Assembly: GCF_009755275.1 (NCBI RefSeq)
Contig: NZ_WQLA01000008.1
Span: forward strand, 1 to 64,000
Length of the DNA: 64,000 bases
Source: Mucilaginibacter aquatilis
Lineage (GTDB): Bacteria; Bacteroidota; Bacteroidia; Sphingobacteriales; Sphingobacteriaceae
Reading direction: 5' to 3'
A program made the translations under genes and the position numbers. Positions 1 through 64,000 of the stretch are shown one piece after another. Position 1 is the first letter of the stretch; each line of letters opens with the position of its first letter. The notes below the pieces were generated by a model. The model did not search any database and was not told where the DNA came from. It saw only the letters and a list, made by a program, of their open reading frames with translations.

Positions 1-99
1 ACTATTTAGTTAAAACCTCCAAAACATTTATGCATCTATTTTGTATAATTCCGCTTACTTGCTCTTAATCAGCACGTTTAATTAAAATAGAGCGTCATG

Positions 100-1950
100 T
101 TAAGCTTTTACAGCATCTGTTGCAGCTTTGGGCGGTCGTAATGATGCGCCCGCTTTGAGCATTTCAGTGGTTATTGTGCGTGTATATTGTTGTATTTCCT
201 GCTGAAAACTCGCTACGGATGCACCCGACCGAATTTCTTCCAAACGCTTTTCCCAATTTCCGGTGAGTTCAGCTTGCGCAATTTGCTGGTTTTTAACTAC
301 CCCGTATACAGATAGGCCAACTTCTGTTGGCAGTAGATTCTTCTTTTCCCTTTTAATATAGTCGCGCTTTATGAGTGTTTCTATAATTGCTGCGCGTGTA
401 GCCGGAGTGCCCAGACCGCTATCTTTCATTGCATAGCGTAATTCTTCATCCTCAATTTCTTTACCTGCAGTTTCTAGTGCTTTAAGCAATGATGCTTCAT
501 TGTACATAGGCTTAGGCTTGGTTTGCTTTTCAAGCACGGCCTTATTAGTGATGGGTAATTGCTCGCCCGGCTCAACTTTTGGCAGGGATGCATTTTCCTC
601 ATCCTTCTTTTCTTCATCTTTATCATTAAACACTGCCCGCCAGCCGGCTGTATTAATAACCGTTCCACTGGCCATAAATTTAGCCCCCGATTGAACGGCA
701 ATCTTTGTAATCTCCTTTATGCAATCTTGATGAAAAGCCTCAAGCATACGGCCGGCAACCATATCATAAATTGTCTGCTGATCGGGAGTTAATTGTCGCG
801 GCGTTTCTCCGGTAGGTAAAATAGCGTGGTGATCAGTCACCTTTTTTGCATTTACGCTTCGCTTGTTAAGCTTAGTAGTGCCTAAAAAGGTTGCCTGTTT
901 GCCAAAGTTTGAATGATCTGTAAACTTACTTATAAGGGAAGGCACTGTAGCAAAAACATCATCACCTATATAACGGCTGCCTGTACGCGGATAGGTCACT
1001 AATTTTCCTTCGTACAAGTTTTGCAACAGGCTAAGGGTGTAATCGGCTGTAAATCCTCTTCTTTTATTTGCTTCCTGCTGTAAACTACTTAAATCGTGCA
1101 ATAGCGGCGGCGGTTCTTTACGAGGTTTGGCTTCAACACTTAAAATATTGCCGCCCTGGGCATAGCCGGATGCAACATCTTCAACGGCATTAACAACGCC
1201 TTCTGCATCAGCCTTAGTTTTATAGCTATCAACCGATATTGCCCTGAAAGCAGTTCCGTTTTTATCTACCTGTATGGCAACCTGGTAATATATCTGCGGA
1301 ACAAAGTTTTTATTTTCAAGATAACGTGAACAGATCATAGCCAGTGTAGGCGTTTGCACTCTGCCAAGTGATAAAACTGACCGCGTACCCGACGCCAGGC
1401 TTAATGCCTGGGTAGCATTCATGCCCACTAACCAATCTGACTGGGAACGGCAGTGAGCAGAATTAAACAAAGTATCATAATCAGAGCCGGGTTTGAGGTT
1501 GCGAAAACCATCTTTTATGGCTTCATCTGTTTGCGATGATATCCATAAGCGTTTGAACGGCTTTTTACATTTGAGGTAGTAATATATATACCTGAATATT
1601 AATTCGCCTTCGCGCCCGGCATCCGTAGCTACAATAATTTCTGAAGCTTCTTCAAATAAAGTCTTAATAGTGTTAAGTTGCTTTACGGCCGACGGGTCAT
1701 CAACCATACCATCTTTTGTTTTAGTTTTACGTACAGATAGTTTAAACTTTTGCGGAAGCATGGGAAGGTTTTGTACACTCCACCTGTAATACCCATATTC
1801 CTGCGGAGGCGCTAGCTGCAACAAATGACCAAAGGCCCAGGTAAATGTGTATCCTTTGCCTTCAATATAACCATCCTTTTTAGTGTTTGCTCCAAACACC
1901 TTTGCAATTTCGCGGGCCACAGAGGGCTTTTCAGCAATAATTACTTTCAT
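100..1950 (-). CDS. topB: DNA topoisomerase III (type IA)
   Basis: Type IA topoisomerase that cuts one DNA strand through a tyrosyl phosphodiester and decatenates or relaxes DNA. The N-terminus shows the TOPRIM start MKVIIAEKPSVA and the acidic motif DAGREGE at residues 110-116. The active-site tyrosine is Y320 in TYPRTG. The C-terminal region has the usual GLGTPATRA motif. At 616 residues it stops shortly after the core, and no C-terminal zinc-finger cysteines are visible, so it is a short-tailed version. Its start codon overlaps the stop of the upstream 77-aa gene as ATGA, which suggests translational coupling. Family assignment is firm; the consequence of lacking zinc fingers is inference. 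Confidence 0.95.
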   Translation of the reverse strand: MKVIIAEKPSVAREIAKVFGANTKKDGYIEGKGYTFTWAFGHLLQLAPPQEYGYYRWSVQNLPMLPQKFKLSVRKTKTKDGMVDDPSAVKQLNTIKTLFEEASEIIVATDAGREGELIFRYIYYYLKCKKPFKRLWISSQTDEAIKDGFRNLKPGSDYDTLFNSAHCRSQSDWLVGMNATQALSLASGTRSVLSLGRVQTPTLAMICSRYLENKNFVPQIYYQVAIQVDKNGTAFRAISVDSYKTKADAEGVVNAVEDVASGYAQGGNILSVEAKPRKEPPPLLHDLSSLQQEANKRRGFTADYTLSLLQNLYEGKLVTYPRTGSRYIGDDVFATVPSLISKFTDHSNFGKQATFLGTTKLNKRSVNAKKVTDHHAILPTGETPRQLTPDQQTIYDMVAGRMLEAFHQDCIKEITKIAVQSGAKFMASGTVINTAGWRAVFNDKDEEKKDEENASLPKVEPGEQLPITNKAVLEKQTKPKPMYNEASLLKALETAGKEIEDEELRYAMKDSGLGTPATRAAIIETLIKRDYIKREKKNLLPTEVGLSVYGVVKNQQIAQAELTGNWEKRLEEIRSGASVASFQQEIQQYTRTITTEMLKAGASLRPPKAATDAVKA

Positions 1951-2180
1951 ATAATACGAAACCGGAGTGTGATAGCTTTACCTATTGCGTCAGCTAATCG
2001 GTTTGAGTCAAAATTTTCATTGTCTTTAAATTTCCACTTTTCGCCATCGCGCTGCAAAACCTTCATTTCTCCGTTTACGAGCAACTCCAATTCATCAACC
2101 CTCCGATCATTGGGCAGAGCGCTCAATAGTTTAAAGGTATTGTCAACATTTTCAAAATTCAGTCTTAGTAGCTGTCCCAT
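1947..2180 (-). CDS. Small conserved-looking protein coupled to topB
   Basis: A 77-residue acidic, soluble protein with no signal peptide or membrane segment that I do not recognise. The sequence alternates short beta-like and helical stretches (for example ELELLVNGEMKVLQ). Its TGA stop overlaps the topB ATG (ATGA), so the two genes are almost certainly co-transcribed and possibly translationally coupled. It is divergent from the gene at 2283. The tight coupling is the main reason to believe it is a real gene; no function can be assigned. Confidence 0.6.
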   Translation of the reverse strand: MGQLLRLNFENVDNTFKLLSALPNDRRVDELELLVNGEMKVLQRDGEKWKFKDNENFDSNRLADAIGKAITLRFRII

Positions 2181-2247
2181 ATATATGTGCGGCGAAATTA
2201 GTTATTGCTTATTACGACAACAATGTATGTTGATAAATGCCTTTTTA

Positions 2248-2277
2248 TTGAAATATGGCCGTTTCGTAATATTTTTG
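2248..2277 (+). promoter_or_regulatory. Bacteroidota-type promoter for the gene at 2283
   Basis: TTG at 2248-2250, a 19-nt spacer, then TATTTTTG at 2270-2277, which fits TAnnTTTG exactly. The start codon at 2283 lies only six bases beyond the -7 element, so the message would be leaderless or nearly so. This also argues against a translation start further upstream at 2205. Confidence 0.6.
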
Positions 2278-2282
2278 TACCG

Positions 2283-2759
2283 ATGACGGATTTAAATGAG
2301 TTCGAGTGTGAAATGCTTGATGTGCTTTTAGAAGCATTTGGCGTACCTGATAACCTTACACGCCTGCAGATAATGCAGCTTTTTAATGACGATGAGGCGT
2401 TAGCTTATGCTATGGTACGTGCCCTGTTAAGAGAGGGCCTTGTGGGCATATCGGGCAACCATGGTGATTATGAACTGCCCGACCGACTTGTACTTATGCC
2501 TAAAGGCGAACGCTTTTTAAAAGAGGGCGGTTTTATGCGCCGTTTTAAAGAAGAGCAGAAAAAACCGCTGGAGGTTGGCGGCACCCTGGCCAAACTTCAG
2601 CAGCAAAATATGAAGCTTCAGAATTTAAAGCTTGCTAATGAAATTGAAATAGGAAACTTTAAAAGGGAGTTACAACAAGGGCAAACTTTAAAATATTTAT
2701 TATTTGCACTTGTTGTAGTTGCGCTTATTCTCGGTTTTATTCTTGGCCGTACACTTTAA
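2283..2759 (+). CDS. Tail-anchored coiled-coil protein with winged-helix-like N-terminus
   Basis: A 158-residue protein of unknown function. Residues 1-75 look like a small helical or winged-helix domain (alternating helices ending in ELPDRLVLMPKGERFL). Residues about 90-135 form a Gln/Leu/Lys-rich coiled coil, and the C-terminus is one hydrophobic segment (LLFALVVVALILGFILG) followed by RTL, giving a tail-anchored topology with the bulk in the cytoplasm. I chose the ATG at 2283 rather than 2205 because a consensus promoter ends at 2277. No binding partner can be inferred from its neighbours. Confidence 0.7.
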   Translation: MTDLNEFECEMLDVLLEAFGVPDNLTRLQIMQLFNDDEALAYAMVRALLREGLVGISGNHGDYELPDRLVLMPKGERFLKEGGFMRRFKEEQKKPLEVGGTLAKLQQQNMKLQNLKLANEIEIGNFKRELQQGQTLKYLLFALVVVALILGFILGRTL

Positions 2760-2773
2760 TATAGTACCTTCCG

Positions 2774-3907
2774 TTAATCCTCATCGGCACTATTTTTAAG
2801 TTTCATCAAAAGCGCATAGGCGTTTTTGGCGACTACACGTGTATTTACCGTTAAACTTTTACTGTTTATCTGTTGCTTTCCGTTATGTTGATTGCCTAAA
2901 GTAACAGGCATCATTTTAAATGACGAATCATTTAAAGCCTTAAATACATAATGTGCGTTTTGCCACCTTACAACGGCACTTTCAGGCACCGTTAAAGCTT
3001 TATGATTGGCAACCTCTACTTCGGCATTCATAAACATACCAGGCAAAAGTGTGGCATCAAACTTTTCAAAATGGCAATGTACACTTGCCATCCTATCTTC
3101 ATTAAGATTTTTGCTGATTAATATAATTTCGGCCTCATATTTTTTACCGGGATTATTAATAGTGTAAGTAGACACTTTTTGGCCTATTGCAAGCTGGTTT
3201 ACATCCTTTTCAAAAACTTCAAGTGCCAGGTGAATATCTTTTGGGTTTACTAGTTCAAATAACACATCAGTGGGCGAGGTGTACTTGCCTATGTTTACAT
3301 TTACTTTTGATACAAAACCATCAATAGGCGACAAGATGTGAACGCTTTTTGAAATATTGGACGCTGTAAGGCGGTTCGGATTAATGTCTATCAACTCCAG
3401 CTTTTGAGCCAGCGAACGCATTAATATACGTTGAGTTTCCATTTCGGCCTTAGCCTGCTGAAACACTTTATCGCTGGTGGCTTTACTTGCGTTTAATTCC
3501 TGCTGTCGGCGGTATTCGGTTTCGGCAAATTGAAATTTTTCTTTGGCAGATAAGTAGTCCTGTTGAATTTGTATAAACTGCATGTCCTCCAGAATGCCTA
3601 ATACCTGCCCTTTGCGCACGTGCACACCCGGCAATAAATCAGTACTTTTAAGGTAACCGCCCAAGGGGAAACTTACGCTTACGGTACTTTGCGGCGGCAC
3701 ATCTATAGCTCCCTGCAACTTCAAAGTTCCGGTTACATTACTCATGGAAAGTGTGTCAATTTCCACTCCGGCGTTTTTTAATTGTGCGGGTGTTAAATTA
3801 ACTAACGTTGTATCTTGCAACTCTTCTTCCTCATGGCTTGCTACCTTTTTTTCGGTACAGCCGGTAAGTATAAAAAGCGTCACTAAAAGTGATATATAAG
3901 TCTTCAT
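2774..3907 (-). CDS. RND efflux periplasmic adaptor lipoprotein (CzcB/CusB-like)
   Basis: Membrane-fusion protein that links the inner-membrane RND pump to the outer-membrane channel for metal-ion export. The N-terminus is a lipoprotein signal with lipobox Cys17 (LTGC). The barrel-sandwich half-motifs flank an alpha-hairpin at about residues 110-180 (EKFQFAETEYRRQQELNASK), followed by beta-barrel and membrane-proximal domains. It is the last gene of the operon that begins at 8758, directly after the CzcA-TolC fusion with an eight-base gap. Substrate is inferred only from the pump family (divalent or monovalent heavy metals such as Co/Zn/Cd or Cu/Ag). Confidence 0.88.
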   Translation of the reverse strand: MKTYISLLVTLFILTGCTEKKVASHEEEELQDTTLVNLTPAQLKNAGVEIDTLSMSNVTGTLKLQGAIDVPPQSTVSVSFPLGGYLKSTDLLPGVHVRKGQVLGILEDMQFIQIQQDYLSAKEKFQFAETEYRRQQELNASKATSDKVFQQAKAEMETQRILMRSLAQKLELIDINPNRLTASNISKSVHILSPIDGFVSKVNVNIGKYTSPTDVLFELVNPKDIHLALEVFEKDVNQLAIGQKVSTYTINNPGKKYEAEIILISKNLNEDRMASVHCHFEKFDATLLPGMFMNAEVEVANHKALTVPESAVVRWQNAHYVFKALNDSSFKMMPVTLGNQHNGKQQINSKSLTVNTRVVAKNAYALLMKLKNSADED

Positions 3908-3915
3908 TTTATGCT

Positions 3916-6900
3916 TTATAAATTATAGAGTTTTTGAGCCTGAATTACCGAATTATTATAGTTATATAACAATTCCAGATACTCGTTTCTGATGCTTATA
4001 GCCTGATCGACCAATATTACCCATTGCAGGTAATCAATCTCGCCACCTGTGAATTGCTTGCTGGCAGTGTTAATGATTAAGTCGGCATTTTTAAGCCCTT
4101 GCCCCTCAAAGTAGTTAAGACTTGCAGCATATTTTTGTATTTGCCTAACTGCATTATGTTGTTCGGTTTTCAACTGCAGTGCAGCGTAAGCAGTACGGTT
4201 TTGAGCCAGCTGCCATTCAACCTTGGCTGATGATATACGTGCCGACTGTGCACCTGCAAATATAGGTATACTTACACCTGCCGATACATAATTGAACCGC
4301 TTACCGGCGCCAAAATTTGTTTCGAGGCCATTTACTATTTGTGAGCCTGCAATACTCTGGTTATTGTACCCGGCGAACAAATCAGGCAATAGTTTAGCCT
4401 TTTCGGTACGCCAGCGCCAGCGGGCTGCTTCGGCCTGATGATTGTAAAGCTGCACTTGCGGAAAGGCATTAACATCAGCGGGTGTTAGCAATTGAGCATT
4501 TACTCCGGGCTTAAGCGTTTGATAAGCCGGCACATAGGCAACAGAGTCATTGAGCAGTATATTGAATTGTTTTAAAGCAATCTCCTCATCGCCAATAACC
4601 AGGTTAAGCTGATTATTAATTTGCTGGTGGTGTGTTTGTGCTGTTGTTTTTTCAAGAATATTGGCCTCCCCTACTTTAAAGCGCAAGTTGGTTTTTCGCT
4701 CAAACAAAGTATAAATACTATCAGCATAGCGCAACAGCTTTTTCTTTTCGTTTAACCACACTAACTGGTAATAAAGCCTTCGCACATCAGCTTTAACATC
4801 TTGCTGAGTAAGCCGGGTTTGTTGCTGTGCTGCGAGGTAACTCTCCTGCAATGCACGCTTTTGGTTTCCATAAACTGTTGGAAAACTTATAGCCTGGGTA
4901 ACACCTATGCGCGTGTCATTATTAATACTATTTATTTGACCATAATCGGCGCTGAACTGTGTTTTCGAAATATCAAACGATGTTTTTTGCCGCACACGTT
5001 CCACTTCTTCATTCAAGCGGCTACCCTGCATTTGCAGGTTATTTTTGAGCGCTATATCAACTGCTTTTTCAACGCTTAATACGGGCGATTGCTGTGCAAA
5101 AGCCGAGGACGTGCCCAGCATCAGCAATAAAATAACTAAAGGAGTGGGTTTTACCTTATTTTTGAGTTCTTTCATAAATAAGAGGTAAAGCGCCGGTAAC
5201 ACAAACAACGTCAATAATGTAGCTGTTATTAAGCCGCCTATTACTACGGTAGCCAAAGGACGCTGAACCTCGGCCCCTGCACCATTACTTAAAGCCATTG
5301 GTAAAAAGCCTAACGAGGCTACTGCCGCCGTCATTAAAACGGGGCGCAGGCGGTTACGTGTACCTTGCACCACCAAATCAAGCGCATTGGTTACTATGCC
5401 TTCTGCCCTAATACGGTTAAACTCTGAAATGAGCACGATGCCATTTAACACAGCTACACCAAACAAGGCTATAAACCCTACCCCGGCCGATATACTGAAT
5501 GGCATGCCTCTGAGCGCCAAAGCAAATACACCACCAATGGCAGATAACGGTATTGCTGTATAAATAAGCGCACCTTCTTTGAACGAAGAGAAAGCAAAAT
5601 ACAGCATAATGAAAATCAATAACAAAGCAACAGGCACAGCAATGCTCAGTCGCATTTTGGCCTGTTGAAGGTTTTCAAATGCTCCTCCATAAGTTATGCT
5701 ATATCCGGGAGCAAGCTTTACCTGACGGTTCACTTTTTGTTGCAGCTCCTCTACAATTGATTGCACATCCCGACCCCTAACATTAAAGCCAACGGTTATA
5801 CGCCGGCGTGCATTTTCGCGCTGAATTTGATTGGGTCCTTCAATTTCTTCTACCGTTGCTACCTGTTGCAACGGTATCTGCGCTCCACGGGGTGTTGATA
5901 TAAGGAGATTTTGTACATCTGTCAGATTTTTTCTGCCCTCGCCGCCAACGCGTACCACTAAATCAAAGCGTTTTTCGCCCTCATAAATCTTACCGGCAGC
6001 AGCACCAGCAAAAGCTGCGTTAACAGTGCGGTTAATATCTGATATGTTTAAACCATACTTGGCAATTTCAATACGGTTGTACTTAATAACTACCTGCGGC
6101 ATGCCTGTTACTTTTTCAACATACAAGTCGGCAGTGCCGTCAACCGTTTTACTGATGCTGCCTATTTGATCGGCATAGCGGGCAAGTGCATTTAAATCTT
6201 CTCCAAAGACTTTGCAAACTACATCTTGCTTTGCACCAGTCATTAGTTCATTAAATCGCATTTGAACCGGGTATTGATAGCCTTGGGTAACGCCTGGAAC
6301 AGCCTCTTGCACAGCATCCGACATCTTTGAAGCCATTTCCTGGAAACTTCCGGCGCTTGTCCATTCCTTTTTAGGTTTGAGTACAATAATCATGTCGCCT
6401 CCCTCAATAGGCATTGGATCTGTTGGGATCTCGGCACTACCAATGCGTGAAACAATTTTCTCTACTTCAGGAAATTTGCTTTGCAGCAGTTTTGAAACCT
6501 GTTGAAACGTTGCTATTGTTGTACTGAGGTTAGTTCCTACCAATAACCTTGTTTCTACCGCAAAGTCACCCTCTTCCAACTGCGGAATAAACTCGCCGCC
6601 CATGCGTGTAAATAATATTACAGCAATGGCAAATAATCCGAAAGCTGCAGCCACCAATATTTTCCGCACTTTCATAGCCTTTAAAAGCCAGCGTTGATAA
6701 AACACTTCAAGCTTACTCATTATCCTGTCAGACCAGTTGGCTTTGTGCGATACGGTTTTGCTGATAAGCAATGAGCTGATCATTGGAACATAGGTAAGCG
6801 ATAAAATGAATGCACCTAAAATAGCAAAGGCCACAGTTTGGGCCATAGGCTTAAACATTTTACCTTCTATGCCCGACAATGATAATATAGGCAGATATAC

Positions 6901-8277
6901 AATTAGTATAATTATTTGACCAAAAACTGCCGCGTTCATCATCCTTGAGGCGGAGCCGGCAACCTCATCGTTCATCTCTTGCTGCGATAGCTGATTTATA
7001 CCAGCATATTGTTTTGAAAAATGCAGATGGTGCAAAATGGCTTCAACAATAATTACAGCACCATCAACTATTAGCCCAAAATCAAGCGCCCCCAAACTCA
7101 TAAGGTTGCCACTAACGCCAAAGGTGTTCATCATTATAATGGCAAACAACATGGCCAGCGGTATAACTGATGCTACAATTAAGCCAGCCCTTAAGTTGCC
7201 TAAGAATACTACCAGAACAAATATTACTATAAGCGCTCCTTCAAGTAAATTATTTTTTACTGTGCCAATGGCATTATTAACCATTTTTGTCCTGTCCAAA
7301 AACGGATCAATCACCAGGCCTTCAGGAAGCGTTTTTTGTATTTGAGCAATTCGCTCTTTTACATTCTTGATAACTTCTGATGAGTTTTCGCCCTTGAGCA
7401 TCATCACTATTGCACCGGCAACTTCGCCCACCAGACTGTAGTTAAGCGCGCCATACCTTATGGCAGCTCCTGTACGTACATCGGCCACATGCTTAATTAG
7501 TACAGGGGTTCCATCGGGCGTGTTCTTTACCACTATATTTTCAATATCGGCTATGTTGGCCGCAAGTCCTTCGCTACGTATGTATAATACAGTTGGCCCT
7601 TTTTCAATGTAAGCGCCTCCTGTGTTTTCGTTATTGGTATGTAGCGCGTTAAATACATCAGTAATGCTAAGGTTTACCGATTTAAGTCGTGCCGGGTTTA
7701 CGGCCACTTCATATTGCTTTAGCTCACCGCCAAAGGTTGATACATCGGCCACGCCTTTTGTACCCAAAAGTTGCCTGCGTACTATCCAGTCTTGAATTGT
7801 GCGTAAATCGGCCAGGCTGTACCGACCTTCATAGCCCGGTTTAGGTCTTAACACATACTGATAAATTTCGCCCAAACCTGTGGTAACAGGTGCCAGTTCG
7901 GGCTTACTGGCGTTTTCATCAATTTCAACCTGCGAAAGCCTTTCGGTAACCTGTTGCCGGGCCCAGTATATATCGGCATCATCAGCAATTACAACTGTGA
8001 TCACCGATAGTCCAAACCGCGACAGACTACGGCTTTCCTTAATACCCGGAATGTTACTAATTGCCTGTTCAATAGGAAAAGTGATTAAACGTTCAACATC
8101 CTGCGCTCCCAGTGATGGCGCGGTTGTTATTATTTGCACCTGGTTGTTTGTTATATCAGGTACAGCGTCAATTGGTAAACGGGTAACTTCGAAAATGCCG
8201 TAGATGATCCACAGCAGCATCAAAGCTCCAATTACCAGTTTATTATTAACTGAAAACTGAATTATTTTATTGAGCAT
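3916..8277 (-). CDS. CzcA/CusA heavy-metal RND pump fused to a TolC-family channel domain
   Basis: Proton-driven metal exporter of the HME-RND family fused in one frame to an outer-membrane efflux protein. Residues 1 to about 1035 carry twelve membrane segments and two periplasmic loops, with the family motif LGALDFGLIVDGAVIIVEA in the TM4 region. The last 400 residues are a TolC-like helical domain (ALKNNLQMQGSR, then LYNHQAEAARWRWRTEKAKL). Between them lies KNKVKPTPLVILLLMLG and then AFAQQ, a positively charged, hydrophobic, AxA segment that looks exactly like a signal peptide. I start at the MLNKIIQF methionine at 8277, where CzcA proteins normally begin; a start at 8316 is possible. The adaptor gene follows. 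Confidence 0.92.
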   Translation of the reverse strand: MLNKIIQFSVNNKLVIGALMLLWIIYGIFEVTRLPIDAVPDITNNQVQIITTAPSLGAQDVERLITFPIEQAISNIPGIKESRSLSRFGLSVITVVIADDADIYWARQQVTERLSQVEIDENASKPELAPVTTGLGEIYQYVLRPKPGYEGRYSLADLRTIQDWIVRRQLLGTKGVADVSTFGGELKQYEVAVNPARLKSVNLSITDVFNALHTNNENTGGAYIEKGPTVLYIRSEGLAANIADIENIVVKNTPDGTPVLIKHVADVRTGAAIRYGALNYSLVGEVAGAIVMMLKGENSSEVIKNVKERIAQIQKTLPEGLVIDPFLDRTKMVNNAIGTVKNNLLEGALIVIFVLVVFLGNLRAGLIVASVIPLAMLFAIIMMNTFGVSGNLMSLGALDFGLIVDGAVIIVEAILHHLHFSKQYAGINQLSQQEMNDEVAGSASRMMNAAVFGQIIILIVYLPILSLSGIEGKMFKPMAQTVAFAILGAFILSLTYVPMISSLLISKTVSHKANWSDRIMSKLEVFYQRWLLKAMKVRKILVAAAFGLFAIAVILFTRMGGEFIPQLEEGDFAVETRLLVGTNLSTTIATFQQVSKLLQSKFPEVEKIVSRIGSAEIPTDPMPIEGGDMIIVLKPKKEWTSAGSFQEMASKMSDAVQEAVPGVTQGYQYPVQMRFNELMTGAKQDVVCKVFGEDLNALARYADQIGSISKTVDGTADLYVEKVTGMPQVVIKYNRIEIAKYGLNISDINRTVNAAFAGAAAGKIYEGEKRFDLVVRVGGEGRKNLTDVQNLLISTPRGAQIPLQQVATVEEIEGPNQIQRENARRRITVGFNVRGRDVQSIVEELQQKVNRQVKLAPGYSITYGGAFENLQQAKMRLSIAVPVALLLIFIMLYFAFSSFKEGALIYTAIPLSAIGGVFALALRGMPFSISAGVGFIALFGVAVLNGIVLISEFNRIRAEGIVTNALDLVVQGTRNRLRPVLMTAAVASLGFLPMALSNGAGAEVQRPLATVVIGGLITATLLTLFVLPALYLLFMKELKNKVKPTPLVILLLMLGTSSAFAQQSPVLSVEKAVDIALKNNLQMQGSRLNEEVERVRQKTSFDISKTQFSADYGQINSINNDTRIGVTQAISFPTVYGNQKRALQESYLAAQQQTRLTQQDVKADVRRLYYQLVWLNEKKKLLRYADSIYTLFERKTNLRFKVGEANILEKTTAQTHHQQINNQLNLVIGDEEIALKQFNILLNDSVAYVPAYQTLKPGVNAQLLTPADVNAFPQVQLYNHQAEAARWRWRTEKAKLLPDLFAGYNNQSIAGSQIVNGLETNFGAGKRFNYVSAGVSIPIFAGAQSARISSAKVEWQLAQNRTAYAALQLKTEQHNAVRQIQKYAASLNYFEGQGLKNADLIINTASKQFTGGEIDYLQWVILVDQAISIRNEYLELLYNYNNSVIQAQKLYNL

Positions 8278-8380
8278 GTAAGTGCTTAAATTGCTGAAAA
8301 GAAAATGCAACTGCATACACTTCTACCTTAGAGGTGAAGCTTTACAGATTACAATTAATTAAAAAATAAATAAGCTATGA

Positions 8381-8758
8381 TTACACGCAGGGAGGCCTGA
8401 ACGGAGATGCTAAAGCCGGATTAGGAAAGTACTGATGCTGGTAAACAGGGTAGTTTGTTAGTATGCGTTTTTCAGGCGTTAAACTTACTAGCGTACGCAC
8501 CGTGGGCAAAAAAAGCACATGGGTAGGATGCACATCGAGCTTTTTAAAAGGAAGCTGCATATCACGATCATCATCATTATCGTTTAAATCGTTGCCCCAG
8601 TAATGCATTGAAATGAACGTTGCAAAACTAACGCTGTTGTCCCGCTCCTTGTGCTCGGCAAAATGCTCAAACAGCACAGGCAGCTTTAACAGCTGGTGCA
8701 GTTCGGTTGTATCTGCTGCAAGCAGTACAAGCATTAAATATATGCACAACTTTTTCAA
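8381..8758 (-). CDS. Small secreted His/Asp-rich protein at the head of the metal-efflux operon
   Basis: A 125-residue protein with an N-terminal hydrophobic signal-like segment (MKKLCIYLMLVLLAA) and a mature part rich in His and Asp, including HYWGNDLNDNDDDRD, and ending FRPPCV. It sits 64-100 bases upstream of the CzcA-TolC gene on the same strand, and the next gene beyond it is separated by a terminator, so it is probably the first gene of the efflux operon. The His/Asp content would suit metal binding in the periplasm, but that is inference. I do not recognise a named family. Confidence 0.65.
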   Translation of the reverse strand: MKKLCIYLMLVLLAADTTELHQLLKLPVLFEHFAEHKERDNSVSFATFISMHYWGNDLNDNDDDRDMQLPFKKLDVHPTHVLFLPTVRTLVSLTPEKRILTNYPVYQHQYFPNPALASPFRPPCV

Positions 8759-8830
8759 TGCTGCAAATTTATAAATTATATTAAAGATGTGCTTTTAAAT
8801 AATTGCAGTTTAATCTTGTAGCGAGTATCA

Positions 8831-8866
8831 AACAAAAACGGCCACAAAGATTGCTCTTTGTGACCG
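8831..8866 (-). terminator. Intrinsic terminator after the TonB receptor
   Basis: Inverted repeat at 8839-8866 with a 12-pair stem (one mismatch) around a TTGC loop; on the minus strand it is followed by TTTTTG. It lies just past the TonB receptor stop codon and separates that gene from the metal-efflux operon. Confidence 0.8.
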
Positions 8867-8900
8867 CTCAGGAGTTTAATTATAGTTTAGCAGGTAAGTT

Positions 8901-11519
8901 TTATAAGGCGTAGCGCAAGGTTACGCCAAAGGTTCTTTGATCGCCAAGCACAGCAGCGTACTGGCCCGCATTGCCGCCGGCTGGCAGCAGCTGCTCAAAG
9001 TAGTTTTTGTTAAGCAGGTTGCGGCTCCATATATAGGCCGAAATGCCTTTGATGGCTCTGAACCCGGCCCGCGCATTTAGTATACTATACCCACCTATGT
9101 TTAAGTAAGCGGAAGGCGAAGGACTTGAAGAGAACTTTGACCGAAAGAAACCATCGGCAGCAATGAAGAAACGGGTGTCTTTGTTAATGTATTTGGCCAC
9201 AGTACTAAACTCGCCACCTAATGAGCCGGCCCATTTTGAGATACCTGGCAACCTGCCGCCTGAAATATCTTTAAAGGCAACTTGTTGTCCGTTCACTGTG
9301 AGTCCGGTTTCTTCTAACGGAAGCGGCGCATTGGTAAACTTTACATACTTGGCATCAGTATAAGCAGCAGCTCCGTAAACTGAAAAGTTTTGGCTTGCTC
9401 TGAAGTTACCGTCAAACTCCAAGCCCTTAACGTTTACTTTATCAGCATTAGCTATGTAACCACGGTTTACGCCAAGCTCGGGTGATTGCACATTGGTTTG
9501 GTAGTTTTTAATATCAGAGTTATGATAATTAAGATTTAAAATAAGGTTGTTAAGTGGTGTGGTTTTAACGCCTACTTCGTAGTGCTTTGTATTTTCGGGT
9601 TTAATAACGGCCAAGCTCAAATCGGCAGTAGTACCACCTACAACACTTGGCAAACCGGCAACGTTAACGCCTACTGGCTTAAAGCTGGTTGAATAAGTGG
9701 CAAAGGCGTTAATGCGTTTACCTGGTTTATAGGCAGCGGTAACCGAATAAGTAAAGTTTTTTTCATCGGCACTGGCATCATATTGCTGACTACTGTAAAC
9801 CAGATTTTTGATTTTTTGCAATTCAGATTTTACTGCTGCGCTGTAATTGCTGTTTCCAATATCTAGACCGCCGCGGGCAGCGCGATTATAGTACACGTCT
9901 TTATTATCATAATTTATACGTGCACCCGGCAAAATATGAAAGCCTTTGAATACCTCCAGGTCAATGCTGGCAAATGCTGCCGCACTTTGTGATTTTATTG
10001 AGGCATCGGTATAAATACCATACCCTTCTAACAAACCGGGCGTGGCCCATAATTGATCATTTGTAGTGCCGGGCGTGTTAGCATTGTTGCCGGTGGTGCT
10101 TTTGGCAAAACGCGCCTGCGCCGACCCGGACTCTTCAGTACCTGTAATATCAACTTTTTGGTCGATGTAGAATAAACCAATAACACCACTCAACTTTTCG
10201 GTTAACTGGCCGGCATAACGTACCTCCTGTGACCAGCTTTTATGCTTTGCCGGGTTTTGCGATTTAGCCAGCACGGGCAAGCCTGTAAAATCGCGATCAT
10301 TTGATGGATCCCAGTTCCAATAGCGCCATGCAGTTGTTGATGTTAGCGTACCGGGCCCTATTTTAAAGTCAGCATTTAAAGAAGCACCTCCTAATTGGTT
10401 ACCTGATCTCCATGGTGTGTCATGATCAATAACACGGTCAAAAGCATTAAGACTTGGCAACTTGTAATTTAAGTCGGCAATGATGTTGTTGAACTGCCGG
10501 TAAGCGGCACGTTTGGTGGTTACAACCCCTGCAACAACCTGTGCATAACCATCAGGTTTTTGATCAGTTATATCGCCGGCAAGTGTAAGTGCTATATCGT
10601 CGGTTGGTTTGTATAGCAACTGTGTACGGCCGCCAAGGTTATTTATATCATTTGTTGCTCTACCGGTACGTATATTATCAACCAGGCCGTTACGCTGGGT
10701 ACCTGAGAATGACAAACGACCGGCAATTTTTTTACTTAACGGACCAGACACGGATGCCTTTGCCTGTATGTAGCCATAATTACCATAACTGGTTTCAAAA
10801 GTAGCTTCGGGCGTAAAACTGGCTTTGCGGGTAGTTATATTGATAGCGCCTGCGCTGGTGTTTTTACCAAACAAAGTTCCCTGCGGACCGCGTAAAACTT
10901 CAATACGGTCAATATCTAAAAAGTCGAGCGTGGCTGCAGCCGGACGCGCATAGTAAACACCATCAACGTAGAAGCCAACGCCGGGGTCAAGACCATCATT
11001 GGTTAACCCAAACGGCGACCCAATACCACGTATGTTAATACCTGTATTACGCGGATTTGAAGAGTATAACTGTACTGAGGGGATGATTTCCTTAACCCGG
11101 TTTACGTTAAACGCCCCGGCCTGGTCAATTTGTGAACCACCCACAACCGAAATAGGTATAGGCACATCCTGCACCACCTCTACCCTCCTGCGCGACGTTA
11201 CCACAATCTGGTCAAGCAAAGCATTTTCTACTAGTACCAGGTCTATCGGCGCTTCCTGAAGTTGAAGTATTTGAAAATCCTGTGGTTTGAAACCCACGGC
11301 GCTTATTTGCAAGTAAAACGGGGGTTGTTGTTTAGTTTCAATAGTAAAAGCACCGTTATCATCAGCACTTACCGCTGTTTTGGTACCGCGTATAGCAACG
11401 GTTGCACGTGCAATGGCGCTACCGTCGGTTCGTTTTACAATACCCGTAATTTTGCTTTGAGCAAACGCAAAGCTTGCCGTAAGCAAAAAGAAGGTAAATG
11501 TGAGTAATTCCTTTTTCAT
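8901..11519 (-). CDS. TonB-dependent outer-membrane receptor
   Basis: Outer-membrane active transporter energised by TonB. The order is signal peptide (MKKELLTFTFFLLTASFAFAQ), a CarboxypepD_reg-like beta domain at about residues 22-100, a plug domain (VVTSRRRVEVVQDVPIPISV and later RGPQGTLFGKNTSAG), and a C-terminal 22-strand barrel ending TFGVTLRYAL. There is no SusD partner, so it belongs to the siderophore/vitamin-type receptors rather than the glycan SusC type. The start at 11519 is chosen because the signal peptide begins there; the longer frame adds 20 residues unlike a signal. Transcription probably begins about 250 bases upstream. The ligand is not deducible. Confidence 0.88.
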   Translation of the reverse strand: MKKELLTFTFFLLTASFAFAQSKITGIVKRTDGSAIARATVAIRGTKTAVSADDNGAFTIETKQQPPFYLQISAVGFKPQDFQILQLQEAPIDLVLVENALLDQIVVTSRRRVEVVQDVPIPISVVGGSQIDQAGAFNVNRVKEIIPSVQLYSSNPRNTGINIRGIGSPFGLTNDGLDPGVGFYVDGVYYARPAAATLDFLDIDRIEVLRGPQGTLFGKNTSAGAINITTRKASFTPEATFETSYGNYGYIQAKASVSGPLSKKIAGRLSFSGTQRNGLVDNIRTGRATNDINNLGGRTQLLYKPTDDIALTLAGDITDQKPDGYAQVVAGVVTTKRAAYRQFNNIIADLNYKLPSLNAFDRVIDHDTPWRSGNQLGGASLNADFKIGPGTLTSTTAWRYWNWDPSNDRDFTGLPVLAKSQNPAKHKSWSQEVRYAGQLTEKLSGVIGLFYIDQKVDITGTEESGSAQARFAKSTTGNNANTPGTTNDQLWATPGLLEGYGIYTDASIKSQSAAAFASIDLEVFKGFHILPGARINYDNKDVYYNRAARGGLDIGNSNYSAAVKSELQKIKNLVYSSQQYDASADEKNFTYSVTAAYKPGKRINAFATYSTSFKPVGVNVAGLPSVVGGTTADLSLAVIKPENTKHYEVGVKTTPLNNLILNLNYHNSDIKNYQTNVQSPELGVNRGYIANADKVNVKGLEFDGNFRASQNFSVYGAAAYTDAKYVKFTNAPLPLEETGLTVNGQQVAFKDISGGRLPGISKWAGSLGGEFSTVAKYINKDTRFFIAADGFFRSKFSSSPSPSAYLNIGGYSILNARAGFRAIKGISAYIWSRNLLNKNYFEQLLPAGGNAGQYAAVLGDQRTFGVTLRYAL

Positions 11520-11779
11520 GAGTTGTGTTATATGGTTTACGTCTATAAGTATTTTGATTGCAGCATCGTGACGAAACATAGCTATGCTATTGGCCTGCCT
11601 GAGGATGCCTTATTATACAGCAAGAAATTATGGGATTGGATGAAGAAGATTATCTACAGCAACAACAAGCGTACTTTGCGACAGTACAATAATTTTGAGG
11701 AGTTGACTTTACTCTCAGGCATAAAGCGTTGTTGTTGATTTCTTTAAAGGCTTTCATTTGTTCTGCAATTATAGCACAT

Positions 11780-11809
11780 CAAATTTAATCTACCAAATCT
11801 ATAGACAAA
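11780..11809 (-). promoter_or_regulatory. Promoter of the TonB receptor, with a shared motif in its spacer
   Basis: Reading the minus strand, TTTG (11809-11806), an 18-nt spacer, then TAAATTTG (11787-11780), matching TAnnTTTG. The spacer is TCTATAGATTTGGTAGAT, which is nearly identical to a stretch at 57514-57533. The predicted leader to the ATG at 11519 is about 250 bases; I could not identify a known riboswitch in it. Confidence 0.55.
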
Positions 11810-11869
11810 ATAGTTTTTAATATTTGTTGCTCATCCATTTATGTATTTGACGCAAATCACCTACTTGAG

Positions 11870-11881
11870 TGACGATGGTCA
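11870..11881. promoter_or_regulatory. FNR/CRP-type palindrome upstream of the 597-aa gene
   Basis: TGACGATGGTCA is a perfect TGAC-N4-GTCA palindrome, the half-site spacing used by the FNR/DNR branch of CRP regulators. Its exact reverse complement recurs at 16309-16320 in front of the histidine kinase operon. A second palindrome, TTGAGC-N9-GCTCAA, lies at 11916-11936. Binding by the REC-CRP protein at 14003 is inference. Confidence 0.5.
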
Positions 11882-11980
11882 TCTCCAGAAAGTACATAAG
11901 CGATCACTTTTGTAGTTGAGCGACTGATTTGCTCAAGTTGTACTTAAATGGTCAAATGCCATTAAATTCAATTACATAAC

Positions 11981-13774
11981 ATGAGTCATACTTTTCATAT
12001 CCCCGTATTGGGCTTAGCATTTTCGGTTGACACTCCGCTTAAAGTTGCACGCTATGGCATATCATCAACAGTTTCAATAGTTGATGATGAACTTTTAGAA
12101 CGCATGCGTAAATATCACTGTGAGCAAAATGCGCTACCTTTTACACCTATTAACAAAACCGAACCTGAAAGCAGAACCAAACGCGTAACTGCCTATTTAA
12201 ATCTGCTGCATAAACTGGTAAATCAACAATTTGACGAGTTGCGCAAGTTGCCTTTTAATCATTGTTCTGATATTGATCGCTACTTTGAACTGTTACCACC
12301 GGGATCAGAATTAAAACATGGCTATGAGTTAATGTCCGAGTATCCGGAATGTGATAGCAAGCGCATTTTTCAGTCATTATTACGTTCACGTATCCATATG
12401 GGGGCTATTGACGTAAATATTATGTCGAAAGTTGATAAAATGAATTACACTGCAGAAGGCAACCCTGCCGGCGAAGAAAATTCAGATGCGCTGGCAGCAT
12501 TAAAGGGCTTTGCCCAAAGCAACCTCCAGTCATCAATTATTTTATCAGCCGGTATGAATCCGCGCTTATACAGTTACCTTGAAAACTTTGCAGACTTTTA
12601 TCCCGACGAAAACGGACAGCTCCGCAAAAAAATAATTTTGAAGGTTAGCGATTATCGTTCGGCATTAATACAGGCCAAGTTTTTAGCTAAAAAAGGATTG
12701 TGGGTATCAGAGTTCAGGATAGAATCGGGCCTGAATTGCGGCGGACATGCCTTTGCTACTGATGGCCTGCTGCTTGGACCTATATTGGAGGAGTTTAAAC
12801 AAAAAAGGCTGCAAATGGCTAATGAGCTTACACAAATGTACCAGGCAGCTTTAGCAACAAAAGGTATAACAACTCATAAGCCTAAATTAAAAGTAAGTGT
12901 GCAGGGAGGTATTGGAACGGCTTATGAAAATACGTTTTTAATGAAGCATTATCAGCTATGTGCAACAGGCTGGGGAAGTCCGTTTTTGCTGGTACCAGAG
13001 GTAACCAACGTTGACCCCGACACCTTACAAAGTTTGGCCAATGCCGGTAAAGATGACTTTTACATCAGTAACTCTTCACCCCTTGGTGTATTGTTTAATA
13101 ATTTTAAGGGCAGCACAATGGAGCAGCAGCGCCTGCAACGCATTGAAAAAGGTGTACCAGGAAGCCCTTGCGTTAAAAAGTTTTTAGTAAGTAATAGCGA
13201 GTTTACCCAAGAGCCAATTTGTACGGCATCACGCCAATACCAAATGCTTAAAATAGCGCAATTACAAGAGCTTAACCTACCACAAAAGGATTACCAGCAA
13301 CAAGTGGAAGCAGTAACCGAAAAGATATGCTTATGCGAAGGCCTATGCACATCGGCCTACATAAAAAACGATATGCTTAAGCCGCGCGAAAGCAAAGCTG
13401 TAGCTGTTTGCCCCGGTCCTAACCTGGCTTACTTTAAAAATGTTTATACTTTGGGTGATATGGTTAAACATATATACGGACAGGTAAACCTTTTGCAAAA
13501 TGTGGAACGGCCTAACCTGTTTGTTAACGAGCTTAATTTATATATTGATTACCTGCGAAAAGAGATAAGCAGCCATTTACAAAACTGGAATGGAAAGCGG
13601 GAAAATTACTTGCTTAAATTTAAAAACCAGTTACAGGATGGTATAAACTACTATAAACAATTGCTGCCCGAGCTTACCGGACAAACGCAGGAATATCTGA
13701 ATAAAATGTATAAGGAGCTGCTGATTTCCGAAGCGCACCTTGAAGCATTAGATTTAGGGCTAATGGCTATTTAG
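11981..13774 (+). CDS. Conserved protein of unknown function, TIM-barrel-like, Cys-rich C-terminal region
   Basis: A 597-residue cytoplasmic protein without signal or membrane segments. The middle (about 215-330) has alternating strand/helix units and glycine motifs (GLNCGGHAFATDG, VSVQGGIGTAYEN) that resemble FMN- or phosphate-binding TIM barrels such as nitronate monooxygenases, but the match is loose. Further on are CVKKF, a CTASRQYQ motif, a C-x-C-x3-C cluster (ICLCEGLC) and AVCPGPN, which could bind a metal or iron-sulfur centre. The last 100 residues are helical. It stands alone behind an FNR-type palindrome that is repeated at the oxygen-sensor operon, and ends in a strong terminator. 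Enzyme activity is not assigned. Confidence 0.75.
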   Translation: MSHTFHIPVLGLAFSVDTPLKVARYGISSTVSIVDDELLERMRKYHCEQNALPFTPINKTEPESRTKRVTAYLNLLHKLVNQQFDELRKLPFNHCSDIDRYFELLPPGSELKHGYELMSEYPECDSKRIFQSLLRSRIHMGAIDVNIMSKVDKMNYTAEGNPAGEENSDALAALKGFAQSNLQSSIILSAGMNPRLYSYLENFADFYPDENGQLRKKIILKVSDYRSALIQAKFLAKKGLWVSEFRIESGLNCGGHAFATDGLLLGPILEEFKQKRLQMANELTQMYQAALATKGITTHKPKLKVSVQGGIGTAYENTFLMKHYQLCATGWGSPFLLVPEVTNVDPDTLQSLANAGKDDFYISNSSPLGVLFNNFKGSTMEQQRLQRIEKGVPGSPCVKKFLVSNSEFTQEPICTASRQYQMLKIAQLQELNLPQKDYQQQVEAVTEKICLCEGLCTSAYIKNDMLKPRESKAVAVCPGPNLAYFKNVYTLGDMVKHIYGQVNLLQNVERPNLFVNELNLYIDYLRKEISSHLQNWNGKRENYLLKFKNQLQDGINYYKQLLPELTGQTQEYLNKMYKELLISEAHLEALDLGLMAI

Positions 13775-13800
13775 AACTGAACCCCACCTTAATTATAAAG

Positions 13801-13831
13801 AAGCGGCTCAATGTATTGAGCCGCTTTTTTT
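13801..13831 (+). terminator. Strong intrinsic terminator after the 597-aa gene
   Basis: A 12-bp perfect stem (AAGCGGCTCAAT and its complement) around a two-base loop, followed by a run of seven T. It lies 27 bases past the stop codon. Confidence 0.9.
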
Positions 13832-14002
13832 ATAAGCAAAATACTCCATAAATTGATAAATCTGTATTGAGTTAAAAAAGTACTCAAGCAAATAGTGCTA
13901 AAGCTAATTAAACACTAATGTTCTCTTTTATTGAGTTACATTCATTTGCGCAAATGCAGTCCTTGCCTATACATTTTTGCCTTGCCATAAAAACGATTGT
14001 TG

Positions 14003-15052
14003 TCAGTTTTTCATTTTTTGCAATCGCTCAATAGCTAATATTTGAATTACGCTACCTTTCTTTTCAATAATCCCTTCCTCTTTAAAATCGGTAAGGGTAC
14101 GGCTAACGGTTTCGCTGGCTATACCGGCCATTGATGCCAGTTCTTCTCTGGAAGCTGATATTTGCTCTTGTGCACCTGCGTATTTGCTTAGTCTTAATAA
14201 AACATTAGCCATTCGTTTCCTCACAGACAAATAAGCCAACTCAATCAACTGATCTTCTTTTTCCCTGATGTTGTTGGCCAATATCTTAAAAAACTGCCTG
14301 CCTAAATCAGGATATTTATAAAGCAGCTCGGTAACCATATCTTTTGGCAACAGGCACACTGCCGAATCATCTAATGCTTCAGCGGTCTCGGCATGGTCAG
14401 CTTCCAACAACAGCGCATGCAGACCCAGGTAATCATCCGCCTGGTAAATGCCGGTAATTAATTCCCTGCCATCTGGTGCCATTTTAGTGGTTTTTATGTT
14501 GCCTTCAATAACCAGGTAAAGCCCCTGAGGCTGATCGCCGTCATAAAACAGTATCTGCTTCTTTTTAATCTGACGTATCTTTCGTCCAGCAATCATGCTT
14601 TTAAGTTCCCTTATTCCCTTACCATTGCCTTCGGCCAAACGCTCAAGGTTTTCCAGTGAGCGGCTGTAATAAATTTCCAGTTTTTGCTTTTTTTGCAAAC
14701 GGCTTTCAATTGCGTTCAGCAACTCTACATCGTCAAATGGTTTGGTTAAATAATCATCAGCGCCAAGTTCCATACCTTTACGGTGATCAACGCGCTCAGC
14801 CTTTGCGGTTAAAAAAATAAATGGAATGGCTTGTGTATGCATGTTTTTGCTTAAACGCAACAATACGCCATAACCATCCAGTTCGGGCATCATAATATCG
14901 CACAAAATTAAATCAGGCTGATGCGCAGTAGCCAGTTCTACGCCGGTTTTACCATTATCAGCCTCGATTACCTTATAGCCCGATAAGCCCAGTATCTCGG
15001 CAGTACCTTCGCGTATATCTGCGTTGTCTTCAATAATTAAAATGGTTTTCAT
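14003..15052 (-). CDS. Response regulator: receiver domain fused to CRP/FNR-family DNA-binding protein
   Basis: A 349-residue hybrid. Residues 1-120 form a receiver domain with phospho-acceptor D52 (DLILCDIMMPELDG) and conserved K104 (LTKPFDD). Residues about 150-275 form a cyclic-nucleotide-binding-like beta-roll (GDQPQGLYLVIEGNIKTT), and about 285-349 a winged helix of the CRP type (SREELASMAGIASETVSRTL). No N-terminal cysteine cluster for an FNR iron-sulfur centre is present. The ATG overlaps the stop of the upstream kinase gene by four bases (ATGA), so they are partners. It would combine the jobs of FixJ and FixK. Autoregulation through the palindrome at 16309 is inferred. Confidence 0.9.
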   Translation of the reverse strand: MKTILIIEDNADIREGTAEILGLSGYKVIEADNGKTGVELATAHQPDLILCDIMMPELDGYGVLLRLSKNMHTQAIPFIFLTAKAERVDHRKGMELGADDYLTKPFDDVELLNAIESRLQKKQKLEIYYSRSLENLERLAEGNGKGIRELKSMIAGRKIRQIKKKQILFYDGDQPQGLYLVIEGNIKTTKMAPDGRELITGIYQADDYLGLHALLLEADHAETAEALDDSAVCLLPKDMVTELLYKYPDLGRQFFKILANNIREKEDQLIELAYLSVRKRMANVLLRLSKYAGAQEQISASREELASMAGIASETVSRTLTDFKEEGIIEKKGSVIQILAIERLQKMKN

Positions 15053-16239
15053 GATGATAAAGGAAATGTTAAAACGAACGAAGTACCCTGGTTTACGGCA
15101 CTTTTAAAATGAATTTGCCCATCCATTAAAGCCACGTGCCGGGTTACAATGTTAAGACCAAGGCCCGTACCCGGGATGTTGCCGGTATTATGCGCTCTAA
15201 AAAAAGCCTCAAAAAGATGTTTCTGATCTTCAGGCGGAATACCAATGCCATTGTCTTTAACGGTGATGGTAAACTCACTCGCAGAAAGCTCAGTATTGAA
15301 TTCAATAAATGTGTTTTCGCCCGAGTATTTGATGGCATTGCCAATCAGGTTTACAACGCAGTTTTTAAGCAACGAGCGATCAAGTGTTACGGTATTACCG
15401 GTGCCGGTGTGCTGGTATATTATATTTTGATCTTGCTTGGCAACCAGCTGCATTTCTTCGGTAATTTCTTCTCCAAACTTTAAAACATCAAAAGTTGAGC
15501 TAACAGCATGTGTTTTACCGGCTTCCAGTTTTTCAAGCGAAAGGAAATCGTTGAGTATGGAAGTAAGATTGTTTACCCCCGCCTTAATTTTAGTAACATG
15601 CTTTTTGATGTTGCTACTTTCGGCTTGTTGAGCATATTTTTCAATAAGCACGGCCGATAGCTGGATTGCGCTCAAAGGTGTTCTGAACTCATGTGATGCC
15701 ATAGATACAAAACGGCTTTTGAGTTGATTAAGTTCTTTTTCCTTTTCAAGCGATACACTTACCTCCTCTTTTGCAAACTCCAGGGCCTGCACTGTTTCTT
15801 TTAAAGAGCTGGTGCGTTCCTCTACCAGTTCTTCCAACCGGGCGGCATGTTCTTTTAAGCGGTCTTCTGCTTCTTTAGCACGGCTCAGATCATGTATAAA
15901 GCCTGTATAAATTTTCCGGCCTGAAACTGCTACTTCACTCACTGCCAACCTGAAGGGGAACACAGAACCATCTTTACGTAATCCTGTTACCTCGCGGCCG
16001 ATGCCAATAATATGTGCATGGCCGGTATGCTGGTACCGCTCAATATATGTATCATGTCTTGCCTTATCGGGCTGTGGCATCAGCATAGATATGTTGTGAC
16101 CTATAACCTCATCAGGCACGTACCCAAAAAGCTTACATGCCGATGGGTTTATTGATTCAACTACTCCCCGTTGGCTGATAGTAATTATACCATCAATGGC
16201 ATTTTCTATAATAGCATTCAGCAAAGCGGCATTATCCAT
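15049..16239 (-). CDS. FixL-type haem-PAS oxygen-sensing histidine kinase
   Basis: Soluble histidine kinase with one PAS domain (about 5-120), a coiled-coil linker, HisKA with phospho-acceptor H183 (SHEFRTPL) and an HATPase domain (NLIGNAIKYS, DNGIGIP, GTGLGLNIV). The PAS domain carries the FixL signature: RHDTYIERYQ followed by HIIGIGREVTG. The spacing from this His (H62) to the Arg (R82) is 20 residues, as between the proximal His200 and distal Arg220 of Bradyrhizobium FixL, so haem and oxygen binding are strongly suggested. There are no membrane segments. The start at 16239 is preferred since the extra 19 residues of the longer frame lie before the usual PAS start and overlap a promoter-like TATTTTTA. 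Confidence 0.88.
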   Translation of the reverse strand: MDNAALLNAIIENAIDGIITISQRGVVESINPSACKLFGYVPDEVIGHNISMLMPQPDKARHDTYIERYQHTGHAHIIGIGREVTGLRKDGSVFPFRLAVSEVAVSGRKIYTGFIHDLSRAKEAEDRLKEHAARLEELVEERTSSLKETVQALEFAKEEVSVSLEKEKELNQLKSRFVSMASHEFRTPLSAIQLSAVLIEKYAQQAESSNIKKHVTKIKAGVNNLTSILNDFLSLEKLEAGKTHAVSSTFDVLKFGEEITEEMQLVAKQDQNIIYQHTGTGNTVTLDRSLLKNCVVNLIGNAIKYSGENTFIEFNTELSASEFTITVKDNGIGIPPEDQKHLFEAFFRAHNTGNIPGTGLGLNIVTRHVALMDGQIHFKSAVNQGTSFVLTFPLSS

Positions 16240-16308
16240 AGACTTATTTATTGGGTAAAAATAGTGATTAAGTTCTTTCAAAATTACAACCATCATCAGC
16301 CTAAAATG

Positions 16309-16320
16309 TGACCATCGTCA
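16309..16320. promoter_or_regulatory. FNR/CRP-type palindrome upstream of the sensor kinase operon
   Basis: TGACCATCGTCA, a perfect TGAC-N4-GTCA palindrome identical (as reverse complement) to that at 11870-11881. It lies about 70 bases upstream of the chosen kinase start and about 60 bases upstream of a TATTTTTA -7-like element, a normal activator or autoregulator position. It also sits between the kinase and the divergent CHC2 gene. Confidence 0.5.
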
Positions 16321-16403
16321 TTTTTGATTATGTTTGATTCCTGCATTTAGCTTATAAAACAAATAGTTAATAACACTAAACTTTTCAACAATACAATCAG
16401 CAA

Positions 16404-16435
16404 TTTGGCATCATTTAAGGCAATACCTATTTTTA
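16404..16435 (+). promoter_or_regulatory. Probable promoter of the CHC2 gene
   Basis: TTTG at 16404-16407, a 20-nt spacer and TATTTTTA at 16428-16435, seven of eight positions of TAnnTTTG. The ATG at 16446 is ten bases downstream. Confidence 0.45.
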
Positions 16436-16445
16436 TCGGGTAATT

Positions 16446-16745
16446 ATGATTTCCCCTGATTTTAAAACCTTACACGCTCAGGTGCAACAAAAGGCGCCTA
16501 TAGTTTCTATTATCTCATCCTATTTATCATTGCAACCCAGCAGGCGAGGCATGAGAGGTAACTGCCCATTTCACACCGATCAAACTAATTCGTTAATGGT
16601 AAGTGCTGAAAAAAATATTTTTAAATGTTTTGGCTGTGGTGAAGAAGGTGGACCTGCTGAATTTATATCGCGCATTGGCAATATTCCTATTGAGCAAAGC
16701 ATTGAGTTACTTGCCGGACGTTTAAATATTACCCAAAACGCATAA
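16446..16745 (+). CDS. Stand-alone CHC2 zinc-finger protein (DnaG primase N-terminal domain only)
   Basis: A 99-residue protein equal to the zinc-binding domain of DnaG-type primases: an N-terminal helix (VSIISSYLSLQPSRRGMRG), then CPFH and, after the strand, CFGC, giving the C-x2-H ... C-x2-C zinc ligands, followed by the helix bundle EQSIELLAGRLNI. The RNA polymerase (TOPRIM) domain of primase is absent and the reading frame ends naturally. It lies just upstream of the mutagenesis operon on the same strand but has its own promoter-like element. Role is unknown; single-stranded DNA binding is plausible from the domain. Confidence 0.82.
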   Translation: MISPDFKTLHAQVQQKAPIVSIISSYLSLQPSRRGMRGNCPFHTDQTNSLMVSAEKNIFKCFGCGEEGGPAEFISRIGNIPIEQSIELLAGRLNITQNA

Positions 16746-16879
16746 CGCAAATCCCTGGTTTATATAATTGATATTCACCTCTGTGTCTGGTTTAGATTAC
16801 TAATTGTTATATGTGCACCATAGATAGGTAGCGCGTTCATCTTTTACTTACAAATTTAGTTTTCAACAAAAAATGTTTA

Positions 16880-16931
16880 AAATCTAAATACGATTTGCTA
16901 ACTTTTTTAGCATACATTTGTACTTAGATTT
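16880..16931. promoter_or_regulatory. Nested palindromes and -7 element controlling the mutasome operon
   Basis: Outer arms AAATCTAAATAC (16880-16891) and GTACTTAGATTT (16920-16931) are inverted with one mismatch; inside, nearly concentric, is TGCTAA-N5-TTAGCA (16896-16912). A perfect -7 element TACATTTG occupies 16913-16920 and the ATG is at 16932. The best upstream TTTG is only 15 bases from the -7 box. The arrangement suits a repressor site of the LexA kind, but the repressor is not identified. Confidence 0.5.
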
Positions 16932-17309
16932 ATGGACGAGTTTTATATTGACATACAGTTAAACCGCGGACTTACCAGAATACAGGTAGATGAAGTACCT
17001 TCACATCAGTGGGATTTTCCGTTCATTCCGCAATTTATTGTGGAGTTCTATCATCAAAACGAATTTATAACCCTAACCTTACAACTTGAACACGGCACCT
17101 GGTATGATCGTAATTTACGCATAGCCGAGGATGAAGAAATTAAACAGCACCTGGATGCAGTTGATAACTGTACACCAAACTATCAGTGTGCGTTAAGTGC
17201 TTCTGAACTGCAGGAGATTGGTGCTGCTATATCAAGGCATATGGTGGTTTATCTTACCGCTTATTTGGGTTTACTCGTCCCTGCATTTCGCAACCCAACT
17301 TTAAACTGA
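16932..17309 (+). CDS. Hypothetical protein, first gene of the mutasome operon
   Basis: A 125-residue, acidic, cytoplasmic protein that I do not recognise. It has a beta-rich first half (FYIDIQLNRGLTRIQVDE, FIVEFYHQNEFITLTLQLE) and a helical end (ALSASELQEIGAAISRHMV). It starts immediately after the nested palindromes and is followed 16 bases later by imuA on the same strand, so it is probably induced with the error-prone polymerase genes. It could be an accessory subunit, but nothing in the sequence shows this. Confidence 0.65.
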   Translation: MDEFYIDIQLNRGLTRIQVDEVPSHQWDFPFIPQFIVEFYHQNEFITLTLQLEHGTWYDRNLRIAEDEEIKQHLDAVDNCTPNYQCALSASELQEIGAAISRHMVVYLTAYLGLLVPAFRNPTLN

Positions 17310-17325
17310 TTATAAACATGTTATT

Positions 17326-18060
17326 ATGGCCCAGATTAATAAAAATGTTATTGAACAGTTGAAAAAAGATATTTTGCTTAAGCAAGGCTACAAACCGGCA
17401 TCGGCAGATACTTTAAAAATAAATGGTTTACAACAAGTTGAAGCCAACTTTCCAAACGGTGTGTTTCCAACTGGAATGATACATGAATTTATTAGCAACC
17501 GTGATGAACATGCGTCGGCCTGCCGGGGTTTTATTAGCGGCTTACTAAACTCGTTAACCGGTAATAAGGGCATGTGCATTTGGGTAAGCATGCAACGCAC
17601 CATATATGCACCGGCATTAAAAGAATTTGGCATTGAACCTGACCAGCTCATATTCATAGATGTTGCTAAGGAAAAAGATTTATTATGGGTAACCGAGGAG
17701 GCTCTTAAATGTGAAGGGTTTGCTGCCGTAATAACAGAAATCAAAGAACTTAGCTTTAGCCAATCCTTACGTTTACAACTGGCTGTAGAACAAAGTAAAG
17801 TTACCGGCCTTGTGCTACGTACCGATGATACCAAAATAAATCCAACCGCCACGGTTGCCCGTTGGCAAATCACCCCCCTGCCCAGCCATTTACAAGGCGG
17901 GCTACCCGGCGTAGGCTTTCCACGCTGGAAAGTTGAACTTTTGAAAGTACGCAACGGCCAGCCAGGTGCCTGGGAGTTTGAATGGCATGGCGGCAAGTTT
18001 TTACCGGTTTATGAAACCGAAGGTAGCAATATAAATACTTCGGTAAAAAAGGCAGGTTAA
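17326..18060 (+). CDS. imuA: ImuA, RecA-like mutasome accessory protein
   Basis: A 244-residue member of the ImuA family, the RecA-fold protein that works with ImuB and DnaE2 in damage-induced mutagenesis. The fold pattern is visible (FPTGMIHEFISN, GMCIWVSMQRTIYAPAL, QLIFIDVAKEKDLLWVTEEAL), but there is no P-loop GxxxxGKT, so ATP hydrolysis is not expected. The C-terminus (PRWKVELLKVRNGQPGAWEF) is typical of the Bacteroidota form. It lies four bases upstream of imuB. Function follows from the family and gene order. Confidence 0.88.
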   Translation: MAQINKNVIEQLKKDILLKQGYKPASADTLKINGLQQVEANFPNGVFPTGMIHEFISNRDEHASACRGFISGLLNSLTGNKGMCIWVSMQRTIYAPALKEFGIEPDQLIFIDVAKEKDLLWVTEEALKCEGFAAVITEIKELSFSQSLRLQLAVEQSKVTGLVLRTDDTKINPTATVARWQITPLPSHLQGGLPGVGFPRWKVELLKVRNGQPGAWEFEWHGGKFLPVYETEGSNINTSVKKAG

Positions 18061-18064
18061 TGAC

Positions 18065-19564
18065 ATGCAGCAACGTTTTATGGCTTTGTGGTTTTGTTAT
18101 TTAAAAACCGATTGGATAGCCATTCGCAAACCCGAACTTATAGATATACCTTTTGTGTTTTCTCAGCCAGATCATAACTGCGTTATGGTTACTGCAGCAA
18201 ATAATATTGCACAGCAAGGCGGTGTAATACCTGGAATGCGCCTGGCCGATGCAAAAGCCATTCTACCATCACTAGAAGTACTGCAGGATAAGCCCGCACG
18301 CGAAGAAAAGCTACTGAAAGCCATTGCCGAATGGTGCATACGCTATACGCCGGTTGTTGCACTTAACCTTCCTGACGGCCTTTTGCTAAACATTACCGGT
18401 TGCACGCATTTATGGGGCAGCGAAGCCGGGTATGTAACTGATATAATCAACAGGTTTAATAATAAAGGTTACGTTGTAAAAGCTGCCATTGCTGATACTA
18501 TTGGCGCCGCCTGGGCACTATCAAGGTACACTGAAAACTATTGTATTGTTGAACCGAAACAGCAAAGGGCTGCTTTATGCAACCTGCCGCCGGCTGCTTT
18601 ACGCTTAGATGCTATAACTATTGAAAAACTTGATAAGCTTGGCTTTTTAAACATTGAGTCTGTACTAAAAATTCCGCTTAAAGAGTTGCGCCGGCGCTTT
18701 GGTGGTGATTTAATTTTAAGAATACTACAGGCACTTGGCGAGGTGGAAGAGTACCTTAAACTAATTAAAGAACCTGATCCATACGAGGAGCGCCTGCATA
18801 CACCTGAACTTTATAAAACACGCACCGGTATTGATATTGCCGTACAAGAGTTATTAAAAAAAATTTGCGAACGTTTAATTGCAGAGGGCAATGGCGTTCG
18901 TGCTGCAATATTAAGCACTTACCGCACCGATGGTAAAATTCAACATTTAAAGATTGGCACCAACAAGGCTACGCATGATGTAGCACATTTATTTAAATTG
19001 TTTGAGCTTCATTTAAACGAGATAAAGCCGGGGATGGGTATTGAATTGTTTGTTTTGCAAATACCTAAAATTGACAAGGTTGATATCAAACAGCAAGCCA
19101 TTTGGAAGGGCAAAATAAATATTGACGATAATGGAATTATTGAACTGCTAGACAAAGTTGCCGGCAAAATAGGTATGCAGTCTATTTACAGATATTTACC
19201 CCAGGAAAACTACTGGCCGGAGCGAGCAATTAAAAACAGCCAAAACATAAAAGATATAAAGCAAACACCCTGGCGTACTGATTTAAAGCGTCCGGTAAAT
19301 CTTTTTAAACGCCCGCAGCCTATACAGGTTTCGGCACCGATACCCGACTATGCTCCTATGCTCTTCAGGTATAAAGGCGAGGTGCACCATGTTAAACGTT
19401 CTGACGGCCCCGAACGTATTGAGCGTGAATGGTGGCTTGATGAAGGCGAACACAGGGATTACTACATTGTAGAAGATCAAAACGGATATCGTTACTGGAT
19501 ATTCCGTTCGGGGCATTATGATAAAGCAACCCCTGAATGGTATTTGCACGGCCATTTTGCATAA
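18065..19564 (+). CDS. imuB: ImuB, catalytically inactive Y-family polymerase-like protein
   Basis: A 499-residue Y-family protein that in other bacteria links the beta clamp, ImuA and DnaE2 for translesion synthesis. Finger/palm homology is seen at the N-terminus (MALWFCYLKTD, then VTAANNIAQQGGVIPGMRLADAKAI), but the catalytic Asp-Glu pair is missing: the corresponding place reads LLLNITGC (N109), and the first acidic motif is also absent. A helix-hairpin-helix region follows (IESVLKIPLKELRRRFG). It therefore should not polymerise DNA itself. The gene is followed nine bases later by dnaE2. Confidence 0.9.
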   Translation: MQQRFMALWFCYLKTDWIAIRKPELIDIPFVFSQPDHNCVMVTAANNIAQQGGVIPGMRLADAKAILPSLEVLQDKPAREEKLLKAIAEWCIRYTPVVALNLPDGLLLNITGCTHLWGSEAGYVTDIINRFNNKGYVVKAAIADTIGAAWALSRYTENYCIVEPKQQRAALCNLPPAALRLDAITIEKLDKLGFLNIESVLKIPLKELRRRFGGDLILRILQALGEVEEYLKLIKEPDPYEERLHTPELYKTRTGIDIAVQELLKKICERLIAEGNGVRAAILSTYRTDGKIQHLKIGTNKATHDVAHLFKLFELHLNEIKPGMGIELFVLQIPKIDKVDIKQQAIWKGKINIDDNGIIELLDKVAGKIGMQSIYRYLPQENYWPERAIKNSQNIKDIKQTPWRTDLKRPVNLFKRPQPIQVSAPIPDYAPMLFRYKGEVHHVKRSDGPERIEREWWLDEGEHRDYYIVEDQNGYRYWIFRSGHYDKATPEWYLHGHFA

Positions 19565-19573
19565 ATCAAAACT

Positions 19574-22500
19574 ATGCGTTACGTTGAACTACAGGTTACT
19601 ACTAACTTCAGTTTTTTAAGGGGAGCATCACACCCTGAAGAATTGGTTAAATATGCAGCTCAATTAGGCTATAAGCGTATTGCCATTACAGATCATAACT
19701 CATTTGCAGGCCTGGTAAGAGCGCATGCTGAAGCAAAAAAACACAATATCAGTATTATACCTGCATGCAGGCTTGATTTGCTTGATGGGCCCAGCCTATT
19801 GGCATACCCAACTAATAAACAAGCTTACAGCCAATTATCAACCTTGCTTACGCTGGGCAACCAGCGGGCCGAAAAAGGCAAGTGTTATTTGTATAAAAAG
19901 GATGTTTACGCAGCAGCTAGTGATCTTATCCTAGTCATCATTCCCCCCGAAAGCCTGAATGAGTTTTTTGAATTTGACAGCCAATTCATTGCTGATGTGA
20001 TTGATTATAAGGAAAACATAAGCAACCTGTACGTAGCTGCCAGCAGAACCTATCAAAACAATGATCATAAAAGATTATTTCGCATTCATGAGTTAGGGCT
20101 TAAAAACAACATTAAGGTTGTTGCTACCAATAATGTGCACTATCATGAACAAAGCAGGCGCGAGCTGCAAGATGTGCTTACCTGCGTACGCGAAAAATGT
20201 ACTATACATAATGCCGGTTTCAAATTGCACGTAAACGCCGAAAGGTATTTAAAACCCATTAATGAGATTGAAAGGCTATTTCGATCCTATCCCGATGCTT
20301 TAGCGCATACTGTTGAAATATCTAATGCCTGTACTTTTTCACTTGATGAACTAAAATACGTTTATCCTGAAGAAATATATCAGAGCAGCCGCACACCAAT
20401 GGAAGAACTTAAACATTTGGTTAATGAAGGTATAAAAGAGATGTTTAATAATGAGCCAACTGAAAAGCTTATAAACACCATTAACCATGAGCTTGGCTTT
20501 ATAGAGCGAATGGATTATGCCAACTACTTTTTATTTGTGCATGATATTGTAAGAGAAGCCAGACAGCGCGGTATATTATGCCAGGGACGCGGTTCAGCAG
20601 CTAATTCGGCTGTTTGTTATTGCCTGGGCATTACCTCCGTTGACCCTACAAAGTTTAATTTACTTTTTGAACGCTTTATTTCTTCTGCCCGGAATGAACC
20701 TCCTGATATTGATGTGGATTTTGAGCACGAACGCCGGGAAGAGATTATTCAGTACATCTATGATAAATACGGGCGCGACCGGGCAGCTATTGTTGCTACG
20801 GTAACACAACAACGTCAAAAAGGCGCCATACGTGATGTTGGCAAGGTAATGGGCCTTTCGCAGGATGTGATTGACCGCCTTGCAGCAGGCATTTGGGACT
20901 ATAGCAGTGACTGGTTTGATGCCAGGCAGCTAGAAGAACAAGGCCTTAACCCTGAGGATAAGCTTCTGGTAAAAGTGTTGAGCTTAACATCCCAAATGAT
21001 TGGCTTCCCACGTCAGTTAGGGCAACATACGGGTGGTTTTGTTGTAACTCAGGGCAAACTTACCAACCTATGCCCTATCATCAATGCCCGTATGGAAGAC
21101 CGTACCAATATTGAATGGAATAAAGATGATATTGACACTTTAGGCTTTTTAAAGGTTGACGTTTTAGCATTAGGTATGTTAACCTGCATACGTAAAGCGT
21201 TTGACTTGGTTAAACAACATTACGGCATTGAGCTAACACTTGCCAATATACCCCAGGACGATGATGTTGTTTACCAGATGATAAGCCTTGCTGATACCAT
21301 TGGTGTGTTTCAAATTGAAAGTCGTGCACAGCAATCAATGTTGCCACGGCTGCGTCCTGAGTGCTTTTATGATTTGGTTATAGAAGTAGCCATAGTACGG
21401 CCCGGCCCTATACAGGGTGATATGGTGCATCCTTATTTAAAACGTCGGAATAAACAGGAAGAAGTAACTTATCCATCGAAAGAGCTTGAGGAAATTTTGA
21501 AACGCACTTTAGGTGTTCCGTTGTTTCAGGAGCAGGCTATGAAAATTGCTATGGTTGCTGCAGGCTTTACCCCTGCCGAAGCCGATGAATTACGTAGAAG
21601 CATGGCTACATTTAAAGTAAAAGGCCAGGTAAATGCATTTCAAAAAAAATTAACCGAAGGCATGATGGAACGCGGGTATACCCGCGAGTTTGCATCGCGC
21701 ATATTTAAACAATTGGAAGGTTTTGGCAGCTACGGTTTTCCTGAAAGTCATGCTGCTAGTTTTGCATTATTGGTGTATGTTTCATCGTGGCTTAAATGCT
21801 ATTATCCTGATGTTTTTGCGGCAGCTATTTTAAACAGTCAGCCCATGGGGTTTTATCAACCATCACAACTTATTACTGATGCGAAAAACCATCATGTTGA
21901 GGTAAGACCTATTGATGTAAACTACTCAGAATGGGACAATATTTTAGAAGAACGTATCAAATATTACAACCCGTTAAGGTTAGGTTTCAGAAATGCCAAA
22001 GGCTTACGTGAAGACGATGCTTTGTTAATTGTGGCTGGCCGCACTAAACCTTACAAGCACATTATAGAACTTTTGAACACAGGTATAACACCCGATGCAC
22101 TGGAACGCTTAGCCGATGCGGATGCCTTCCGCTCAATGGGTTTAGATCGCCGCCAGGCTCTTTGGGAAATTTCGGCCTTGGCAGATGCCCCAAAAGGAAT
22201 ATTTAAAAATCAGGTTGTTAAAAACCCAGACTCTAAACAGATGCAATTACCCTTAATGAGCTTGGCCGAACATGTAATTCACGATTATAGTTCTACATCG
22301 CTGTCATTAAAAGCACACCCGGTAAGCCTTACACGCCCTAAACTAAAACAGCTGGGCATAGTAAGCAGTGAAGAAACAGCTCACATTGCTGTAGGAACAA
22401 AAATTAAGGTTGCCGGTTTAGTAACCATACGTCAGCGCCCCGGCACTGCACATGGCATATGTTTTATCACTATAGAGGATGAAACCGGCGTATTAAACCT

Positions 22501-22768
22501 TGTAGCCTTTGAAAAAATTTTTGAAACATACCGCAAAGAAATACTCACCGCAAGACTACTTATGGCCCAAGGCTGGATACAACGCGAAGGCATAGTACAG
22601 CACATTGTCATTAAAAGCTTTCATGATTTAACTCCAATATTAAACGGTGTTGTAAATGAATCCAAACAATCAGCGTTTGAACAAAGAGCTTCAAACACGG
22701 CAGAAAATACTTCATCAAAAGAGAACCTTGCTAAAAGCGCCATACCCAAAGCACGAAATTTCAGGTAG
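19574..22768 (+). CDS. dnaE2: Error-prone DNA polymerase III alpha subunit (DnaE2/ImuC)
   Basis: The 1064-residue catalytic polymerase of the mutasome. It has an N-terminal PHP domain (VTTNFSFLRGAS, ITDHNSFAGLVRAH), a palm with catalytic aspartates in PPDIDVDFEHERR near residue 380, the fingers (PRQLGQHTGGFVVT, VRPGPIQGDMVHPYLKRR), tandem helix-hairpin-helix motifs, and a C-terminal OB fold (IKVAGLVTIRQRPGTAHG). The length and the end shortly after the OB domain identify DnaE2 rather than the replicative DnaE1. It completes the operon with imuA and imuB, and translesion synthesis after DNA damage is the expected role. Confidence 0.95.
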   Translation: MRYVELQVTTNFSFLRGASHPEELVKYAAQLGYKRIAITDHNSFAGLVRAHAEAKKHNISIIPACRLDLLDGPSLLAYPTNKQAYSQLSTLLTLGNQRAEKGKCYLYKKDVYAAASDLILVIIPPESLNEFFEFDSQFIADVIDYKENISNLYVAASRTYQNNDHKRLFRIHELGLKNNIKVVATNNVHYHEQSRRELQDVLTCVREKCTIHNAGFKLHVNAERYLKPINEIERLFRSYPDALAHTVEISNACTFSLDELKYVYPEEIYQSSRTPMEELKHLVNEGIKEMFNNEPTEKLINTINHELGFIERMDYANYFLFVHDIVREARQRGILCQGRGSAANSAVCYCLGITSVDPTKFNLLFERFISSARNEPPDIDVDFEHERREEIIQYIYDKYGRDRAAIVATVTQQRQKGAIRDVGKVMGLSQDVIDRLAAGIWDYSSDWFDARQLEEQGLNPEDKLLVKVLSLTSQMIGFPRQLGQHTGGFVVTQGKLTNLCPIINARMEDRTNIEWNKDDIDTLGFLKVDVLALGMLTCIRKAFDLVKQHYGIELTLANIPQDDDVVYQMISLADTIGVFQIESRAQQSMLPRLRPECFYDLVIEVAIVRPGPIQGDMVHPYLKRRNKQEEVTYPSKELEEILKRTLGVPLFQEQAMKIAMVAAGFTPAEADELRRSMATFKVKGQVNAFQKKLTEGMMERGYTREFASRIFKQLEGFGSYGFPESHAASFALLVYVSSWLKCYYPDVFAAAILNSQPMGFYQPSQLITDAKNHHVEVRPIDVNYSEWDNILEERIKYYNPLRLGFRNAKGLREDDALLIVAGRTKPYKHIIELLNTGITPDALERLADADAFRSMGLDRRQALWEISALADAPKGIFKNQVVKNPDSKQMQLPLMSLAEHVIHDYSSTSLSLKAHPVSLTRPKLKQLGIVSSEETAHIAVGTKIKVAGLVTIRQRPGTAHGICFITIEDETGVLNLVAFEKIFETYRKEILTARLLMAQGWIQREGIVQHIVIKSFHDLTPILNGVVNESKQSAFEQRASNTAENTSSKENLAKSAIPKARNFR

Positions 22769-22901
22769 GTGAAAATTATATTGCTGTATTTACGCTTTAT
22801 ATTTAATTTTTTAACAAAACATCACTGCATCTGGATAAGAAACTTTAAATATGGATGTAAAGAAGAATAGAATATAATCTGTTTAGTATGAAATTAAGAT
22901 C

Positions 22902-22937
22902 ATAAAAAAAGACGGTTATAAGATTATAACCGTCTTT
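22902..22937 (-). terminator. Intrinsic terminator of tmRNA
   Basis: A 13-bp perfect stem (AAAGACGGTTATA and complement) with loop AGAT; on the minus strand it is followed by seven T. On the plus strand it also has a T-rich tail and may stop read-through from the dnaE2 operon. Confidence 0.9.
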
Positions 22938-22953
22938 AAATTTTACCTTTTTG

Positions 22954-23318
22954 TGGAGCCGGAGGGATTCGAACCCTCGTCCAAACATGGTATAAGGTAA
23001 GCTTTCTACATGCTTAGTTCTGTTAATTTGTCGGGAAGGGGAAGGTCAGTAACTCACCTATACCATCTTCCGTAGGTGCTTTATCTCACCCGCTTATCAC
23101 ACCTTAAGCAGACCAGTTTCATCTTTCGATGCCCCGTATGCCGATCCGATGAAACGGAAAACCGGCGGGACAAAAGCTATGCTAATTCTAAATTAGGCAG
23201 CTAAGGCGTAGTTATTTTCGCCATTTGTAAGTTTGAGCGTTCAGATTTAAGCGCTAATTCACACAACGCGCTGCATGCTTACTTACTTATCTCCATCCTG
23301 TCAATTCCGGTCGACCCC
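22954..23318 (-). ncRNA. ssrA: Transfer-messenger RNA (tmRNA)
   Basis: One-piece tmRNA for rescue of stalled ribosomes. The 5' end GGGGTCGACCGGAATTGACA is the typical tmRNA start. The 3' end has a T arm (GAGGG-TTCGAAT-CCCTC) and the sequence CGGCTCC that pairs with GGGGTCG to make the acceptor stem. The tag reading frame ends GENNYALAA followed by TAA around 23197-23223, a Bacteroidota-like degradation tag. CCA is not fully encoded after the discriminator A. A strong terminator follows. A TATGTTTG -7-like element lies at 23338-23345, giving a short 5' leader that RNase P would remove. Confidence 0.97.
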
Positions 23319-23673
23319 GATTTTTGATAAGTAATTACAAACATACAAATTTAAGGCCATAGTTAAAAACATGACAAATAAGTCACTTTCTTATATACTT
23401 ACCACTTCTATCTTCAGCATTTTTTATCATGCTTTTCCAAAATTACCCCATTATATCCCGTTTTTAGATTTGCCCTTAATTTGGGATTAATATCTCCCAA
23501 CGATATACCAGTTTAATAAATTGAACTGCATCATACAAAACTCAATCAAGAATTTTTGCATGCTCAGCTTTTTAACGTGGTATCGCTTTCCAATTACTTC
23601 CTATACTGAATTAACTTTTAACATGGCAACCAAATTTTATATTACTTAATGTAACAATTGTAGCGGCTAACTA
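23319..23673. other. Non-coding gap between tmRNA and the M13 peptidase
   Basis: About 350 AT-rich bases. Apart from the -7-like element TATGTTTG (minus strand, 23338-23345) for tmRNA, I see no gene, repeat or structured RNA. Confidence 0.5.
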
Positions 23674-23703
23674 TTGCATAAATAGTTAAATTGCTTACTT
23701 TTA
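23674..23703 (+). promoter_or_regulatory. Promoter of the M13 peptidase
   Basis: TTG at 23674-23676, a 19-nt spacer and TACTTTTA at 23696-23703 (seven of eight of TAnnTTTG). This places transcription start near 23710 and supports the ATG at 23725 over an upstream TTG at 23713. Confidence 0.5.
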
Positions 23704-23724
23704 AAACCTTATTTGTTTAAGTGC

Positions 23725-25791
23725 ATGAAATATAATTTTGGAAATTGGATGCTGGCTGCAGCAGCACTTTGCCTTTCGGCAAATGTACAGGCCGGCGATG
23801 GTGGAAAAAACAAGAAGGCTAAGGCCGATCCCCCTAAAAAATTTATTGATCCGGCTAACATGGATAAGTCGGTAAAACCAAGCGACAACTTTTTTGAGTA
23901 TGCAAACGGAGGCTGGTTAAAGGCAAATGAAATACCAGCCAAAGAAACGCGCTGGGGAAGTTTCAATATCCTTAACGACGATAACAAGAAAAAACTTCAG
24001 GGTATTGTTACCGAGGTTAGCGCAAAAACTAACGCGCCAAAAGGAAGCATTGAGCAACGTGTAGGTGATTTATACGCTAGCGGTATGGACACCATGGCTA
24101 TCGAAAAAAGAAGCTACACCCCTATTCAGGCCGATTTACAACGTATTGATGCTATTCAAAATCTTGATGGCGTTATTAATGAAATTGTATTTGAACGCGT
24201 TAACGCCTTAGGCAGCCCACTATTTAGCTTTGGCGTAAGGCAAGATTCAAAAAACCCAACCAAATACATTGTAGGTTTTGGTCAGGGCGGCACCAGTTTA
24301 CCTGATCGTGATTACTACCTTAAAAGTGATGCCCGTACAAAGCGCATTCAGGATGCTTATAAGCAATACATAGTAGATTTATTTACACTTACGGGTAGCA
24401 ATGCCGAAACTGCCGCTAAAAATGCAGCTACCATTTGGGGCATTGAAAGCAAACTTGCCGAAGCACAAATGACCCGTGTGGCCATGCGCGATCCTAATAA
24501 AACTTATAACAAGTTTGCAACTCCTGCTTTAGCCAAAACTACTCCTCACTTAAACTGGGTTGAAATTTTGCCTAAACTTAAAGTGGGTACTCCTGACTCA
24601 GTACTAGTATCATCACCATCATTTTTAACCACTGCCGATGGCCTATTGGCTTCGGTACCGGTTGAAGATTGGAAAACTTACTTAAAATGGGGTATTTTAC
24701 GCGGTTCGGCTGGTTCATTAAGCTCACCGTTTGTAAAAAGCCAGTTTAAATTCAGCAGCGTACTTAGCGGACAGCAGGTGCAGGCACCACGTTACGAGCG
24801 CATGACCGGTTTGGTTGATGGCAGCCTTGGCGAATTATTAGGCCAGCTTTATGTAGCCAAGTACTTCACTCCTGCTGCAAAAGCATACATGGTAGGTTTA
24901 GTAAATAACCTTAAGGTAACTTTAGGAGAGCGTATACAACGTTTAGATTGGATGACGGCCGACACTAAGGCCCGTGCAATGAAAAAACTGAATGCCTTTA
25001 CGGTTAAAATTGGTTATACCGATAAATGGGAAACCTATAATGGCTTAAGCATTGACCGTAATGATTACTTTGGTAACCTGCGCCGCATTAACGTTTGGAG
25101 CTATAACGATATGGTTAGCCGCCTTGGCAAACCGGTTGATAAAACTGAATGGGGAATGACCCCTCCTACCGTTAACGCTTACTACAGCCCGGTAAACAAT
25201 GAAATTGTATTCCCTGCAGGCATATTGCAATTCCCATTCTTTGATTTTAAGGCCGATGATGCCATTAACTATGGTGGTATTGGTGCTGTAATAGGTCACG
25301 AAATGACCCACGGGTTTGACGACCAGGGCCGCCAGTATGATGCTGATGGTACACTGCGCGATTGGTGGAAAAAAGAAGACGCCGACAAATTTAAAAGCCG
25401 TGCCGATTTAGTGGTAAACCAGTACAATGCCTTTACCGTGTTAGATACTGTACACGTAAACGGCAAGCTTACTTTAGGTGAAAACCTTGCCGACTTAGGC
25501 GGTTTAAGTGTAGCTTATGATGCATTCAAGAAAACCAAGCAAGGAAAATCAAATACCAAAATTGACGGCTTCACCCCCGATCAGCGATTTTTCTTATCTT
25601 GGGCACAAGTTTGGAGAGGTAAAAAACGTCCTGAGGCTTCAATGCAACAGATTATGACCGACCCGCACTCACCTGAGCAATTCCGTACCAATGCCCCTAT
25701 TACAAATATGGATGCATGGTACAAAGCATTTAACATACAACCGGGCAACAAAATGTACAAAAAGCCCGAGGAGCGCATTAAGATTTGGTAA
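23725..25791 (+). CDS. M13-family metallopeptidase (PepO/neprilysin-like), exported
   Basis: Zinc endopeptidase of the neprilysin family that cleaves oligopeptides in the periplasm. It has a signal peptide (MKYNFGNWMLAAAALCLSANVQA), the peptidase M13 N-terminal helical domain (DKSVKPSDNFFEYANGGW) and the catalytic domain. The zinc motif HEMTH is near residue 525 (IGHEMTHGFDDQGRQYD), the third ligand Glu lies in ENLADLGGL near residue 586, and the usual C-terminal W is retained at the end. The length of about 690 is normal. It is monocistronic between its own promoter and a terminator at 25828. Confidence 0.94.
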   Translation: MKYNFGNWMLAAAALCLSANVQAGDGGKNKKAKADPPKKFIDPANMDKSVKPSDNFFEYANGGWLKANEIPAKETRWGSFNILNDDNKKKLQGIVTEVSAKTNAPKGSIEQRVGDLYASGMDTMAIEKRSYTPIQADLQRIDAIQNLDGVINEIVFERVNALGSPLFSFGVRQDSKNPTKYIVGFGQGGTSLPDRDYYLKSDARTKRIQDAYKQYIVDLFTLTGSNAETAAKNAATIWGIESKLAEAQMTRVAMRDPNKTYNKFATPALAKTTPHLNWVEILPKLKVGTPDSVLVSSPSFLTTADGLLASVPVEDWKTYLKWGILRGSAGSLSSPFVKSQFKFSSVLSGQQVQAPRYERMTGLVDGSLGELLGQLYVAKYFTPAAKAYMVGLVNNLKVTLGERIQRLDWMTADTKARAMKKLNAFTVKIGYTDKWETYNGLSIDRNDYFGNLRRINVWSYNDMVSRLGKPVDKTEWGMTPPTVNAYYSPVNNEIVFPAGILQFPFFDFKADDAINYGGIGAVIGHEMTHGFDDQGRQYDADGTLRDWWKKEDADKFKSRADLVVNQYNAFTVLDTVHVNGKLTLGENLADLGGLSVAYDAFKKTKQGKSNTKIDGFTPDQRFFLSWAQVWRGKKRPEASMQQIMTDPHSPEQFRTNAPITNMDAWYKAFNIQPGNKMYKKPEERIKIW

Positions 25792-25827
25792 GCTGTAAAA
25801 GCTTCAGGTCTTAAGTTTTAAATCCCG

Positions 25828-25856
25828 AATCCCGTCCTCATGAGGGCGGGATTTTT
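25828..25856 (+). terminator. Intrinsic terminator after the M13 peptidase
   Basis: AATCCCG-T-CCTC facing GAGG-G-CGGGATT with a very small loop, followed by TTTTTC. It lies about 35 bases past the stop codon. Confidence 0.85.
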
Positions 25857-25902
25857 CGTTTAATTAATAATAGAAATAAAGGAATTTACAAGCATTATTA
25901 GT

Positions 25903-25918
25903 TGACAAATAAGTGTCA
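25903..25918. promoter_or_regulatory. Perfect inverted repeat upstream of the gene at 25925
   Basis: TGACA-N6-TGTCA ends seven bases before the start codon, overlapping the expected promoter or ribosome-binding region. It may be an operator; the regulator is unknown. Confidence 0.35.
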
Positions 25919-25924
25919 TAAACA

Positions 25925-26383
25925 ATGGAGACATTAAATAGTGGAAGTATATTTACTTGGTTAATCCATCTGTATAACAACATTTTCAATGAAAACATAA
26001 CACAACAAATTCATCAAGCTATTAATACTAACGTTGCTTGGCGGGTGAGTGAATTATATTTATTTATAGAATTGGCTGCGCAGAAAAACATTATCGTATC
26101 TTTTGAAGAGGACGTTGAAAACTGGGCGGGGATTTGCTTAAGTAATACACTTATAGGTTATGTTTGGTGCAAGAGCCCTCTCCTATTCATAACATCACAG
26201 GTGGCCAAGTTATTTGAAAGTATACTAGACAAATGTTCTTATATCACTTATATTGAGGTAAGCTCTATCGTCTCAAACGAATTACTAATTGACTACAATC
26301 CTGAGTTAATTGACAGGCTTGGACCTAATCTTTACAATAAACCCGTGTCGGTAAATGATATTTGGTTTGATTCAATCACTTGA
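25925..26383 (+). CDS. Hypothetical protein
   Basis: A 152-residue protein with no recognisable family, signal peptide or clear membrane segment. It is rich in Ile, Asn and Leu, with mixed helix and strand (QQIHQAINTNVAWRVSELY, LLFITSQVAKLFESILDK). Its coding sequence looks more AT-rich than the flanking genes, which may indicate recent acquisition. It stands alone between the M13 terminator and the convergent TonB-like gene, behind a perfect 16-bp inverted repeat. Confidence 0.55.
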   Translation: METLNSGSIFTWLIHLYNNIFNENITQQIHQAINTNVAWRVSELYLFIELAAQKNIIVSFEEDVENWAGICLSNTLIGYVWCKSPLLFITSQVAKLFESILDKCSYITYIEVSSIVSNELLIDYNPELIDRLGPNLYNKPVSVNDIWFDSIT

Positions 26384-26400
26384 GTATAAATTCCTGTATT

Positions 26401-26802
26401 TTACAACAAACTAAACTCAATAGGCACCATCTGATAAACCCTAACCGCCTTACCATTTTGCTGTCCGGGTGTCCATTTGGGAGAAGATGATACAATTCTC
26501 ACGGCTTCGGCATTCAGCTCGGGCGATGCACCACGTTCGGCTTTCACATTTTTTACGGAGCCGTCTTTTTCAATAATCATGCTTACGTATACCTTACCCT
26601 GTATCTTTTTGTCCTTAGCCTTTTTTGGGTAGCGCAGGTTTTTGGCAATATACTTTTCAAACGCCCCGTTACCGCCCATAAAAACAGGCATTTTTTGAGC
26701 TACACTGTAAACCTGATTGCTTTCAGCCGTTTGTTTTGAGGTTTGAGCACTGGCAATAGTGGCGCAGCAAAGCGCAATTGAAAGCGTAATAATAAATTTC
26801 AT
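26401..26802 (-). CDS. Secreted TonB C-terminal-domain protein
   Basis: A 133-residue protein with a cleavable signal peptide (MKFIITLSIALCCATIASAQ) and a single TonB C-terminal domain (YPKKAKDKKIQGKVYVSMII, then SSPKWTPGQQNGKAVRVYQ). Normal TonB has an uncleaved membrane anchor and a proline-rich spacer; both are missing, so this is a free periplasmic TonB_C domain. Such proteins are common in Bacteroidota; whether they touch receptors or ExbBD is not known. It is monocistronic. Confidence 0.8.
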   Translation of the reverse strand: MKFIITLSIALCCATIASAQTSKQTAESNQVYSVAQKMPVFMGGNGAFEKYIAKNLRYPKKAKDKKIQGKVYVSMIIEKDGSVKNVKAERGASPELNAEAVRIVSSSPKWTPGQQNGKAVRVYQMVPIEFSLL

Positions 26803-26903
26803 AATTGATTAGTGGTTATGTATGTTGCAAAATACAAAGTAAACTTATAATTAGTTAACTGCGCTTACTCGTTTATTGTCAACTTAAACTGGCTATCAAA
26901 CGG

Positions 26904-27664
26904 TTAAATTATTCTACTGCTTACAGCGTAGCTCAATGCTTCGGTCATATTTTTTACGTTGAGCTCCTCAAAAATATGGCGGCGATGATATTTTACGGTA
27001 TCGGGTGCTACAAAAATCTTTTCGGCAATTTGGTTTATGGTTAGTCCTTGAGCATGCAGGCGTAAAATTTCAATTTCGCGAGGGCTAAGCCTGGGTTTTG
27101 TGTTTTTGCACCATACGCCTGTTTCCACATCAAGCTGCCAGATAGTATCATCGCCTTGTTTATAAATAAATGCGTTACCTGCTGTTTTGCGGTGCGCAAT
27201 TGATACAATGCATATAGCTTTCCATATCTTTTGGTCGGGCGTTAAAAACAACGGTGTAAGCTTATGATTAATCAGCACCCGGCTCCCATCTTTGTTAAGT
27301 AAATGAAAATCGTAGGTAATGCTATACTGTTGTCTTTGTTCAGGAGCAAGTTTATCGTAAAAATTGAAACCGGCAGTGTTAATGAGCGTAAGAAGCTTTA
27401 AATCATCATCGGGCACGTTGTAAAGTAAAAGTTGTACCCCATTTCTAAAACCTCATTAGCTGTGTAACCGCACAAAAACAAAGGATTTTCAGACACATAC
27501 TCAAACGACATGTCTTCGTAATTAATCACATATATACTTTCGTACGTAAGCCTTGCAAATGCCTTAACAGCATCAAGGTAGTTTTGCAACTGTGTGCTAT
27601 CAGGCTGCGGAGCATTGTTCAGCTTGCTACGTGTTAGGAGTGATGAATGGTTATTGTTTTTCAT
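26904..27664 (-). pseudogene. Frameshifted PAS-LuxR transcriptional regulator
   Basis: Two overlapping frames together make one regulator. The first (27664-27398) has an N-terminal PAS-like half ending GYTANEVLEMGYNFYF and then an out-of-frame TTCPMMI. The second (27416-26904) resumes as VPDDDLKLLTL, completes the PAS fold (KDGSRVLINHKLTPLF) and ends with a LuxR helix-turn-helix (LSPREIEILRLHAQGL, VAPDTVKYHRRHIFEEL). A single-base loss around 27410-27420 explains the break. Related full-length proteins of about 255 residues are common in this group. It could be a real mutation, a sequencing error, or, less likely, programmed frameshifting; I see no classical slippery heptamer. Confidence 0.75.
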
Positions 27665-27765
27665 TCTGTAATGCCTAAATTACACCATAGTGTAGTTTAA
27701 TAAAAATAGCAGCTACACATTTTTGTTTAAATCCTCACCCTTAGCATGAAAAGAATCTTTCTGAA

Positions 27766-27990
27766 ATGAGTTTAGCTCAACTGAGCAAACGACAATCAAC
27801 GTTAAAAGGCGTAATCATGGGCCTGTTTGGCATATGGGTATTAATGATGCTTACCTTCATTTACCTTAAAATGAAACCGGGCTTTGCCATACAGTTTGCC
27901 CTACCATTTATTTGCGCGTGGCCTGCAATTTCAGCTTACAACGCCATAAAAGAAGAGCTAAAAATGCGTAATGAGAAAATCGATATCTAA
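27766..27990 (+). CDS. Small two-helix membrane protein
   Basis: A 74-residue protein with two hydrophobic segments (VIMGLFGIWVLMMLTFIYL and FAIQFALPFICAWPAISAY) separated by a short charged loop (KMKPG), and a charged C-terminal tail. I do not recognise a named family. It is divergent from the frameshifted regulator and ends before the terminator at 28044. Confidence 0.6.
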   Translation: MSLAQLSKRQSTLKGVIMGLFGIWVLMMLTFIYLKMKPGFAIQFALPFICAWPAISAYNAIKEELKMRNEKIDI

Positions 27991-28043
27991 GAGGACTGCT
28001 GTCATACCTTTTCCATCAAAGCAGCAAAAATACTTTAAAAGCA

Positions 28044-28070
28044 AAACGCCCCAATTTTCTCGGGGCGTTT
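28044..28070. terminator. Bidirectional terminator
   Basis: AAACGCCCC and GGGGCGTTT form a 9-bp perfect stem between the convergent genes ending at 27990 (plus) and 28094 (minus). Both strands give a short T-rich tail. Confidence 0.75.
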
Positions 28071-28093
28071 GTAAAAATATCTGGTAAATAATG

Positions 28094-28633
28094 TTAACCT
28101 AGCTGGTTCAGCAGCATTTTGCCTCTTTCGGTATGTTCAGTTATAGTAGCCAACGCAAGGCTGGTTACGTGTTTAACATGCAAATCTGAACTTGCCGCAT
28201 TCAAAGCCGAAACAGCAGCGTGAAGTTTTTGATGGGTTTCAACCTGGCCCTGCATAAATGCCTTGTCAAACGCAGCACCGCTTAAGCTTTGCAATTTGGT
28301 AAGCATTGCTTTCACTTCGGGGGTTGGTGCAGGCACGGTGGTTTTCATGTCTTTCAGTATTTTACCCATTGTTTCCTGCTCGGCAGCCTCAAATTTGGCA
28401 AACATTTTAACCTGTGCGTTTGATGCCTTGGTTAAAGCCAGTTGGCTGGTTTGTAAAGATGCTGTACCAAGCATTGCAATTTTTGATTGCAATGCCGCAG
28501 CTCCGGTCTGCGCAAACACAGCAGATGATTGTAATAAGCTACCGGCAAAGGTTGCTCCGGCACCAATCATCATGGCACTTTTAAATGATTGCGCTAAGAA
28601 GCTGCGACGTGAGTTTTCAGTTGTGTTATTCAT
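28094..28633 (-). CDS. DUF4142 family protein with Tat-type signal
   Basis: A 179-residue exported protein. The N-terminus carries a twin-arginine motif (SRRSFLAQ, R9-R10) and a hydrophobic stretch ending SSAVFAQ, so folded export by Tat is likely. The mature part is a four-helix, ferritin-like bundle of the DUF4142 type (KASNAQVKMFAKFEAAEQETM, then HQKLHAAVSALNAASSD and ATITEHTERGKMLLNQL), with His and Glu residues but no clear complete di-iron set. The biochemical role of the family is unknown. Confidence 0.8.
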   Translation of the reverse strand: MNNTTENSRRSFLAQSFKSAMMIGAGATFAGSLLQSSAVFAQTGAAALQSKIAMLGTASLQTSQLALTKASNAQVKMFAKFEAAEQETMGKILKDMKTTVPAPTPEVKAMLTKLQSLSGAAFDKAFMQGQVETHQKLHAAVSALNAASSDLHVKHVTSLALATITEHTERGKMLLNQLG

Positions 28634-28771
28634 GGTGTTTGTTTTTGTAGTTAAACTTTTAAACTATTAATACAACAACTTGTTTGAGTAATAGATAATT
28701 AAGCAGAAAAAATTGATTAATGTTTTGAGTTTGATGACGCAGTTGAGCCGTTTAAGCTATAGCTTTGTAAT

Positions 28772-29164
28772 ATGGGTAGTAAGCGGGAGATTTTAAACTT
28801 GCAAGACATTAAAGTTCTTGTTGACGGGTTTTATAACCGCGTACGCAATGATGAGTTGCTTGGGCCGGTGTTTAATGCGCGGGTAGAAAACCGCTGGCCG
28901 GAGCATCTTGAAAAGATGTATAAGTTTTGGCAAACGCTGTTGCTGGATGAACATACGTACAATGGCAGACCGTTTCCGCCACATGCCACATTGCCGGTTG
29001 AACACCAGCACTTTGAACGATGGAAAGCTATATTCAATGCAACTATTGATGAACACTTTACCGGCAACAAAGCCGACGAAGCGAAACAACGTGCGCAAAA
29101 CATTGCCAAAATGTTTGAAATAAAGGTTGCCCACTTTCAGGGCAATAGCGGTGCTATTATGTAA
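28772..29164 (+). CDS. Group III truncated haemoglobin
   Basis: A 130-residue truncated globin. It has the group III pattern: DGFYNRVRNDELLGPVF at the start, W42 and H45 in RWPEHLEKMYKFW, the GRPFPPHATLPVEHQHFERW segment with the haem-proximal His (cluster at residues 71-80), and the following helix WKAIFNATIDEHFTG. The likely role is binding oxygen or handling peroxide or nitric oxide. The start codon is only five bases past a TAGCTTTG -7 element (28760-28767), so the message is near-leaderless; no good -33 box is seen. Its end overlaps the convergent DUF808 gene by eight bases. Confidence 0.88.
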   Translation: MGSKREILNLQDIKVLVDGFYNRVRNDELLGPVFNARVENRWPEHLEKMYKFWQTLLLDEHTYNGRPFPPHATLPVEHQHFERWKAIFNATIDEHFTGNKADEAKQRAQNIAKMFEIKVAHFQGNSGAIM

Positions 29165-30035
29165 GTTGCCTGCCTTTAATCAACGAAAACAACTTCTTGC
29201 CACCGGCAAAAATAGGAATGGCAATTAACCCGAAGACTATTCCGGCAGCAAACTCTGATACTAAAGCTGGTATACCTGTTAAAAGGTGATGCAGGTATTC
29301 AATATTATGCACAAAAATACCTCCCGCTACTAAAATAAGAGCAATGGTACCTACCACACCCAATATTTTAATAATTACAGGTAATGCCTTTACTAAAAAT
29401 TGCCCTAATGCCGCAAAGAAACCTTTATCGTCTGAACGTTTAATGAGGTTAAAGCCAGCATCATCCATACGCACAATTAAGGCTACTATGCCATAAACTC
29501 CAACAGTAGCTAATATAGCCACTGCTGACACGGTAAGAATTTGCGTTAACAAAGGCTCATTAGCCACACTGCCCAACGCTATAATCACAATTTCTATTGA
29601 AAGAATGAAATCGGTAGCCACAGCAGATTTTATTTTGGTTTTCTCGGCATCGTTACCCTCTTCCTGCACTTCCTTAACCACCTCATGCCCCATCTTTTCG
29701 CGGTGAAACAAAAATTCTATAATTTTTTCAACCCCTTCATAAGCCAGGTATAAGCCACCCATTAATAAAATCACCTTTATAGCCGGAGGATAAAATGCGC
29801 TTAAGAGCAACGCTATTGGTACAATTATAAGCTTGTTTATAAAGGAGCCTTTGGTAATGGCCCATAACACCGGCAGTTCTCTTGATGAGAGAAACCCGGT
29901 GGCTTTTTCGGCATTAACGGCCAGGTCATCACCTAAAATGCCGGCGGTTTTACGCGCCGCAAGTTTGGTTGTCACCGCTACATCGTCCATTAAGGCGGCT
30001 ATATCATCTAAAACTGCAAAAAAACCTGATGCCAT
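29157..30035 (-). CDS. DUF808 family inner-membrane protein
   Basis: A 292-residue membrane protein of the YedI/DUF808 family. It starts with the family hallmark ASGFFAVLDDIAALMDDVA and TKLAARKTAGILGDDLAVNA, and has about seven hydrophobic segments (LIIVPIALLLSAFYPPAIKVILLMGGLYLAYEG and others). Function of the family is not established. The stop codon region overlaps the end of the convergent globin gene by eight bases, and no terminator is seen between them. Confidence 0.88.
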   Translation of the reverse strand: MASGFFAVLDDIAALMDDVAVTTKLAARKTAGILGDDLAVNAEKATGFLSSRELPVLWAITKGSFINKLIIVPIALLLSAFYPPAIKVILLMGGLYLAYEGVEKIIEFLFHREKMGHEVVKEVQEEGNDAEKTKIKSAVATDFILSIEIVIIALGSVANEPLLTQILTVSAVAILATVGVYGIVALIVRMDDAGFNLIKRSDDKGFFAALGQFLVKALPVIIKILGVVGTIALILVAGGIFVHNIEYLHHLLTGIPALVSEFAAGIVFGLIAIPIFAGGKKLFSLIKGRQLT

Positions 30036-30122
30036 ATACTACTCAACTAAGGGGCGCAATATTAGTTTAACTTTTGCTCAATTTTATAAAATGGAAAATT
30101 TTGAACGCAGCTAGGCTTGTAT

Positions 30123-30635
30123 TTAGTTTACGGCGGTTAAACCAAAAAACTTATACTGCCCGGCATCCTTCACAAATTGAAAAGCGTAACGCTGGCTTTC
30201 AAATCCTTTTACTTTATCGGGCTGGCGGGTAACAAACCACACATCATGTACAAGCAAAGCATCAGTAGTAACATTAAGGTTTAGCGGTTTGTAGTTCTTA
30301 ATTTGCTCGGTTACAATTAAGTGCCTCGATGTTTTTACCGCCTGCCATAGTTGCGTTTTAGGTAAGGTAGTAAACATGCTTTGAATGAATGCATCGGCTG
30401 TTACCAAATCACCTGTACCAGCCTGTATAGCGCATGGCTGGCAATACACCTGCTTTAATGACAACTTTTTGAGCACCTTAGCATTTTTGCTACTTAAACC
30501 CCTTACATATTGTTTCCAAACAGCCTCTACGGCCAGTGAGTCAGTTTTTGCAGTTTGTACCATTTTCATCTGCTGGCCGCACGAGGTAAATAAAACCGAA
30601 GCAATACAGGCAGCAGCAATAATATATTTCATCAT
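30123..30635 (-). CDS. Putative lipoprotein with NTF2-like features
   Basis: A 170-residue protein with a lipoprotein signal (lipobox FTSC, Cys19). The mature part starts with a helix (SLAVEAVWKQYVRGLSSKNA) and continues into beta strands (HLIVTEQIKNY, DALLVHDVWFVTR, YAFQFVKDAGQYKFFGL), a pattern like SnoaL/NTF2-like folds, but no active-site residues can be named. It is divergent from the persulfide-dioxygenase-like gene and stands alone. Confidence 0.65.
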   Translation of the reverse strand: MMKYIIAAACIASVLFTSCGQQMKMVQTAKTDSLAVEAVWKQYVRGLSSKNAKVLKKLSLKQVYCQPCAIQAGTGDLVTADAFIQSMFTTLPKTQLWQAVKTSRHLIVTEQIKNYKPLNLNVTTDALLVHDVWFVTRQPDKVKGFESQRYAFQFVKDAGQYKFFGLTAVN

Positions 30636-30762
30636 CTTTATTGATACTTATTGTAGCTGTTTAGCTACTGTTGTAACAACACATAAACGCCTTTGGCTCT
30701 TTTGTGTTTGTATAAATGCCGCAAAGCGTAATGCATGATGGCAGTTGGCTGACAAGCACGCG

Positions 30763-30793
30763 TTTGCCTGCTTTGGGCAAAACCTTATCTTTG
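30763..30793 (+). promoter_or_regulatory. Consensus promoter of the MBL-rhodanese operon
   Basis: TTTG at 30763-30766, exactly 19 bases, then TATCTTTG at 30786-30793: a full match to the Bacteroidota sigma consensus. It falls inside the longer open frame that begins at 30745, so translation must start at the ATG at 30802. Confidence 0.75.
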
Positions 30794-30801
30794 CCGCACT
30801 C

Positions 30802-32136
30802 ATGCTAATACACCAGTTTTACGATACCGACCTTGCCCATGCATCATACGCAGTATTGCGCGCGGGAAAACTTTTTGTTATTGACCCTGCCCGCAACCCG
30901 CAACCTTATTATGATTTTGCAACATTGCATGAAGCCGAAATAACAGGCATAATTGAGACTCACCCCCATGCCGACTTTGTAAGTTCTCACGTGGAGATAC
31001 ATGAGCAAACCGGTGCCACCATATATGTAAGCCGTTTACTTGGGGCTGCTTATCCGCATCAAACCTTTGATGAAGGTGATGAAATTGAACTGGCTGATAT
31101 CAAATTAAAAGCGCTTAATACTCCCGGCCATTCACCCGATTCTATTTGTGTATTAGTAGAAGATGAAAACGGCCAAACCACCACTCTTTTTAGTGGCGAT
31201 ACTCTTTTTGTTGGCGATGTGGGCCGCCCCGATTTACGTGAGGAAGCCGGTAACATTACCGCAAAAAAAGAGGACCTGGCGCGCCAGATGTATCAAAGCA
31301 CCCGCCAAAAACTAATGACCTTACCCGAAAGTGTGGCCGTTTACCCTGCCCATGGCCCCGGCTCATTATGCGGTAAAAACCTTAGTCCAGACCTTCACAG
31401 CACCATTGGGCGCGAACTGCGCGAAAACTATGCTTTGCAGTTAATGGACGAATTAAAGTTTGTCAAAGAGTTAACATCTGATCAGCCTTTTGCACCAACC
31501 TATTTTGGATATGATGTTGAGCTTAATAAAACAGGCGCTCCTGCTTACCAGCAATCAATACAAGCTATTGAACGTTTAGCTGCCAATGCTATTTTGGACG
31601 AAAACATTTTGGTTGTTGATACCCGACCAAAGACTGAGTTCAATAATGGGCACTTGCGTAATGCCATCAACATACAACTGCAAGGCAAATTCGAAACTTG
31701 GCTTGGAGCTATTGTTGAACCTAAAGAAGCGTTCTATTTAATAGCTGCTGACAAAGATAAATTGGAATTAGCCATTAGCAGAGCCGCCAAAATTGGATAC
31801 GAGTTGCAGATTAAGGGAGCTTTGATAAATCCTGAACAAGCGGTTAATCATTCGGCCGAACTTGACCTAAATGATCTTAAGGCTAACTCTGAAAACTATA
31901 CCATTGTTGAAACACGCAACTGGAATGAAATAAACGCCGGACTAATATTTGAAGGGGCTTTAACCATACCGTTGCCCGAATTGCGTAAACGCATAACCGA
32001 AATACCAACAAACAAACCTATTGTAGTGCATTGCGCAGCAGGTTACCGGTCGGCGGCGGCACGCAGTATCATTGCAGCACAAATAAGCAACGTACCGGTA
32101 TATGATTTAGGCGAAGCAATAACGGAATTTAAATAA
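30802..32136 (+). CDS. Metallo-beta-lactamase fold protein with two rhodanese domains (persulfide dioxygenase-like)
   Basis: A 444-residue protein with an N-terminal ETHE1-type metallo-beta-lactamase domain (metal motif THPHADF, then GHSPDS, FSGDTLFVGDVGR and YPAHGPGSLCG) and two C-terminal rhodanese domains. The first rhodanese has no cysteine at the active-site loop (FYLIAADKD); the second has one (VHCAAGYRSAAA). This arrangement suggests oxidation of glutathione- or protein-bound persulfides to sulfite coupled to sulfur transfer. The start at 30802 is set by the promoter just upstream. The stop codon overlaps the next ATG by one base (TAATG). Confidence 0.87.
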   Translation: MLIHQFYDTDLAHASYAVLRAGKLFVIDPARNPQPYYDFATLHEAEITGIIETHPHADFVSSHVEIHEQTGATIYVSRLLGAAYPHQTFDEGDEIELADIKLKALNTPGHSPDSICVLVEDENGQTTTLFSGDTLFVGDVGRPDLREEAGNITAKKEDLARQMYQSTRQKLMTLPESVAVYPAHGPGSLCGKNLSPDLHSTIGRELRENYALQLMDELKFVKELTSDQPFAPTYFGYDVELNKTGAPAYQQSIQAIERLAANAILDENILVVDTRPKTEFNNGHLRNAINIQLQGKFETWLGAIVEPKEAFYLIAADKDKLELAISRAAKIGYELQIKGALINPEQAVNHSAELDLNDLKANSENYTIVETRNWNEINAGLIFEGALTIPLPELRKRITEIPTNKPIVVHCAAGYRSAAARSIIAAQISNVPVYDLGEAITEFK

Positions 32137-32813
32137 TGAACCTATCCATCGTTACAACGGCCGACGGCTCACGGAGTATTTATAACGCCGAGGTAGGTGA
32201 AAATTATCATTCCAAGCATGGGGCTTTACAGGAAAGCAAGCATGTGTTCTTAAACGCAGGGTTAAAGCATTTCCTTAATAACAAGCCATCTAACGAGGTA
32301 TCTATACTGGAAGTAGGTTTTGGTACCGGGCTTAATTTTTTGCTCACTGCTGATTATTGTACAACCCAAAAGCTAAATCTTCACTACACCGGCATTGAGG
32401 CGTTTCCTCTTAGCTATGATTTAATTACTCAAACCGGTTATAATGAATATGTAGAGCCTTTAATATGGTCTGCATTTCAAGATAATTACCCACGGGCCTT
32501 ACAACAGCGAGTTGCAATTAATGACTTTGTTGAGGTAGAGGTTGCCCATACTGAGCTGCTCCACTTTGAAGCCAATAAGCTGTTTGATGTAATTTATTTC
32601 GACGCTTTTGCAGCTATCCATCAACCACACATGTGGAACGAAACTGCTATAGGTCATACCGTTAAGTTCCTGGCTCCCGGAGGCGTATTTGTGACTTATG
32701 CCATTACCGGTAACCTTAAACGCATGCTTAAATCATTAGGGCTTATGGTTGAAAAAGCACCCGGTGCTCCGGGCAAACGAGAAATGCTGCGCGCTACCAA
32801 ACCGCTGTTATAA
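32136..32813 (+). CDS. mnmD: MnmD-like tRNA 5-aminomethyl-2-thiouridine methyltransferase
   Basis: A 225-residue SAM-dependent methyltransferase matching the methyltransferase half of MnmC, here without the FAD oxidoreductase half. The SAM-binding motif is EVGFGTGLNFLL at residues 59-70, preceded by the family start SIYNAEVGENYHSKHGALQES. The acidic/aromatic motif DVIYFDAFAAIHQPHMW and the C-terminal GKREMLRA are also typical. It would finish the mnm5s2U wobble modification in certain tRNAs. Translation is coupled to the upstream gene by TAATG. Confidence 0.85.
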   Translation: MNLSIVTTADGSRSIYNAEVGENYHSKHGALQESKHVFLNAGLKHFLNNKPSNEVSILEVGFGTGLNFLLTADYCTTQKLNLHYTGIEAFPLSYDLITQTGYNEYVEPLIWSAFQDNYPRALQQRVAINDFVEVEVAHTELLHFEANKLFDVIYFDAFAAIHQPHMWNETAIGHTVKFLAPGGVFVTYAITGNLKRMLKSLGLMVEKAPGAPGKREMLRATKPLL

Positions 32814-32865
32814 TTTCGATTTTTAGGCCTGTAAACCATAGTTTTTAGCTTAAGCAGGCATTGTT

Positions 32866-32873
32866 TACTTTTG
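32866..32873 (+). promoter_or_regulatory. -7 element for mazG
   Basis: TACTTTTG fits TAnnTTTG exactly and lies 15 bases before the mazG ATG. No convincing -33 TTG is found at 19-21 bases upstream. Confidence 0.4.
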
Positions 32874-32888
32874 TTAAAAAAATAAACT

Positions 32889-33692
32889 ATGGCTTTAACT
32901 CCTCCGGCTGCGGCCCAGGCTCCTGATACGGCATTTACACGTTTACTTAAAATAATGGACGACCTGCGTGAAAATTGCCCGTGGGATAAGAAGCAAACGC
33001 TCGAAAGCTTGCGCCATCTTACCATTGAGGAAACGTACGAACTATCGGATGCTATTTTAAGTAACGACTTAAACGAGATCAGGAAGGAATTGGGCGACGT
33101 GATGTTACACCTGGTCTTTTATGCCCGCATAGCGTCTGAATCCAATGCCTTTACCATTACCGATGTGTTGAATGGTATTTGCGATAAACTGATTACCCGC
33201 CACCCGCACATTTACAGTGATACCGAGGTTAATGATGAAGCCGACGTTAAACGCAATTGGGAAAAAATCAAGTTGAAGGAAGGCAACAAATCGGTCTTAG
33301 GTGGCGTACCTGCCTCATTGCCTGCACTGGTTAAGGCATCGCGCATTCAGGAAAAAGCGCGCGGCATCGGCTTCGATTGGGAAAACAAAAGCCAGGTTTG
33401 GGAAAAGGTTGAAGAAGAGATGCAGGAATTCAGAGATGAATTTAATGCCGAAGATGACACCATGATTGACAAGGATAGGGCCGAAAGTGAATTTGGCGAC
33501 CTCATGTTTTCCCTCATCAACTACGCACGCTTCATTAACATTAACCCTGAGGATGCTCTTGAAAAAACTAACCGCAAATTCATCAAACGCTTCCAGCACC
33601 TTGAAAAAAAAGCACAGGAGAACGGCAAGCAATTACAAGATATGACCTTAGCCGAAATGGATGTTTACTGGAACGAGGCCAAAAAAATGTAA
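32889..33692 (+). CDS. mazG: Nucleoside triphosphate pyrophosphohydrolase MazG
   Basis: A 267-residue all-alpha NTP pyrophosphatase with two MazG repeats. The first repeat reads DLRENCPWDKKQTLESLRHL, then EETYELSDAI and ELGDVMLHLVFYAR, giving the ExxE...D metal ligands; the second reads EEEMQEFRDEF and EFGDLMFSLINYAR. It hydrolyses (d)NTPs to monophosphates plus pyrophosphate and cleans non-canonical nucleotides from the pool. Length and motif order are normal for the housekeeping enzyme. Confidence 0.95.
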   Translation: MALTPPAAAQAPDTAFTRLLKIMDDLRENCPWDKKQTLESLRHLTIEETYELSDAILSNDLNEIRKELGDVMLHLVFYARIASESNAFTITDVLNGICDKLITRHPHIYSDTEVNDEADVKRNWEKIKLKEGNKSVLGGVPASLPALVKASRIQEKARGIGFDWENKSQVWEKVEEEMQEFRDEFNAEDDTMIDKDRAESEFGDLMFSLINYARFININPEDALEKTNRKFIKRFQHLEKKAQENGKQLQDMTLAEMDVYWNEAKKM

Positions 33693-33761
33693 TTTATTTC
33701 AATGCTGCTGTTACGTTTTTAACCCTACGCACGTAAGGGTATACGTAATTGTTTTATTGAT

Positions 33762-34199
33762 ATGAGGAAGCATTTAGTTTATGTTTTATTAAGTGCAACG
33801 ATGGGTTTGAGTAGTTGTTTAAAGGGCCCCGAGCCAGATAGTACACCTGTTATACAACCACAGGGAAACTTTGCTGGACAGTTTACCAAAATTCATCGTA
33901 ACGTGTTAAACAATAAACGCGACACTGTAAAGCTAAACATACAGTTGAAATTAACCGGCAATAAGTATGAGGCAATCAATACAGATGAAAGGCACGCCGC
34001 AAGCAACGGTGCATTTGAGTATAACCGTCAGTTTATAGTGTGGTATGATAACACCATAACTACAGCGGCAAACCTTAACCTGCCCCCATACCACTTGCAC
34101 GGCCAGTTTGCCTATCAGTTTGATGGCACGAATTTCAGTTTCTCTGCGTCAGACTATGCTGATACTGTAAAATATGTATATGCACTAAAAAAGCAGTAA
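33762..34199 (+). CDS. Putative lipoprotein
   Basis: A 145-residue protein with a lipoprotein signal (MRKHLVYVLLSATMGLSSC, Cys19) and a beta-rich mature part (NIQLKLTGNKYEAI, RQFIVWYDNTITTAANLNL, FAYQFDGTNFSFSAS), suggesting a small beta sandwich or lipocalin-like fold on the outer or inner membrane. No family is recognised. It precedes the ECF sigma gene by 41 bases on the same strand and may be co-transcribed with it, although a promoter-like sequence near 34229 stands between them. Confidence 0.65.
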   Translation: MRKHLVYVLLSATMGLSSCLKGPEPDSTPVIQPQGNFAGQFTKIHRNVLNNKRDTVKLNIQLKLTGNKYEAINTDERHAASNGAFEYNRQFIVWYDNTITTAANLNLPPYHLHGQFAYQFDGTNFSFSASDYADTVKYVYALKKQ

Positions 34200-34240
34200 A
34201 GCTTATTGATAAAGTAAAAAACACCTACGGTATTTTTTGA

Positions 34241-34795
34241 ATGCACGATAACCCCAGCAGCGCCGAACAGGAACTTATCCAGCGCTGTAAATCAGGCTCA
34301 CTAAAACACCAGGAACAGCTGTATAAGCAGTTCTATGGCTATGCTATGGGTGTAGGCCTGCGTTATTGCGCTAGTCGTGACGATAGTTTGGAGGTGGTAA
34401 ATGATGCCTTTATAAAGGTTTTTGGAACTATTGAAACCTTTAATGCCGAGCGCTCATTTAAGGCATGGCTGCGCCGGATTATAATTAACACGGCGATTGA
34501 CCGCCGCCGTAAGGATCTTAAATATCAATTACACACCGATATGGAAAACGCACACCATATTGGCCATAACCATACAGCCGTATCACAGCTTAACGCAAAA
34601 GATATTTTAAAATTAATGGACGATTTGCCAGCTATACAGCGCACCATATTTAACATGTATGAGATTGATGGATACAACCATGATGAGATTGCAGATATGC
34701 TCAGCATACCCTCAAGTTCATCTAGAGTTTATTTAAGCCGGGCTAAAGAAAAATTAAGAAAGGCATTAACCACGGAGGCACATACTCATGAGTGA
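34241..34795 (+). CDS. ECF-type RNA polymerase sigma factor
   Basis: A 184-residue sigma-70 family factor with region 2 (YKQFYGYAMGVGLRYC, DDSLEVVNDAFIKVF, FKAWLRRIIINTAIDRRRK) and region 4 (LPAIQRTIFNMYEIDGYNHDEIADML then SSRVYLSRAKEKLRK). It lacks a C-terminal extension. The gene overlaps the next one by eight bases, so the downstream membrane protein is its likely partner or regulator. A TATTTTTTG sequence (one base longer than the -7 consensus) sits just before the ATG. Confidence 0.92.
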   Translation: MHDNPSSAEQELIQRCKSGSLKHQEQLYKQFYGYAMGVGLRYCASRDDSLEVVNDAFIKVFGTIETFNAERSFKAWLRRIIINTAIDRRRKDLKYQLHTDMENAHHIGHNHTAVSQLNAKDILKLMDDLPAIQRTIFNMYEIDGYNHDEIADMLSIPSSSSRVYLSRAKEKLRKALTTEAHTHE

Positions 34796-36272
34796 ACAGT
34801 TGGATAATGAGTTAAGAAAGCGCATAAGCGAGGTGTTTGAAAATTACGAAGACACCGCTCCTTCAAATGAGGGATGGGCAATGCTGCGCCAAAAGTTTCC
34901 GGAGAATAAACCAAAACGCATAATACCTTTATGGTGGATGGCTACTGCTGCCATGTTATTAATTTTGAGCATGTTTGCCATTTGGCTATATCAGCAGCCC
35001 GGCAAAACAACTGAAAATGCAGGGCAGTCTGTGGTTAAAACCACAATTAACCCCCAAAAACCTGTTGCACCAAATCATGATTCTCAGGAAGCGGTATCAG
35101 CTGAAATGGCAGCGTCAAATAATTTAGCAGCCACCAACGACAAACAAAAGCAGCCATCAATAAATGAGCCTTCAGTTACAAACCATAGCATTGTAGGTAA
35201 TAACGCGTTTTCTGCTGATGCTGTGAATACCAATGTTGTTACCAATACTCAAGCTTTGCCTGTAGAAAATAACATTGCCGGCAGTGTTATTAGCCAATCA
35301 AAATTGGCGGCAAATTCAGGCAGTGTTTTGATGCAAAATAAAGGTGGAGCAAGCTATGGTGCTGATAGTACTCAAATCAACAGCCCGGCAATGATTGCTC
35401 AGCAAAAGCCTGTAGCAACAGATCAACACAAAAGTATTATTGCAGTTAAAAAGGATTCGGCAGCTGTTGAGGCGGGCCAGTCGCGCATGGCTGCATTCTT
35501 AGCTAACGAACAAAAAAAGGAAGACGCACTTATTAAAGGCAAAGAACCAAGCGAAAAGGCAAACGTTGATAAGAAAGTAATGTATGGCGTTTACGCAGCC
35601 ACTTATTTTAATTATGCCGAGGGCAGTAAAAGCCAGGTAAACGCAGGAGCTGGTTTCAGTACCGATATACGCCTTAGCAAAAACTTTAAACTCTCGACAG
35701 GGGTTGCTATTGGCCGCAATACGCTGAGCTACGAAAATCAGCCTGTGTCGGCAAGTTTGCAATCAGACGCCGCCTATGCGAGCGACTTTGCCAAAGTTGA
35801 AGTTATTCCTATATCCAATCTTAACCAGTTAGGATTTACGCCACTAAGGGTTGCAGCAAGTCCAACAATTTCGGCTTATAACATAAGCCTTACCGGCCTT
35901 GACGTACCCGTAAATATCAAGTATGAGTTTAACCCGCAAAGGTCAGATGCTTATATATCTGCCGGTTTAAGCTCGGGCACTTTCATAAGCGAAAACTTCA
36001 GATATAAGTTTGATAGCAACATTAGGGATGGTATTGCCACTTCAAATACATCATCCATACCCGATGCTACCTCAAGCAGAAGCTTTACCGGCTTTAATTT
36101 TGCACGTACGCTTAATTTATCAATGGGAATGGGTTACCAGCTAAGCAGGCACAACCGCCTGGTTATTGAACCGTTCTTTAAGTATCCGCTGGGTGGCTTA
36201 GGCTCGCAGCAAATACGATTTGGTTCTGGCGGGGTTAATCTTCAGTTTAAATTTCAGGGATCAAAAAAATAA
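34788..36272 (+). CDS. Sigma-linked membrane protein: inner-membrane segment, long linker, outer-membrane-barrel-like domain
   Basis: A 494-residue protein with an unusual order. Residues 1-44 are a cytoplasmic helical segment (LDNELRKRISEVFENYEDTA), 45-68 form one membrane helix after KPKR, about 70-250 are a low-complexity Asn/Gln/Ser/Ala-rich linker, and 265-494 look like an outer-membrane-protein barrel (KVMYGVYAATYFNYAEG, FKLSTGVAIGRNTLSYEN, final strand GGVNLQFKFQGSKK). The eight-base overlap with the sigma gene suggests that the cytoplasmic end acts as an anti-sigma factor. A zinc-binding HxxxCxxC motif is absent. Confidence 0.75.
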   Translation: MSEQLDNELRKRISEVFENYEDTAPSNEGWAMLRQKFPENKPKRIIPLWWMATAAMLLILSMFAIWLYQQPGKTTENAGQSVVKTTINPQKPVAPNHDSQEAVSAEMAASNNLAATNDKQKQPSINEPSVTNHSIVGNNAFSADAVNTNVVTNTQALPVENNIAGSVISQSKLAANSGSVLMQNKGGASYGADSTQINSPAMIAQQKPVATDQHKSIIAVKKDSAAVEAGQSRMAAFLANEQKKEDALIKGKEPSEKANVDKKVMYGVYAATYFNYAEGSKSQVNAGAGFSTDIRLSKNFKLSTGVAIGRNTLSYENQPVSASLQSDAAYASDFAKVEVIPISNLNQLGFTPLRVAASPTISAYNISLTGLDVPVNIKYEFNPQRSDAYISAGLSSGTFISENFRYKFDSNIRDGIATSNTSSIPDATSSRSFTGFNFARTLNLSMGMGYQLSRHNRLVIEPFFKYPLGGLGSQQIRFGSGGVNLQFKFQGSKK

Positions 36273-36277
36273 GCAGC

Positions 36278-37498
36278 TTATTTAAAACGTATAGCCTTAA
36301 CCGGTTGAATGCGGCTAACCAGCATTGACGGTAACAGCAGCACTAAAAGGCAAACGAACAATGTGCCGATGTTTAACCAAACCACATCGGCCAGTTTTAG
36401 CTCAATAGGTACAAAGTTCATGTAATAGGATGCCTGATCGAGCTTAAAAAAATGCGTTTGCTGTTGAAACCAGCTTATACCGCAACCAAATAAGTTACCA
36501 AGTAATAAGCCCACTCCTACAAGGTAGGCTGCATTGTATAAAAACACTGCTTGTATGCTCCAGTTGGTAGCTCCCAGAGCTTTGAACATGCCTATCATTG
36601 CGGTGCGTTCCAATATCATAATAAGCAGGGCCGAAATCATGTTAATAGTAGCTACAATAACCATTAATATCAACATCACCTGCGTATTAACATCCAGAAG
36701 GCTAAGCCACTCAAAAATGGCCGGATAAGTTTCGTCAATGGTGTATGAACGCAGGTAGGTAGGCAAAACATCATTAAGCTCAGCATTAGCCAGTGCAAGA
36801 TCATCAAAGTTCTTTACCTGCACCTCAAAGCCTCCGGCCTCGCGTGGTGTCCATCCGTTTAACCGTTGTATAACCGCCATATTGCCAATTACAAACGTTT
36901 TATCAACGTCTTCCACTCCTACGCTGTAAATGCCAACAATATCAAGCTTTCGCTTGCGCATAGGCTCCTGTATAAAATACATCAGCAAATCATCTCCTAC
37001 CTTAAGCTTAAGGCGTGATGCAATACGGCTTGACAGCATTACCTGGTTTTGCGCTGCTGCCGAATCTTTAAAGTTGATGATTTTGCCACTCACCATAGCA
37101 TTTTTAAAAGTGCTCCAGTCGTAGCTCTTATCAACTCCTTTGAGTACAACGCCTTCAATTTCGCCGTTAGCTTTTATAATAGCCGGTTTCGTGGCATATG
37201 GCACAATACCCTTTACAAGTGAACTGGCTTTAACTTTACGCACAAAGGCCGTGTCAATCATAAACGGCGAATTTTCATAGGAAAAGTTATTATCAAACTT
37301 CGTTACCTGAATATCGCCCGCAAAACCGCGCACCTTTTCCTGAATTTCGCGTTTAAACCCTTTAACAATGGCTATCGACAGAATCATTACGCCCAAACCC
37401 AACATAATACCAACTATGGCAATACGCACAATGAGTTTTGAAAAGGTGCGCTTGCTGTGAAACGTAAGCCGCGAAGCAATAAAGGATGAAAAATTCAA
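36278..37498 (-). CDS. FtsX-like/LolC-type ABC transporter permease
   Basis: An approximately 406-residue permease with an N-terminal membrane helix (LIVRIAIVGIMLGLGVMILSIAIV), a periplasmic MacB-like core (about 55-270), and three C-terminal helices (TQVMLILMVIVATINMISALLIM, NAAYLVGVGLLLGNLFG, LNIGTLFVCLLVLLLPSM) ending RIQPVKAIRFK. This is the LolC/E architecture used for lipoprotein release or related transport; the ATPase is not adjacent. I start at a TTG (37498) because the conserved part begins LNFSSFIASRL there; longer ATG starts at 37561 or 37576 would add residues that do not resemble the family. Confidence 0.85.
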   Translation of the reverse strand: MNFSSFIASRLTFHSKRTFSKLIVRIAIVGIMLGLGVMILSIAIVKGFKREIQEKVRGFAGDIQVTKFDNNFSYENSPFMIDTAFVRKVKASSLVKGIVPYATKPAIIKANGEIEGVVLKGVDKSYDWSTFKNAMVSGKIINFKDSAAAQNQVMLSSRIASRLKLKVGDDLLMYFIQEPMRKRKLDIVGIYSVGVEDVDKTFVIGNMAVIQRLNGWTPREAGGFEVQVKNFDDLALANAELNDVLPTYLRSYTIDETYPAIFEWLSLLDVNTQVMLILMVIVATINMISALLIMILERTAMIGMFKALGATNWSIQAVFLYNAAYLVGVGLLLGNLFGCGISWFQQQTHFFKLDQASYYMNFVPIELKLADVVWLNIGTLFVCLLVLLLPSMLVSRIQPVKAIRFK

Positions 37499-37587
37499 GG
37501 CAAACAGTTTTTTTGTACTTTCGCAAATATGCAGATTTAGTGCCGTAATTGGCAGCTGCATTACATCATACCTCATACATTTTTCAC

Positions 37588-38844
37588 ATGATAAAACATA
37601 TTTGCTTTAGTATTGGCTGTTTGCTGCTTAACATGGCAACATCATGTGGCACGGCCAAGGCGCCGGTACTTGTAACGCAAAAAACCAAAAGCGTCCAAAC
37701 CAAACAACAAAGGTTGCCTCAGGCTGCTCAAAACGAAATAATTACCGGCGCCGACCAAACTGCCGCATACATTGGCTACCTTAAAAACCGTAAGGTTGGT
37801 ATGGTGGTTAACCCAACTTCTATCATCGGCAACAACAAAACCACCTTGGTTGACAGCCTCTTGAAACGAGGCATCAGCATAAAAAAAATATTTGGACCCG
37901 AGCATGGTTTTCGTGGCGATGCAAGCGATGGCGCAAAAGTTAACAATGCGGTGGATGCAAAAACAGGCATTCCGGTTATTTCTCTGTACGGCAGCAAAAC
38001 CAAACCAACACCCGCCGACTTGAAAGGCATTGATTTGATGATATTTGACATTCAGGATGTTGGTGCAAGGTTTTACACCTACATATCAACCCTTCATTAC
38101 ATAATGGAGGCCTGTGCCCAAAACAACATTGAGCTCATGGTATTGGACAGGCCCAACCCAAACGGATTTTATGTTGATGGCCCGGTGCTTGATACTGCAT
38201 TCCGCTCGTTTGTGGGTATGCACCCCATACCTGTGGTACACGGCATGACCATTGCCGAGTACGCCCAAATGATTAATGGCGAAGGATGGCTTAAAGGGAA
38301 AGCTAAGTGTAAGCTCAAGCTAATAAAGGTAGCTAATTACAACCATTCCATGCCTTATGCGCTTCCTGTAAACCCATCGCCTAATTTAAATTCGGCACAA
38401 TCAATTTTATTATATCCTGGCATTTGCTTTTTTGAAGGAACTACGCTAAGCCTAGGCCGCGGAACGGCATATCCGTTTCAGGTTGTTGGTCACCCGGCAC
38501 TAAAGGGCAAGTACAGCTTTTCGTTCACACCTAAAAGTATACCCGGCGTAAGCGACAATCCGCCTCAAAAAAACGTGGAATGCTACGGAACTGACTACCG
38601 CAACTACAATACAGATACTATACGTAAAGAGAAACGCCTTAATTTGAACTGGCTCATTTCATTCTATCAAAACTTTCCGGATAAAGCGAAGTTTTTTAAC
38701 GCTTACTTCACCAAGCTGGCGGGCACCGATAAGCTGCAAAAGCAAATAGAGGCCGGGCAAACAGAAAAGCAAATACGTGATAGCTGGGAACCTAAATTGA
38801 GCCGATTTAAGGAAACAAGAAAAAAATATCTGCTGTATAATTAA
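37588..38844 (+). CDS. DUF1343 / NamZ-like exo-beta-N-acetylmuramidase, lipoprotein
   Basis: A 418-residue protein of the DUF1343 family, members of which remove N-acetylmuramic acid from the non-reducing ends of peptidoglycan fragments. The lipoprotein signal ends at Cys20 (NMATSC). The family motifs are clear: RKVGMVVNPTSI, KKIFGPEHGFRG, VISLYGSKTKPTP, MIFDIQDVGARFYTYIST and VLDRPNPNG, then FEGTTLSLGRGT. The start at 37588 (MIKHICFS) is chosen since it begins the signal peptide; the longer frame overlaps the divergent permease region. A TACATTTT -7-like element lies upstream. Confidence 0.88.
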   Translation: MIKHICFSIGCLLLNMATSCGTAKAPVLVTQKTKSVQTKQQRLPQAAQNEIITGADQTAAYIGYLKNRKVGMVVNPTSIIGNNKTTLVDSLLKRGISIKKIFGPEHGFRGDASDGAKVNNAVDAKTGIPVISLYGSKTKPTPADLKGIDLMIFDIQDVGARFYTYISTLHYIMEACAQNNIELMVLDRPNPNGFYVDGPVLDTAFRSFVGMHPIPVVHGMTIAEYAQMINGEGWLKGKAKCKLKLIKVANYNHSMPYALPVNPSPNLNSAQSILLYPGICFFEGTTLSLGRGTAYPFQVVGHPALKGKYSFSFTPKSIPGVSDNPPQKNVECYGTDYRNYNTDTIRKEKRLNLNWLISFYQNFPDKAKFFNAYFTKLAGTDKLQKQIEAGQTEKQIRDSWEPKLSRFKETRKKYLLYN

Positions 38845-38924
38845 CTTTGTTTACGGTTTATGAATACGCCTGATATTCATCAACTGTACATTAACCCAAA
38901 CTGTCACCTGTGAACTAAACATCT

Positions 38925-39842
38925 ATGAGAATAATATTTATGGGCACGCCCGACTTTGCAGTTGCATCGTTGCAGGCATTACTTGAAGCCGGAAGCAATA
39001 TTGTGGCTGTAGTTACTGCACCTGATAAACCTGCCGGCCGCGGACAAAAGCTTTCGGAATCGGCAGTTAAACAATTTGCGGTAGCGCAGGGCCTTAAAGT
39101 CTTACAACCCGAAAAGCTACGCGATACTGACTTTTTGAATGAATTAAGAGCATTAAAAGCCGATTTGCAGGTTGTTGTAGCTTTTAGAATGTTACCCGAG
39201 GTGGTTTGGAACATGCCGCCAAAAGGCACCATCAACCTTCATGCTTCGTTACTGCCGCAATACCGTGGTGCGGCACCTATTAACTGGGCCATTATAAACG
39301 GCGAAAAAGAAAGTGGTGCTACTACATTTTTTATTAAGCAGGAAATTGACACCGGCGCAGTACTGTTTGTAGAAAAAATAAGCATAGATGAGGATGTTAC
39401 TGCCGGAGAGTATCATGACCGCCTGATGATTAAGGGTGCAGGCTTGTTGGTTAAAACCGTAAAAGCAATTGAAAGCGGGCGCTATACCGAACAACCGCAG
39501 GAGCAACTCACTGAAGGACTTGAGCTTAAGCATGCCCCTAAAATTTTCAAGGAAGATTGCCGTATAAACTGGAACAAACCGGCTGAAATTGTTTACAACC
39601 ACATCAGAGGCCTTAGCCCTTACCCTGCTGCGTTTACCGAGCTGAATGGCAAAACCTTTAAGATATATAAAGCTCAAAAAAACACCGAAACCACTTCAGA
39701 AACACCGGGCACATTCAAAACCGACAACAAGACTTTCCTGAAGTTTGCCTGCAATAACGGTTACATCAATGTAACGGAGGTACAGTTAGAAGGTAAGAAA
39801 CGCATGGGAATTGAAGAGTTTTTGCGTGGCGTAAAATTATAG
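38925..39842 (+). CDS. fmt: Methionyl-tRNA formyltransferase
   Basis: A 305-residue enzyme that transfers a formyl group from 10-formyltetrahydrofolate to initiator Met-tRNA. The N-terminal Rossmann domain starts IIFMGTPDFAVASLQALLEAG and carries VTAPDKPAGRGQ and the catalytic region NLHASLLPQYRGAAPINWAI. The C-terminal OB-like tRNA-binding domain (VYNHIRGLSPYPAAFTELNG) is complete. Length and motifs are standard for the housekeeping gene. Confidence 0.96.
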   Translation: MRIIFMGTPDFAVASLQALLEAGSNIVAVVTAPDKPAGRGQKLSESAVKQFAVAQGLKVLQPEKLRDTDFLNELRALKADLQVVVAFRMLPEVVWNMPPKGTINLHASLLPQYRGAAPINWAIINGEKESGATTFFIKQEIDTGAVLFVEKISIDEDVTAGEYHDRLMIKGAGLLVKTVKAIESGRYTEQPQEQLTEGLELKHAPKIFKEDCRINWNKPAEIVYNHIRGLSPYPAAFTELNGKTFKIYKAQKNTETTSETPGTFKTDNKTFLKFACNNGYINVTEVQLEGKKRMGIEEFLRGVKL

Positions 39843-39886
39843 TTATCACCTCAAAAATGCGCTACAATACTGATGAAACAAGACAA

Positions 39887-39917
39887 TTTGGGCACGGGAT
39901 CTTTTTTCCTACCTTTG
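39887..39917 (+). promoter_or_regulatory. Consensus promoter of the PASTA-mltG operon
   Basis: TTTG at 39887-39890, a 19-nt spacer and TACCTTTG at 39910-39917: full match to TTTG-N19-TAnnTTTG. It would give a leader of about 90 bases before the ATG at 40014. Confidence 0.7.
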
Positions 39918-40013
39918 CCAATTGCCACTCAACTTGGCTTTGAGGTATAAAGTGCCGATATATTAAGTTATGTTTGATAGAGCAGTTACAAGCAAAAACA
40001 ATCACAGCCTCAG

Positions 40014-40823
40014 ATGAAGCAATTCTGGACTTACTTAAAAACAAAAGATTTTCGATTTCATATTTTAGGTGCTATTGGTACAGTGGTGGCCGTCGTGTTT
40101 ATTGCTTACCTGAGTTTGGGCTTTTACACACGCCACGGTGAGGGCATACCGGTACCCCAGCTTAAAGGACTTACTGTTGACCGTGCAACGCAGTTATTAG
40201 AAGAGCAGGGTTTTGAATATAAAATTGATTCAGTCTACGTTCAGGATCAGCCGCCGGGTACCATCATTGAACAAGACCCTGATGCCGGCACCAAGGTTAA
40301 AGAAAACCGTACCATATACCTAACCATGGTAACCACACAGGCACCACCCGTTAATTTGCCCGATTTAGAGCAGAGCACTTACCGCGAAGCTGTGGCTATA
40401 TTATCAAACAACGGTTTAAAAATTGGAGATACCACTTACCGCTCAGATATTGCCCGCGACCGCATACTTGAAGTACGTTTTGGCGGACAGGTGATAAAAA
40501 CCGGGCAAAAGCTACCTAAAGGTTCAATTGTTGATTTGGTATTAGGAGATGGTGCGGGAGCTAATGAGGTTGATATACCTGATTTATTAAACCAGGACCT
40601 TGATGCAGCACGTTTTGCTATCAGGGGTGCAGGATTGAGCATTGGCAATATAACCTACGAAGGAACTATTACCGATTCAACCAATCTGATTGTAGTGAGC
40701 CAGTTTCCGGCTAAAACCGATTCTACTTCCAAAACAAGTATTGGTACACGTGTAAACTTAACTGTTACTCAAGGTAAATCAACTAATGAGCCAGAACCTC
40801 AACAACAACAGCAAGAACCCTGA
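40014..40823 (+). CDS. Membrane-anchored PASTA-domain protein
   Basis: A 269-residue protein with a short cytoplasmic start, one membrane helix (about 17-39, LGAIGTVVAVVFIAYLSLGF) and three periplasmic PASTA repeats (VPQLKGLTVDRATQLLEEQG, LPDLEQSTYREAVAILSNNG, IPDLLNQDLDAARFAIRGAG), then a Gln-rich end. PASTA domains bind peptidoglycan stem peptides and usually sit on PknB kinases or PBPs; here no kinase or transpeptidase domain is present. The end of the frame overlaps the next gene by 38 bases. The location upstream of mltG supports a cell-wall role. Confidence 0.88.
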   Translation: MKQFWTYLKTKDFRFHILGAIGTVVAVVFIAYLSLGFYTRHGEGIPVPQLKGLTVDRATQLLEEQGFEYKIDSVYVQDQPPGTIIEQDPDAGTKVKENRTIYLTMVTTQAPPVNLPDLEQSTYREAVAILSNNGLKIGDTTYRSDIARDRILEVRFGGQVIKTGQKLPKGSIVDLVLGDGAGANEVDIPDLLNQDLDAARFAIRGAGLSIGNITYEGTITDSTNLIVVSQFPAKTDSTSKTSIGTRVNLTVTQGKSTNEPEPQQQQQEP

Positions 40824-41118
40824 TATTAAGGCAAGTGAGCTATTGGAGAGGCTGGAACTTGGTGAAGCTTTGAAAGTGCTTGATGTAAGGGAACCAATTG
40901 AATACCACACTTATAACATTGGCGGTGCCAATATATCTGTTGGTACGCTAATGGACAGGTTGGATGAGCTGGAATGGAATGAGGATGACGAAATAATTCT
41001 TGTTTGCAAGGCCGGCGTTAGGAGCCGTACTGCGCAATCAATTCTGCAGCAAAACGGTTATACTAACACCCGAAATTTAACCGGCGGACTTACCGCTGTA
41101 CAACGCTTAAAAAGTTAA
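40786..41118 (+). CDS. Single-domain rhodanese
   Basis: A 110-residue sulfurtransferase-like protein. It has the rhodanese pattern KVLDVREPIEYHTYNIGGA and the active-site loop LVCKAGVRSRTAQSIL with its catalytic Cys, ending in NLTGGLTAVQRL. No signal peptide is present, so it acts in the cytoplasm. Its ATG lies 38 bases inside the preceding PASTA gene in another frame, indicating tight co-expression. The physiological sulfur acceptor is not known. Confidence 0.88.
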   Translation: MSQNLNNNSKNPDIKASELLERLELGEALKVLDVREPIEYHTYNIGGANISVGTLMDRLDELEWNEDDEIILVCKAGVRSRTAQSILQQNGYTNTRNLTGGLTAVQRLKS

Positions 41119-41138
41119 CATCTATATCGAAACAATAT

Positions 41139-42194
41139 ATGGATACTCAAAAACCGTCATCGGGCGGTACATTTAAAAAATTCATTGTGGCTTTGGTAGC
41201 CATTGTAGTGCTTGCACTTGGTATAACCGGCTTAGTTTATTACTTACGGTGGTTTGGCCCCAACGTTACCGATAAGCAGGAATACCTTTACATACGTACG
41301 GGAGCCGGTTTTAACGAAGTTTATGAAACTATACGCGAGCAAGGCATCGTTAAAGACACCACTACCTTTTTGTGGGCTGCACATAACATGCATTATGTAG
41401 ACCGTGTTAAACCCGGACGCTACAAACTAACAGAAGGCACTAGCAACCGCAAGCTGATTAATATGCTGGCTTCGGGCACACAGGAGCCGGTTAAACTTAA
41501 GTTTAAAGGGTGGCGCTTAAAGCAGCAATTTGCAGGGCATATTGCTAAGCAAATTGAGGCCGATTCAGTTGCCCTGCTTGGCTTACTTGATTCAACCAGG
41601 TTTGTTGAAAAATATGGCTTCAGTACCGAAAATGTGTACACCATGTTTATGCCCAATACTTACGAAATGTATTGGAATACGTCGGCCGGTCAGTTTTTCG
41701 AAAAGATGCGCAAGGAGTATGAAAAGTTTTGGACGGCAGCCAGAAAGCAACAGGCAGCGGCTCTTAACCTTACCCCTATCCAGGTGTCTATATTAGCCTC
41801 TATTGTTGATGCTGAAGCTTTGCATGATGATGAAATGCCCATGATTGCTGGCCTCTACCTTAACCGCCTTAAACGCGGTATAAAATTAGAAGCCGATCCT
41901 ACCGTTATTTACGCCACGGGCGATTTTACCATAAAGCGTGTATTGCGCAGGTACCTGTCTACCCCATCACCTTATAACACTTACAAGGTTACCGGTTTAC
42001 CTCCCGGCCCTATCATGATGCCATCGGTTAATGCTGTTAAAGCAGTGCTTAGCCCTAAGGAGCACAATTATATTTATATGTGCGCTAAAGAAGATTTTAA
42101 AGGCTACCACAACTTTGCCAGTACGGTAGCTGAGCATTTAGCTAACGCCCGCCGTTTTCAAAAAGCGCTTGATGAAAGGGGAATAAAGCGTTAA
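41139..42194 (+). CDS. mltG: Endolytic transglycosylase MltG
   Basis: A 351-residue inner-membrane lytic transglycosylase that cuts nascent glycan strands. It has one N-terminal membrane helix (FIVALVAIVVLALGITGLVYYL), a LysM-like region, and the YceG catalytic domain (ILASIVDAEALHDDEMPMIAGLYLNRL, then LEADPTVIYATGD and LPPGPIMMPSVNAVKAVL). The catalytic segment usually reads IVEKE; here it is IVDAE, so one of the two glutamates is Asp and I cannot tell which aligned position is catalytic. It shares the stop/start TAATG with the thioesterase gene. Confidence 0.9.
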   Translation: MDTQKPSSGGTFKKFIVALVAIVVLALGITGLVYYLRWFGPNVTDKQEYLYIRTGAGFNEVYETIREQGIVKDTTTFLWAAHNMHYVDRVKPGRYKLTEGTSNRKLINMLASGTQEPVKLKFKGWRLKQQFAGHIAKQIEADSVALLGLLDSTRFVEKYGFSTENVYTMFMPNTYEMYWNTSAGQFFEKMRKEYEKFWTAARKQQAAALNLTPIQVSILASIVDAEALHDDEMPMIAGLYLNRLKRGIKLEADPTVIYATGDFTIKRVLRRYLSTPSPYNTYKVTGLPPGPIMMPSVNAVKAVLSPKEHNYIYMCAKEDFKGYHNFASTVAEHLANARRFQKALDERGIKR

Positions 42195-42601
42195 TGTTCA
42201 CCTATACTACCAAAGTGAGGGTTCGTTACGGCGAAACCGACCAAATGGGCTATATGTACTATGGCAATTACGCCGAGTTTTTTGAGGTGGGCCGCGTAGA
42301 AATGCTCCGCAGTTTAGGGCTTACCTACAAGTGGATGGAAGAAACCGGTATTATGATGCCTGTGCTCGAAATGAAGTGCCGTTACTTGAAGCCTGCGCTT
42401 TATGACGAAGAAATAAGCATTAAGGTTACTATGGATAAAATGCCCGGTGTAAAAATCCATTTCAGGTACGAGTTATTTAATGAGAAGCAGGAACTTATTC
42501 ATATTGGCGAAACGCTGCTGGCTTTTATTAACATGAAAACCAACCGTCCCAGCCTGCCGCAACAGGAATTTTTAGACAAACTCAAACCTTTTTTTGAGTA
42601 G
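42194..42601 (+). CDS. 4HBT-type acyl-CoA thioesterase (YbgC-like)
   Basis: A 135-residue hotdog-fold thioesterase. The motif VRYGETDQMGYMYYGNYAEFFEVGRVEML contains the conserved catalytic Asp (TDQMG) and the surrounding helix residues. YbgC-like enzymes hydrolyse short or branched acyl-CoA esters. Its ATG overlaps the mltG stop (TAATG), and yihY follows ten bases later, so it belongs to the PASTA-rhodanese-mltG operon. Confidence 0.9.
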   Translation: MFTYTTKVRVRYGETDQMGYMYYGNYAEFFEVGRVEMLRSLGLTYKWMEETGIMMPVLEMKCRYLKPALYDEEISIKVTMDKMPGVKIHFRYELFNEKQELIHIGETLLAFINMKTNRPSLPQQEFLDKLKPFFE

Positions 42602-42610
42602 ATTTGATTA

Positions 42611-43588
42611 ATGGACTGGCTGCACAGGTTACTACTCAAAACAAGCATTTACCGGGCTTTTTTAGAGTGGACAAAAGGGGTTATTTTGCCCGGCTTTCGT
42701 CCGCTGCCGCTATATACTGTTGCAGTTTTCTTTATTGGCGAATTACAAAAAAGCTCGCTGGTTAATAAAGCGTCTTCTTTGGCTTACAGCTTTATGCTGG
42801 CATTCTTCCCTGCAACCATCTTTTTATTTACGCTTATTCCCTTTGTGCCTATTAATCACTTCCAGGAGACCTTATTTGCCCTTATTGAGGTTATTTTACC
42901 CAGCAACGCATTTGAGGCCTTTAAAAGCACGCTAACCGACATTATAAAAAACCAAAACGGCAAATTGCTTTCTGTTGGCTTTGTGTCGGCTTTGTACTTT
43001 GCATCAAACGGCGTTTATAAGCTAATGCAGTCATTCAATAAATCATCTTTAATACATGAAACCCGTAGCATTTTAAGGCGTAGGCTTGTATCAGTTTACC
43101 TAACCATACTCATCAGTTTCTCGCTGGTATTTGCTATAGCTGTACTTATAGCCGGTCAAGCCTTAATTGGCTTCCTTAAATCACACTTTTTCAAGAGCTG
43201 GCATCTATGGCGGTGGTTGCTTTCATTAAGTAGCTGGTTTATTGTAGTGATGGTATTTTTTACAGTAGTATCTATCCTGTATAAATATGGCCCCGCCCAT
43301 AAACGCCGGTGGAGGTTTTTTAGTCCGGGCTCAATATTAGCTACTGGGCTAGCCGTATTAACCTCAATTGGCTTTTCTTACTATATTAACAACTTTTCAT
43401 CCTACAACAAAGTCTACGGTTCTATAGGAACACTTATCGTAATGATGATATGGTTGTACATAAATTCGCTAATAATTTTAATTGGTTTTGAATTAAATGC
43501 CTCTGTTGACCTCTCTAAACGGAGCATTAAGATAGTAAAACCCCGTCAAAACACATTTCGGGGGCCGCGAAACAGGCATTTACAATAA
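42611..43588 (+). CDS. YihY/BrkB family inner-membrane protein
   Basis: A 325-residue integral membrane protein with about six helices, beginning with the family stretch LVNKASSLAYSFMLAFFPATIFLFTLIPFVP and later ALYFASNGVYKLMQSFNKS and YGSIGTLIVMMIWLYINSLIILIGFELNA. The family was once called RNase BN in error; the true function is unknown. It is the last gene of the operon that starts at 40014. It ends with a basic tail (RSIKIVKPRQNTFRGPRNR). Confidence 0.9.
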   Translation: MDWLHRLLLKTSIYRAFLEWTKGVILPGFRPLPLYTVAVFFIGELQKSSLVNKASSLAYSFMLAFFPATIFLFTLIPFVPINHFQETLFALIEVILPSNAFEAFKSTLTDIIKNQNGKLLSVGFVSALYFASNGVYKLMQSFNKSSLIHETRSILRRRLVSVYLTILISFSLVFAIAVLIAGQALIGFLKSHFFKSWHLWRWLLSLSSWFIVVMVFFTVVSILYKYGPAHKRRWRFFSPGSILATGLAVLTSIGFSYYINNFSSYNKVYGSIGTLIVMMIWLYINSLIILIGFELNASVDLSKRSIKIVKPRQNTFRGPRNRHLQ

Positions 43589-43656
43589 ATTATTGAATTG
43601 ATAATAAATGGGTTACAAACAAAACGCTCGAAAACATGAAAATATTGCATTTTCAA

Positions 43657-43687
43657 TTTGTCAATTCGGTCCGGATTTGTACTTTTG
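43657..43687 (+). promoter_or_regulatory. Consensus promoter of tRNA-Ser
   Basis: TTTG at 43657-43660, 19 bases, TACTTTTG at 43680-43687. Transcription would begin within a few bases of the tRNA 5' end at 43693. This is the clearest promoter in the window. Confidence 0.85.
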
Positions 43688-43692
43688 TCCCC

Positions 43693-43777
43693 GGAGAGTT
43701 GGCAGAGTGGTCGATTGCGGCAGTCTTGAAAACTGTTGACTGTAACAGGTCCTGGGGTTCGAATCCCTAACTCTCCG
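43693..43777 (+). tRNA. tRNA-Ser (anticodon UGA)
   Basis: An 85-nt class II tRNA. Acceptor GGAGAGT pairs with ACTCTCC, the anticodon loop TTGAAAA gives anticodon TGA, and the long variable arm (TTGACTGTAACAGGTCC region) and T loop TTCGAAT are typical of serine tRNAs. The discriminator is G. CCA is not encoded (GCAA follows). A strong terminator comes directly after. Confidence 0.97.
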
Positions 43778-43786
43778 CAAAACTTT

Positions 43787-43822
43787 AAAGCCCTGTAAAT
43801 GCTGAATTTACAGGGCTTTTTT
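43787..43822 (+). terminator. Intrinsic terminator of tRNA-Ser
   Basis: A 14-bp perfect stem starting AAAGCCCTGTAAAT around loop GCTGA, then six T. It lies ten bases after the tRNA. Confidence 0.93.
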
Positions 43823-44258
43823 AATGAGTATAATCTTTAAACCGACATTTGATTATTACTCATAAACCCCCGCGGTTTGAGTTTTGTATAAACATCCTGT
43901 TCTCAAAGCAGTTCGAAAACTCCATTTATCTTCTTTATAAATCAGCACAATTTATTAGGCATGTAAGGCTCCCCTATAACAAGGTCAACTTAATGTATCA
44001 ACCGCATAATTGCGTTTGTATTTTGCTAAAGGACTTATACTTGATGCAAGCTTAAAAGTTGATGCAACTGACAGAGATGTATACGCTTAGGCATAAGTGT
44101 TGAATAACACAGTTGCATAAAATTTCTATAGCGGTTAAAAGTAATGTTGGTTAAGCTTTAACATTTGAAGTGAATTGCTTGACGTAGCAAATCGGCAAAA
44201 TTTAGCCATTAAATATGACCATATTTAAAACTTAAGGAGTAAAATTGAATGTAATTGT
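43823..44258. other. Non-coding gap after tRNA-Ser
   Basis: About 430 AT-rich bases. A 68-codon open frame at 43849-44055 has no ribosome-binding site or protein-like pattern. I see no tRNA-derived direct repeat or integrase, so no sign of an integrated element next to the tRNA. An AAGGAG at 44235-44240 precedes the decayed gene. Confidence 0.45.
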
Positions 44259-44620
44259 ATGATTCATATGTTGATTGCTGATGACCATCAGTTAGTGCAT
44301 GGGGCAATAATTACTATACCATCGGCTCCGCTTTGCTGTATTTAGTTGAGAACTAATCTACGTTGCTGACCGCTTTGGTTACTAGTATTTGGCAGAAATA
44401 CGACGACACTTTAGTTACCGTGATGCCATACACCTTTTGAATTTGCAAACCTCTTTCCACTTGCTGTTTGAGTGGAATATTGCTCGTTATGGCTGTTAAT
44501 ATATGCCATGAATTTTAGACTTGCGCCATGAGCCGGATAGAGATGTAGTTGTACTGCATGCCATTAACAATATGCCAATGCGGGTAAGAAAACTGATTTT
44601 TATTATTCACGACTTATCAA
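44259..44620 (+). pseudogene. Decayed LuxR-type response regulator (receiver remnant)
   Basis: The sequence opens MIHMLIADDHQLVHGA, the standard beginning of NarL/LuxR-family receivers (MI-VLIADDHQLV), then stops after 28 codons. Further on, around 44515-44600, another frame reads LDLRHEPDRDVVVLHAINNMP, corresponding to the receiver core around the phospho-acceptor (usually DVVVLDINMP) but with the Asp lost. Multiple frameshifts and stops separate the pieces, and no helix-turn-helix remains before the next gene. This is a gene remnant, not a functional regulator. Confidence 0.6.
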
Positions 44621-44627
44621 TAATGCT

Positions 44628-45017
44628 TCACAACCCTCGTGCATCAAGTAGTTCAAACTGATCAACAAAGGGGCTGCGCCTGGTAAATAAGGCAGCACCA
44701 AAAGAAAGCAATCCTAAGAGTAAGTGTGGTAGGTAAACGTCTACATAAAACTTGTACAAGAACGGCGATACAATAAGTATAAAGCCAACAACCATATCTA
44801 AAAACAAATGTAGTTGCAGCGGGAATACTTTGATTATACCCCCCTGATGATTGGTAAAAACGGTCATGAGCAGCTGCATTGATCCAAGCAGTAAAGGCAA
44901 AAATAGTGCAGCGCCTCCAATGCGGTAAAAACCAAATACCCATGGTGATGCGGTTATCAATATGCCGCCCACATAATCGAGCACTGCATGAAAGTTTATA
45001 GGAACAAAAGTTTTCAT
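44628..45017 (-). CDS. SPW-repeat membrane protein
   Basis: A 129-residue protein with four membrane helices arranged as two repeats, each beginning with a short amphipathic part and containing the SP(W/F) motif: LDYVGGILITASPWVFGFY and LDMVVGFILIVSPFLYKFY. This is the SPW family, of unknown function. It follows the Mn-catalase gene by 59 bases on the same strand, with a strong hairpin between them that ends about 14 bases before its ATG. Confidence 0.8.
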   Translation of the reverse strand: MKTFVPINFHAVLDYVGGILITASPWVFGFYRIGGAALFLPLLLGSMQLLMTVFTNHQGGIIKVFPLQLHLFLDMVVGFILIVSPFLYKFYVDVYLPHLLLGLLSFGAALFTRRSPFVDQFELLDARGL

Positions 45018-45031
45018 AGGAAAAATAACAA

Positions 45032-45058
45032 GGGCGCCGGTAAGCAGAACCGGCGCCC
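45032..45058 (-). terminator. Hairpin between Mn-catalase and the SPW gene
   Basis: GGGCGCCGGT and ACCGGCGCCC make a perfect 10-bp GC-rich stem with a seven-base loop; the minus strand then reads TTGTTATTTTTCC. It is probably an intrinsic terminator or attenuator after the catalase gene. The SPW start codon lies 15 bases beyond it. Confidence 0.75.
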
Positions 45059-45076
45059 AACCAATAAAACATAAAC

Positions 45077-45958
45077 CTACGGAAGAATGGTATCCTTAAT
45101 GTTTTCAAGCATACCTTTATCGTTGCCGTCAACCATTTGCTGGCTTTGGGCATAACCTTTTACATCGGGCGGTCCTAAAACCGGCTCTTGGCCGTACGGG
45201 CGAGCGTGCACAAAGCTAAACTCGCCTTTGCCATCAATTGATGGTCCGCTTGTCCAGCGTGCATCTGGCGGTGCTGGTTTTTCGATATTGGTTGATACAA
45301 ACTGGTATTCAAACTGCCTGATCTGATCGCTCATGGGAAATGTATTAGGAATAGGCAAATTTTCTTTCACGCCTCCTAAATCTTCAATTACAGCAAGCCA
45401 CTGGTTTTGATGCATGGTATCACGGGCTATCAAAAATGCAAGCATATCTTTCATACCAGCATCATCGGTTAACTCCCAAAGGCGGGTAGCTAAAACCCGG
45501 CCGGTTGATTCGGCCATTACGTTAGCGTACATATCGGCTGCAATGTTTCCGCTGCCAACTACCCATGAGCCATTAAACGGCACGCCGTTACTATCAACAG
45601 CCATAGCAGCCAGGCCTGATGACAGTACATGCCTTGGATCCATTCCGCCTAAAATACTTCCAACTATGGGGTTTTCGCCTACAACTTTATCTTTCAATTC
45701 ATTGGTAGCGCCCTCAAGATTAAGCGCAACGGCGGTGCTCAACATTTCAATGTGCGAAATTTCCTCAGTGCCGGTATCCAATAGCATATCACGGTACTTG
45801 TTAGGGCCTCTGGCTCCCCAGGCTTGAAACAGGTATTGCAAACAAACTCTGATTTCTCCTTCAATGCCGCCAATAGCCTGTTGAAGTAGTTTGGCAAATG
45901 CCGGATTTGGTTTTTCTACGCGTACTTCGTACTGTAGCTTACGGTCGTGGTAAAACAT
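45077..45958 (-). CDS. Non-haem manganese catalase
   Basis: A 293-residue ferritin-like catalase that splits hydrogen peroxide at a di-manganese centre. Metal ligands match the Lactobacillus enzyme in number and spacing: E35 (GIEGEIRVCLQY), E66 and H69 (GTEEISHIEM), then Glu in ANVMAESTGRVLATRLW near residue 150 and His in ARDTMHQNQW near 184. No signal peptide is present. The C-terminal extension (about 60 residues, PPDVKGYAQSQQMVDGN) is normal for the family. It begins the unit followed by the SPW gene. Confidence 0.93.
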   Translation of the reverse strand: MFYHDRKLQYEVRVEKPNPAFAKLLQQAIGGIEGEIRVCLQYLFQAWGARGPNKYRDMLLDTGTEEISHIEMLSTAVALNLEGATNELKDKVVGENPIVGSILGGMDPRHVLSSGLAAMAVDSNGVPFNGSWVVGSGNIAADMYANVMAESTGRVLATRLWELTDDAGMKDMLAFLIARDTMHQNQWLAVIEDLGGVKENLPIPNTFPMSDQIRQFEYQFVSTNIEKPAPPDARWTSGPSIDGKGEFSFVHARPYGQEPVLGPPDVKGYAQSQQMVDGNDKGMLENIKDTILP

Positions 45959-46132
45959 ACTTTTTGCGTTAATTATAAAACATTAGTGTTTTTATTTCTG
46001 ACGATCAGCAAGTATGGTGGTGGCCTGAAAGACGCATCAGGTGCTATGAAGCAAAAGCAAATATGTTATAAGAACCCGTGAATTAAAAATAAGTTTTAAC
46101 TAATAATTAATATCTCGCCATCGTAAATTAAA

Positions 46133-46555
46133 TCAGGCTTGTATTGCTGATAGCTTTTCAATTGTTAACTCATCTTTTGCACCTGAATAAAATTTATTCA
46201 GAACGTTCTGGAATACCTGATCACCATTAGGAACCAACGCAAATAAAGTCATTGATGAGCGTAGTTTCATATCATCAGGGCTGCCCATTACATTATTAGC
46301 GTCATTTGAAGGTAGGGCGAGTAGAGCCTTACTTATTTCAATTAAACGTATCCCAAGCACAGGGTGCTTTAAATAGTCTTTTGCTTCTTCCAGGTTTTTA
46401 AGGCCATAATAGTTTGCTAGTTCACTACTGCCCAACCCTTTTAGTTGCGGGAAAATATACCACATCCAATGGCTTCGCTTTCGTCCCTGCTTAATTTCTG
46501 ACAAAGCGGTTTCATAGTCTTGTTCCTGTACTTTTATAAACCGTTCAAGTTCCAT
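46133..46555 (-). CDS. DUF1810 family protein
   Basis: A 140-residue soluble helical protein of the DUF1810 family. The family start LERFIKVQEQDYETALSEIKQGRKRSHWMWYIFPQLKGLGSS is clear, followed by YYGLKNLEEAKDYLKHPVLG and MKLRSSMTLFALV. Members are often calpastatin-annotated by mistake; the real function is unknown. It follows the LLM oxidoreductase gene by 26 bases on the same strand. Confidence 0.9.
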   Translation of the reverse strand: MELERFIKVQEQDYETALSEIKQGRKRSHWMWYIFPQLKGLGSSELANYYGLKNLEEAKDYLKHPVLGIRLIEISKALLALPSNDANNVMGSPDDMKLRSSMTLFALVPNGDQVFQNVLNKFYSGAKDELTIEKLSAIQA

Positions 46556-46581
46556 ATTCTAATTATATTACTGTTAACTCA

Positions 46582-47577
46582 TTAATGTTTAGCATTACTG
46601 AGGTTTTCAAGTTTAAAACACTCCTTCACCTCAGGTATAACATATTTGCCAAAATCTTCAATAAAACGCTCCTGACCGAGGTTTACGTTATGTAGAACCA
46701 AATCACTAACATCAAGTTCACTATAACAGCGTATGATTTTGACGAACTCTTCTTTGCTGGAAGAGATATGAACATGCTCATACATATCCTGTGGCTGTAC
46801 GTTTAACGCCAGTTGTTCAAAATCTGCGGGTGTGCGCGTATCACTTAATACATGGCTGTCAAATATATTGGTACTCCACTGTTCACATGCCCCTGTAAGT
46901 GCCTGTTGCTCGGTAGAAGCATAAGACAATTGAACTTTTAATATTATAGGCTTCGCTTTTCCACCATTATTTCTAAACGCGCTTATAACCTTGTTTAAAT
47001 GCTCTATAGGCTGGTGTGCTGTGAGCAAACCATCAGCCCATCGCCCGGCCCATGCCGCTGTTTCGGGCGAAAGTGCGGCACAGTATAATGGCGGCTGTAC
47101 CTTAGGTAGCGTGTAGAGGCGGGCATCGCGTACTTTTACCACTCCATCATGATTTATAGTCTCTCCACGTAACAATCGTTTGATAATTTGCGCGCACTCC
47201 AGCAATCGTTGATTACGCTCAGGTTTAGCCGGCCAAGTGTCGCCAGTTACTTGTTCATTAATAGCCTCGCCGCTTCCTAAAGCTACTTCAAGCCTACCAG
47301 GAAACATCTCCGTAAGAGTTGCAATAGCCTGAGCTACAATAGCAGGATGATAACGCTGACCAGGAGCGCATACCATACTGTAGGGTAGCGATGTACTTTG
47401 CATAGCCGCGCCAAGCCAGGCAAAAGAAAAACCGCTATGTCCCTGATTTTCGTTCCATGGCTTAAAATGATCAGATGAATTGATAAAATTAAAGCCGGCC
47501 TCTTCTGCCAACTTGGCCAGCCTTAGCAAACTACCGGGAGAAAATTGCTCGTGAGAAGCTTGATATCCTATGCGCAT
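46582..47577 (-). CDS. LLM-class flavin-dependent oxidoreductase (TIGR03885-like)
   Basis: A 331-residue luciferase-like monooxygenase with a TIM-barrel pattern: MRIGYQASHEQFSPGSLLRLAKLAEEAGFNFINSSDHFKPW at the start, LEVALGSGEAINEQVTG in the middle and WAGRWADGLLTAHQP. It probably uses FMN or F420; the substrate is unknown. The ATG is preceded on the minus strand by a (CA)8 run only seven bases away, so the ribosome-binding region is repetitive. It is probably in a unit with the SemiSWEET gene upstream and DUF1810 downstream. Confidence 0.88.
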   Translation of the reverse strand: MRIGYQASHEQFSPGSLLRLAKLAEEAGFNFINSSDHFKPWNENQGHSGFSFAWLGAAMQSTSLPYSMVCAPGQRYHPAIVAQAIATLTEMFPGRLEVALGSGEAINEQVTGDTWPAKPERNQRLLECAQIIKRLLRGETINHDGVVKVRDARLYTLPKVQPPLYCAALSPETAAWAGRWADGLLTAHQPIEHLNKVISAFRNNGGKAKPIILKVQLSYASTEQQALTGACEQWSTNIFDSHVLSDTRTPADFEQLALNVQPQDMYEHVHISSSKEEFVKIIRCYSELDVSDLVLHNVNLGQERFIEDFGKYVIPEVKECFKLENLSNAKH

Positions 47578-47584
47578 ATAAATT

Positions 47585-47600
47585 TGTGTGTGTGTGTGTG
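47585..47600. repeat. (TG)8 dinucleotide repeat
   Basis: Eight perfect TG units (CA on the coding strand) between the SemiSWEET stop codon and the LLM start codon, occupying the place where a ribosome-binding site would lie. Confidence 0.95.
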
Positions 47601-47601
47601 G

Positions 47602-47865
47602 TTATTTATTTTTACGATAGCGGAAACGCAAGTAAAGCATAACCAAATCGAGTATTACTGCAAGTACATTGGTTGCAATGATGGGTAAGTCGTTTTTTTG
47701 AAGCCCATACCAAGTCCACAATACATTACCTGCAAGCAATACAATAAACATAAACGGCGAAACCTCAGCCGCCTTTTTAGTTTTTATAGTGCTGATAATT
47801 TGAGGCAGGCTGGCAGTTGATGTACAAATTCCGGCAACCAAACCTAATATTTCTAATACATCCAT
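47602..47865 (-). CDS. SemiSWEET-type PQ-loop sugar transporter
   Basis: An 87-residue protein with three membrane helices, the half-size bacterial SWEET unit that dimerises. The PQ motif is at P21-Q22 (TASLPQIISTIKTKKAAEVS) and the other features are MFIVLLAGNVLWTWYG and a basic end. It should allow facilitated movement of small sugars such as sucrose. It lies ten bases downstream of the 83-aa gene on the same strand. Confidence 0.9.
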   Translation of the reverse strand: MDVLEILGLVAGICTSTASLPQIISTIKTKKAAEVSPFMFIVLLAGNVLWTWYGLQKNDLPIIATNVLAVILDLVMLYLRFRYRKNK

Positions 47866-47875
47866 ATTTATAACG

Positions 47876-48127
47876 CTAAGAAATTTTGCCTTGATTATCC
47901 CAGTGATCTTTGATCACGTTGCCAACTTCATTAGTCACTATGCGCCGGGTAAAACGCTCTCCAACAATACGACCTTGTGCATTTGCCTTGCCAGCAAAAA
48001 GTAGTATAGGCCGTCCTATCTGGTCAGTGTCAAATCGAAGATCATACCTGCCCATACTACGCTCAATGGTACTTAGTGGTGCGTATGTTTTATCAAGTAT
48101 CTTTTGTAGCTCTTTTCCTATCTTCAT
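47876..48127 (-). CDS. Hypothetical protein
   Basis: An 83-residue basic, soluble protein with no recognised family (MKIGKELQKILDKTYAPLS, then LRFDTDQIGRPILLFAGKANAQGRIVGERF). A compact strand-rich middle is suggested. It is the first gene of a four-gene minus-strand run (this gene, SemiSWEET, LLM oxidoreductase, DUF1810). Confidence 0.6.
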   Translation of the reverse strand: MKIGKELQKILDKTYAPLSTIERSMGRYDLRFDTDQIGRPILLFAGKANAQGRIVGERFTRRIVTNEVGNVIKDHWDNQGKIS

Positions 48128-48617
48128 ACTTGGCTAAATTGTAGGCTTAGTTTTATTATTAAGTTTATTATTAAAACACTTATTTAACCATTAATTAACC
48201 AATCGGTTTTATTCCTTAAAGCTATAATTTGATTTTTCATCATCGTATTGAATAAGGCGCGTTAAAAACTAGTAGGTAAACTTACTGTACGTAATTGACC
48301 AGATCGATCAATTCCAACCAACAGACGATTATTTAAAGGAGACCGCAGTAAAGTTGATTTATTTAGATAAAAACCTGGATGTATGGTTAGATTGGAAGCC
48401 AAGTATTAAATTGCAAGCAACAAGTAAGGTTAAAAATAAATATACCACATCCTATGGAAACTCACTTAAGCATCCTGAAAGGTATGGTATATTATGATCT
48501 TGTGACCAGCGTTGTTAAGCCAGTATAGTGGTACAGCGCAAGAGCGTACTGGTTAAACGCTTTCCTATGCGCCATATGAAAGTTGAGAGTATTGTGGTAC
48601 CTTTTTTAACTACCTTT
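48128..48617. other. Non-coding gap with a start-less open frame
   Basis: About 490 bases without a convincing gene. On the plus strand a frame is open from 48276 to about 48500 and gives protein-like text (IDQIDQFQPTDDYL, DKNLDVWLDWKPS) but has an in-frame stop immediately upstream and no ATG, so it is at most a remnant. Confidence 0.35.
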
Positions 48618-48848
48618 TTATTGATCATCAGTAATTTTGCGCTCATTCTGATAAGCCGTTGGAGCAGCGCCTGACTTTTTATTGTCGTCAACATTGGTCG
48701 AATTCTCTTTCAGCTCATCAAGCTGATCTTCTTCATTAGCACCCTCCCTGATCTCGTCTCCAGATAATGCATGTGGATTTCCCTGAGGCTCATTTTCGGA
48801 TGGATAATTTTGTTGCCCCGGAGCCATGCTTCCTTTTTGCTCTGACAT
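48618..48848 (-). CDS. Small disordered acidic protein
   Basis: A 76-residue hydrophilic protein (MSEQKGSMAPGQQNYPSENE, then DEIREGANEEDQLDELKENS) with no predicted fold. The start at 48848 is chosen because the extra 11 residues of the longer frame look unrelated. Similar short, charged, intrinsically disordered proteins are found among Bacteroidota stress genes, but I cannot name a family. Confidence 0.55.
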   Translation of the reverse strand: MSEQKGSMAPGQQNYPSENEPQGNPHALSGDEIREGANEEDQLDELKENSTNVDDNKKSGAAPTAYQNERKITDDQ

Positions 48849-49029
48849 ATTCTTAAGTTTTATATTACTATAATCAAACAAGATGTATTAACTAATAATT
48901 AAATACAACATTTCAAATTATGTTTTAACAAATTCAAACTAAATAGGTACCGATATACAAGCTTAGCACTAAGGTGCATTTATTACCTAATAGTTAAAAC
49001 AAATATGATTCAATGGATATTATCAAACT

Positions 49030-49224
49030 ATGAAAAATTCAATTAAGATCGGCATTGTCGCGTTAGCAATTTCATCCTCCTTGTTTGCTTGCAAAGGCTC
49101 AAACGCCTCAAACACCGAAGCTGACTCGAGCACCATCGATACTACCATAAAAGTAGATAGCAATACGATCGATTCGCCTGCCATGGCTGATACGCCAATG
49201 GTCGATAGTCCTTTAAGAAGGTAA
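49030..49224 (+). CDS. Small Asp/Thr-rich lipoprotein
   Basis: A 64-residue protein with a lipoprotein signal (KIGIVALAISSSLFAC, Cys21) and a short mature tail made of Asp, Ser and Thr repeats (DSSTIDTTIKVDSNTIDSP, DTPMVDSP). The tail is too short for a folded domain, so it may be a surface-exposed disordered peptide. It ends before a bidirectional terminator. Confidence 0.6.
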   Translation: MKNSIKIGIVALAISSSLFACKGSNASNTEADSSTIDTTIKVDSNTIDSPAMADTPMVDSPLRR

Positions 49225-49333
49225 CTTAACTTCGAAATACACAATGTAATTTCTCCGCAGCATCGAGTACAATAATAGTAGAGTTATATCAAGTTGATTG
49301 ACTTAACTCTTTTAAGCAACATTGGTCAGTAAT

Positions 49334-49377
49334 AAAAGAAGCGCTTTCAAGTAAGATTTTTTGAAAACGCTTCTTTT
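49334..49377. terminator. Bidirectional terminator
   Basis: AAAAGAAGCG and CGCTTCTTTT arms with further pairing (TTTCAA/TTGAAA) around a ten-base loop, T-rich on both strands. It separates the small lipoprotein from the convergent SusD gene. Confidence 0.8.
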
Positions 49378-49422
49378 AAACCATTATTTGCAATAGGTTT
49401 TACATTTGCTTAAAGATTATGC

Positions 49423-50901
49423 TTATAAATTTGAATTAGTATTAACCTCATTAATTGGAATAGGGAATAGGTAATATACGCTGTTTGGCACCAGATTGCT
49501 GTTATCGGGAAACTTAAGCACATAATGGCCTTTAATAAGTACATCGGCAGCGCCAACACGTATAGTCTCAACTGATTCTTTACGTACCGGGGCGCGTTGC
49601 AGGCGCAGCAAATCGTACAGCCTAAAACCCTCCCCCCAAAGCTCGCGGCGGCGTTCGGTTAGTATCTCCTCAATTAGTGTGGTTTGGTTAAAATTGGCAA
49701 CTACTGCCCCCGGTAAATTGCGTTTAACCCTAACCTCGTTAAGTGCCGATATGGCTCCTGTTAAATCATTTAAACGGGCTTTACTTTCGGCCTCTATCAA
49801 CGCCATTTCTGATGAGCGCATGAGTACGATGTGACCCGACTGATCAGCCTTGTTGATGAATTTTTTGTATTTGATCCAGCGATACATTGGGTCGGCTGGG
49901 GCAGTAACGGTTTCAAACAGCGTTTTACGGATGTCGCCATCGGCAAACAACTGTTTAAAGTATGGGTCGGGCATTATGGAGCGGTAACCTGCCGCCGGGG
50001 TAACATCAATGTAGGCAAAGTACGATGCTCCTCCCAAGTTCTGGTCGGCCTGCTGCGGGTGGCCCCAAATCCATTCAACGTTACTCACATCATTAAACCC
50101 TTGTGTGTATTGCGCGGCTTCCATAATGTTATAACCGGTACGGGCTTCACGGGCTTTTGTAGCAGCTAATGCCCAATTTTCCTGAGTTAAATAAGCTCTT
50201 GCAAGCAATCCTTTTACCACATTGGCGTCGGGGCGGTTTTTAACCTTGCGCACAAAGCCAACAAGTAGTGTTTCGGCCTGGGTAAGGTCGCCAATGGCCT
50301 GGTTGTACACTTGCTCAACCGTAGCACGTGCTTTAGGTACTGATGTGGGACTGGTTGGCTCGGTGTACACTGGGACAGCCTTGGCATTTTTATCTTTGGC
50401 ATAAGTAAACTGGTATTGTCTTACTAAGTTTAGGTATACAAAGCCTCTTAATGCCAATGCCTGGCCTTTTAAATAGCGGCGTTCCGCATCAGTGCCGCTG
50501 GCATTATCAACATTAGCCAAAATGTTATTGCAGTTATCAATCACTTTATACTGAAAGCTCCAGAAAAACAAAGCCCTGCGGGTCGTATTATCAAATGGGT
50601 CTTTATACGGATATGAATCACGAAAACCGTAAACACCATCGCGGGCAATGGCATCCTCTCCCATTACCTCGTGTGTGAGGGTAATGGCCGACAAGCCTGG
50701 ATTATCCTGCGAGGTACTGGTTTCCATAAGGTAACGCATTGTGCCGTTAATCAAGGCATCAATATTTTTGGTTGACGAATAGGTTTCGCTGCCAGTGAGA
50801 TCTCCCGATGGCGAGGTTTCAAAAAAGTCGTCCTTGCAAGCCGACAGGCTTAACACGATGGCTACGAAAAGTATTTTTATGGTTGTGTATTTAAATTTCA
50901 T
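49423..50901 (-). CDS. SusD/RagB-family nutrient-binding lipoprotein
   Basis: A 492-residue surface lipoprotein that caps a SusC channel and captures ligand. It has a lipoprotein signal (VLSLSACKDDFF), the SusD-like N-terminal TPR helices (YLKGQALALRGFVYLNLVRQYQ) and the C-terminal SusD domain (RSSEMALIEAESKARL, LTERRRELWGEGFRLYDLLRL). It follows the SusC gene by 12 bases. The partner genes (M28 peptidase, thioredoxin, SAM riboswitch) suggest peptides or sulfur compounds as ligand rather than glycans, which is inference. Confidence 0.94.
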   Translation of the reverse strand: MKFKYTTIKILFVAIVLSLSACKDDFFETSPSGDLTGSETYSSTKNIDALINGTMRYLMETSTSQDNPGLSAITLTHEVMGEDAIARDGVYGFRDSYPYKDPFDNTTRRALFFWSFQYKVIDNCNNILANVDNASGTDAERRYLKGQALALRGFVYLNLVRQYQFTYAKDKNAKAVPVYTEPTSPTSVPKARATVEQVYNQAIGDLTQAETLLVGFVRKVKNRPDANVVKGLLARAYLTQENWALAATKAREARTGYNIMEAAQYTQGFNDVSNVEWIWGHPQQADQNLGGASYFAYIDVTPAAGYRSIMPDPYFKQLFADGDIRKTLFETVTAPADPMYRWIKYKKFINKADQSGHIVLMRSSEMALIEAESKARLNDLTGAISALNEVRVKRNLPGAVVANFNQTTLIEEILTERRRELWGEGFRLYDLLRLQRAPVRKESVETIRVGAADVLIKGHYVLKFPDNSNLVPNSVYYLFPIPINEVNTNSNL

Positions 50902-50913
50902 GACGGTTGCTTA

Positions 50914-53900
50914 TTAAAATGAAAGGTCGAAACCGAAGGTGTAAGTTTTTTGAGCCGGGTAACGGTAAAAGGTAACCCCGTCAACAGCCTGTTCGGGGTC
51001 CATGCCCTTGTGGTTATACCAGGTTAACAGGTTTTCGCCACGACCGTAAACTCTCACATTTTTAAGACCTATGCGGGTTGCCCATTGCGTTGGCAAATTG
51101 TATGAAAGACTTACATTTTTTAAACGTGCGTAAGTGGCATCATGCAAAAACCGGGTTGATATGCTGTTCCAGTTAGTGGTGGTTGTGGTTAATCTCGGCA
51201 CATCCGTAATGGTGTTTTGCGGTGTCCAGCGGTTTAGTATTTCGGTGCCCCAGGTACGGCCGGTATTTTCGCCGGTGTGGAGAATCATCACCTCGTCTAA
51301 GTCCAAAATTTTACCGCCAATGTTGTAAGCCACTAAAGCATACAATTCAAACTGTTTGTACTTAATGGTGGTGTTAGCGCCGCCATAGAGCTTGGGCAAC
51401 GCACTACCTTGAAAATACTGATCGGCCTCAGCGTATACGCTGGTTGTGGTACGCCCTGTAATGGTACGATTGCCAGCAGCATCAACAGCATAAGTATTTT
51501 TGTACCATAAAGGTTTACCGTTTGCCTGATCAACGCCTGCCCATTCGCGTATATAAAAATCATATACCGAGCTGCCCACGATCATTTTTTTGGTTGAACC
51601 CAATTGGCCTACGTTACCGGCAATAATCTCTTTTTGCGGAAGCTTGGTAATCTTATTGTTGTAATGACCAAAGTTGAAGCCAAGCGTCCATTTTACATCT
51701 TTGCTTACAACAGGCACCAGGTTAATCTGGCCTTCGTAACCATTGTTACGCATCGAGCCAATGTTGTCATCAATGGCTGTATAACCCAATGATGGTGCCA
51801 GCGGACGGCTGAATAACAAATCTTTTGAACGGCGCTGATACACCTCAAAGCTGCCGCTGATACGGTTATCAAGAATGGCAAAGTCTACACCCGAATTAAA
51901 ATTGAGGTTGGTTTCCCATTTTAAGCCGGGTGTTGGCAGCCTTGAAGTAACCAAACCAGCCTGGCCTAAGCTGTTGTAAATAGAGTATAAATCTTGATAA
52001 GCATAATAGCTGCCCAGGTTATCGTTACCCTGCGCACCGTAGCTGCTACGTACAGTTAAGCTGTTTAACCACGATACATTCTTTAAAAAAGCTTCTGACT
52101 TAGCGTTCCACGAAGCTCCAATTGACCAGAAGTTACCCCAGCGCGACTGCGAACTAAAACGCGATGAACCGTCTCTACGGAAACTTGCTGACAGGTAATA
52201 TCGTTGATTGAAGTTATAATCTATCTTACCTAAAAAGCTTGCCAATTTGTATTCATCGGCGTTACCTGTAAAGCTGTTGAGTAATGATGCCGCCGCCGGC
52301 TCAACCTTGTCAGAAAAACCAAAATTACTGCGGCTACCCGAAAGACTGGAAATGTTCAACACGTATACCTCCTGCCCTGCCAATACATTAAAGTGGTGAG
52401 CATTGGCTACGTTGAACGTATAATCCAAAAGATTATTGATGGTATACCCCACCGTGCGCGATGAATTTTTACTAACCGAACCACCACCTGTTACACCCGA
52501 ACCAAAGGTTGGATTAGTATATGATAAGCCGCTGCGGTTATTATAATCGGTGTTAACGCTACTTTTCAGTTTAAGCCCGTCGAGTATGTTAATTTGTATG
52601 TTACCACGCAATATTAAGGCGTCTTGCTTGTTGCTGTACTTGTTTAGTTCGGCTATACCCAGCAGGTTATTGCCTGTCGCTGCCGCGCTTGGACGGTAGT
52701 TACCAAAATCGTAAACGCGGTTACCGCCGGCATCTAATTTGAGGGTTCCATCAGGGCTACGCTCATACACCGGGTAGATATCTGACACCAAACGACCGAA
52801 GTTGGCGAAGTTACCCTGGCTGCTATCGGTTTGTGGTGGCGAATCCTGACTGGTGCTTGATGCAGCTACGTTTACCCCTGCCTCAAACCACTTGTTAACC
52901 TTGGTATTGTAATTAACTCGCGTATTGTAGCGGCGAAAGTGTGAACCGATGATAAAGCCTTTATCATCCAAATACCCGCCCGATACAAAGTAACGCGAAT
53001 CAGCACCGCCGCCGCTAATACCTAAATCTACCTGTTGGCGCACACCGGTACGGCTTAATGATTTGCTCCAGTCATCATCCCAAAGCGGAGTTGCGCCGGC
53101 TACCAGCTTGCCATCTAACCCAACCGGATTTGGGAATGCTGAGCCATACGGGTTAATTTTAAGGTTACTTACTAGTTCATTGGTGGCATATTGCGCGGCC
53201 TGTGCTGCTGTGTTGCCTTGATCGAGGCGATTGTTGCGCAAGGCTTCCCATTGTAGCTGGAAATAATCATTGGTGCTTACAAAATCGTAATCTTTAACCG
53301 CACGTGATGAGTAGCCTATGTTAGAATTTAAGGTAACCGTAGGCTTGGCATTATACTTACCGCGCTTAGTAGTAATGATAATTACACCATTTGCACCGCG
53401 CGATCCATAAAGCGCACTTGCCGAAGCATCTTTCAATACCGAGATTGACTCCACATCGGCCGTATTGATAGCATTGATATTACCCGAAAACGGAATACCG
53501 TCAACCACGTAAAGCGGATCGCTCGATGCATTAACCGAACCAATACCCCTGATGCGGATACTGGCCTCACTACCCGGCTGCCCGGCTGGTGCTACCGATT
53601 GTACACCCGGTACTACACCTTGCAGCGTACGGCTAATATTTGACACTTGGCGTTTTTCTAAATCGGCAGCGTTTACCACCGATGCCGAACCTGTGTAGGT
53701 AGCCTTGTTAGCAGTACCGTAAGCCACCACAACCACCTCGTTAAGGTTGTTATTGGCGGCCTTTAATTGTACCGATAGGGTATTACTACTCACGGGCACT
53801 TCTTTAGGTTCAAAACCTACGTAGGTAAATACCAGTGTATTTTCGGCTCCTTGAAGGGTAATGCTAAACTTACCATCTGGGTCGGTTTGAGTGCTTTTTC

Positions 53901-54045
53901 GTTGTCCTTTAATGTTAACGTTTACGCCGGGCAAGGCCGTTGTGCTGCCCTCCTGAGTAACTGTTCCGGTTACTTTGCGTTCCTGTGCATGGGCAAAGGC
54001 TACCCAGCCCGTTAAAAACAGGAATAGTAAAAATCTGAATTTCAT
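50914..54045 (-). CDS. SusC/RagA-family TonB-linked outer-membrane transporter
   Basis: A 1043-residue TonB-dependent transporter. The order is signal peptide (MKFRFLLFLFLTGWVAFAHAQ), CarboxypepD_reg beta domain (KVTGTVTQEGSTTALPGVNV), plug (VSNISRTLQGVVPGVQ, IRIRGIGSVNASSDPLYVVD, SVLKDASASALYGSRGANGV) and a beta barrel ending YTFGFDLSF. It works as a dimer with the SusD protein encoded directly after it. It follows the M28 peptidase gene by 15 bases and so probably belongs to the transcript that begins at the SAM riboswitch. Confidence 0.95.
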   Translation of the reverse strand: MKFRFLLFLFLTGWVAFAHAQERKVTGTVTQEGSTTALPGVNVNIKGQRKSTQTDPDGKFSITLQGAENTLVFTYVGFEPKEVPVSSNTLSVQLKAANNNLNEVVVVAYGTANKATYTGSASVVNAADLEKRQVSNISRTLQGVVPGVQSVAPAGQPGSEASIRIRGIGSVNASSDPLYVVDGIPFSGNINAINTADVESISVLKDASASALYGSRGANGVIIITTKRGKYNAKPTVTLNSNIGYSSRAVKDYDFVSTNDYFQLQWEALRNNRLDQGNTAAQAAQYATNELVSNLKINPYGSAFPNPVGLDGKLVAGATPLWDDDWSKSLSRTGVRQQVDLGISGGGADSRYFVSGGYLDDKGFIIGSHFRRYNTRVNYNTKVNKWFEAGVNVAASSTSQDSPPQTDSSQGNFANFGRLVSDIYPVYERSPDGTLKLDAGGNRVYDFGNYRPSAAATGNNLLGIAELNKYSNKQDALILRGNIQINILDGLKLKSSVNTDYNNRSGLSYTNPTFGSGVTGGGSVSKNSSRTVGYTINNLLDYTFNVANAHHFNVLAGQEVYVLNISSLSGSRSNFGFSDKVEPAAASLLNSFTGNADEYKLASFLGKIDYNFNQRYYLSASFRRDGSSRFSSQSRWGNFWSIGASWNAKSEAFLKNVSWLNSLTVRSSYGAQGNDNLGSYYAYQDLYSIYNSLGQAGLVTSRLPTPGLKWETNLNFNSGVDFAILDNRISGSFEVYQRRSKDLLFSRPLAPSLGYTAIDDNIGSMRNNGYEGQINLVPVVSKDVKWTLGFNFGHYNNKITKLPQKEIIAGNVGQLGSTKKMIVGSSVYDFYIREWAGVDQANGKPLWYKNTYAVDAAGNRTITGRTTTSVYAEADQYFQGSALPKLYGGANTTIKYKQFELYALVAYNIGGKILDLDEVMILHTGENTGRTWGTEILNRWTPQNTITDVPRLTTTTTNWNSISTRFLHDATYARLKNVSLSYNLPTQWATRIGLKNVRVYGRGENLLTWYNHKGMDPEQAVDGVTFYRYPAQKTYTFGFDLSF

Positions 54046-54060
54046 AAAATGATGAGGTGG

Positions 54061-56289
54061 TTATTGTCCTTGTGTTATGTTTTCAAGTAGTGTGCTTAGG
54101 CGATCCACAGCTTTGGTGGCTATGGTTATTTGCTGGCGGGCTTCGTCCCAGTTGTTTTGCTCAATGGCCTCGCGTATTCCCGGTAAGGTTTTTACGCCAT
54201 ACCCGGTGTAAAAGCCCGGCGCATATATACTATGACGATACCATGGGCGTTTAGGCAAACCTTCCGCAATCAATAAGCTCTTTTCGGCCTGGTAAACGGC
54301 GTTGTTAAATTTTGCCGCAAGTTTGGGATTAGTCAAAGCTTTAACACTTATGCTATTAAGTGCCGATGCCGATAGCTTGAGTCGCTGTATAGTCTTATCG
54401 AAAAAGGCAAAATCAAACGCCGGCACATCGGGTTTTGGAGCCGATGCAATGAATTTGTCTTTTGGGTCGGCAGCCAGTTTGTAGCTGTTGCTTTTAATAA
54501 GTTGGTTTTCGGCATTGTATTTTTCGCGTAGCTGATCGGCCAGTTGCTTTACCTCGGTTTCGTACTGGTTTATTACTTTGCCTAGGCTTGCAAAATCAAA
54601 CGGAAGCACATCGGCATTAGCTAAACGCAATACGGCCCTGCCTGCAGTTTGCGCCAACGCTACACCGTAGACAAAACTGCTATCTTTGAACCGCACATAA
54701 TCATCATACGAATCATAAATAGAATGGTAATCGCCGCCGCCATCTTCGCCACCGTAACCTAAATTTAGAGTGGGAATGCCTAAATGCTGCAGGAAGGCAG
54801 AGTAATCAGACCCGGTACCTAAAGCCCCGAGCGACAGGGTATCCTTTTTAAGTATTGCTCTTTGTGCTTTGGCCGATGCCGCTTTTACTGCATCATTAGC
54901 CCGTTTGCGTTCAAACACACTTACACCCGTTAGCGGGTCAATAACGTTTTTGGCTATCTCGCTGGTAAATACCTCCAGCGCGTGCGAACCTCCTGCACCT
55001 AGAAAACCACGACTGTTACCGTCGGAATTGATATACGCAACCGCTTTTTCTTTCAGCTCATCGGCATGGTCATCTACCCACTCGGTCGATCCTAACAATG
55101 AGGGTTCTTCGCCATCCCAGGCAGCGTAAACCAGTGTACGCTTAGGTTTGTAACCTGCTTTTACCAGCAAGCCAATAGCCCTTGCCTCCTCTAACTGGGC
55201 AGCCAAACCGCTTACCGGGTCGTCTGCGCCGTTCACCCAGGCATCATGGTGATTGCCGCGTACTACCCATTGGTTAGGGTATTGGCTACCTTTTATTTTA
55301 GCTATAACATTATAAGCCGGAACCAAATCCCAGTTATGTTCAATTTTTAAATGCACTTTAGCTTTACCAGGACCAACGTGGTAAGTAATGGGCAGTGCCC
55401 CGCGCCACTCGGCCGGAGCCACCGGACCGCCTAGTGCAGCCAGCAACGGCTGGGCATCGCCATAACTGATGGGCAGCACCGGTATTTTTAAAATGGTTTG
55501 CGCCTCGCTCCTTTCCAAACGTTTGGCTTTGGCGGTTGCGCCAACATCGGGAGTTAGCGGATCGCCGGGATAAATTACCATATCCATTACCGAACCACGC
55601 TGCACCGTTTGATCGTTTTTGTAAGGGCCTTTAGGGTAAACCTCGCCCTGGTAAAAGCCGTCATCTTTAGGATCGGAGTAAATAATGCAGCCAATAGCGC
55701 CGTGCTCATAAGCTACTTTGGGCTTGATGCCACGCCACGAGCGGCCGTATTTGGCTATCACTATTTTGCCTTTTACATCAATGCCCAGTTTTTCGAGCTG
55801 TATATAATCATCGGGCAAACCGTAGTTAACAAATACAAGTTCGCCGGTAACATCGCCATCGGCACCCCAGGCATTATAGGTTGGCAACTGCCCATCTTGC
55901 CCTGATGTGGCATCCTCGGCAAAAGCAGGTTCTTTTAGCTTGGCCACGTACCGGGTTGGGTAAATAAGCTCCAGCAAACGCGCTTTGGGCGTTGGAAACA
56001 GCACCTGGTAAGTCTCAATTTTGGCGTCCCAGCCGTACTCTTTAAACTTTTGTAATACAGCTTGCGCAACCGCCTTACCTCCGGGCGAACCCAAATGATG
56101 GGGACGAGCGGCCAGTTCTTTTATATTTTGACCAACGCGCACATTGCTCAGGTGCTTGTCAAACTCTTTTTCGGTTTGTAGTTGTTTGGTAGCCGCTTCA
56201 GTCGTAAACCCTTTAACAGCAGCATTTTGTGCATATGATGTGGTATAACCGGCCAGGCACAGCACAGCCAGTATCTCTATTTTTTTCAT
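54061..56289 (-). CDS. M28B-family metallopeptidase (glutamate carboxypeptidase II-like), exported
   Basis: A 742-residue secreted zinc peptidase. After the signal peptide (IEILAVLCLAGYTTSYAQ) comes a PA domain (about 130-300, GKIVIAKYGRSWRGIK, GAIGCIIYSDPKDDGFY), the M28 catalytic domain (RGNHHDAWVNGADDP near residue 345, AAWDGEEPSLLGSTEW with the catalytic Glu pair, YINSDG, GGGDYHSIYDSYDDY with the last His ligand), and a transferrin-receptor-like dimerisation domain. It should trim dipeptides or gamma-glutamyl peptides outside the inner membrane. The SusC gene follows 15 bases later. Confidence 0.93.
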   Translation of the reverse strand: MKKIEILAVLCLAGYTTSYAQNAAVKGFTTEAATKQLQTEKEFDKHLSNVRVGQNIKELAARPHHLGSPGGKAVAQAVLQKFKEYGWDAKIETYQVLFPTPKARLLELIYPTRYVAKLKEPAFAEDATSGQDGQLPTYNAWGADGDVTGELVFVNYGLPDDYIQLEKLGIDVKGKIVIAKYGRSWRGIKPKVAYEHGAIGCIIYSDPKDDGFYQGEVYPKGPYKNDQTVQRGSVMDMVIYPGDPLTPDVGATAKAKRLERSEAQTILKIPVLPISYGDAQPLLAALGGPVAPAEWRGALPITYHVGPGKAKVHLKIEHNWDLVPAYNVIAKIKGSQYPNQWVVRGNHHDAWVNGADDPVSGLAAQLEEARAIGLLVKAGYKPKRTLVYAAWDGEEPSLLGSTEWVDDHADELKEKAVAYINSDGNSRGFLGAGGSHALEVFTSEIAKNVIDPLTGVSVFERKRANDAVKAASAKAQRAILKKDTLSLGALGTGSDYSAFLQHLGIPTLNLGYGGEDGGGDYHSIYDSYDDYVRFKDSSFVYGVALAQTAGRAVLRLANADVLPFDFASLGKVINQYETEVKQLADQLREKYNAENQLIKSNSYKLAADPKDKFIASAPKPDVPAFDFAFFDKTIQRLKLSASALNSISVKALTNPKLAAKFNNAVYQAEKSLLIAEGLPKRPWYRHSIYAPGFYTGYGVKTLPGIREAIEQNNWDEARQQITIATKAVDRLSTLLENITQGQ

Positions 56290-56564
56290 AAAGAAATTTT
56301 AGTTGTCAATAAAAGTTGGGTAGTACACCGGCATGCAGACGTGCCGCGGCTACTATAATTTGAAGTGCTGGACTAGCAACAACACCACACCAGGACTGAT
56401 TGGTAACGGGCAGCACCCAGCCGAGGTAAGTTGGCCAAAAGAATTTTAAAGTAAGTTTCCAGTTTCATTTAGTTGCAGATATAGTTTATGTTAAGGGAAA
56501 ATATGCAAATTGCACCAGCCACCGGTTAGCTCTGTTAATTTGCTGTATTAGTAAGGTCAGTTGA
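56290..56564. other. Leader region between the tRNA-like sequence and the M28 gene
   Basis: 275 bases. A small hairpin (CGGCA/TGCCG, 56329-56346) is the only visible structure; I see no terminator and no consensus promoter on the minus strand. It matches no riboswitch I know. Confidence 0.35.
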
Positions 56565-56635
56565 GGCGGGAGGATGGATTCGAACCACCGTAAAAGGTTT
56601 TGCGTACCTTCACCTAACCACTCGGCCACTCCACC
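56565..56635 (-). tRNA. tRNA-Cys-like sequence, probably degenerate
   Basis: A 71-nt cloverleaf: D arm GCC-GAGTGGTTA-GGT, anticodon stem AAGGT/ACCTT, T arm GGTGG-TTCGAAT-CCATC. The anticodon loop ACGCAAA gives GCA (Cys), but position 33 is C instead of the invariant U, the acceptor GGTGGAG/CTCCCGC has mismatches at pairs 2-71 and 3-70, and the discriminator is C instead of U as in tRNA-Cys. It starts eight bases after the stop codon of the thioredoxin gene. Most likely a pseudo-tRNA; the working tRNA-Cys should be elsewhere. Confidence 0.6.
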
Positions 56636-56643
56636 AATAGCTT

Positions 56644-57255
56644 TTAAAGCGATGCTTTTAACGAAGCTTTGCTTGCCAGGCCATCAATTACTTTAACCAT
56701 TTCGTTAAATTCGTTTACATCATATAACCTGGTGAGGTAAACAATTTTGCCGTTAGCATCAATAACCACGTTGCGGGTTACACCAGCTTTTTTGTTAGCA
56801 AACTTGCCAAATATTTCGGCACCCGGGTCTAAGGCCAGCGGGTAAGTTACTTGTATATCCTGACGGAATTTTTGAACTTTTTCAAGCGGCTCGTCACGGT
56901 CTACCCCTATCAACACCACATTTTTATTTTGATAAGCTTTCCAAACATCGGTTTCCAGGTGGGGCATTTCTTTACGGCATACGCTGCACCAGCTGGCGGT
57001 AAATTGTAAAACCACCACCTTACCTCGCAGTTGCTTTAAAGATGTTTTTTCTCCGTTATCTAAAACCAGTTCAAAATCGTCTGGTGCCTGGTCCCCAACC
57101 TTAACTAAGTAACCGCGGTCAGCGTCAGCAACGTTGGCTGTAGCTGCATTTGGCGCCACGGTTTGTGCTTGCGCATTCGACGTATTTGCGCCAGCTAAAA
57201 GTATTGCTACAGCGAAAAAAGCTTTCGAAAAATTGAGTAATGATTTGTTTTTCAT
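56644..57255 (-). CDS. TlpA-like thioredoxin-fold protein, exported
   Basis: A 203-residue periplasmic thioredoxin-like protein. Signal peptide MKNKSLLNFSKAFFAVAILLA to about residue 28, then the TlpA/AhpC-type fold (KVGDQAPDDFELVLDNGEKT) and the redox motif WCSVC (C90, C93) in FTASWCSVCRKEMPHL, and the cis-Pro region GVTRNVVIDANGKIVY. It should reduce or isomerise disulfides outside the cytoplasm. Its leader carries a SAM-I riboswitch, so it is expected to be made when methionine/SAM is low, together with the downstream peptidase and SusCD. Confidence 0.9.
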   Translation of the reverse strand: MKNKSLLNFSKAFFAVAILLAGANTSNAQAQTVAPNAATANVADADRGYLVKVGDQAPDDFELVLDNGEKTSLKQLRGKVVVLQFTASWCSVCRKEMPHLETDVWKAYQNKNVVLIGVDRDEPLEKVQKFRQDIQVTYPLALDPGAEIFGKFANKKAGVTRNVVIDANGKIVYLTRLYDVNEFNEMVKVIDGLASKASLKASL

Positions 57256-57355
57256 GAGCGTATAAGTTGAGTAGTCTTGTTTTATTAAGCTAATTTTGTA
57301 ACACTTATACCAGAAGTAGTTTTAAGGCCTTGTTGAGCAAGCAGATGCTTGCCGT

Positions 57356-57460
57356 TTTATCTTTCTCCATGTTGGGAGCAGGAATTAGCACCTTTTACCT
57401 TAAGAGTAGTATAGGTTGCTAAGACTTCATCGGGCCTTTCCCTCAGTCTTTCTGGATAAA
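57356..57460 (-). promoter_or_regulatory. SAM-I (S-box) riboswitch
   Basis: Reading the minus strand: TTTATC and GATAAA form the P1 stem ends; inside are GACTGAGGGA, AGGCCCGATGAAG, the TTAGCAACC stretch, and AAGGTGCTAATTCC, the conserved S-box core elements in the right order. The aptamer ends about 100 bases before the thioredoxin ATG. A GCAAGC-AGAT-GCTTGC hairpin (57337-57352) follows without a T run, so control may be translational or through Rho rather than by a simple terminator. Confidence 0.93.
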
Positions 57461-57488
57461 TATCACAAAGAACATTTATTAAACAGTA

Positions 57489-57496
57489 CAAATATA
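57489..57496 (-). promoter_or_regulatory. -7 element upstream of the SAM riboswitch
   Basis: TATATTTG on the minus strand (TAnnTTTG) 29 bases upstream of the aptamer. No TTG is present at the -33 position; instead the CTATAGAC end of the shared motif (57514-57533) lies there. Confidence 0.5.
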
Positions 57497-57513
57497 CAGA
57501 TATATTTTATAAA

Positions 57514-57533
57514 GTCTATAGATTTAGTAGATT
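57514..57533. promoter_or_regulatory. Element shared with the TonB receptor promoter
   Basis: GTCTATAGATTTAGTAGATT here and GTCTATAGATTTGGTAGATT at 11806-11787 (minus) differ by one base in 20. It lies beside a -7 box in both places and may be a binding site for one regulator. The direction in which it acts at this locus is unclear, because it can serve either the riboswitch operon (minus) or the gene at 57845 (plus). Confidence 0.5.
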
Positions 57534-57844
57534 ATTTTAAATTGTGTAAAGATTTTAATGTAAGTCGTATGCGTTATCGGTGCAGCACCGGTTAGAGAAT
57601 ACAGAACGCCAACTACAAGCAGATCAAACTTAGAAGCTTTTAAAAATTCGAAGTTCTTCTTAATAAATGATACAAATCGGCCAGAAATTGATAGCATTTT
57701 GCAATGCTTAACCGTTTACTTTGTTCTACGGCGAAGCCTGTATTAATTGACTTTCTTCTTTATCTAAAATGTTTATCGGGTAAATCAACACGCTGGAAAA
57801 CAACCTACAAGCATAAATTAGTGATGAACCTTCGTTATTTGTAA
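57534..57844. other. Non-coding gap before the sugar isomerase gene
   Basis: About 310 bases in which I see no gene, repeat or clear promoter. A GTTATTTG just before the ATG at 57845 resembles but does not match the -7 consensus. Confidence 0.4.
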
Positions 57845-58723
57845 ATGAAAAATCTCCTCAATAAATTCGTACTTGCAACTTGTTCAATATTTGCTGTAAG
57901 TTGTGCATTTACAACAGTTTTTGCACAAAGCAAAACGTTGTTATTTCCTGATGCTCCCGGAATTGAATCGTACACCTACCGGACTAATTTTTCAAAAGGT
58001 GTGCCGGCAACTTTAGATTTAATAAAAGAAAATAGCATCAAGGATATTGAATTTTCGAGTTTGTTTAATTTGAGCCCCGAAGATCTTCGCAAACTACTTG
58101 ATGAACGAGGATTAAAATGTTCTTCATTCGGCACAGGATGGAATAATATTATGCATAAAACTGCAGAGGTTGCTAATGCGGCCAAAGCACTCGGTGCACA
58201 TTACATACATCTAGGCAGTGTTCCGCAAGCTGGCAAAACGTTTACTTTACAGGATGCCGAATTTGCTGTTACAGAATTAAACAAGGTTGGTAAAATTTTA
58301 AAAAACGAGTACGGACTGGAATTACTTTGCCATAACCATGGTGTAGAGTTTGTGCCTTATGAAAATGGTACGCTTTATGATTTTCTTATTCAGCGCACAA
58401 ACCCCAAATATGTAAGCTTTGAGTTAGATATTTTATGGGCTTTTTTGCCGGGCCATGATCCGGCTCAATTGATTGACAAATATCCTAGTCGAATTAAGGC
58501 GCTACATGTAAAAGACCTTAAAAACGGCATTGGTACTACCAATCTGGGCAAAACCGATCATAACAACAATGTGGTATTGGGGCAGGGACAAATTAACATT
58601 CCAGCCGTTATTAAAGCTGCCAAGCGTGCAAATATCAAACACTATTATCTTGAGGATGAAAGCCAGTTTGCGGTTGAACAGATACCGCAGAGCATTCAAT
58701 ATCTGCAATCTTTAAAACAATAA
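57845..58723 (+). CDS. Secreted sugar phosphate isomerase/epimerase-like TIM-barrel protein
   Basis: A 292-residue protein with a signal peptide (FVLATCSIFAVSCAFTTVFAQ) followed by an AP-endonuclease-2/xylose-isomerase-type barrel: GIESYTYRTNFSKGVPATLDLI, GAHYIHLGSVPQAG, LLCHNHGVEF, FELDILWAFLPGHDPAQLID, IKALHVKDLKNG, HYYLEDES. The metal-ligand positions (Glu/Asp/His in CHNH, ELDI, HVKD, LEDES) are kept. Such secreted isomerase-like proteins are frequent in Sphingobacteriaceae, and the substrates are unknown. It stands alone, convergent with the REC-AraC gene. Confidence 0.87.
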   Translation: MKNLLNKFVLATCSIFAVSCAFTTVFAQSKTLLFPDAPGIESYTYRTNFSKGVPATLDLIKENSIKDIEFSSLFNLSPEDLRKLLDERGLKCSSFGTGWNNIMHKTAEVANAAKALGAHYIHLGSVPQAGKTFTLQDAEFAVTELNKVGKILKNEYGLELLCHNHGVEFVPYENGTLYDFLIQRTNPKYVSFELDILWAFLPGHDPAQLIDKYPSRIKALHVKDLKNGIGTTNLGKTDHNNNVVLGQGQINIPAVIKAAKRANIKHYYLEDESQFAVEQIPQSIQYLQSLKQ

Positions 58724-58739
58724 ATTTTCAGCTTGCTTA

Positions 58740-59531
58740 CTATTGTTCAACAGGCGCACTTCCGCTTTGCTTTTTATGCAGGCTGTTACGATACTCAATA
58801 GGGGTCATCTTAAAATATTTTTTAAAATTTCGGCTAAATAAGCCAGGTGTATTGTATCCAACTATTCTTGCTATCTCCGAGAATCTGTATAAATCTTCAC
58901 CTATAAGCCGTGCAGCACTTTTTACACGTGTGGTATCAATAAGTTCTTTCGGCGATAAGGAAGAAATGGACTTGATTTTACGATAAAAGGTTGGCCTGCT
59001 CATATTCATATAGTCAGCAAGATTATCAATATCCAAATGCGGATCATTCAGGTTTTTTTGAATATAGTCACTGAGTTTTTTAAGAAATGCTTCCTCTGTT
59101 TTAGATTGCGCGTTTACCCGGAAATCTTCAAATGGCGAGCTTGAAAAGTGAACTTTAATTTTCATTCTGTTCTTCAGCAAGTTCGCAATATGAAGCTGAA
59201 GCAGCTCCGGTGAAAACGGCTTCTGAATATAGGCATCAGCTCCTACCTCCAACCCCTCAATAAACGCATTTTGGGTATTTTTAGCAGTAAGAAGAATAAT
59301 GGGTATATGGCAGTAAGCAACGTCTGATTTTAAGATTGCACAGAGTTCGAAGCCATCAATACCAGGCATCATAATATCCGAAACGATGAGACTAACGGTC
59401 TTCGTAGCAAGTATTTCCTGAGCCTTTTCGCCGCTTTCGGCAATGTATACGGTATAAGTATCGCTTAACACTTCCGATAAAAACTCTAAAATATCTTCGT
59501 TATCGTCGATAATTAAAACACTATCAATCAT
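58740..59531 (-). CDS. Response regulator with AraC-type DNA-binding domain
   Basis: A 263-residue regulator. Residues 1-120 form a receiver with acidic pair D9-D10, phospho-acceptor D52 (LIVSDIMMPGIDGFEL) and K104 (IQKPFSP). Residues about 155-255 form an AraC/XylS double helix-turn-helix (LADYMNMSRPTFYRKIKSI, RFSEIARIVGYNTPGLFSRNF). It looks like the C-terminal part of a hybrid two-component system, but no sensor domain is attached or adjacent in the window. It may control the SusD/SusC pair that follows. Confidence 0.9.
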   Translation of the reverse strand: MIDSVLIIDDNEDILEFLSEVLSDTYTVYIAESGEKAQEILATKTVSLIVSDIMMPGIDGFELCAILKSDVAYCHIPIILLTAKNTQNAFIEGLEVGADAYIQKPFSPELLQLHIANLLKNRMKIKVHFSSSPFEDFRVNAQSKTEEAFLKKLSDYIQKNLNDPHLDIDNLADYMNMSRPTFYRKIKSISSLSPKELIDTTRVKSAARLIGEDLYRFSEIARIVGYNTPGLFSRNFKKYFKMTPIEYRNSLHKKQSGSAPVEQ

Positions 59532-59834
59532 ATCTTTTTAAAATTTCATTTCACAAATGATAAACTAAAGCCCATGATCAGGGCCGCTGTAAAAAAACAC
59601 AGGCGTGCCCACTGGTATAGCAACGTTAAAAATTGCGCTACAACCGCCCACCCCAAGTGTCAGTTCCAATATTTGTTTCTAGAAGCGGGTAAACAGGCTT
59701 AAGCCGTTAACCTTACTTAGCGCAATATTTATAACAGAATTGGTAGGTGAACATATATACGATAGCCCATCGTTACAACAAACAGCAATAAAAGTGCACA
59801 AGTATGTGCACCATTATTGCCGTTTTGGCGCATA
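59532..59834. other. Gap between the REC-AraC gene and the SusD gene
   Basis: About 300 bases. It contains GTGCAC-AAGTAT-GTGCAC (59794-59811), which on the minus strand is followed by TTTTATT and probably ends the SusC-SusD transcript. Otherwise nothing is recognised. Confidence 0.5.
59785..59811 (-). terminator. Possible terminator after the second SusD gene
   Basis: Six-base perfect inverted repeat GTGCAC/GTGCAC with loop of six, then TTTTATT on the minus strand, 24 bases past the SusD stop. The stem is short, so strength is uncertain. Confidence 0.5.
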
Positions 59835-61496
59835 TTAAAAGCCAAGATTTTGAGGGTACTTAGGTCCTGTAATGATACGATCTATCTGACTTTGCGGTAT
59901 AGGCCTTAATGTATGCCTGTCTTGTATATTGTTTGCAGCGTCGGGGTTATAAAGTTTTACGCGCTCCACAAGTTTATTTGTTCTTACCAGGTCAAGCCAC
60001 CTGGTTTGCTCTCCGCATAGTTCACGGGCACGTTCATCTAAAATATAGTCGAGCGTAACCTGAGCCGGTGTTATAATCATCGCATCAGCATTGCCGGTTG
60101 GGAAGGCGGCCCGCTGGCGCACAACGTTAATATATTTTGCAGCATTAAAATTATCATTCAAATTTAACGCAGCCTCGGCAGCAATTAAATAAGTTTCCGC
60201 CAGCCTGTATACAATAATTGGCCTTACCGACGGATCATTAATACCTGCCCTTTTAGTATCCTGATACTTGGTCATGGTAGGAAACAATTGCAGCGTGTAA
60301 TTACGTGGCGGCACCAACAAATACCGGGATGCATTGATCTTAGCATTGGTTACATCAACAGCCGGCATATAAATGGCTGTATCGCCTAAAGCGTATTTGG
60401 GTACACCGTTCACTTTCGGTATTTTGTCGGCAGAGTTGGATAACCATACAGACTGGAATGTTTTATAGTAGCGGGTATCGTTTGTTTTATCGGCAAAACA
60501 AACATTGCCTAACCAATTGGTTAGTTGAACCCGGGCATATGGCCTGCCGTATGCCATAGACCGAACCAGGCCCGGAAAGTTTTCATACCCCATTACGTAA
60601 TGAAAATTAAGTTCGTTGCTAACAGCATTGTACGTTAAATTGGGTGTATGTTGAACGCTCCAAAGCACTTCTTTGTTGGCTTCGTTGCCTTCGGCATATA
60701 CCGAAGCAAAATCAGGCAGCAAACCAATATTCCAGGTTCCTGCGTTATCAATTACTCCTTTTGCCGTATTGTAAGCGTTTTGAAAATCATCTGGTTGCTT
60801 TGCTGAAGAGTAAGCACGGGTAAGGTAAACTTTTGCCAAAAGGTGCGATGCCGCTGCTGCTGTTGCTTTACCTGGTAATACACCGGTTTGAGTTGGGCTT
60901 AGCGGCAATCCGGCAATGGCATCCTTTAAATCCTGCACAATAAAATTATACACCTCGGCAATGGGCGCTCTATTGGCGCTGGTGCTGGGTTCACTAATAA
61001 AATTCTTACTTAGTGTTACCGGCCCAAAAAACCTCACCAATAAAAAATAATAGTTGGCACGTAGAAATTTAGCTTCAGCAACCTTTTGCTTAACCGTGTT
61101 AGCATCAAGACCGGTTACCGTTGCGCCGTTATCAATTACGCCATTACAGGTATTGATGAAGGTATAGCATGGATTCCAAACGCCGGATAAAAATCCGCTG
61201 CTGGCATCATAACTGCTCGCATAAATATTAAAATTGGAATTGCCACCGCCACCCGATTTAAATTCATCGGTTCCGGGAACGGTCATGGTCATCAGGTTTT
61301 CGGTTCCCCATAAATTACGGTTGCCGGCATAGGCAGCATCCAGTCCGGATTGAAAACCTTGAGCTGTATTAAAAAACTGCGGAGTAAGCGATGATTTTGG
61401 TTCTTCGATCAGTTGCTTACTGCAACCCGAAGTAACAATGGCAACTGAAGCCAGTATGATGATTTGATATAAATATGATTTCATTTTTATAATCAA
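59835..61496 (-). CDS. SusD/RagB-family nutrient-binding lipoprotein
   Basis: A 553-residue surface lipoprotein. Lipobox VTSGCSK in the signal peptide, SusD-like N-terminal helices (EAKFLRANYYFLLVRFFGPV) and C-terminal SusD domain (VYRLAETYLIAAEAALNL, LDYILDERARELCGEQTRWLDLVR, ending YPQNLGF). It pairs with the SusC gene that stops one base upstream, and the ligand is presumably a glycan or glycoside, given the neighbouring secreted isomerase-like protein and AraC-type regulator. This is inference from context only. Confidence 0.94.
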   Translation of the reverse strand: MIIKMKSYLYQIIILASVAIVTSGCSKQLIEEPKSSLTPQFFNTAQGFQSGLDAAYAGNRNLWGTENLMTMTVPGTDEFKSGGGGNSNFNIYASSYDASSGFLSGVWNPCYTFINTCNGVIDNGATVTGLDANTVKQKVAEAKFLRANYYFLLVRFFGPVTLSKNFISEPSTSANRAPIAEVYNFIVQDLKDAIAGLPLSPTQTGVLPGKATAAAASHLLAKVYLTRAYSSAKQPDDFQNAYNTAKGVIDNAGTWNIGLLPDFASVYAEGNEANKEVLWSVQHTPNLTYNAVSNELNFHYVMGYENFPGLVRSMAYGRPYARVQLTNWLGNVCFADKTNDTRYYKTFQSVWLSNSADKIPKVNGVPKYALGDTAIYMPAVDVTNAKINASRYLLVPPRNYTLQLFPTMTKYQDTKRAGINDPSVRPIIVYRLAETYLIAAEAALNLNDNFNAAKYINVVRQRAAFPTGNADAMIITPAQVTLDYILDERARELCGEQTRWLDLVRTNKLVERVKLYNPDAANNIQDRHTLRPIPQSQIDRIITGPKYPQNLGF

Positions 61497-64000
61497 TTAA
61501 AAGGAAACATTTAAACCGAACAATAATGACTTAACCGGCGGCGTATCAACACCCAGTGTCCCTGCCGATTCTGGATCAGCTCCGTTGAACTGGTTATGCA
61601 ACGGAGAGAATAAAATAATGGCATCGTTTAAAGATGCATGCAGCCTTAAAGATTTTGCCTTAATTTTTGTTGCTATTGCTGATGGGAACGTGTAACCCAG
61701 GCTAATTGTCCGAATTTTTAAATAGGATGCATTATAGTAACCCAACAAATCGCCAAAGGCAGGCGACCCAACGTTAAAATTTGGTTTTGGATATTTGTTA
61801 GCATTGTTAAATGGAGTCCAGTAATTTACGTTAAGGTTGTTTGCCTTTCCGTTTAATACATTTACGTTACTGCTTGGCTGCAACCATGTAGCTATTTGCG
61901 TTCCTCCTACTCGGTATGATGCAACTACGGCCAGATCAATGCCGCGGTAACTAAAGCGGTTAGTAAAACCACCAAAGAATTTTGGCTGCCTGCTACCTAT
62001 AACTGCACGGTCATTGGAATTGATAACGCCATCACCATTCAGGTCTGCTACTCTGATGGTACCAATAACTGAGCCGGCCCCTGTCATTGTTAGGTTAAGC
62101 CGTTTGGCTTCGGCTGAATCTGCCCTGGTGTTTTGCCATATACCCACTTGTTGGTAGTTATACAGAGCGTTTATTGGTGAGCCCACAAATCTGTTGCTAC
62201 CAACGTCTTGCGTAACACCATTTTGTAACGCCGTTATTTTGTTACGGTTAAATGATACATTGACGTTGCTGGTCCAGCCAAAATCTTTTCGGGTTTTTGC
62301 CTTAACGTTAACCGAGCTTATGGTTATTTCCAAACCTTTGTTTTCGGTTTTTCCCACGTTAGCCAGAAACTGCGAGGTATAGCCTGTCGTTATAGGTAGA
62401 TTTTGAGGAAGTATCAGATCATTTGTTTTTTGATGATAAACATCAACCGTACCGGTTATACGGTCTTTAAACAAGCCAAAGTCCAACCCTACATTTAACG
62501 TAGATGTGTACTCCCAGCCAAGCTGAGGATTAGGTACGCTGTTAGGATAAGTACCCGTTACATTAGTTGTGCCATAGTTATAATTGAATATGGTAAGGCC
62601 TCCAAGCGTTTGGTAAGGGCTAACAGCCGCATTACCTACCGAACCATAACCCAGGCGAAGTTTTAAACTGGATACGGCGTTAATACTTTTCATGAAGCTT
62701 TCTTCGGAAATGTTCCAGCCAATGGCGGCACTTGGGAATAAGTGGTACTTATTTCCGGGAGCAAGCGTAGATGATCCATCAGAACGCATAGTAACTGTAA
62801 GCAGATATTTGCTTTTGAAATCATAATTAATGCGCCCCATGAACGACACTATCGAAAATTTGGAATAACTTCCGGTCCCTTTAAAATTAGCGCCTAATTC
62901 GGGATTGTAGTACTGCACATAGTCGGCCAGGATATTGTTATAAGTTAAGGTTGTAGAGTACTTGTTATCCTGCTGATAACTAAATAGCCCTGTACCGGTA
63001 ACATGATGGTTTTTGGCAAAGGTATTTTCGTAAACAATAAGGTTTTCCAGTGTAAAGTTCCGGTAATCATAATTAGTGTTTCTGGCTGTAGACGGTCCGC
63101 TCAAATTTTGGAACGTTGCGCTCCCGAAAAAGTCGCCGTATGTTTCCGGCGTTAGTTCTACACCACCATTAAATCGATATTTTAAATGCGGTGTAAATTG
63201 CGCTTCTGCGTAAGCAGTGGTAAACATATTGTAGCGGGTACGGTTTTGTACCACTGCACCCGGAACCAGATTAGCCAATGGGTTGTATATCAGCGATCCG
63301 CCACCCGGAAATGGGATCAGGTTACCTGCGGCATCGTACGGAACAGTTAATGGGCTTGATTGTAACGCCTGAGAAACCGGGTTAATTCCTTCGCCGTTGG
63401 TTCTGCTCACCGAGTTAAGAGAACTAACTCCAACTTTGAAAATTTTGCCCAATTGCTGGTCTACACTTATTTTAAAGCTATAGCGCTGGAAAGAAAGCCC
63501 GGGAAAAACACCGGTTTCATTGAAATAACCTGCCGAAATTGCATACTTGGTTTGTTCGGTACCACCCGAAACGCCTAACTGGTGATTGGTTCGCAAACCG
63601 TTTTTAAAGATTAACTTTTGCCAGTTGGTGTTGGTACCATTTTGCCTGCCAGCAAGCTCTGCCGGCAAAAATGTAATGCCATCGGTATAAAACCGCGGAT
63701 CATCAATTCCGCTATATGGGTTAGGCGCGTTTATAACATTTGGGTTGTTTGCATTATAACTTCCCCATTTTTTATAAACCTCATAGTCTTGCGGCTGCAT
63801 TACATCGTAATAACCCAAAGGTTTCATTACCCCGGCATAGCCGCTGTAGGAGATAACAGGTGCGCCGGTTTTACCACGCCTGGTTGAAATTAAAATAACA
63901 CCATTGGCGCCCCTTGACCCATAAATTGCCGTTGCCGAAGCATCCTTTAGTATTTGAACAGATACCACATCATCCTGGTTAAGGTCATTAATGTAAGTTC
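61497..64000 (-). CDS. SusC/RagA-family TonB-linked outer-membrane transporter (partial, runs off the window)
   Basis: The last 834 or so residues of a SusC protein. The frame is open to the right edge and enters with the plug-domain text INDLNQDDVVSVQILKDASA and AIYGSRGANGVILISTRRGK, so the signal peptide, the CarboxypepD_reg domain and most of the plug lie outside. The barrel is complete and ends KSLLFGLNVSF. It forms the classical pair with the SusD gene immediately downstream. Confidence 0.94.
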   Translation of the reverse strand, partial: TYINDLNQDDVVSVQILKDASATAIYGSRGANGVILISTRRGKTGAPVISYSGYAGVMKPLGYYDVMQPQDYEVYKKWGSYNANNPNVINAPNPYSGIDDPRFYTDGITFLPAELAGRQNGTNTNWQKLIFKNGLRTNHQLGVSGGTEQTKYAISAGYFNETGVFPGLSFQRYSFKISVDQQLGKIFKVGVSSLNSVSRTNGEGINPVSQALQSSPLTVPYDAAGNLIPFPGGGSLIYNPLANLVPGAVVQNRTRYNMFTTAYAEAQFTPHLKYRFNGGVELTPETYGDFFGSATFQNLSGPSTARNTNYDYRNFTLENLIVYENTFAKNHHVTGTGLFSYQQDNKYSTTLTYNNILADYVQYYNPELGANFKGTGSYSKFSIVSFMGRINYDFKSKYLLTVTMRSDGSSTLAPGNKYHLFPSAAIGWNISEESFMKSINAVSSLKLRLGYGSVGNAAVSPYQTLGGLTIFNYNYGTTNVTGTYPNSVPNPQLGWEYTSTLNVGLDFGLFKDRITGTVDVYHQKTNDLILPQNLPITTGYTSQFLANVGKTENKGLEITISSVNVKAKTRKDFGWTSNVNVSFNRNKITALQNGVTQDVGSNRFVGSPINALYNYQQVGIWQNTRADSAEAKRLNLTMTGAGSVIGTIRVADLNGDGVINSNDRAVIGSRQPKFFGGFTNRFSYRGIDLAVVASYRVGGTQIATWLQPSSNVNVLNGKANNLNVNYWTPFNNANKYPKPNFNVGSPAFGDLLGYYNASYLKIRTISLGYTFPSAIATKIKAKSLRLHASLNDAIILFSPLHNQFNGADPESAGTLGVDTPPVKSLLFGLNVSF

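Follow-up and report, generated by a model that had tools for sequence, protein, structure and literature searches.

A sensor histidine kinase with a FixL-type PAS domain and a response regulator joining a receiver to a CRP/FNR-type DNA-binding protein are encoded side by side in a 64,000-nucleotide stretch of Mucilaginibacter aquatilis DNA, the whole of which is referred to here as the window. We propose, with a probability of roughly 70%, that the two form a low-oxygen circuit in which the haem-PAS kinase signals to the receiver-CRP protein (REC-CRP), and REC-CRP acts at palindromes before the cbb3 oxidase, ccoI and ldh-hemN genes. The rhizobial FixL-FixJ-FixK system is a three-protein relay, and a single two-protein circuit appears to do its work here.

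Both genes were recovered from the ORFs and Pfam matches on the minus strand where an earlier note on this DNA had placed them, with the ORFs spaced by −4 (Table 1). The kinase likely starts at M20 (position 16239) instead of at the ORF start, giving a protein of ~396 aa; M20 is at least 90% conserved in 19 aligned kinases of the in-genus alignment. The end coordinate that the note had given for the locus, 16320, is also the last position of a palindrome, TGACCATCGTCA, which it had left unmentioned.

Table 1. Features of the kinase/REC-CRP locus (positions in the window).
Feature	Position	Strand	Basis and remarks
Sensor histidine kinase (PAS + HisKA + HATPase_c), 415 aa	15049..16296	-	ORF, Pfam
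FixL-type PAS domain	15889..16221	-	Pfam and PDB sequence comparison
PAS His81 codon	16054-16056	-	Alignment; aligns with BjFixL His200
PAS Arg101 codon	15994-15996	-	Alignment; aligns with BjFixL Arg220
HisKA dimerisation/phosphoacceptor domain (SHEFRTP, His202)	15517..15720	-	Pfam, alignment
HATPase_c catalytic domain	15055..15381	-	Pfam
REC-CRP/FNR response regulator, 349 aa	14003..15052	-	ORF, Pfam; ATGA overlap with kinase
Receiver domain, residues 4-116	14705..15043	-	Pfam; E8, D9, D52, T82, K104
cNMP_binding (effector) fold; protein without FNR-type cysteine cluster	14321..14575	-	Pfam
HTH_Crp_2, recognition helix SETVSR	14012..14215	-	Pfam, alignment
ORF 11981 (ORF597), 597-aa conserved protein, unknown family	11981..13774	+	Candidate for membership in the regulon and in the cbb3-linked neighbourhood
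Palindrome TGACCATCGTCA (TGAC-N4-GTCA), upstream of kinase	16309..16320		Pattern scan; candidate autoregulation site
Palindrome TGACGCAAATCA, first of tandem pair before ORF 11981	11848..11859		Pattern scan
Palindrome TGACGATGGTCA, 22 bp past the 11848 copy, ~100 bp before ORF 11981	11870..11881		Pattern scan

The PAS domain was compared with PDB sequences, of which the best seven were FixL (E = 9.5e-33 to 7.6e-30); these are not seven independent relatives, as a number of them represent one protein in different constructs or variants. The second-nearest group, six DosP-type (EcDos) haem PAS sequences including one labelled yddU that we take to be DosP, was far less similar (8.4e-18 to 7.9e-16, against 9.5e-33 for FixL), and the first chain beyond FixL and DosP appeared at 7.2e-8, eight orders of magnitude weaker. 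The output of DosP is a c-di-GMP phosphodiesterase. The motifs RHDTYIERY and HIIGIGREVTG and a His-to-Arg spacing of 20 residues, on which the earlier note had based its comparison with Bradyrhizobium FixL (BjFixL), were all borne out: His81 and Arg101 align with BjFixL His200 and Arg220 without gaps, 53 of 124 residues being identical, and the predicted haem pocket is mostly kept. Conserved positions (BjFixL numbering) are His200, Tyr203, Arg206, Tyr207, His214, Ile215, Ile216, Gly217, Ile218, Gly219, Arg220 and Leu236, while Ile238 is replaced by Val, Met234 by Phe and Asp212 by His. An excerpt of PMC10765370 links Arg206 and Arg220 of BjFixL with the signalling and binding of O2; for SmFixL it links Ile209/Ile210 with kinase activity. 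Both the haem His and the O2-contacting Arg were kept in 23/23 in-genus kinases. Plasmid-borne proteins (60 listed of 347 records), from alphaproteobacterial genera, were 47.8–54.9% identical, and the one other PAS match in the organism's own genome was weak (33% identity). PAS kinases are common and weak PAS similarity is generally uninformative, so that a conventional PAS kinase with its response regulator, unconnected with oxygen, had to be considered; given the FixL-specific residues, the cbb3/hemN linkage and the common palindrome described below, we regard this as extremely improbable.

By sequence, the kinase is a member of the FixL-type haem-PAS kinases that falls outside the rhizobial FixL equivalog family NF041777 (NCBIfam), scoring 175.5 bits, far short of the cut-off of 850. 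Homology and the conserved pocket residues suggest that it is probably a haem oxygen sensor, and the HisKA and HATPase_c domains of a FixL-type transmitter are present in the same chain (Pfam). Its structure model was of middling confidence (pTM 0.40, loop 92–99 below pLDDT 50), and the best rows of a fold search were full-length kinases, LOV-kinase chimeras and transmitter domains. Native FixL was absent among the fold matches listed, which is no evidence against FixL; the VIA-align rows mostly cover kinase residues 179–415, so the PAS domain was barely tested by fold. The domain arrangements of the kinase and REC-CRP models were left unused because of their low pTM (0.40 and 0.42).

The partner was described in the earlier note as a receiver (D52) and a CRP/FNR protein in one chain, and Pfam indeed assigned Response_reg, cNMP_binding and HTH_Crp_2 to it; no FixJ-type partner (REC + NarL/LuxR HTH) was found beside the kinase. 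The receiver residues E8, D9, D52, T82 and K104 are kept in 16/16 aligned sequences, and K104 and D52, the receiver aspartate, in 80/80 named relatives. FNR has an E..SR recognition helix and a TGA-N6-TCA type palindrome. REC-CRP resembles it in the CRP/FNR fold (its model, pTM 0.42, matched CRP/FNR structures in a fold search), in the E..SR helix (SETVSR) and in a predicted operator of the same type; it differs in having a receiver ahead of the effector domain and no FNR cysteine cluster, the only cysteines in its 349 aa being C51, in the receiver, and C233. REC-CRP is a receiver-FNR fusion, and neither FixJ nor FixK nor an Fe-S FNR. The earlier note had the FixJ and FixK roles merged in this protein. 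A literal FixJ-FixK fusion was ruled out, as Pfam finds no NarL-type HTH, and FixJ was absent among the 60 PDB matches listed for the receiver, the best being PleD and other receivers. The merger of roles gained comparative support: since the protein is paired with the kinase and candidate sites lie before the cbb3, ccoI and ldh-hemN genes, it probably serves in both.

The distribution of the pair was then surveyed, as the earlier note had suggested. Kinase and REC-CRP genes were present in 23 of 25 in-genus (Mucilaginibacter) genomes, own genome included, with the kinase directly upstream in all 23, and full-length REC-CRP was found in 12/16 other class genomes. Among 197 genomes drawn across the class, 100 encoded REC-CRP (E up to 1e-60). 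The 80 loci named from GTDB genomes, chosen as the best of 580 by score, lean to close relatives and overlap the in-genus set (G016, G017, G019). A kinase lies within 150 bases of REC-CRP in 72 of them; the other eight were scored kinase-less, some because of contig ends or the 150-base limit (in L197 the kinase is 152 bases away). These 72 adjacent kinases comprise 36 with a FixL-type PAS, 29 with another PAS and 7 without a PAS profile match. FixL-type PAS domains pair with an SR helix in 34/36 loci and other PAS domains with an IR helix in 28/29, a co-variation that may reflect ancestry alone. Partner kinases of the FixL type occur mainly in Sphingobacteriaceae, with some in Flavobacterium and a few in MAGs elsewhere (L168, L203, L214). 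Genes of the cbb3 cluster lie within the REC-CRP locus in 30 of the 80, namely 17/36 FixL-type, 12/29 other-PAS, 1/8 kinase-less and 0/7 PAS-matchless loci.

This diversity bears on the signal that is sensed. Gases other than O2, or redox, can be the signal of a haem PAS domain, and the FixL-like PAS might respond to NO, CO, haem redox or another cofactor instead of O2. Such a reading is helped by the altered pocket positions Ile238 and Met234, by the failure of 29 of the 72 kinases next to REC-CRP in related circuits to pass the FixL-type PAS test and by a Dyadobacter copy (L141) with Gln in place of the haem His. We consider it rather unlikely, as the 13 closest PDB sequences all belong to the haem PAS domains of FixL and DosP, with FixL far ahead, the O2-contacting Arg is invariant within the genus, and the candidate regulon is of a low-O2 type.

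Candidate operators were examined first in the window and in the 4.33-Mb source genome (G000). The reverse complement of the kinase palindrome (16309–16320) is identical to the 12-mer at 11870. The pattern TGAYNNNNRTCA occurs in the window seven times (11848, 11870, 16309, 14532 inside the REC-CRP gene and three sites elsewhere) versus 2.1 expected, a count reached by 0 of 100 shuffles. The strict motif TGACNNNNGTCA has two copies in the window, which 7/100 shuffles reach, and 16 in the genome, rarer than the control (46); it was rejected as the operator for being too narrow, and in 11 of the 15 loci read the site fell inside a predicted ORF. With the full pattern AAAxTGAYNNNNRTCAxTTT, a perfect match was found before ccoI (C3:225238) and one-mismatch matches before ccoN-O (C3:227860), before ldh-hemN (C3:236828) and upstream of the kinase, the ccoI, ccoN-O and ldh-hemN sites all belonging to one cbb3 neighbourhood. 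One of the two perfect matches in the genome sits inside a gene. Allowing up to one mismatch, the genome holds 22 matches versus 23 for the reversed control; as the motif shows no excess, it was dropped as a genome-wide regulon finder, and only sites in conserved places were used, with no genome-wide target list.

Upstream of the kinase, TGA-N6-TCA is present in 22/23 in-genus genomes (300 shuffles: mean 2.2, maximum 8), at −70 to −112 in 21 of the 22 and typically as AAAxTGAYNNNNRTCACTTT; strict TGACNNNNGTCA is found there in 7/23 (2,000 shuffles: mean 0.07, maximum 2). Within 250 bases upstream of ccoN, TGAY-N4-RTCA occurs in 17/17 in-genus genomes with the gene, there at −83 to −99, and, with other class genomes included, in 21/22 versus 0.4 expected, after three of 25 loci (L119, L121, L122) were dropped as startless by pattern. 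In four of the five out-of-genus genomes the site lies at −237 to −250, and the fifth lacks it. A search for the full pattern in ten selected genomes of the genus gave 24 sites versus 2 for the reversed control.

The same core was sought in the named loci from 300 bases upstream of each ORF to its base 40, leaving aside ORFs that were open-ended, scored low or offered fewer than 200 scannable bases. It was detected for CcoNO in 16/19, LDH in 16/16 (one solely inside the ORF), the kinase in 53/75 (two solely inside the ORF; the 75 include the additional kinase that certain loci carry, for example L177, L180 and L188), UspA in 10/12, ORF597 in 9/12, CcoI in 6/13 and HemN in 5/29. Operon-internal control genes gave 3/24 (CcoG) and 1/21 (SafE), and shuffles expect 0.1–1.8; shuffles in the kinase, ccoN and named-locus scans keep base composition only, and the operon-internal genes are the better control. 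CcoN, CcoO, CcoG and HemN pass their NCBIfam cut-offs, CcoN-O being one fused chain. The P-type ATPase was named CcoI from its position and Pfam domains and passes only the general P-type ATPase cut-off, and the lactate dehydrogenase passes none among the NCBIfam matches listed. The palindromes before the kinase, ccoN, ccoI and ldh-hemN probably mark out a candidate FixK-like regulon.

Another member is suggested by the tandem palindromes before ORF597. Neither Pfam nor the PDB gave a convincing match for this protein: its weak Pfam matches were Apolipoprotein (4e-4, in one of 11 members) and DUF2935 (0.09, in one), and a PDB match to 5v10 (4e-4 over 57 residues) was obtained with the single sequence only and lost with a profile.

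Which protein reads the palindrome is a separate question, as the genome encodes 17 proteins with cNMP-binding-domain matches, 15 of them over the Pfam cut-off. REC-CRP is the only one that starts with a receiver (at L080 a neighbouring ORF may have been picked); ETLSR helices occur in at least three further CRP-like proteins, and a cysteine-bearing paralogue has the helix ETVFR. Two class relatives, G026 and G028, lack REC-CRP, yet have ccoN with the palindrome before it (scanned over 400 bases upstream and 60 of the ORF, versus 250 upstream in the main ccoN scan), and each encodes an FNR-like protein with N-terminal cysteines, one gene from ccoI in G026 and on another contig in G028. A palindrome private to REC-CRP is ruled out by these two genomes; it predates REC-CRP or is independent of it, and other FNR-type proteins may read it. 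The main reader of the cbb3 palindrome could accordingly be another CRP/FNR protein, such as a cysteine-bearing FNR, with the pair serving otherwise or only tuning. We judge this unlikely. The cysteine-bearing paralogue (searched at E 1e-6 in 29 of 41 genomes) was not found in G002, G003, G010, G011 and G023, five genomes that carry REC-CRP as well as ccoN with its site, whereas G021 has the paralogue but is missing full-length REC-CRP, ccoN and any full-pattern site. The pair's own promoter has a site, and cbb3 genes accompany the pair in the 30 loci counted above. In G005, without full-length REC-CRP and ccoN, there are nonetheless five full-pattern sites, of which the two examined (L092 and L099) have no respiration gene beside them. 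Six in-genus genomes with the pair (G014, G015, G016, G018, G022 and G024, two of them <75% complete) gave no ccoN at E 1e-60; the CcoN search covered 37 of the 41 genomes and then G026, G028, G034 and G040.

Since G026 and G028 keep the palindrome with a cysteine-bearing FNR-like protein, the fusion probably set the receiver at the Fe-S sensor end of FNR with the DNA code kept. Extended to the class, this would mean that in much of Bacteroidia the Fe-S end of FNR was swapped for a receiver and a separate PAS kinase, with the palindrome and cbb3 regulon retained and with two branches, FixL-type/E..SR and other PAS/E..IR, a scenario for and against which we see about equal odds. The FixL-type/E..SR branch would comprise mainly Sphingobacteriaceae and some Flavobacterium, and the rest would be mostly other PAS/E..IR.

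In the circuit that we favour, the PAS domain would bind haem b through His81, and O2 held by Arg101 would inhibit the kinase as in FixL. At low O2, the kinase would autophosphorylate on His202 and pass the phosphate to Asp52 of REC-CRP, a transfer suggested by the intact catalytic residues and the operon structure. Receiver phosphorylation would then take the role that an Fe-S cluster has in FNR and cAMP has in CRP, setting the FNR-type half into an active dimer. The dimer is predicted to read AAAxTGAYNNNNRTCAxTTT at the candidate sites before its own operon and before ccoI, ccoN (cbb3 oxidase operon) and ldh-hemN; ahead of ORF597 it would read the TGAY-N4-RTCA core. The outcome would be the induction of high-affinity respiration, of haem synthesis that needs no O2, and of fermentation. 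One protein would thus stand for both FixJ and FixK. The polarity could conceivably be the reverse, with phosphorylated REC-CRP repressing or the kinase active with O2: polarity is not readable from sequence, and the −83 to −99 position of the sites could suit activation, distances being counted from the start codon and not from the promoter. This is very unlikely in view of the known systems, as excerpts of PMC4999443 and PMC7888657, respectively, describe FixL as inactivated by O2 and FixK as activating fixNOQP.

Compared with FixL-FixJ-FixK of Bradyrhizobium and Sinorhizobium, the pair shares a kinase of the haem-PAS type by sequence, with cbb3 (fixNOQP-type) and accessory genes as the candidate targets of a CRP/FNR-type factor. 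It differs in lacking a NarL-type FixJ or a separate FixK, the receiver and CRP/FNR parts being one chain, and in belonging to another phylum. REC-CRP is like FixK in its candidate sites before the cbb3 oxidase and accessory genes and unlike it in its receiver (residues 4–116). The FixL relay varies in its middle step, which is either FixJ or FxkR according to an excerpt of PMC4999443; the hFixL-FxkR-FixKf system of Rhizobium etli and R. leguminosarum described there is likewise a variant of the relay, but it keeps three steps, with a separate FxkR and sites upstream of a separate fixKf. No FixL/REC-CRP pair in Bacteroidota was described among the matches listed from open-access PMC titles and abstract starts, a search outside which most subscription papers lie. 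New here are the spread of the pair within the genus and class, the palindrome with its cbb3-type targets, the cbb3 linkage and the relatives without REC-CRP that keep the palindrome.

A testable low-oxygen circuit is proposed for a widespread phylum, with its candidate operator and targets named. The results suggest that one phosphorylation-controlled regulator can combine the FixL relay with the FNR switch. If this is true, one operator would be served by a direct Fe-S sensor or by a kinase, depending on the family, and the two designs would be directly comparable.

No Pfam family was found for the 597-aa protein encoded beside the kinase–regulator pair (ORF597). Ten aligned relatives share 57–67% identity and numerous invariant residues, such as CGGHAF, GWGSPFLLVPE and CLCxG. 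ORF597 relatives lie near the pair in 12 of the 80 named loci, the best-scoring of 580 (L137, L144, L145, L150, L151, L153, L158, L161, L162, L164, L166 and L186), and the candidate palindrome, the predicted REC-CRP site, stands upstream of the relative in nine of these 12. ORF597 is possibly a low-oxygen protein of an unrecognised kind. Elsewhere in the window, the palindrome scan found none before a 130-aa ORF that by eye resembles a truncated haemoglobin. Near the kinase gene sits a putative mutagenesis cassette of three ORFs: by eye, one resembles a RecA-like protein, and the other two resemble polymerases of the Y-family and of the DnaE2 type.

Coordinates of the features discussed
Feature	Location	Strand	Remark
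ORF597, 597 aa	window 11981-13774	+	in the pair's neighbourhood
Three ORFs, mutagenesis-cassette look	window 17326-22768	+	by eye
130-aa ORF, truncated-haemoglobin look	window 28772-29164	+	by eye
Fused cbb3 subunits I + II, 709 aa	G000 C3:227960-230089		
73-aa predicted membrane protein	G000 C3:233821-234042		MATLK start
FixL-like kinase	L141, Dyadobacter sp. CECT 9623, 8809-10002		
FNR-like protein, N-terminal cysteines	G026 C111, L220 10023-10736		close to ccoI
FNR-like protein, N-terminal cysteines	G028 C2, L222 1771-2481		adjoins UspA-like gene

In the window's genome (G000), cbb3 subunits I and II are held in one chain, a fused form already represented by an NCBIfam family, followed on contig C3 by a small CcoQ-like protein, CcoP, CcoG and a CcoH-like protein (CcoQ-like and CcoH-like assigned by gene position only). 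The 73-aa protein has relatives in loci L084 and L095; full-pattern palindromes occur near those in the same-genus genomes G016 and G013.

In the Dyadobacter kinase, Gln replaces the haem His, and the positions of Arg206 and Gly219 (BjFixL numbering) are occupied by His and Asp, respectively, with the Arg220 equivalent retained. This makes it a natural FixL-like copy that lacks the haem ligand.

Both class relatives encoding the cysteine-bearing FNR-like proteins (G026 and G028) lack REC-CRP, and these proteins are candidates for the palindrome's ancestral or alternative reader.
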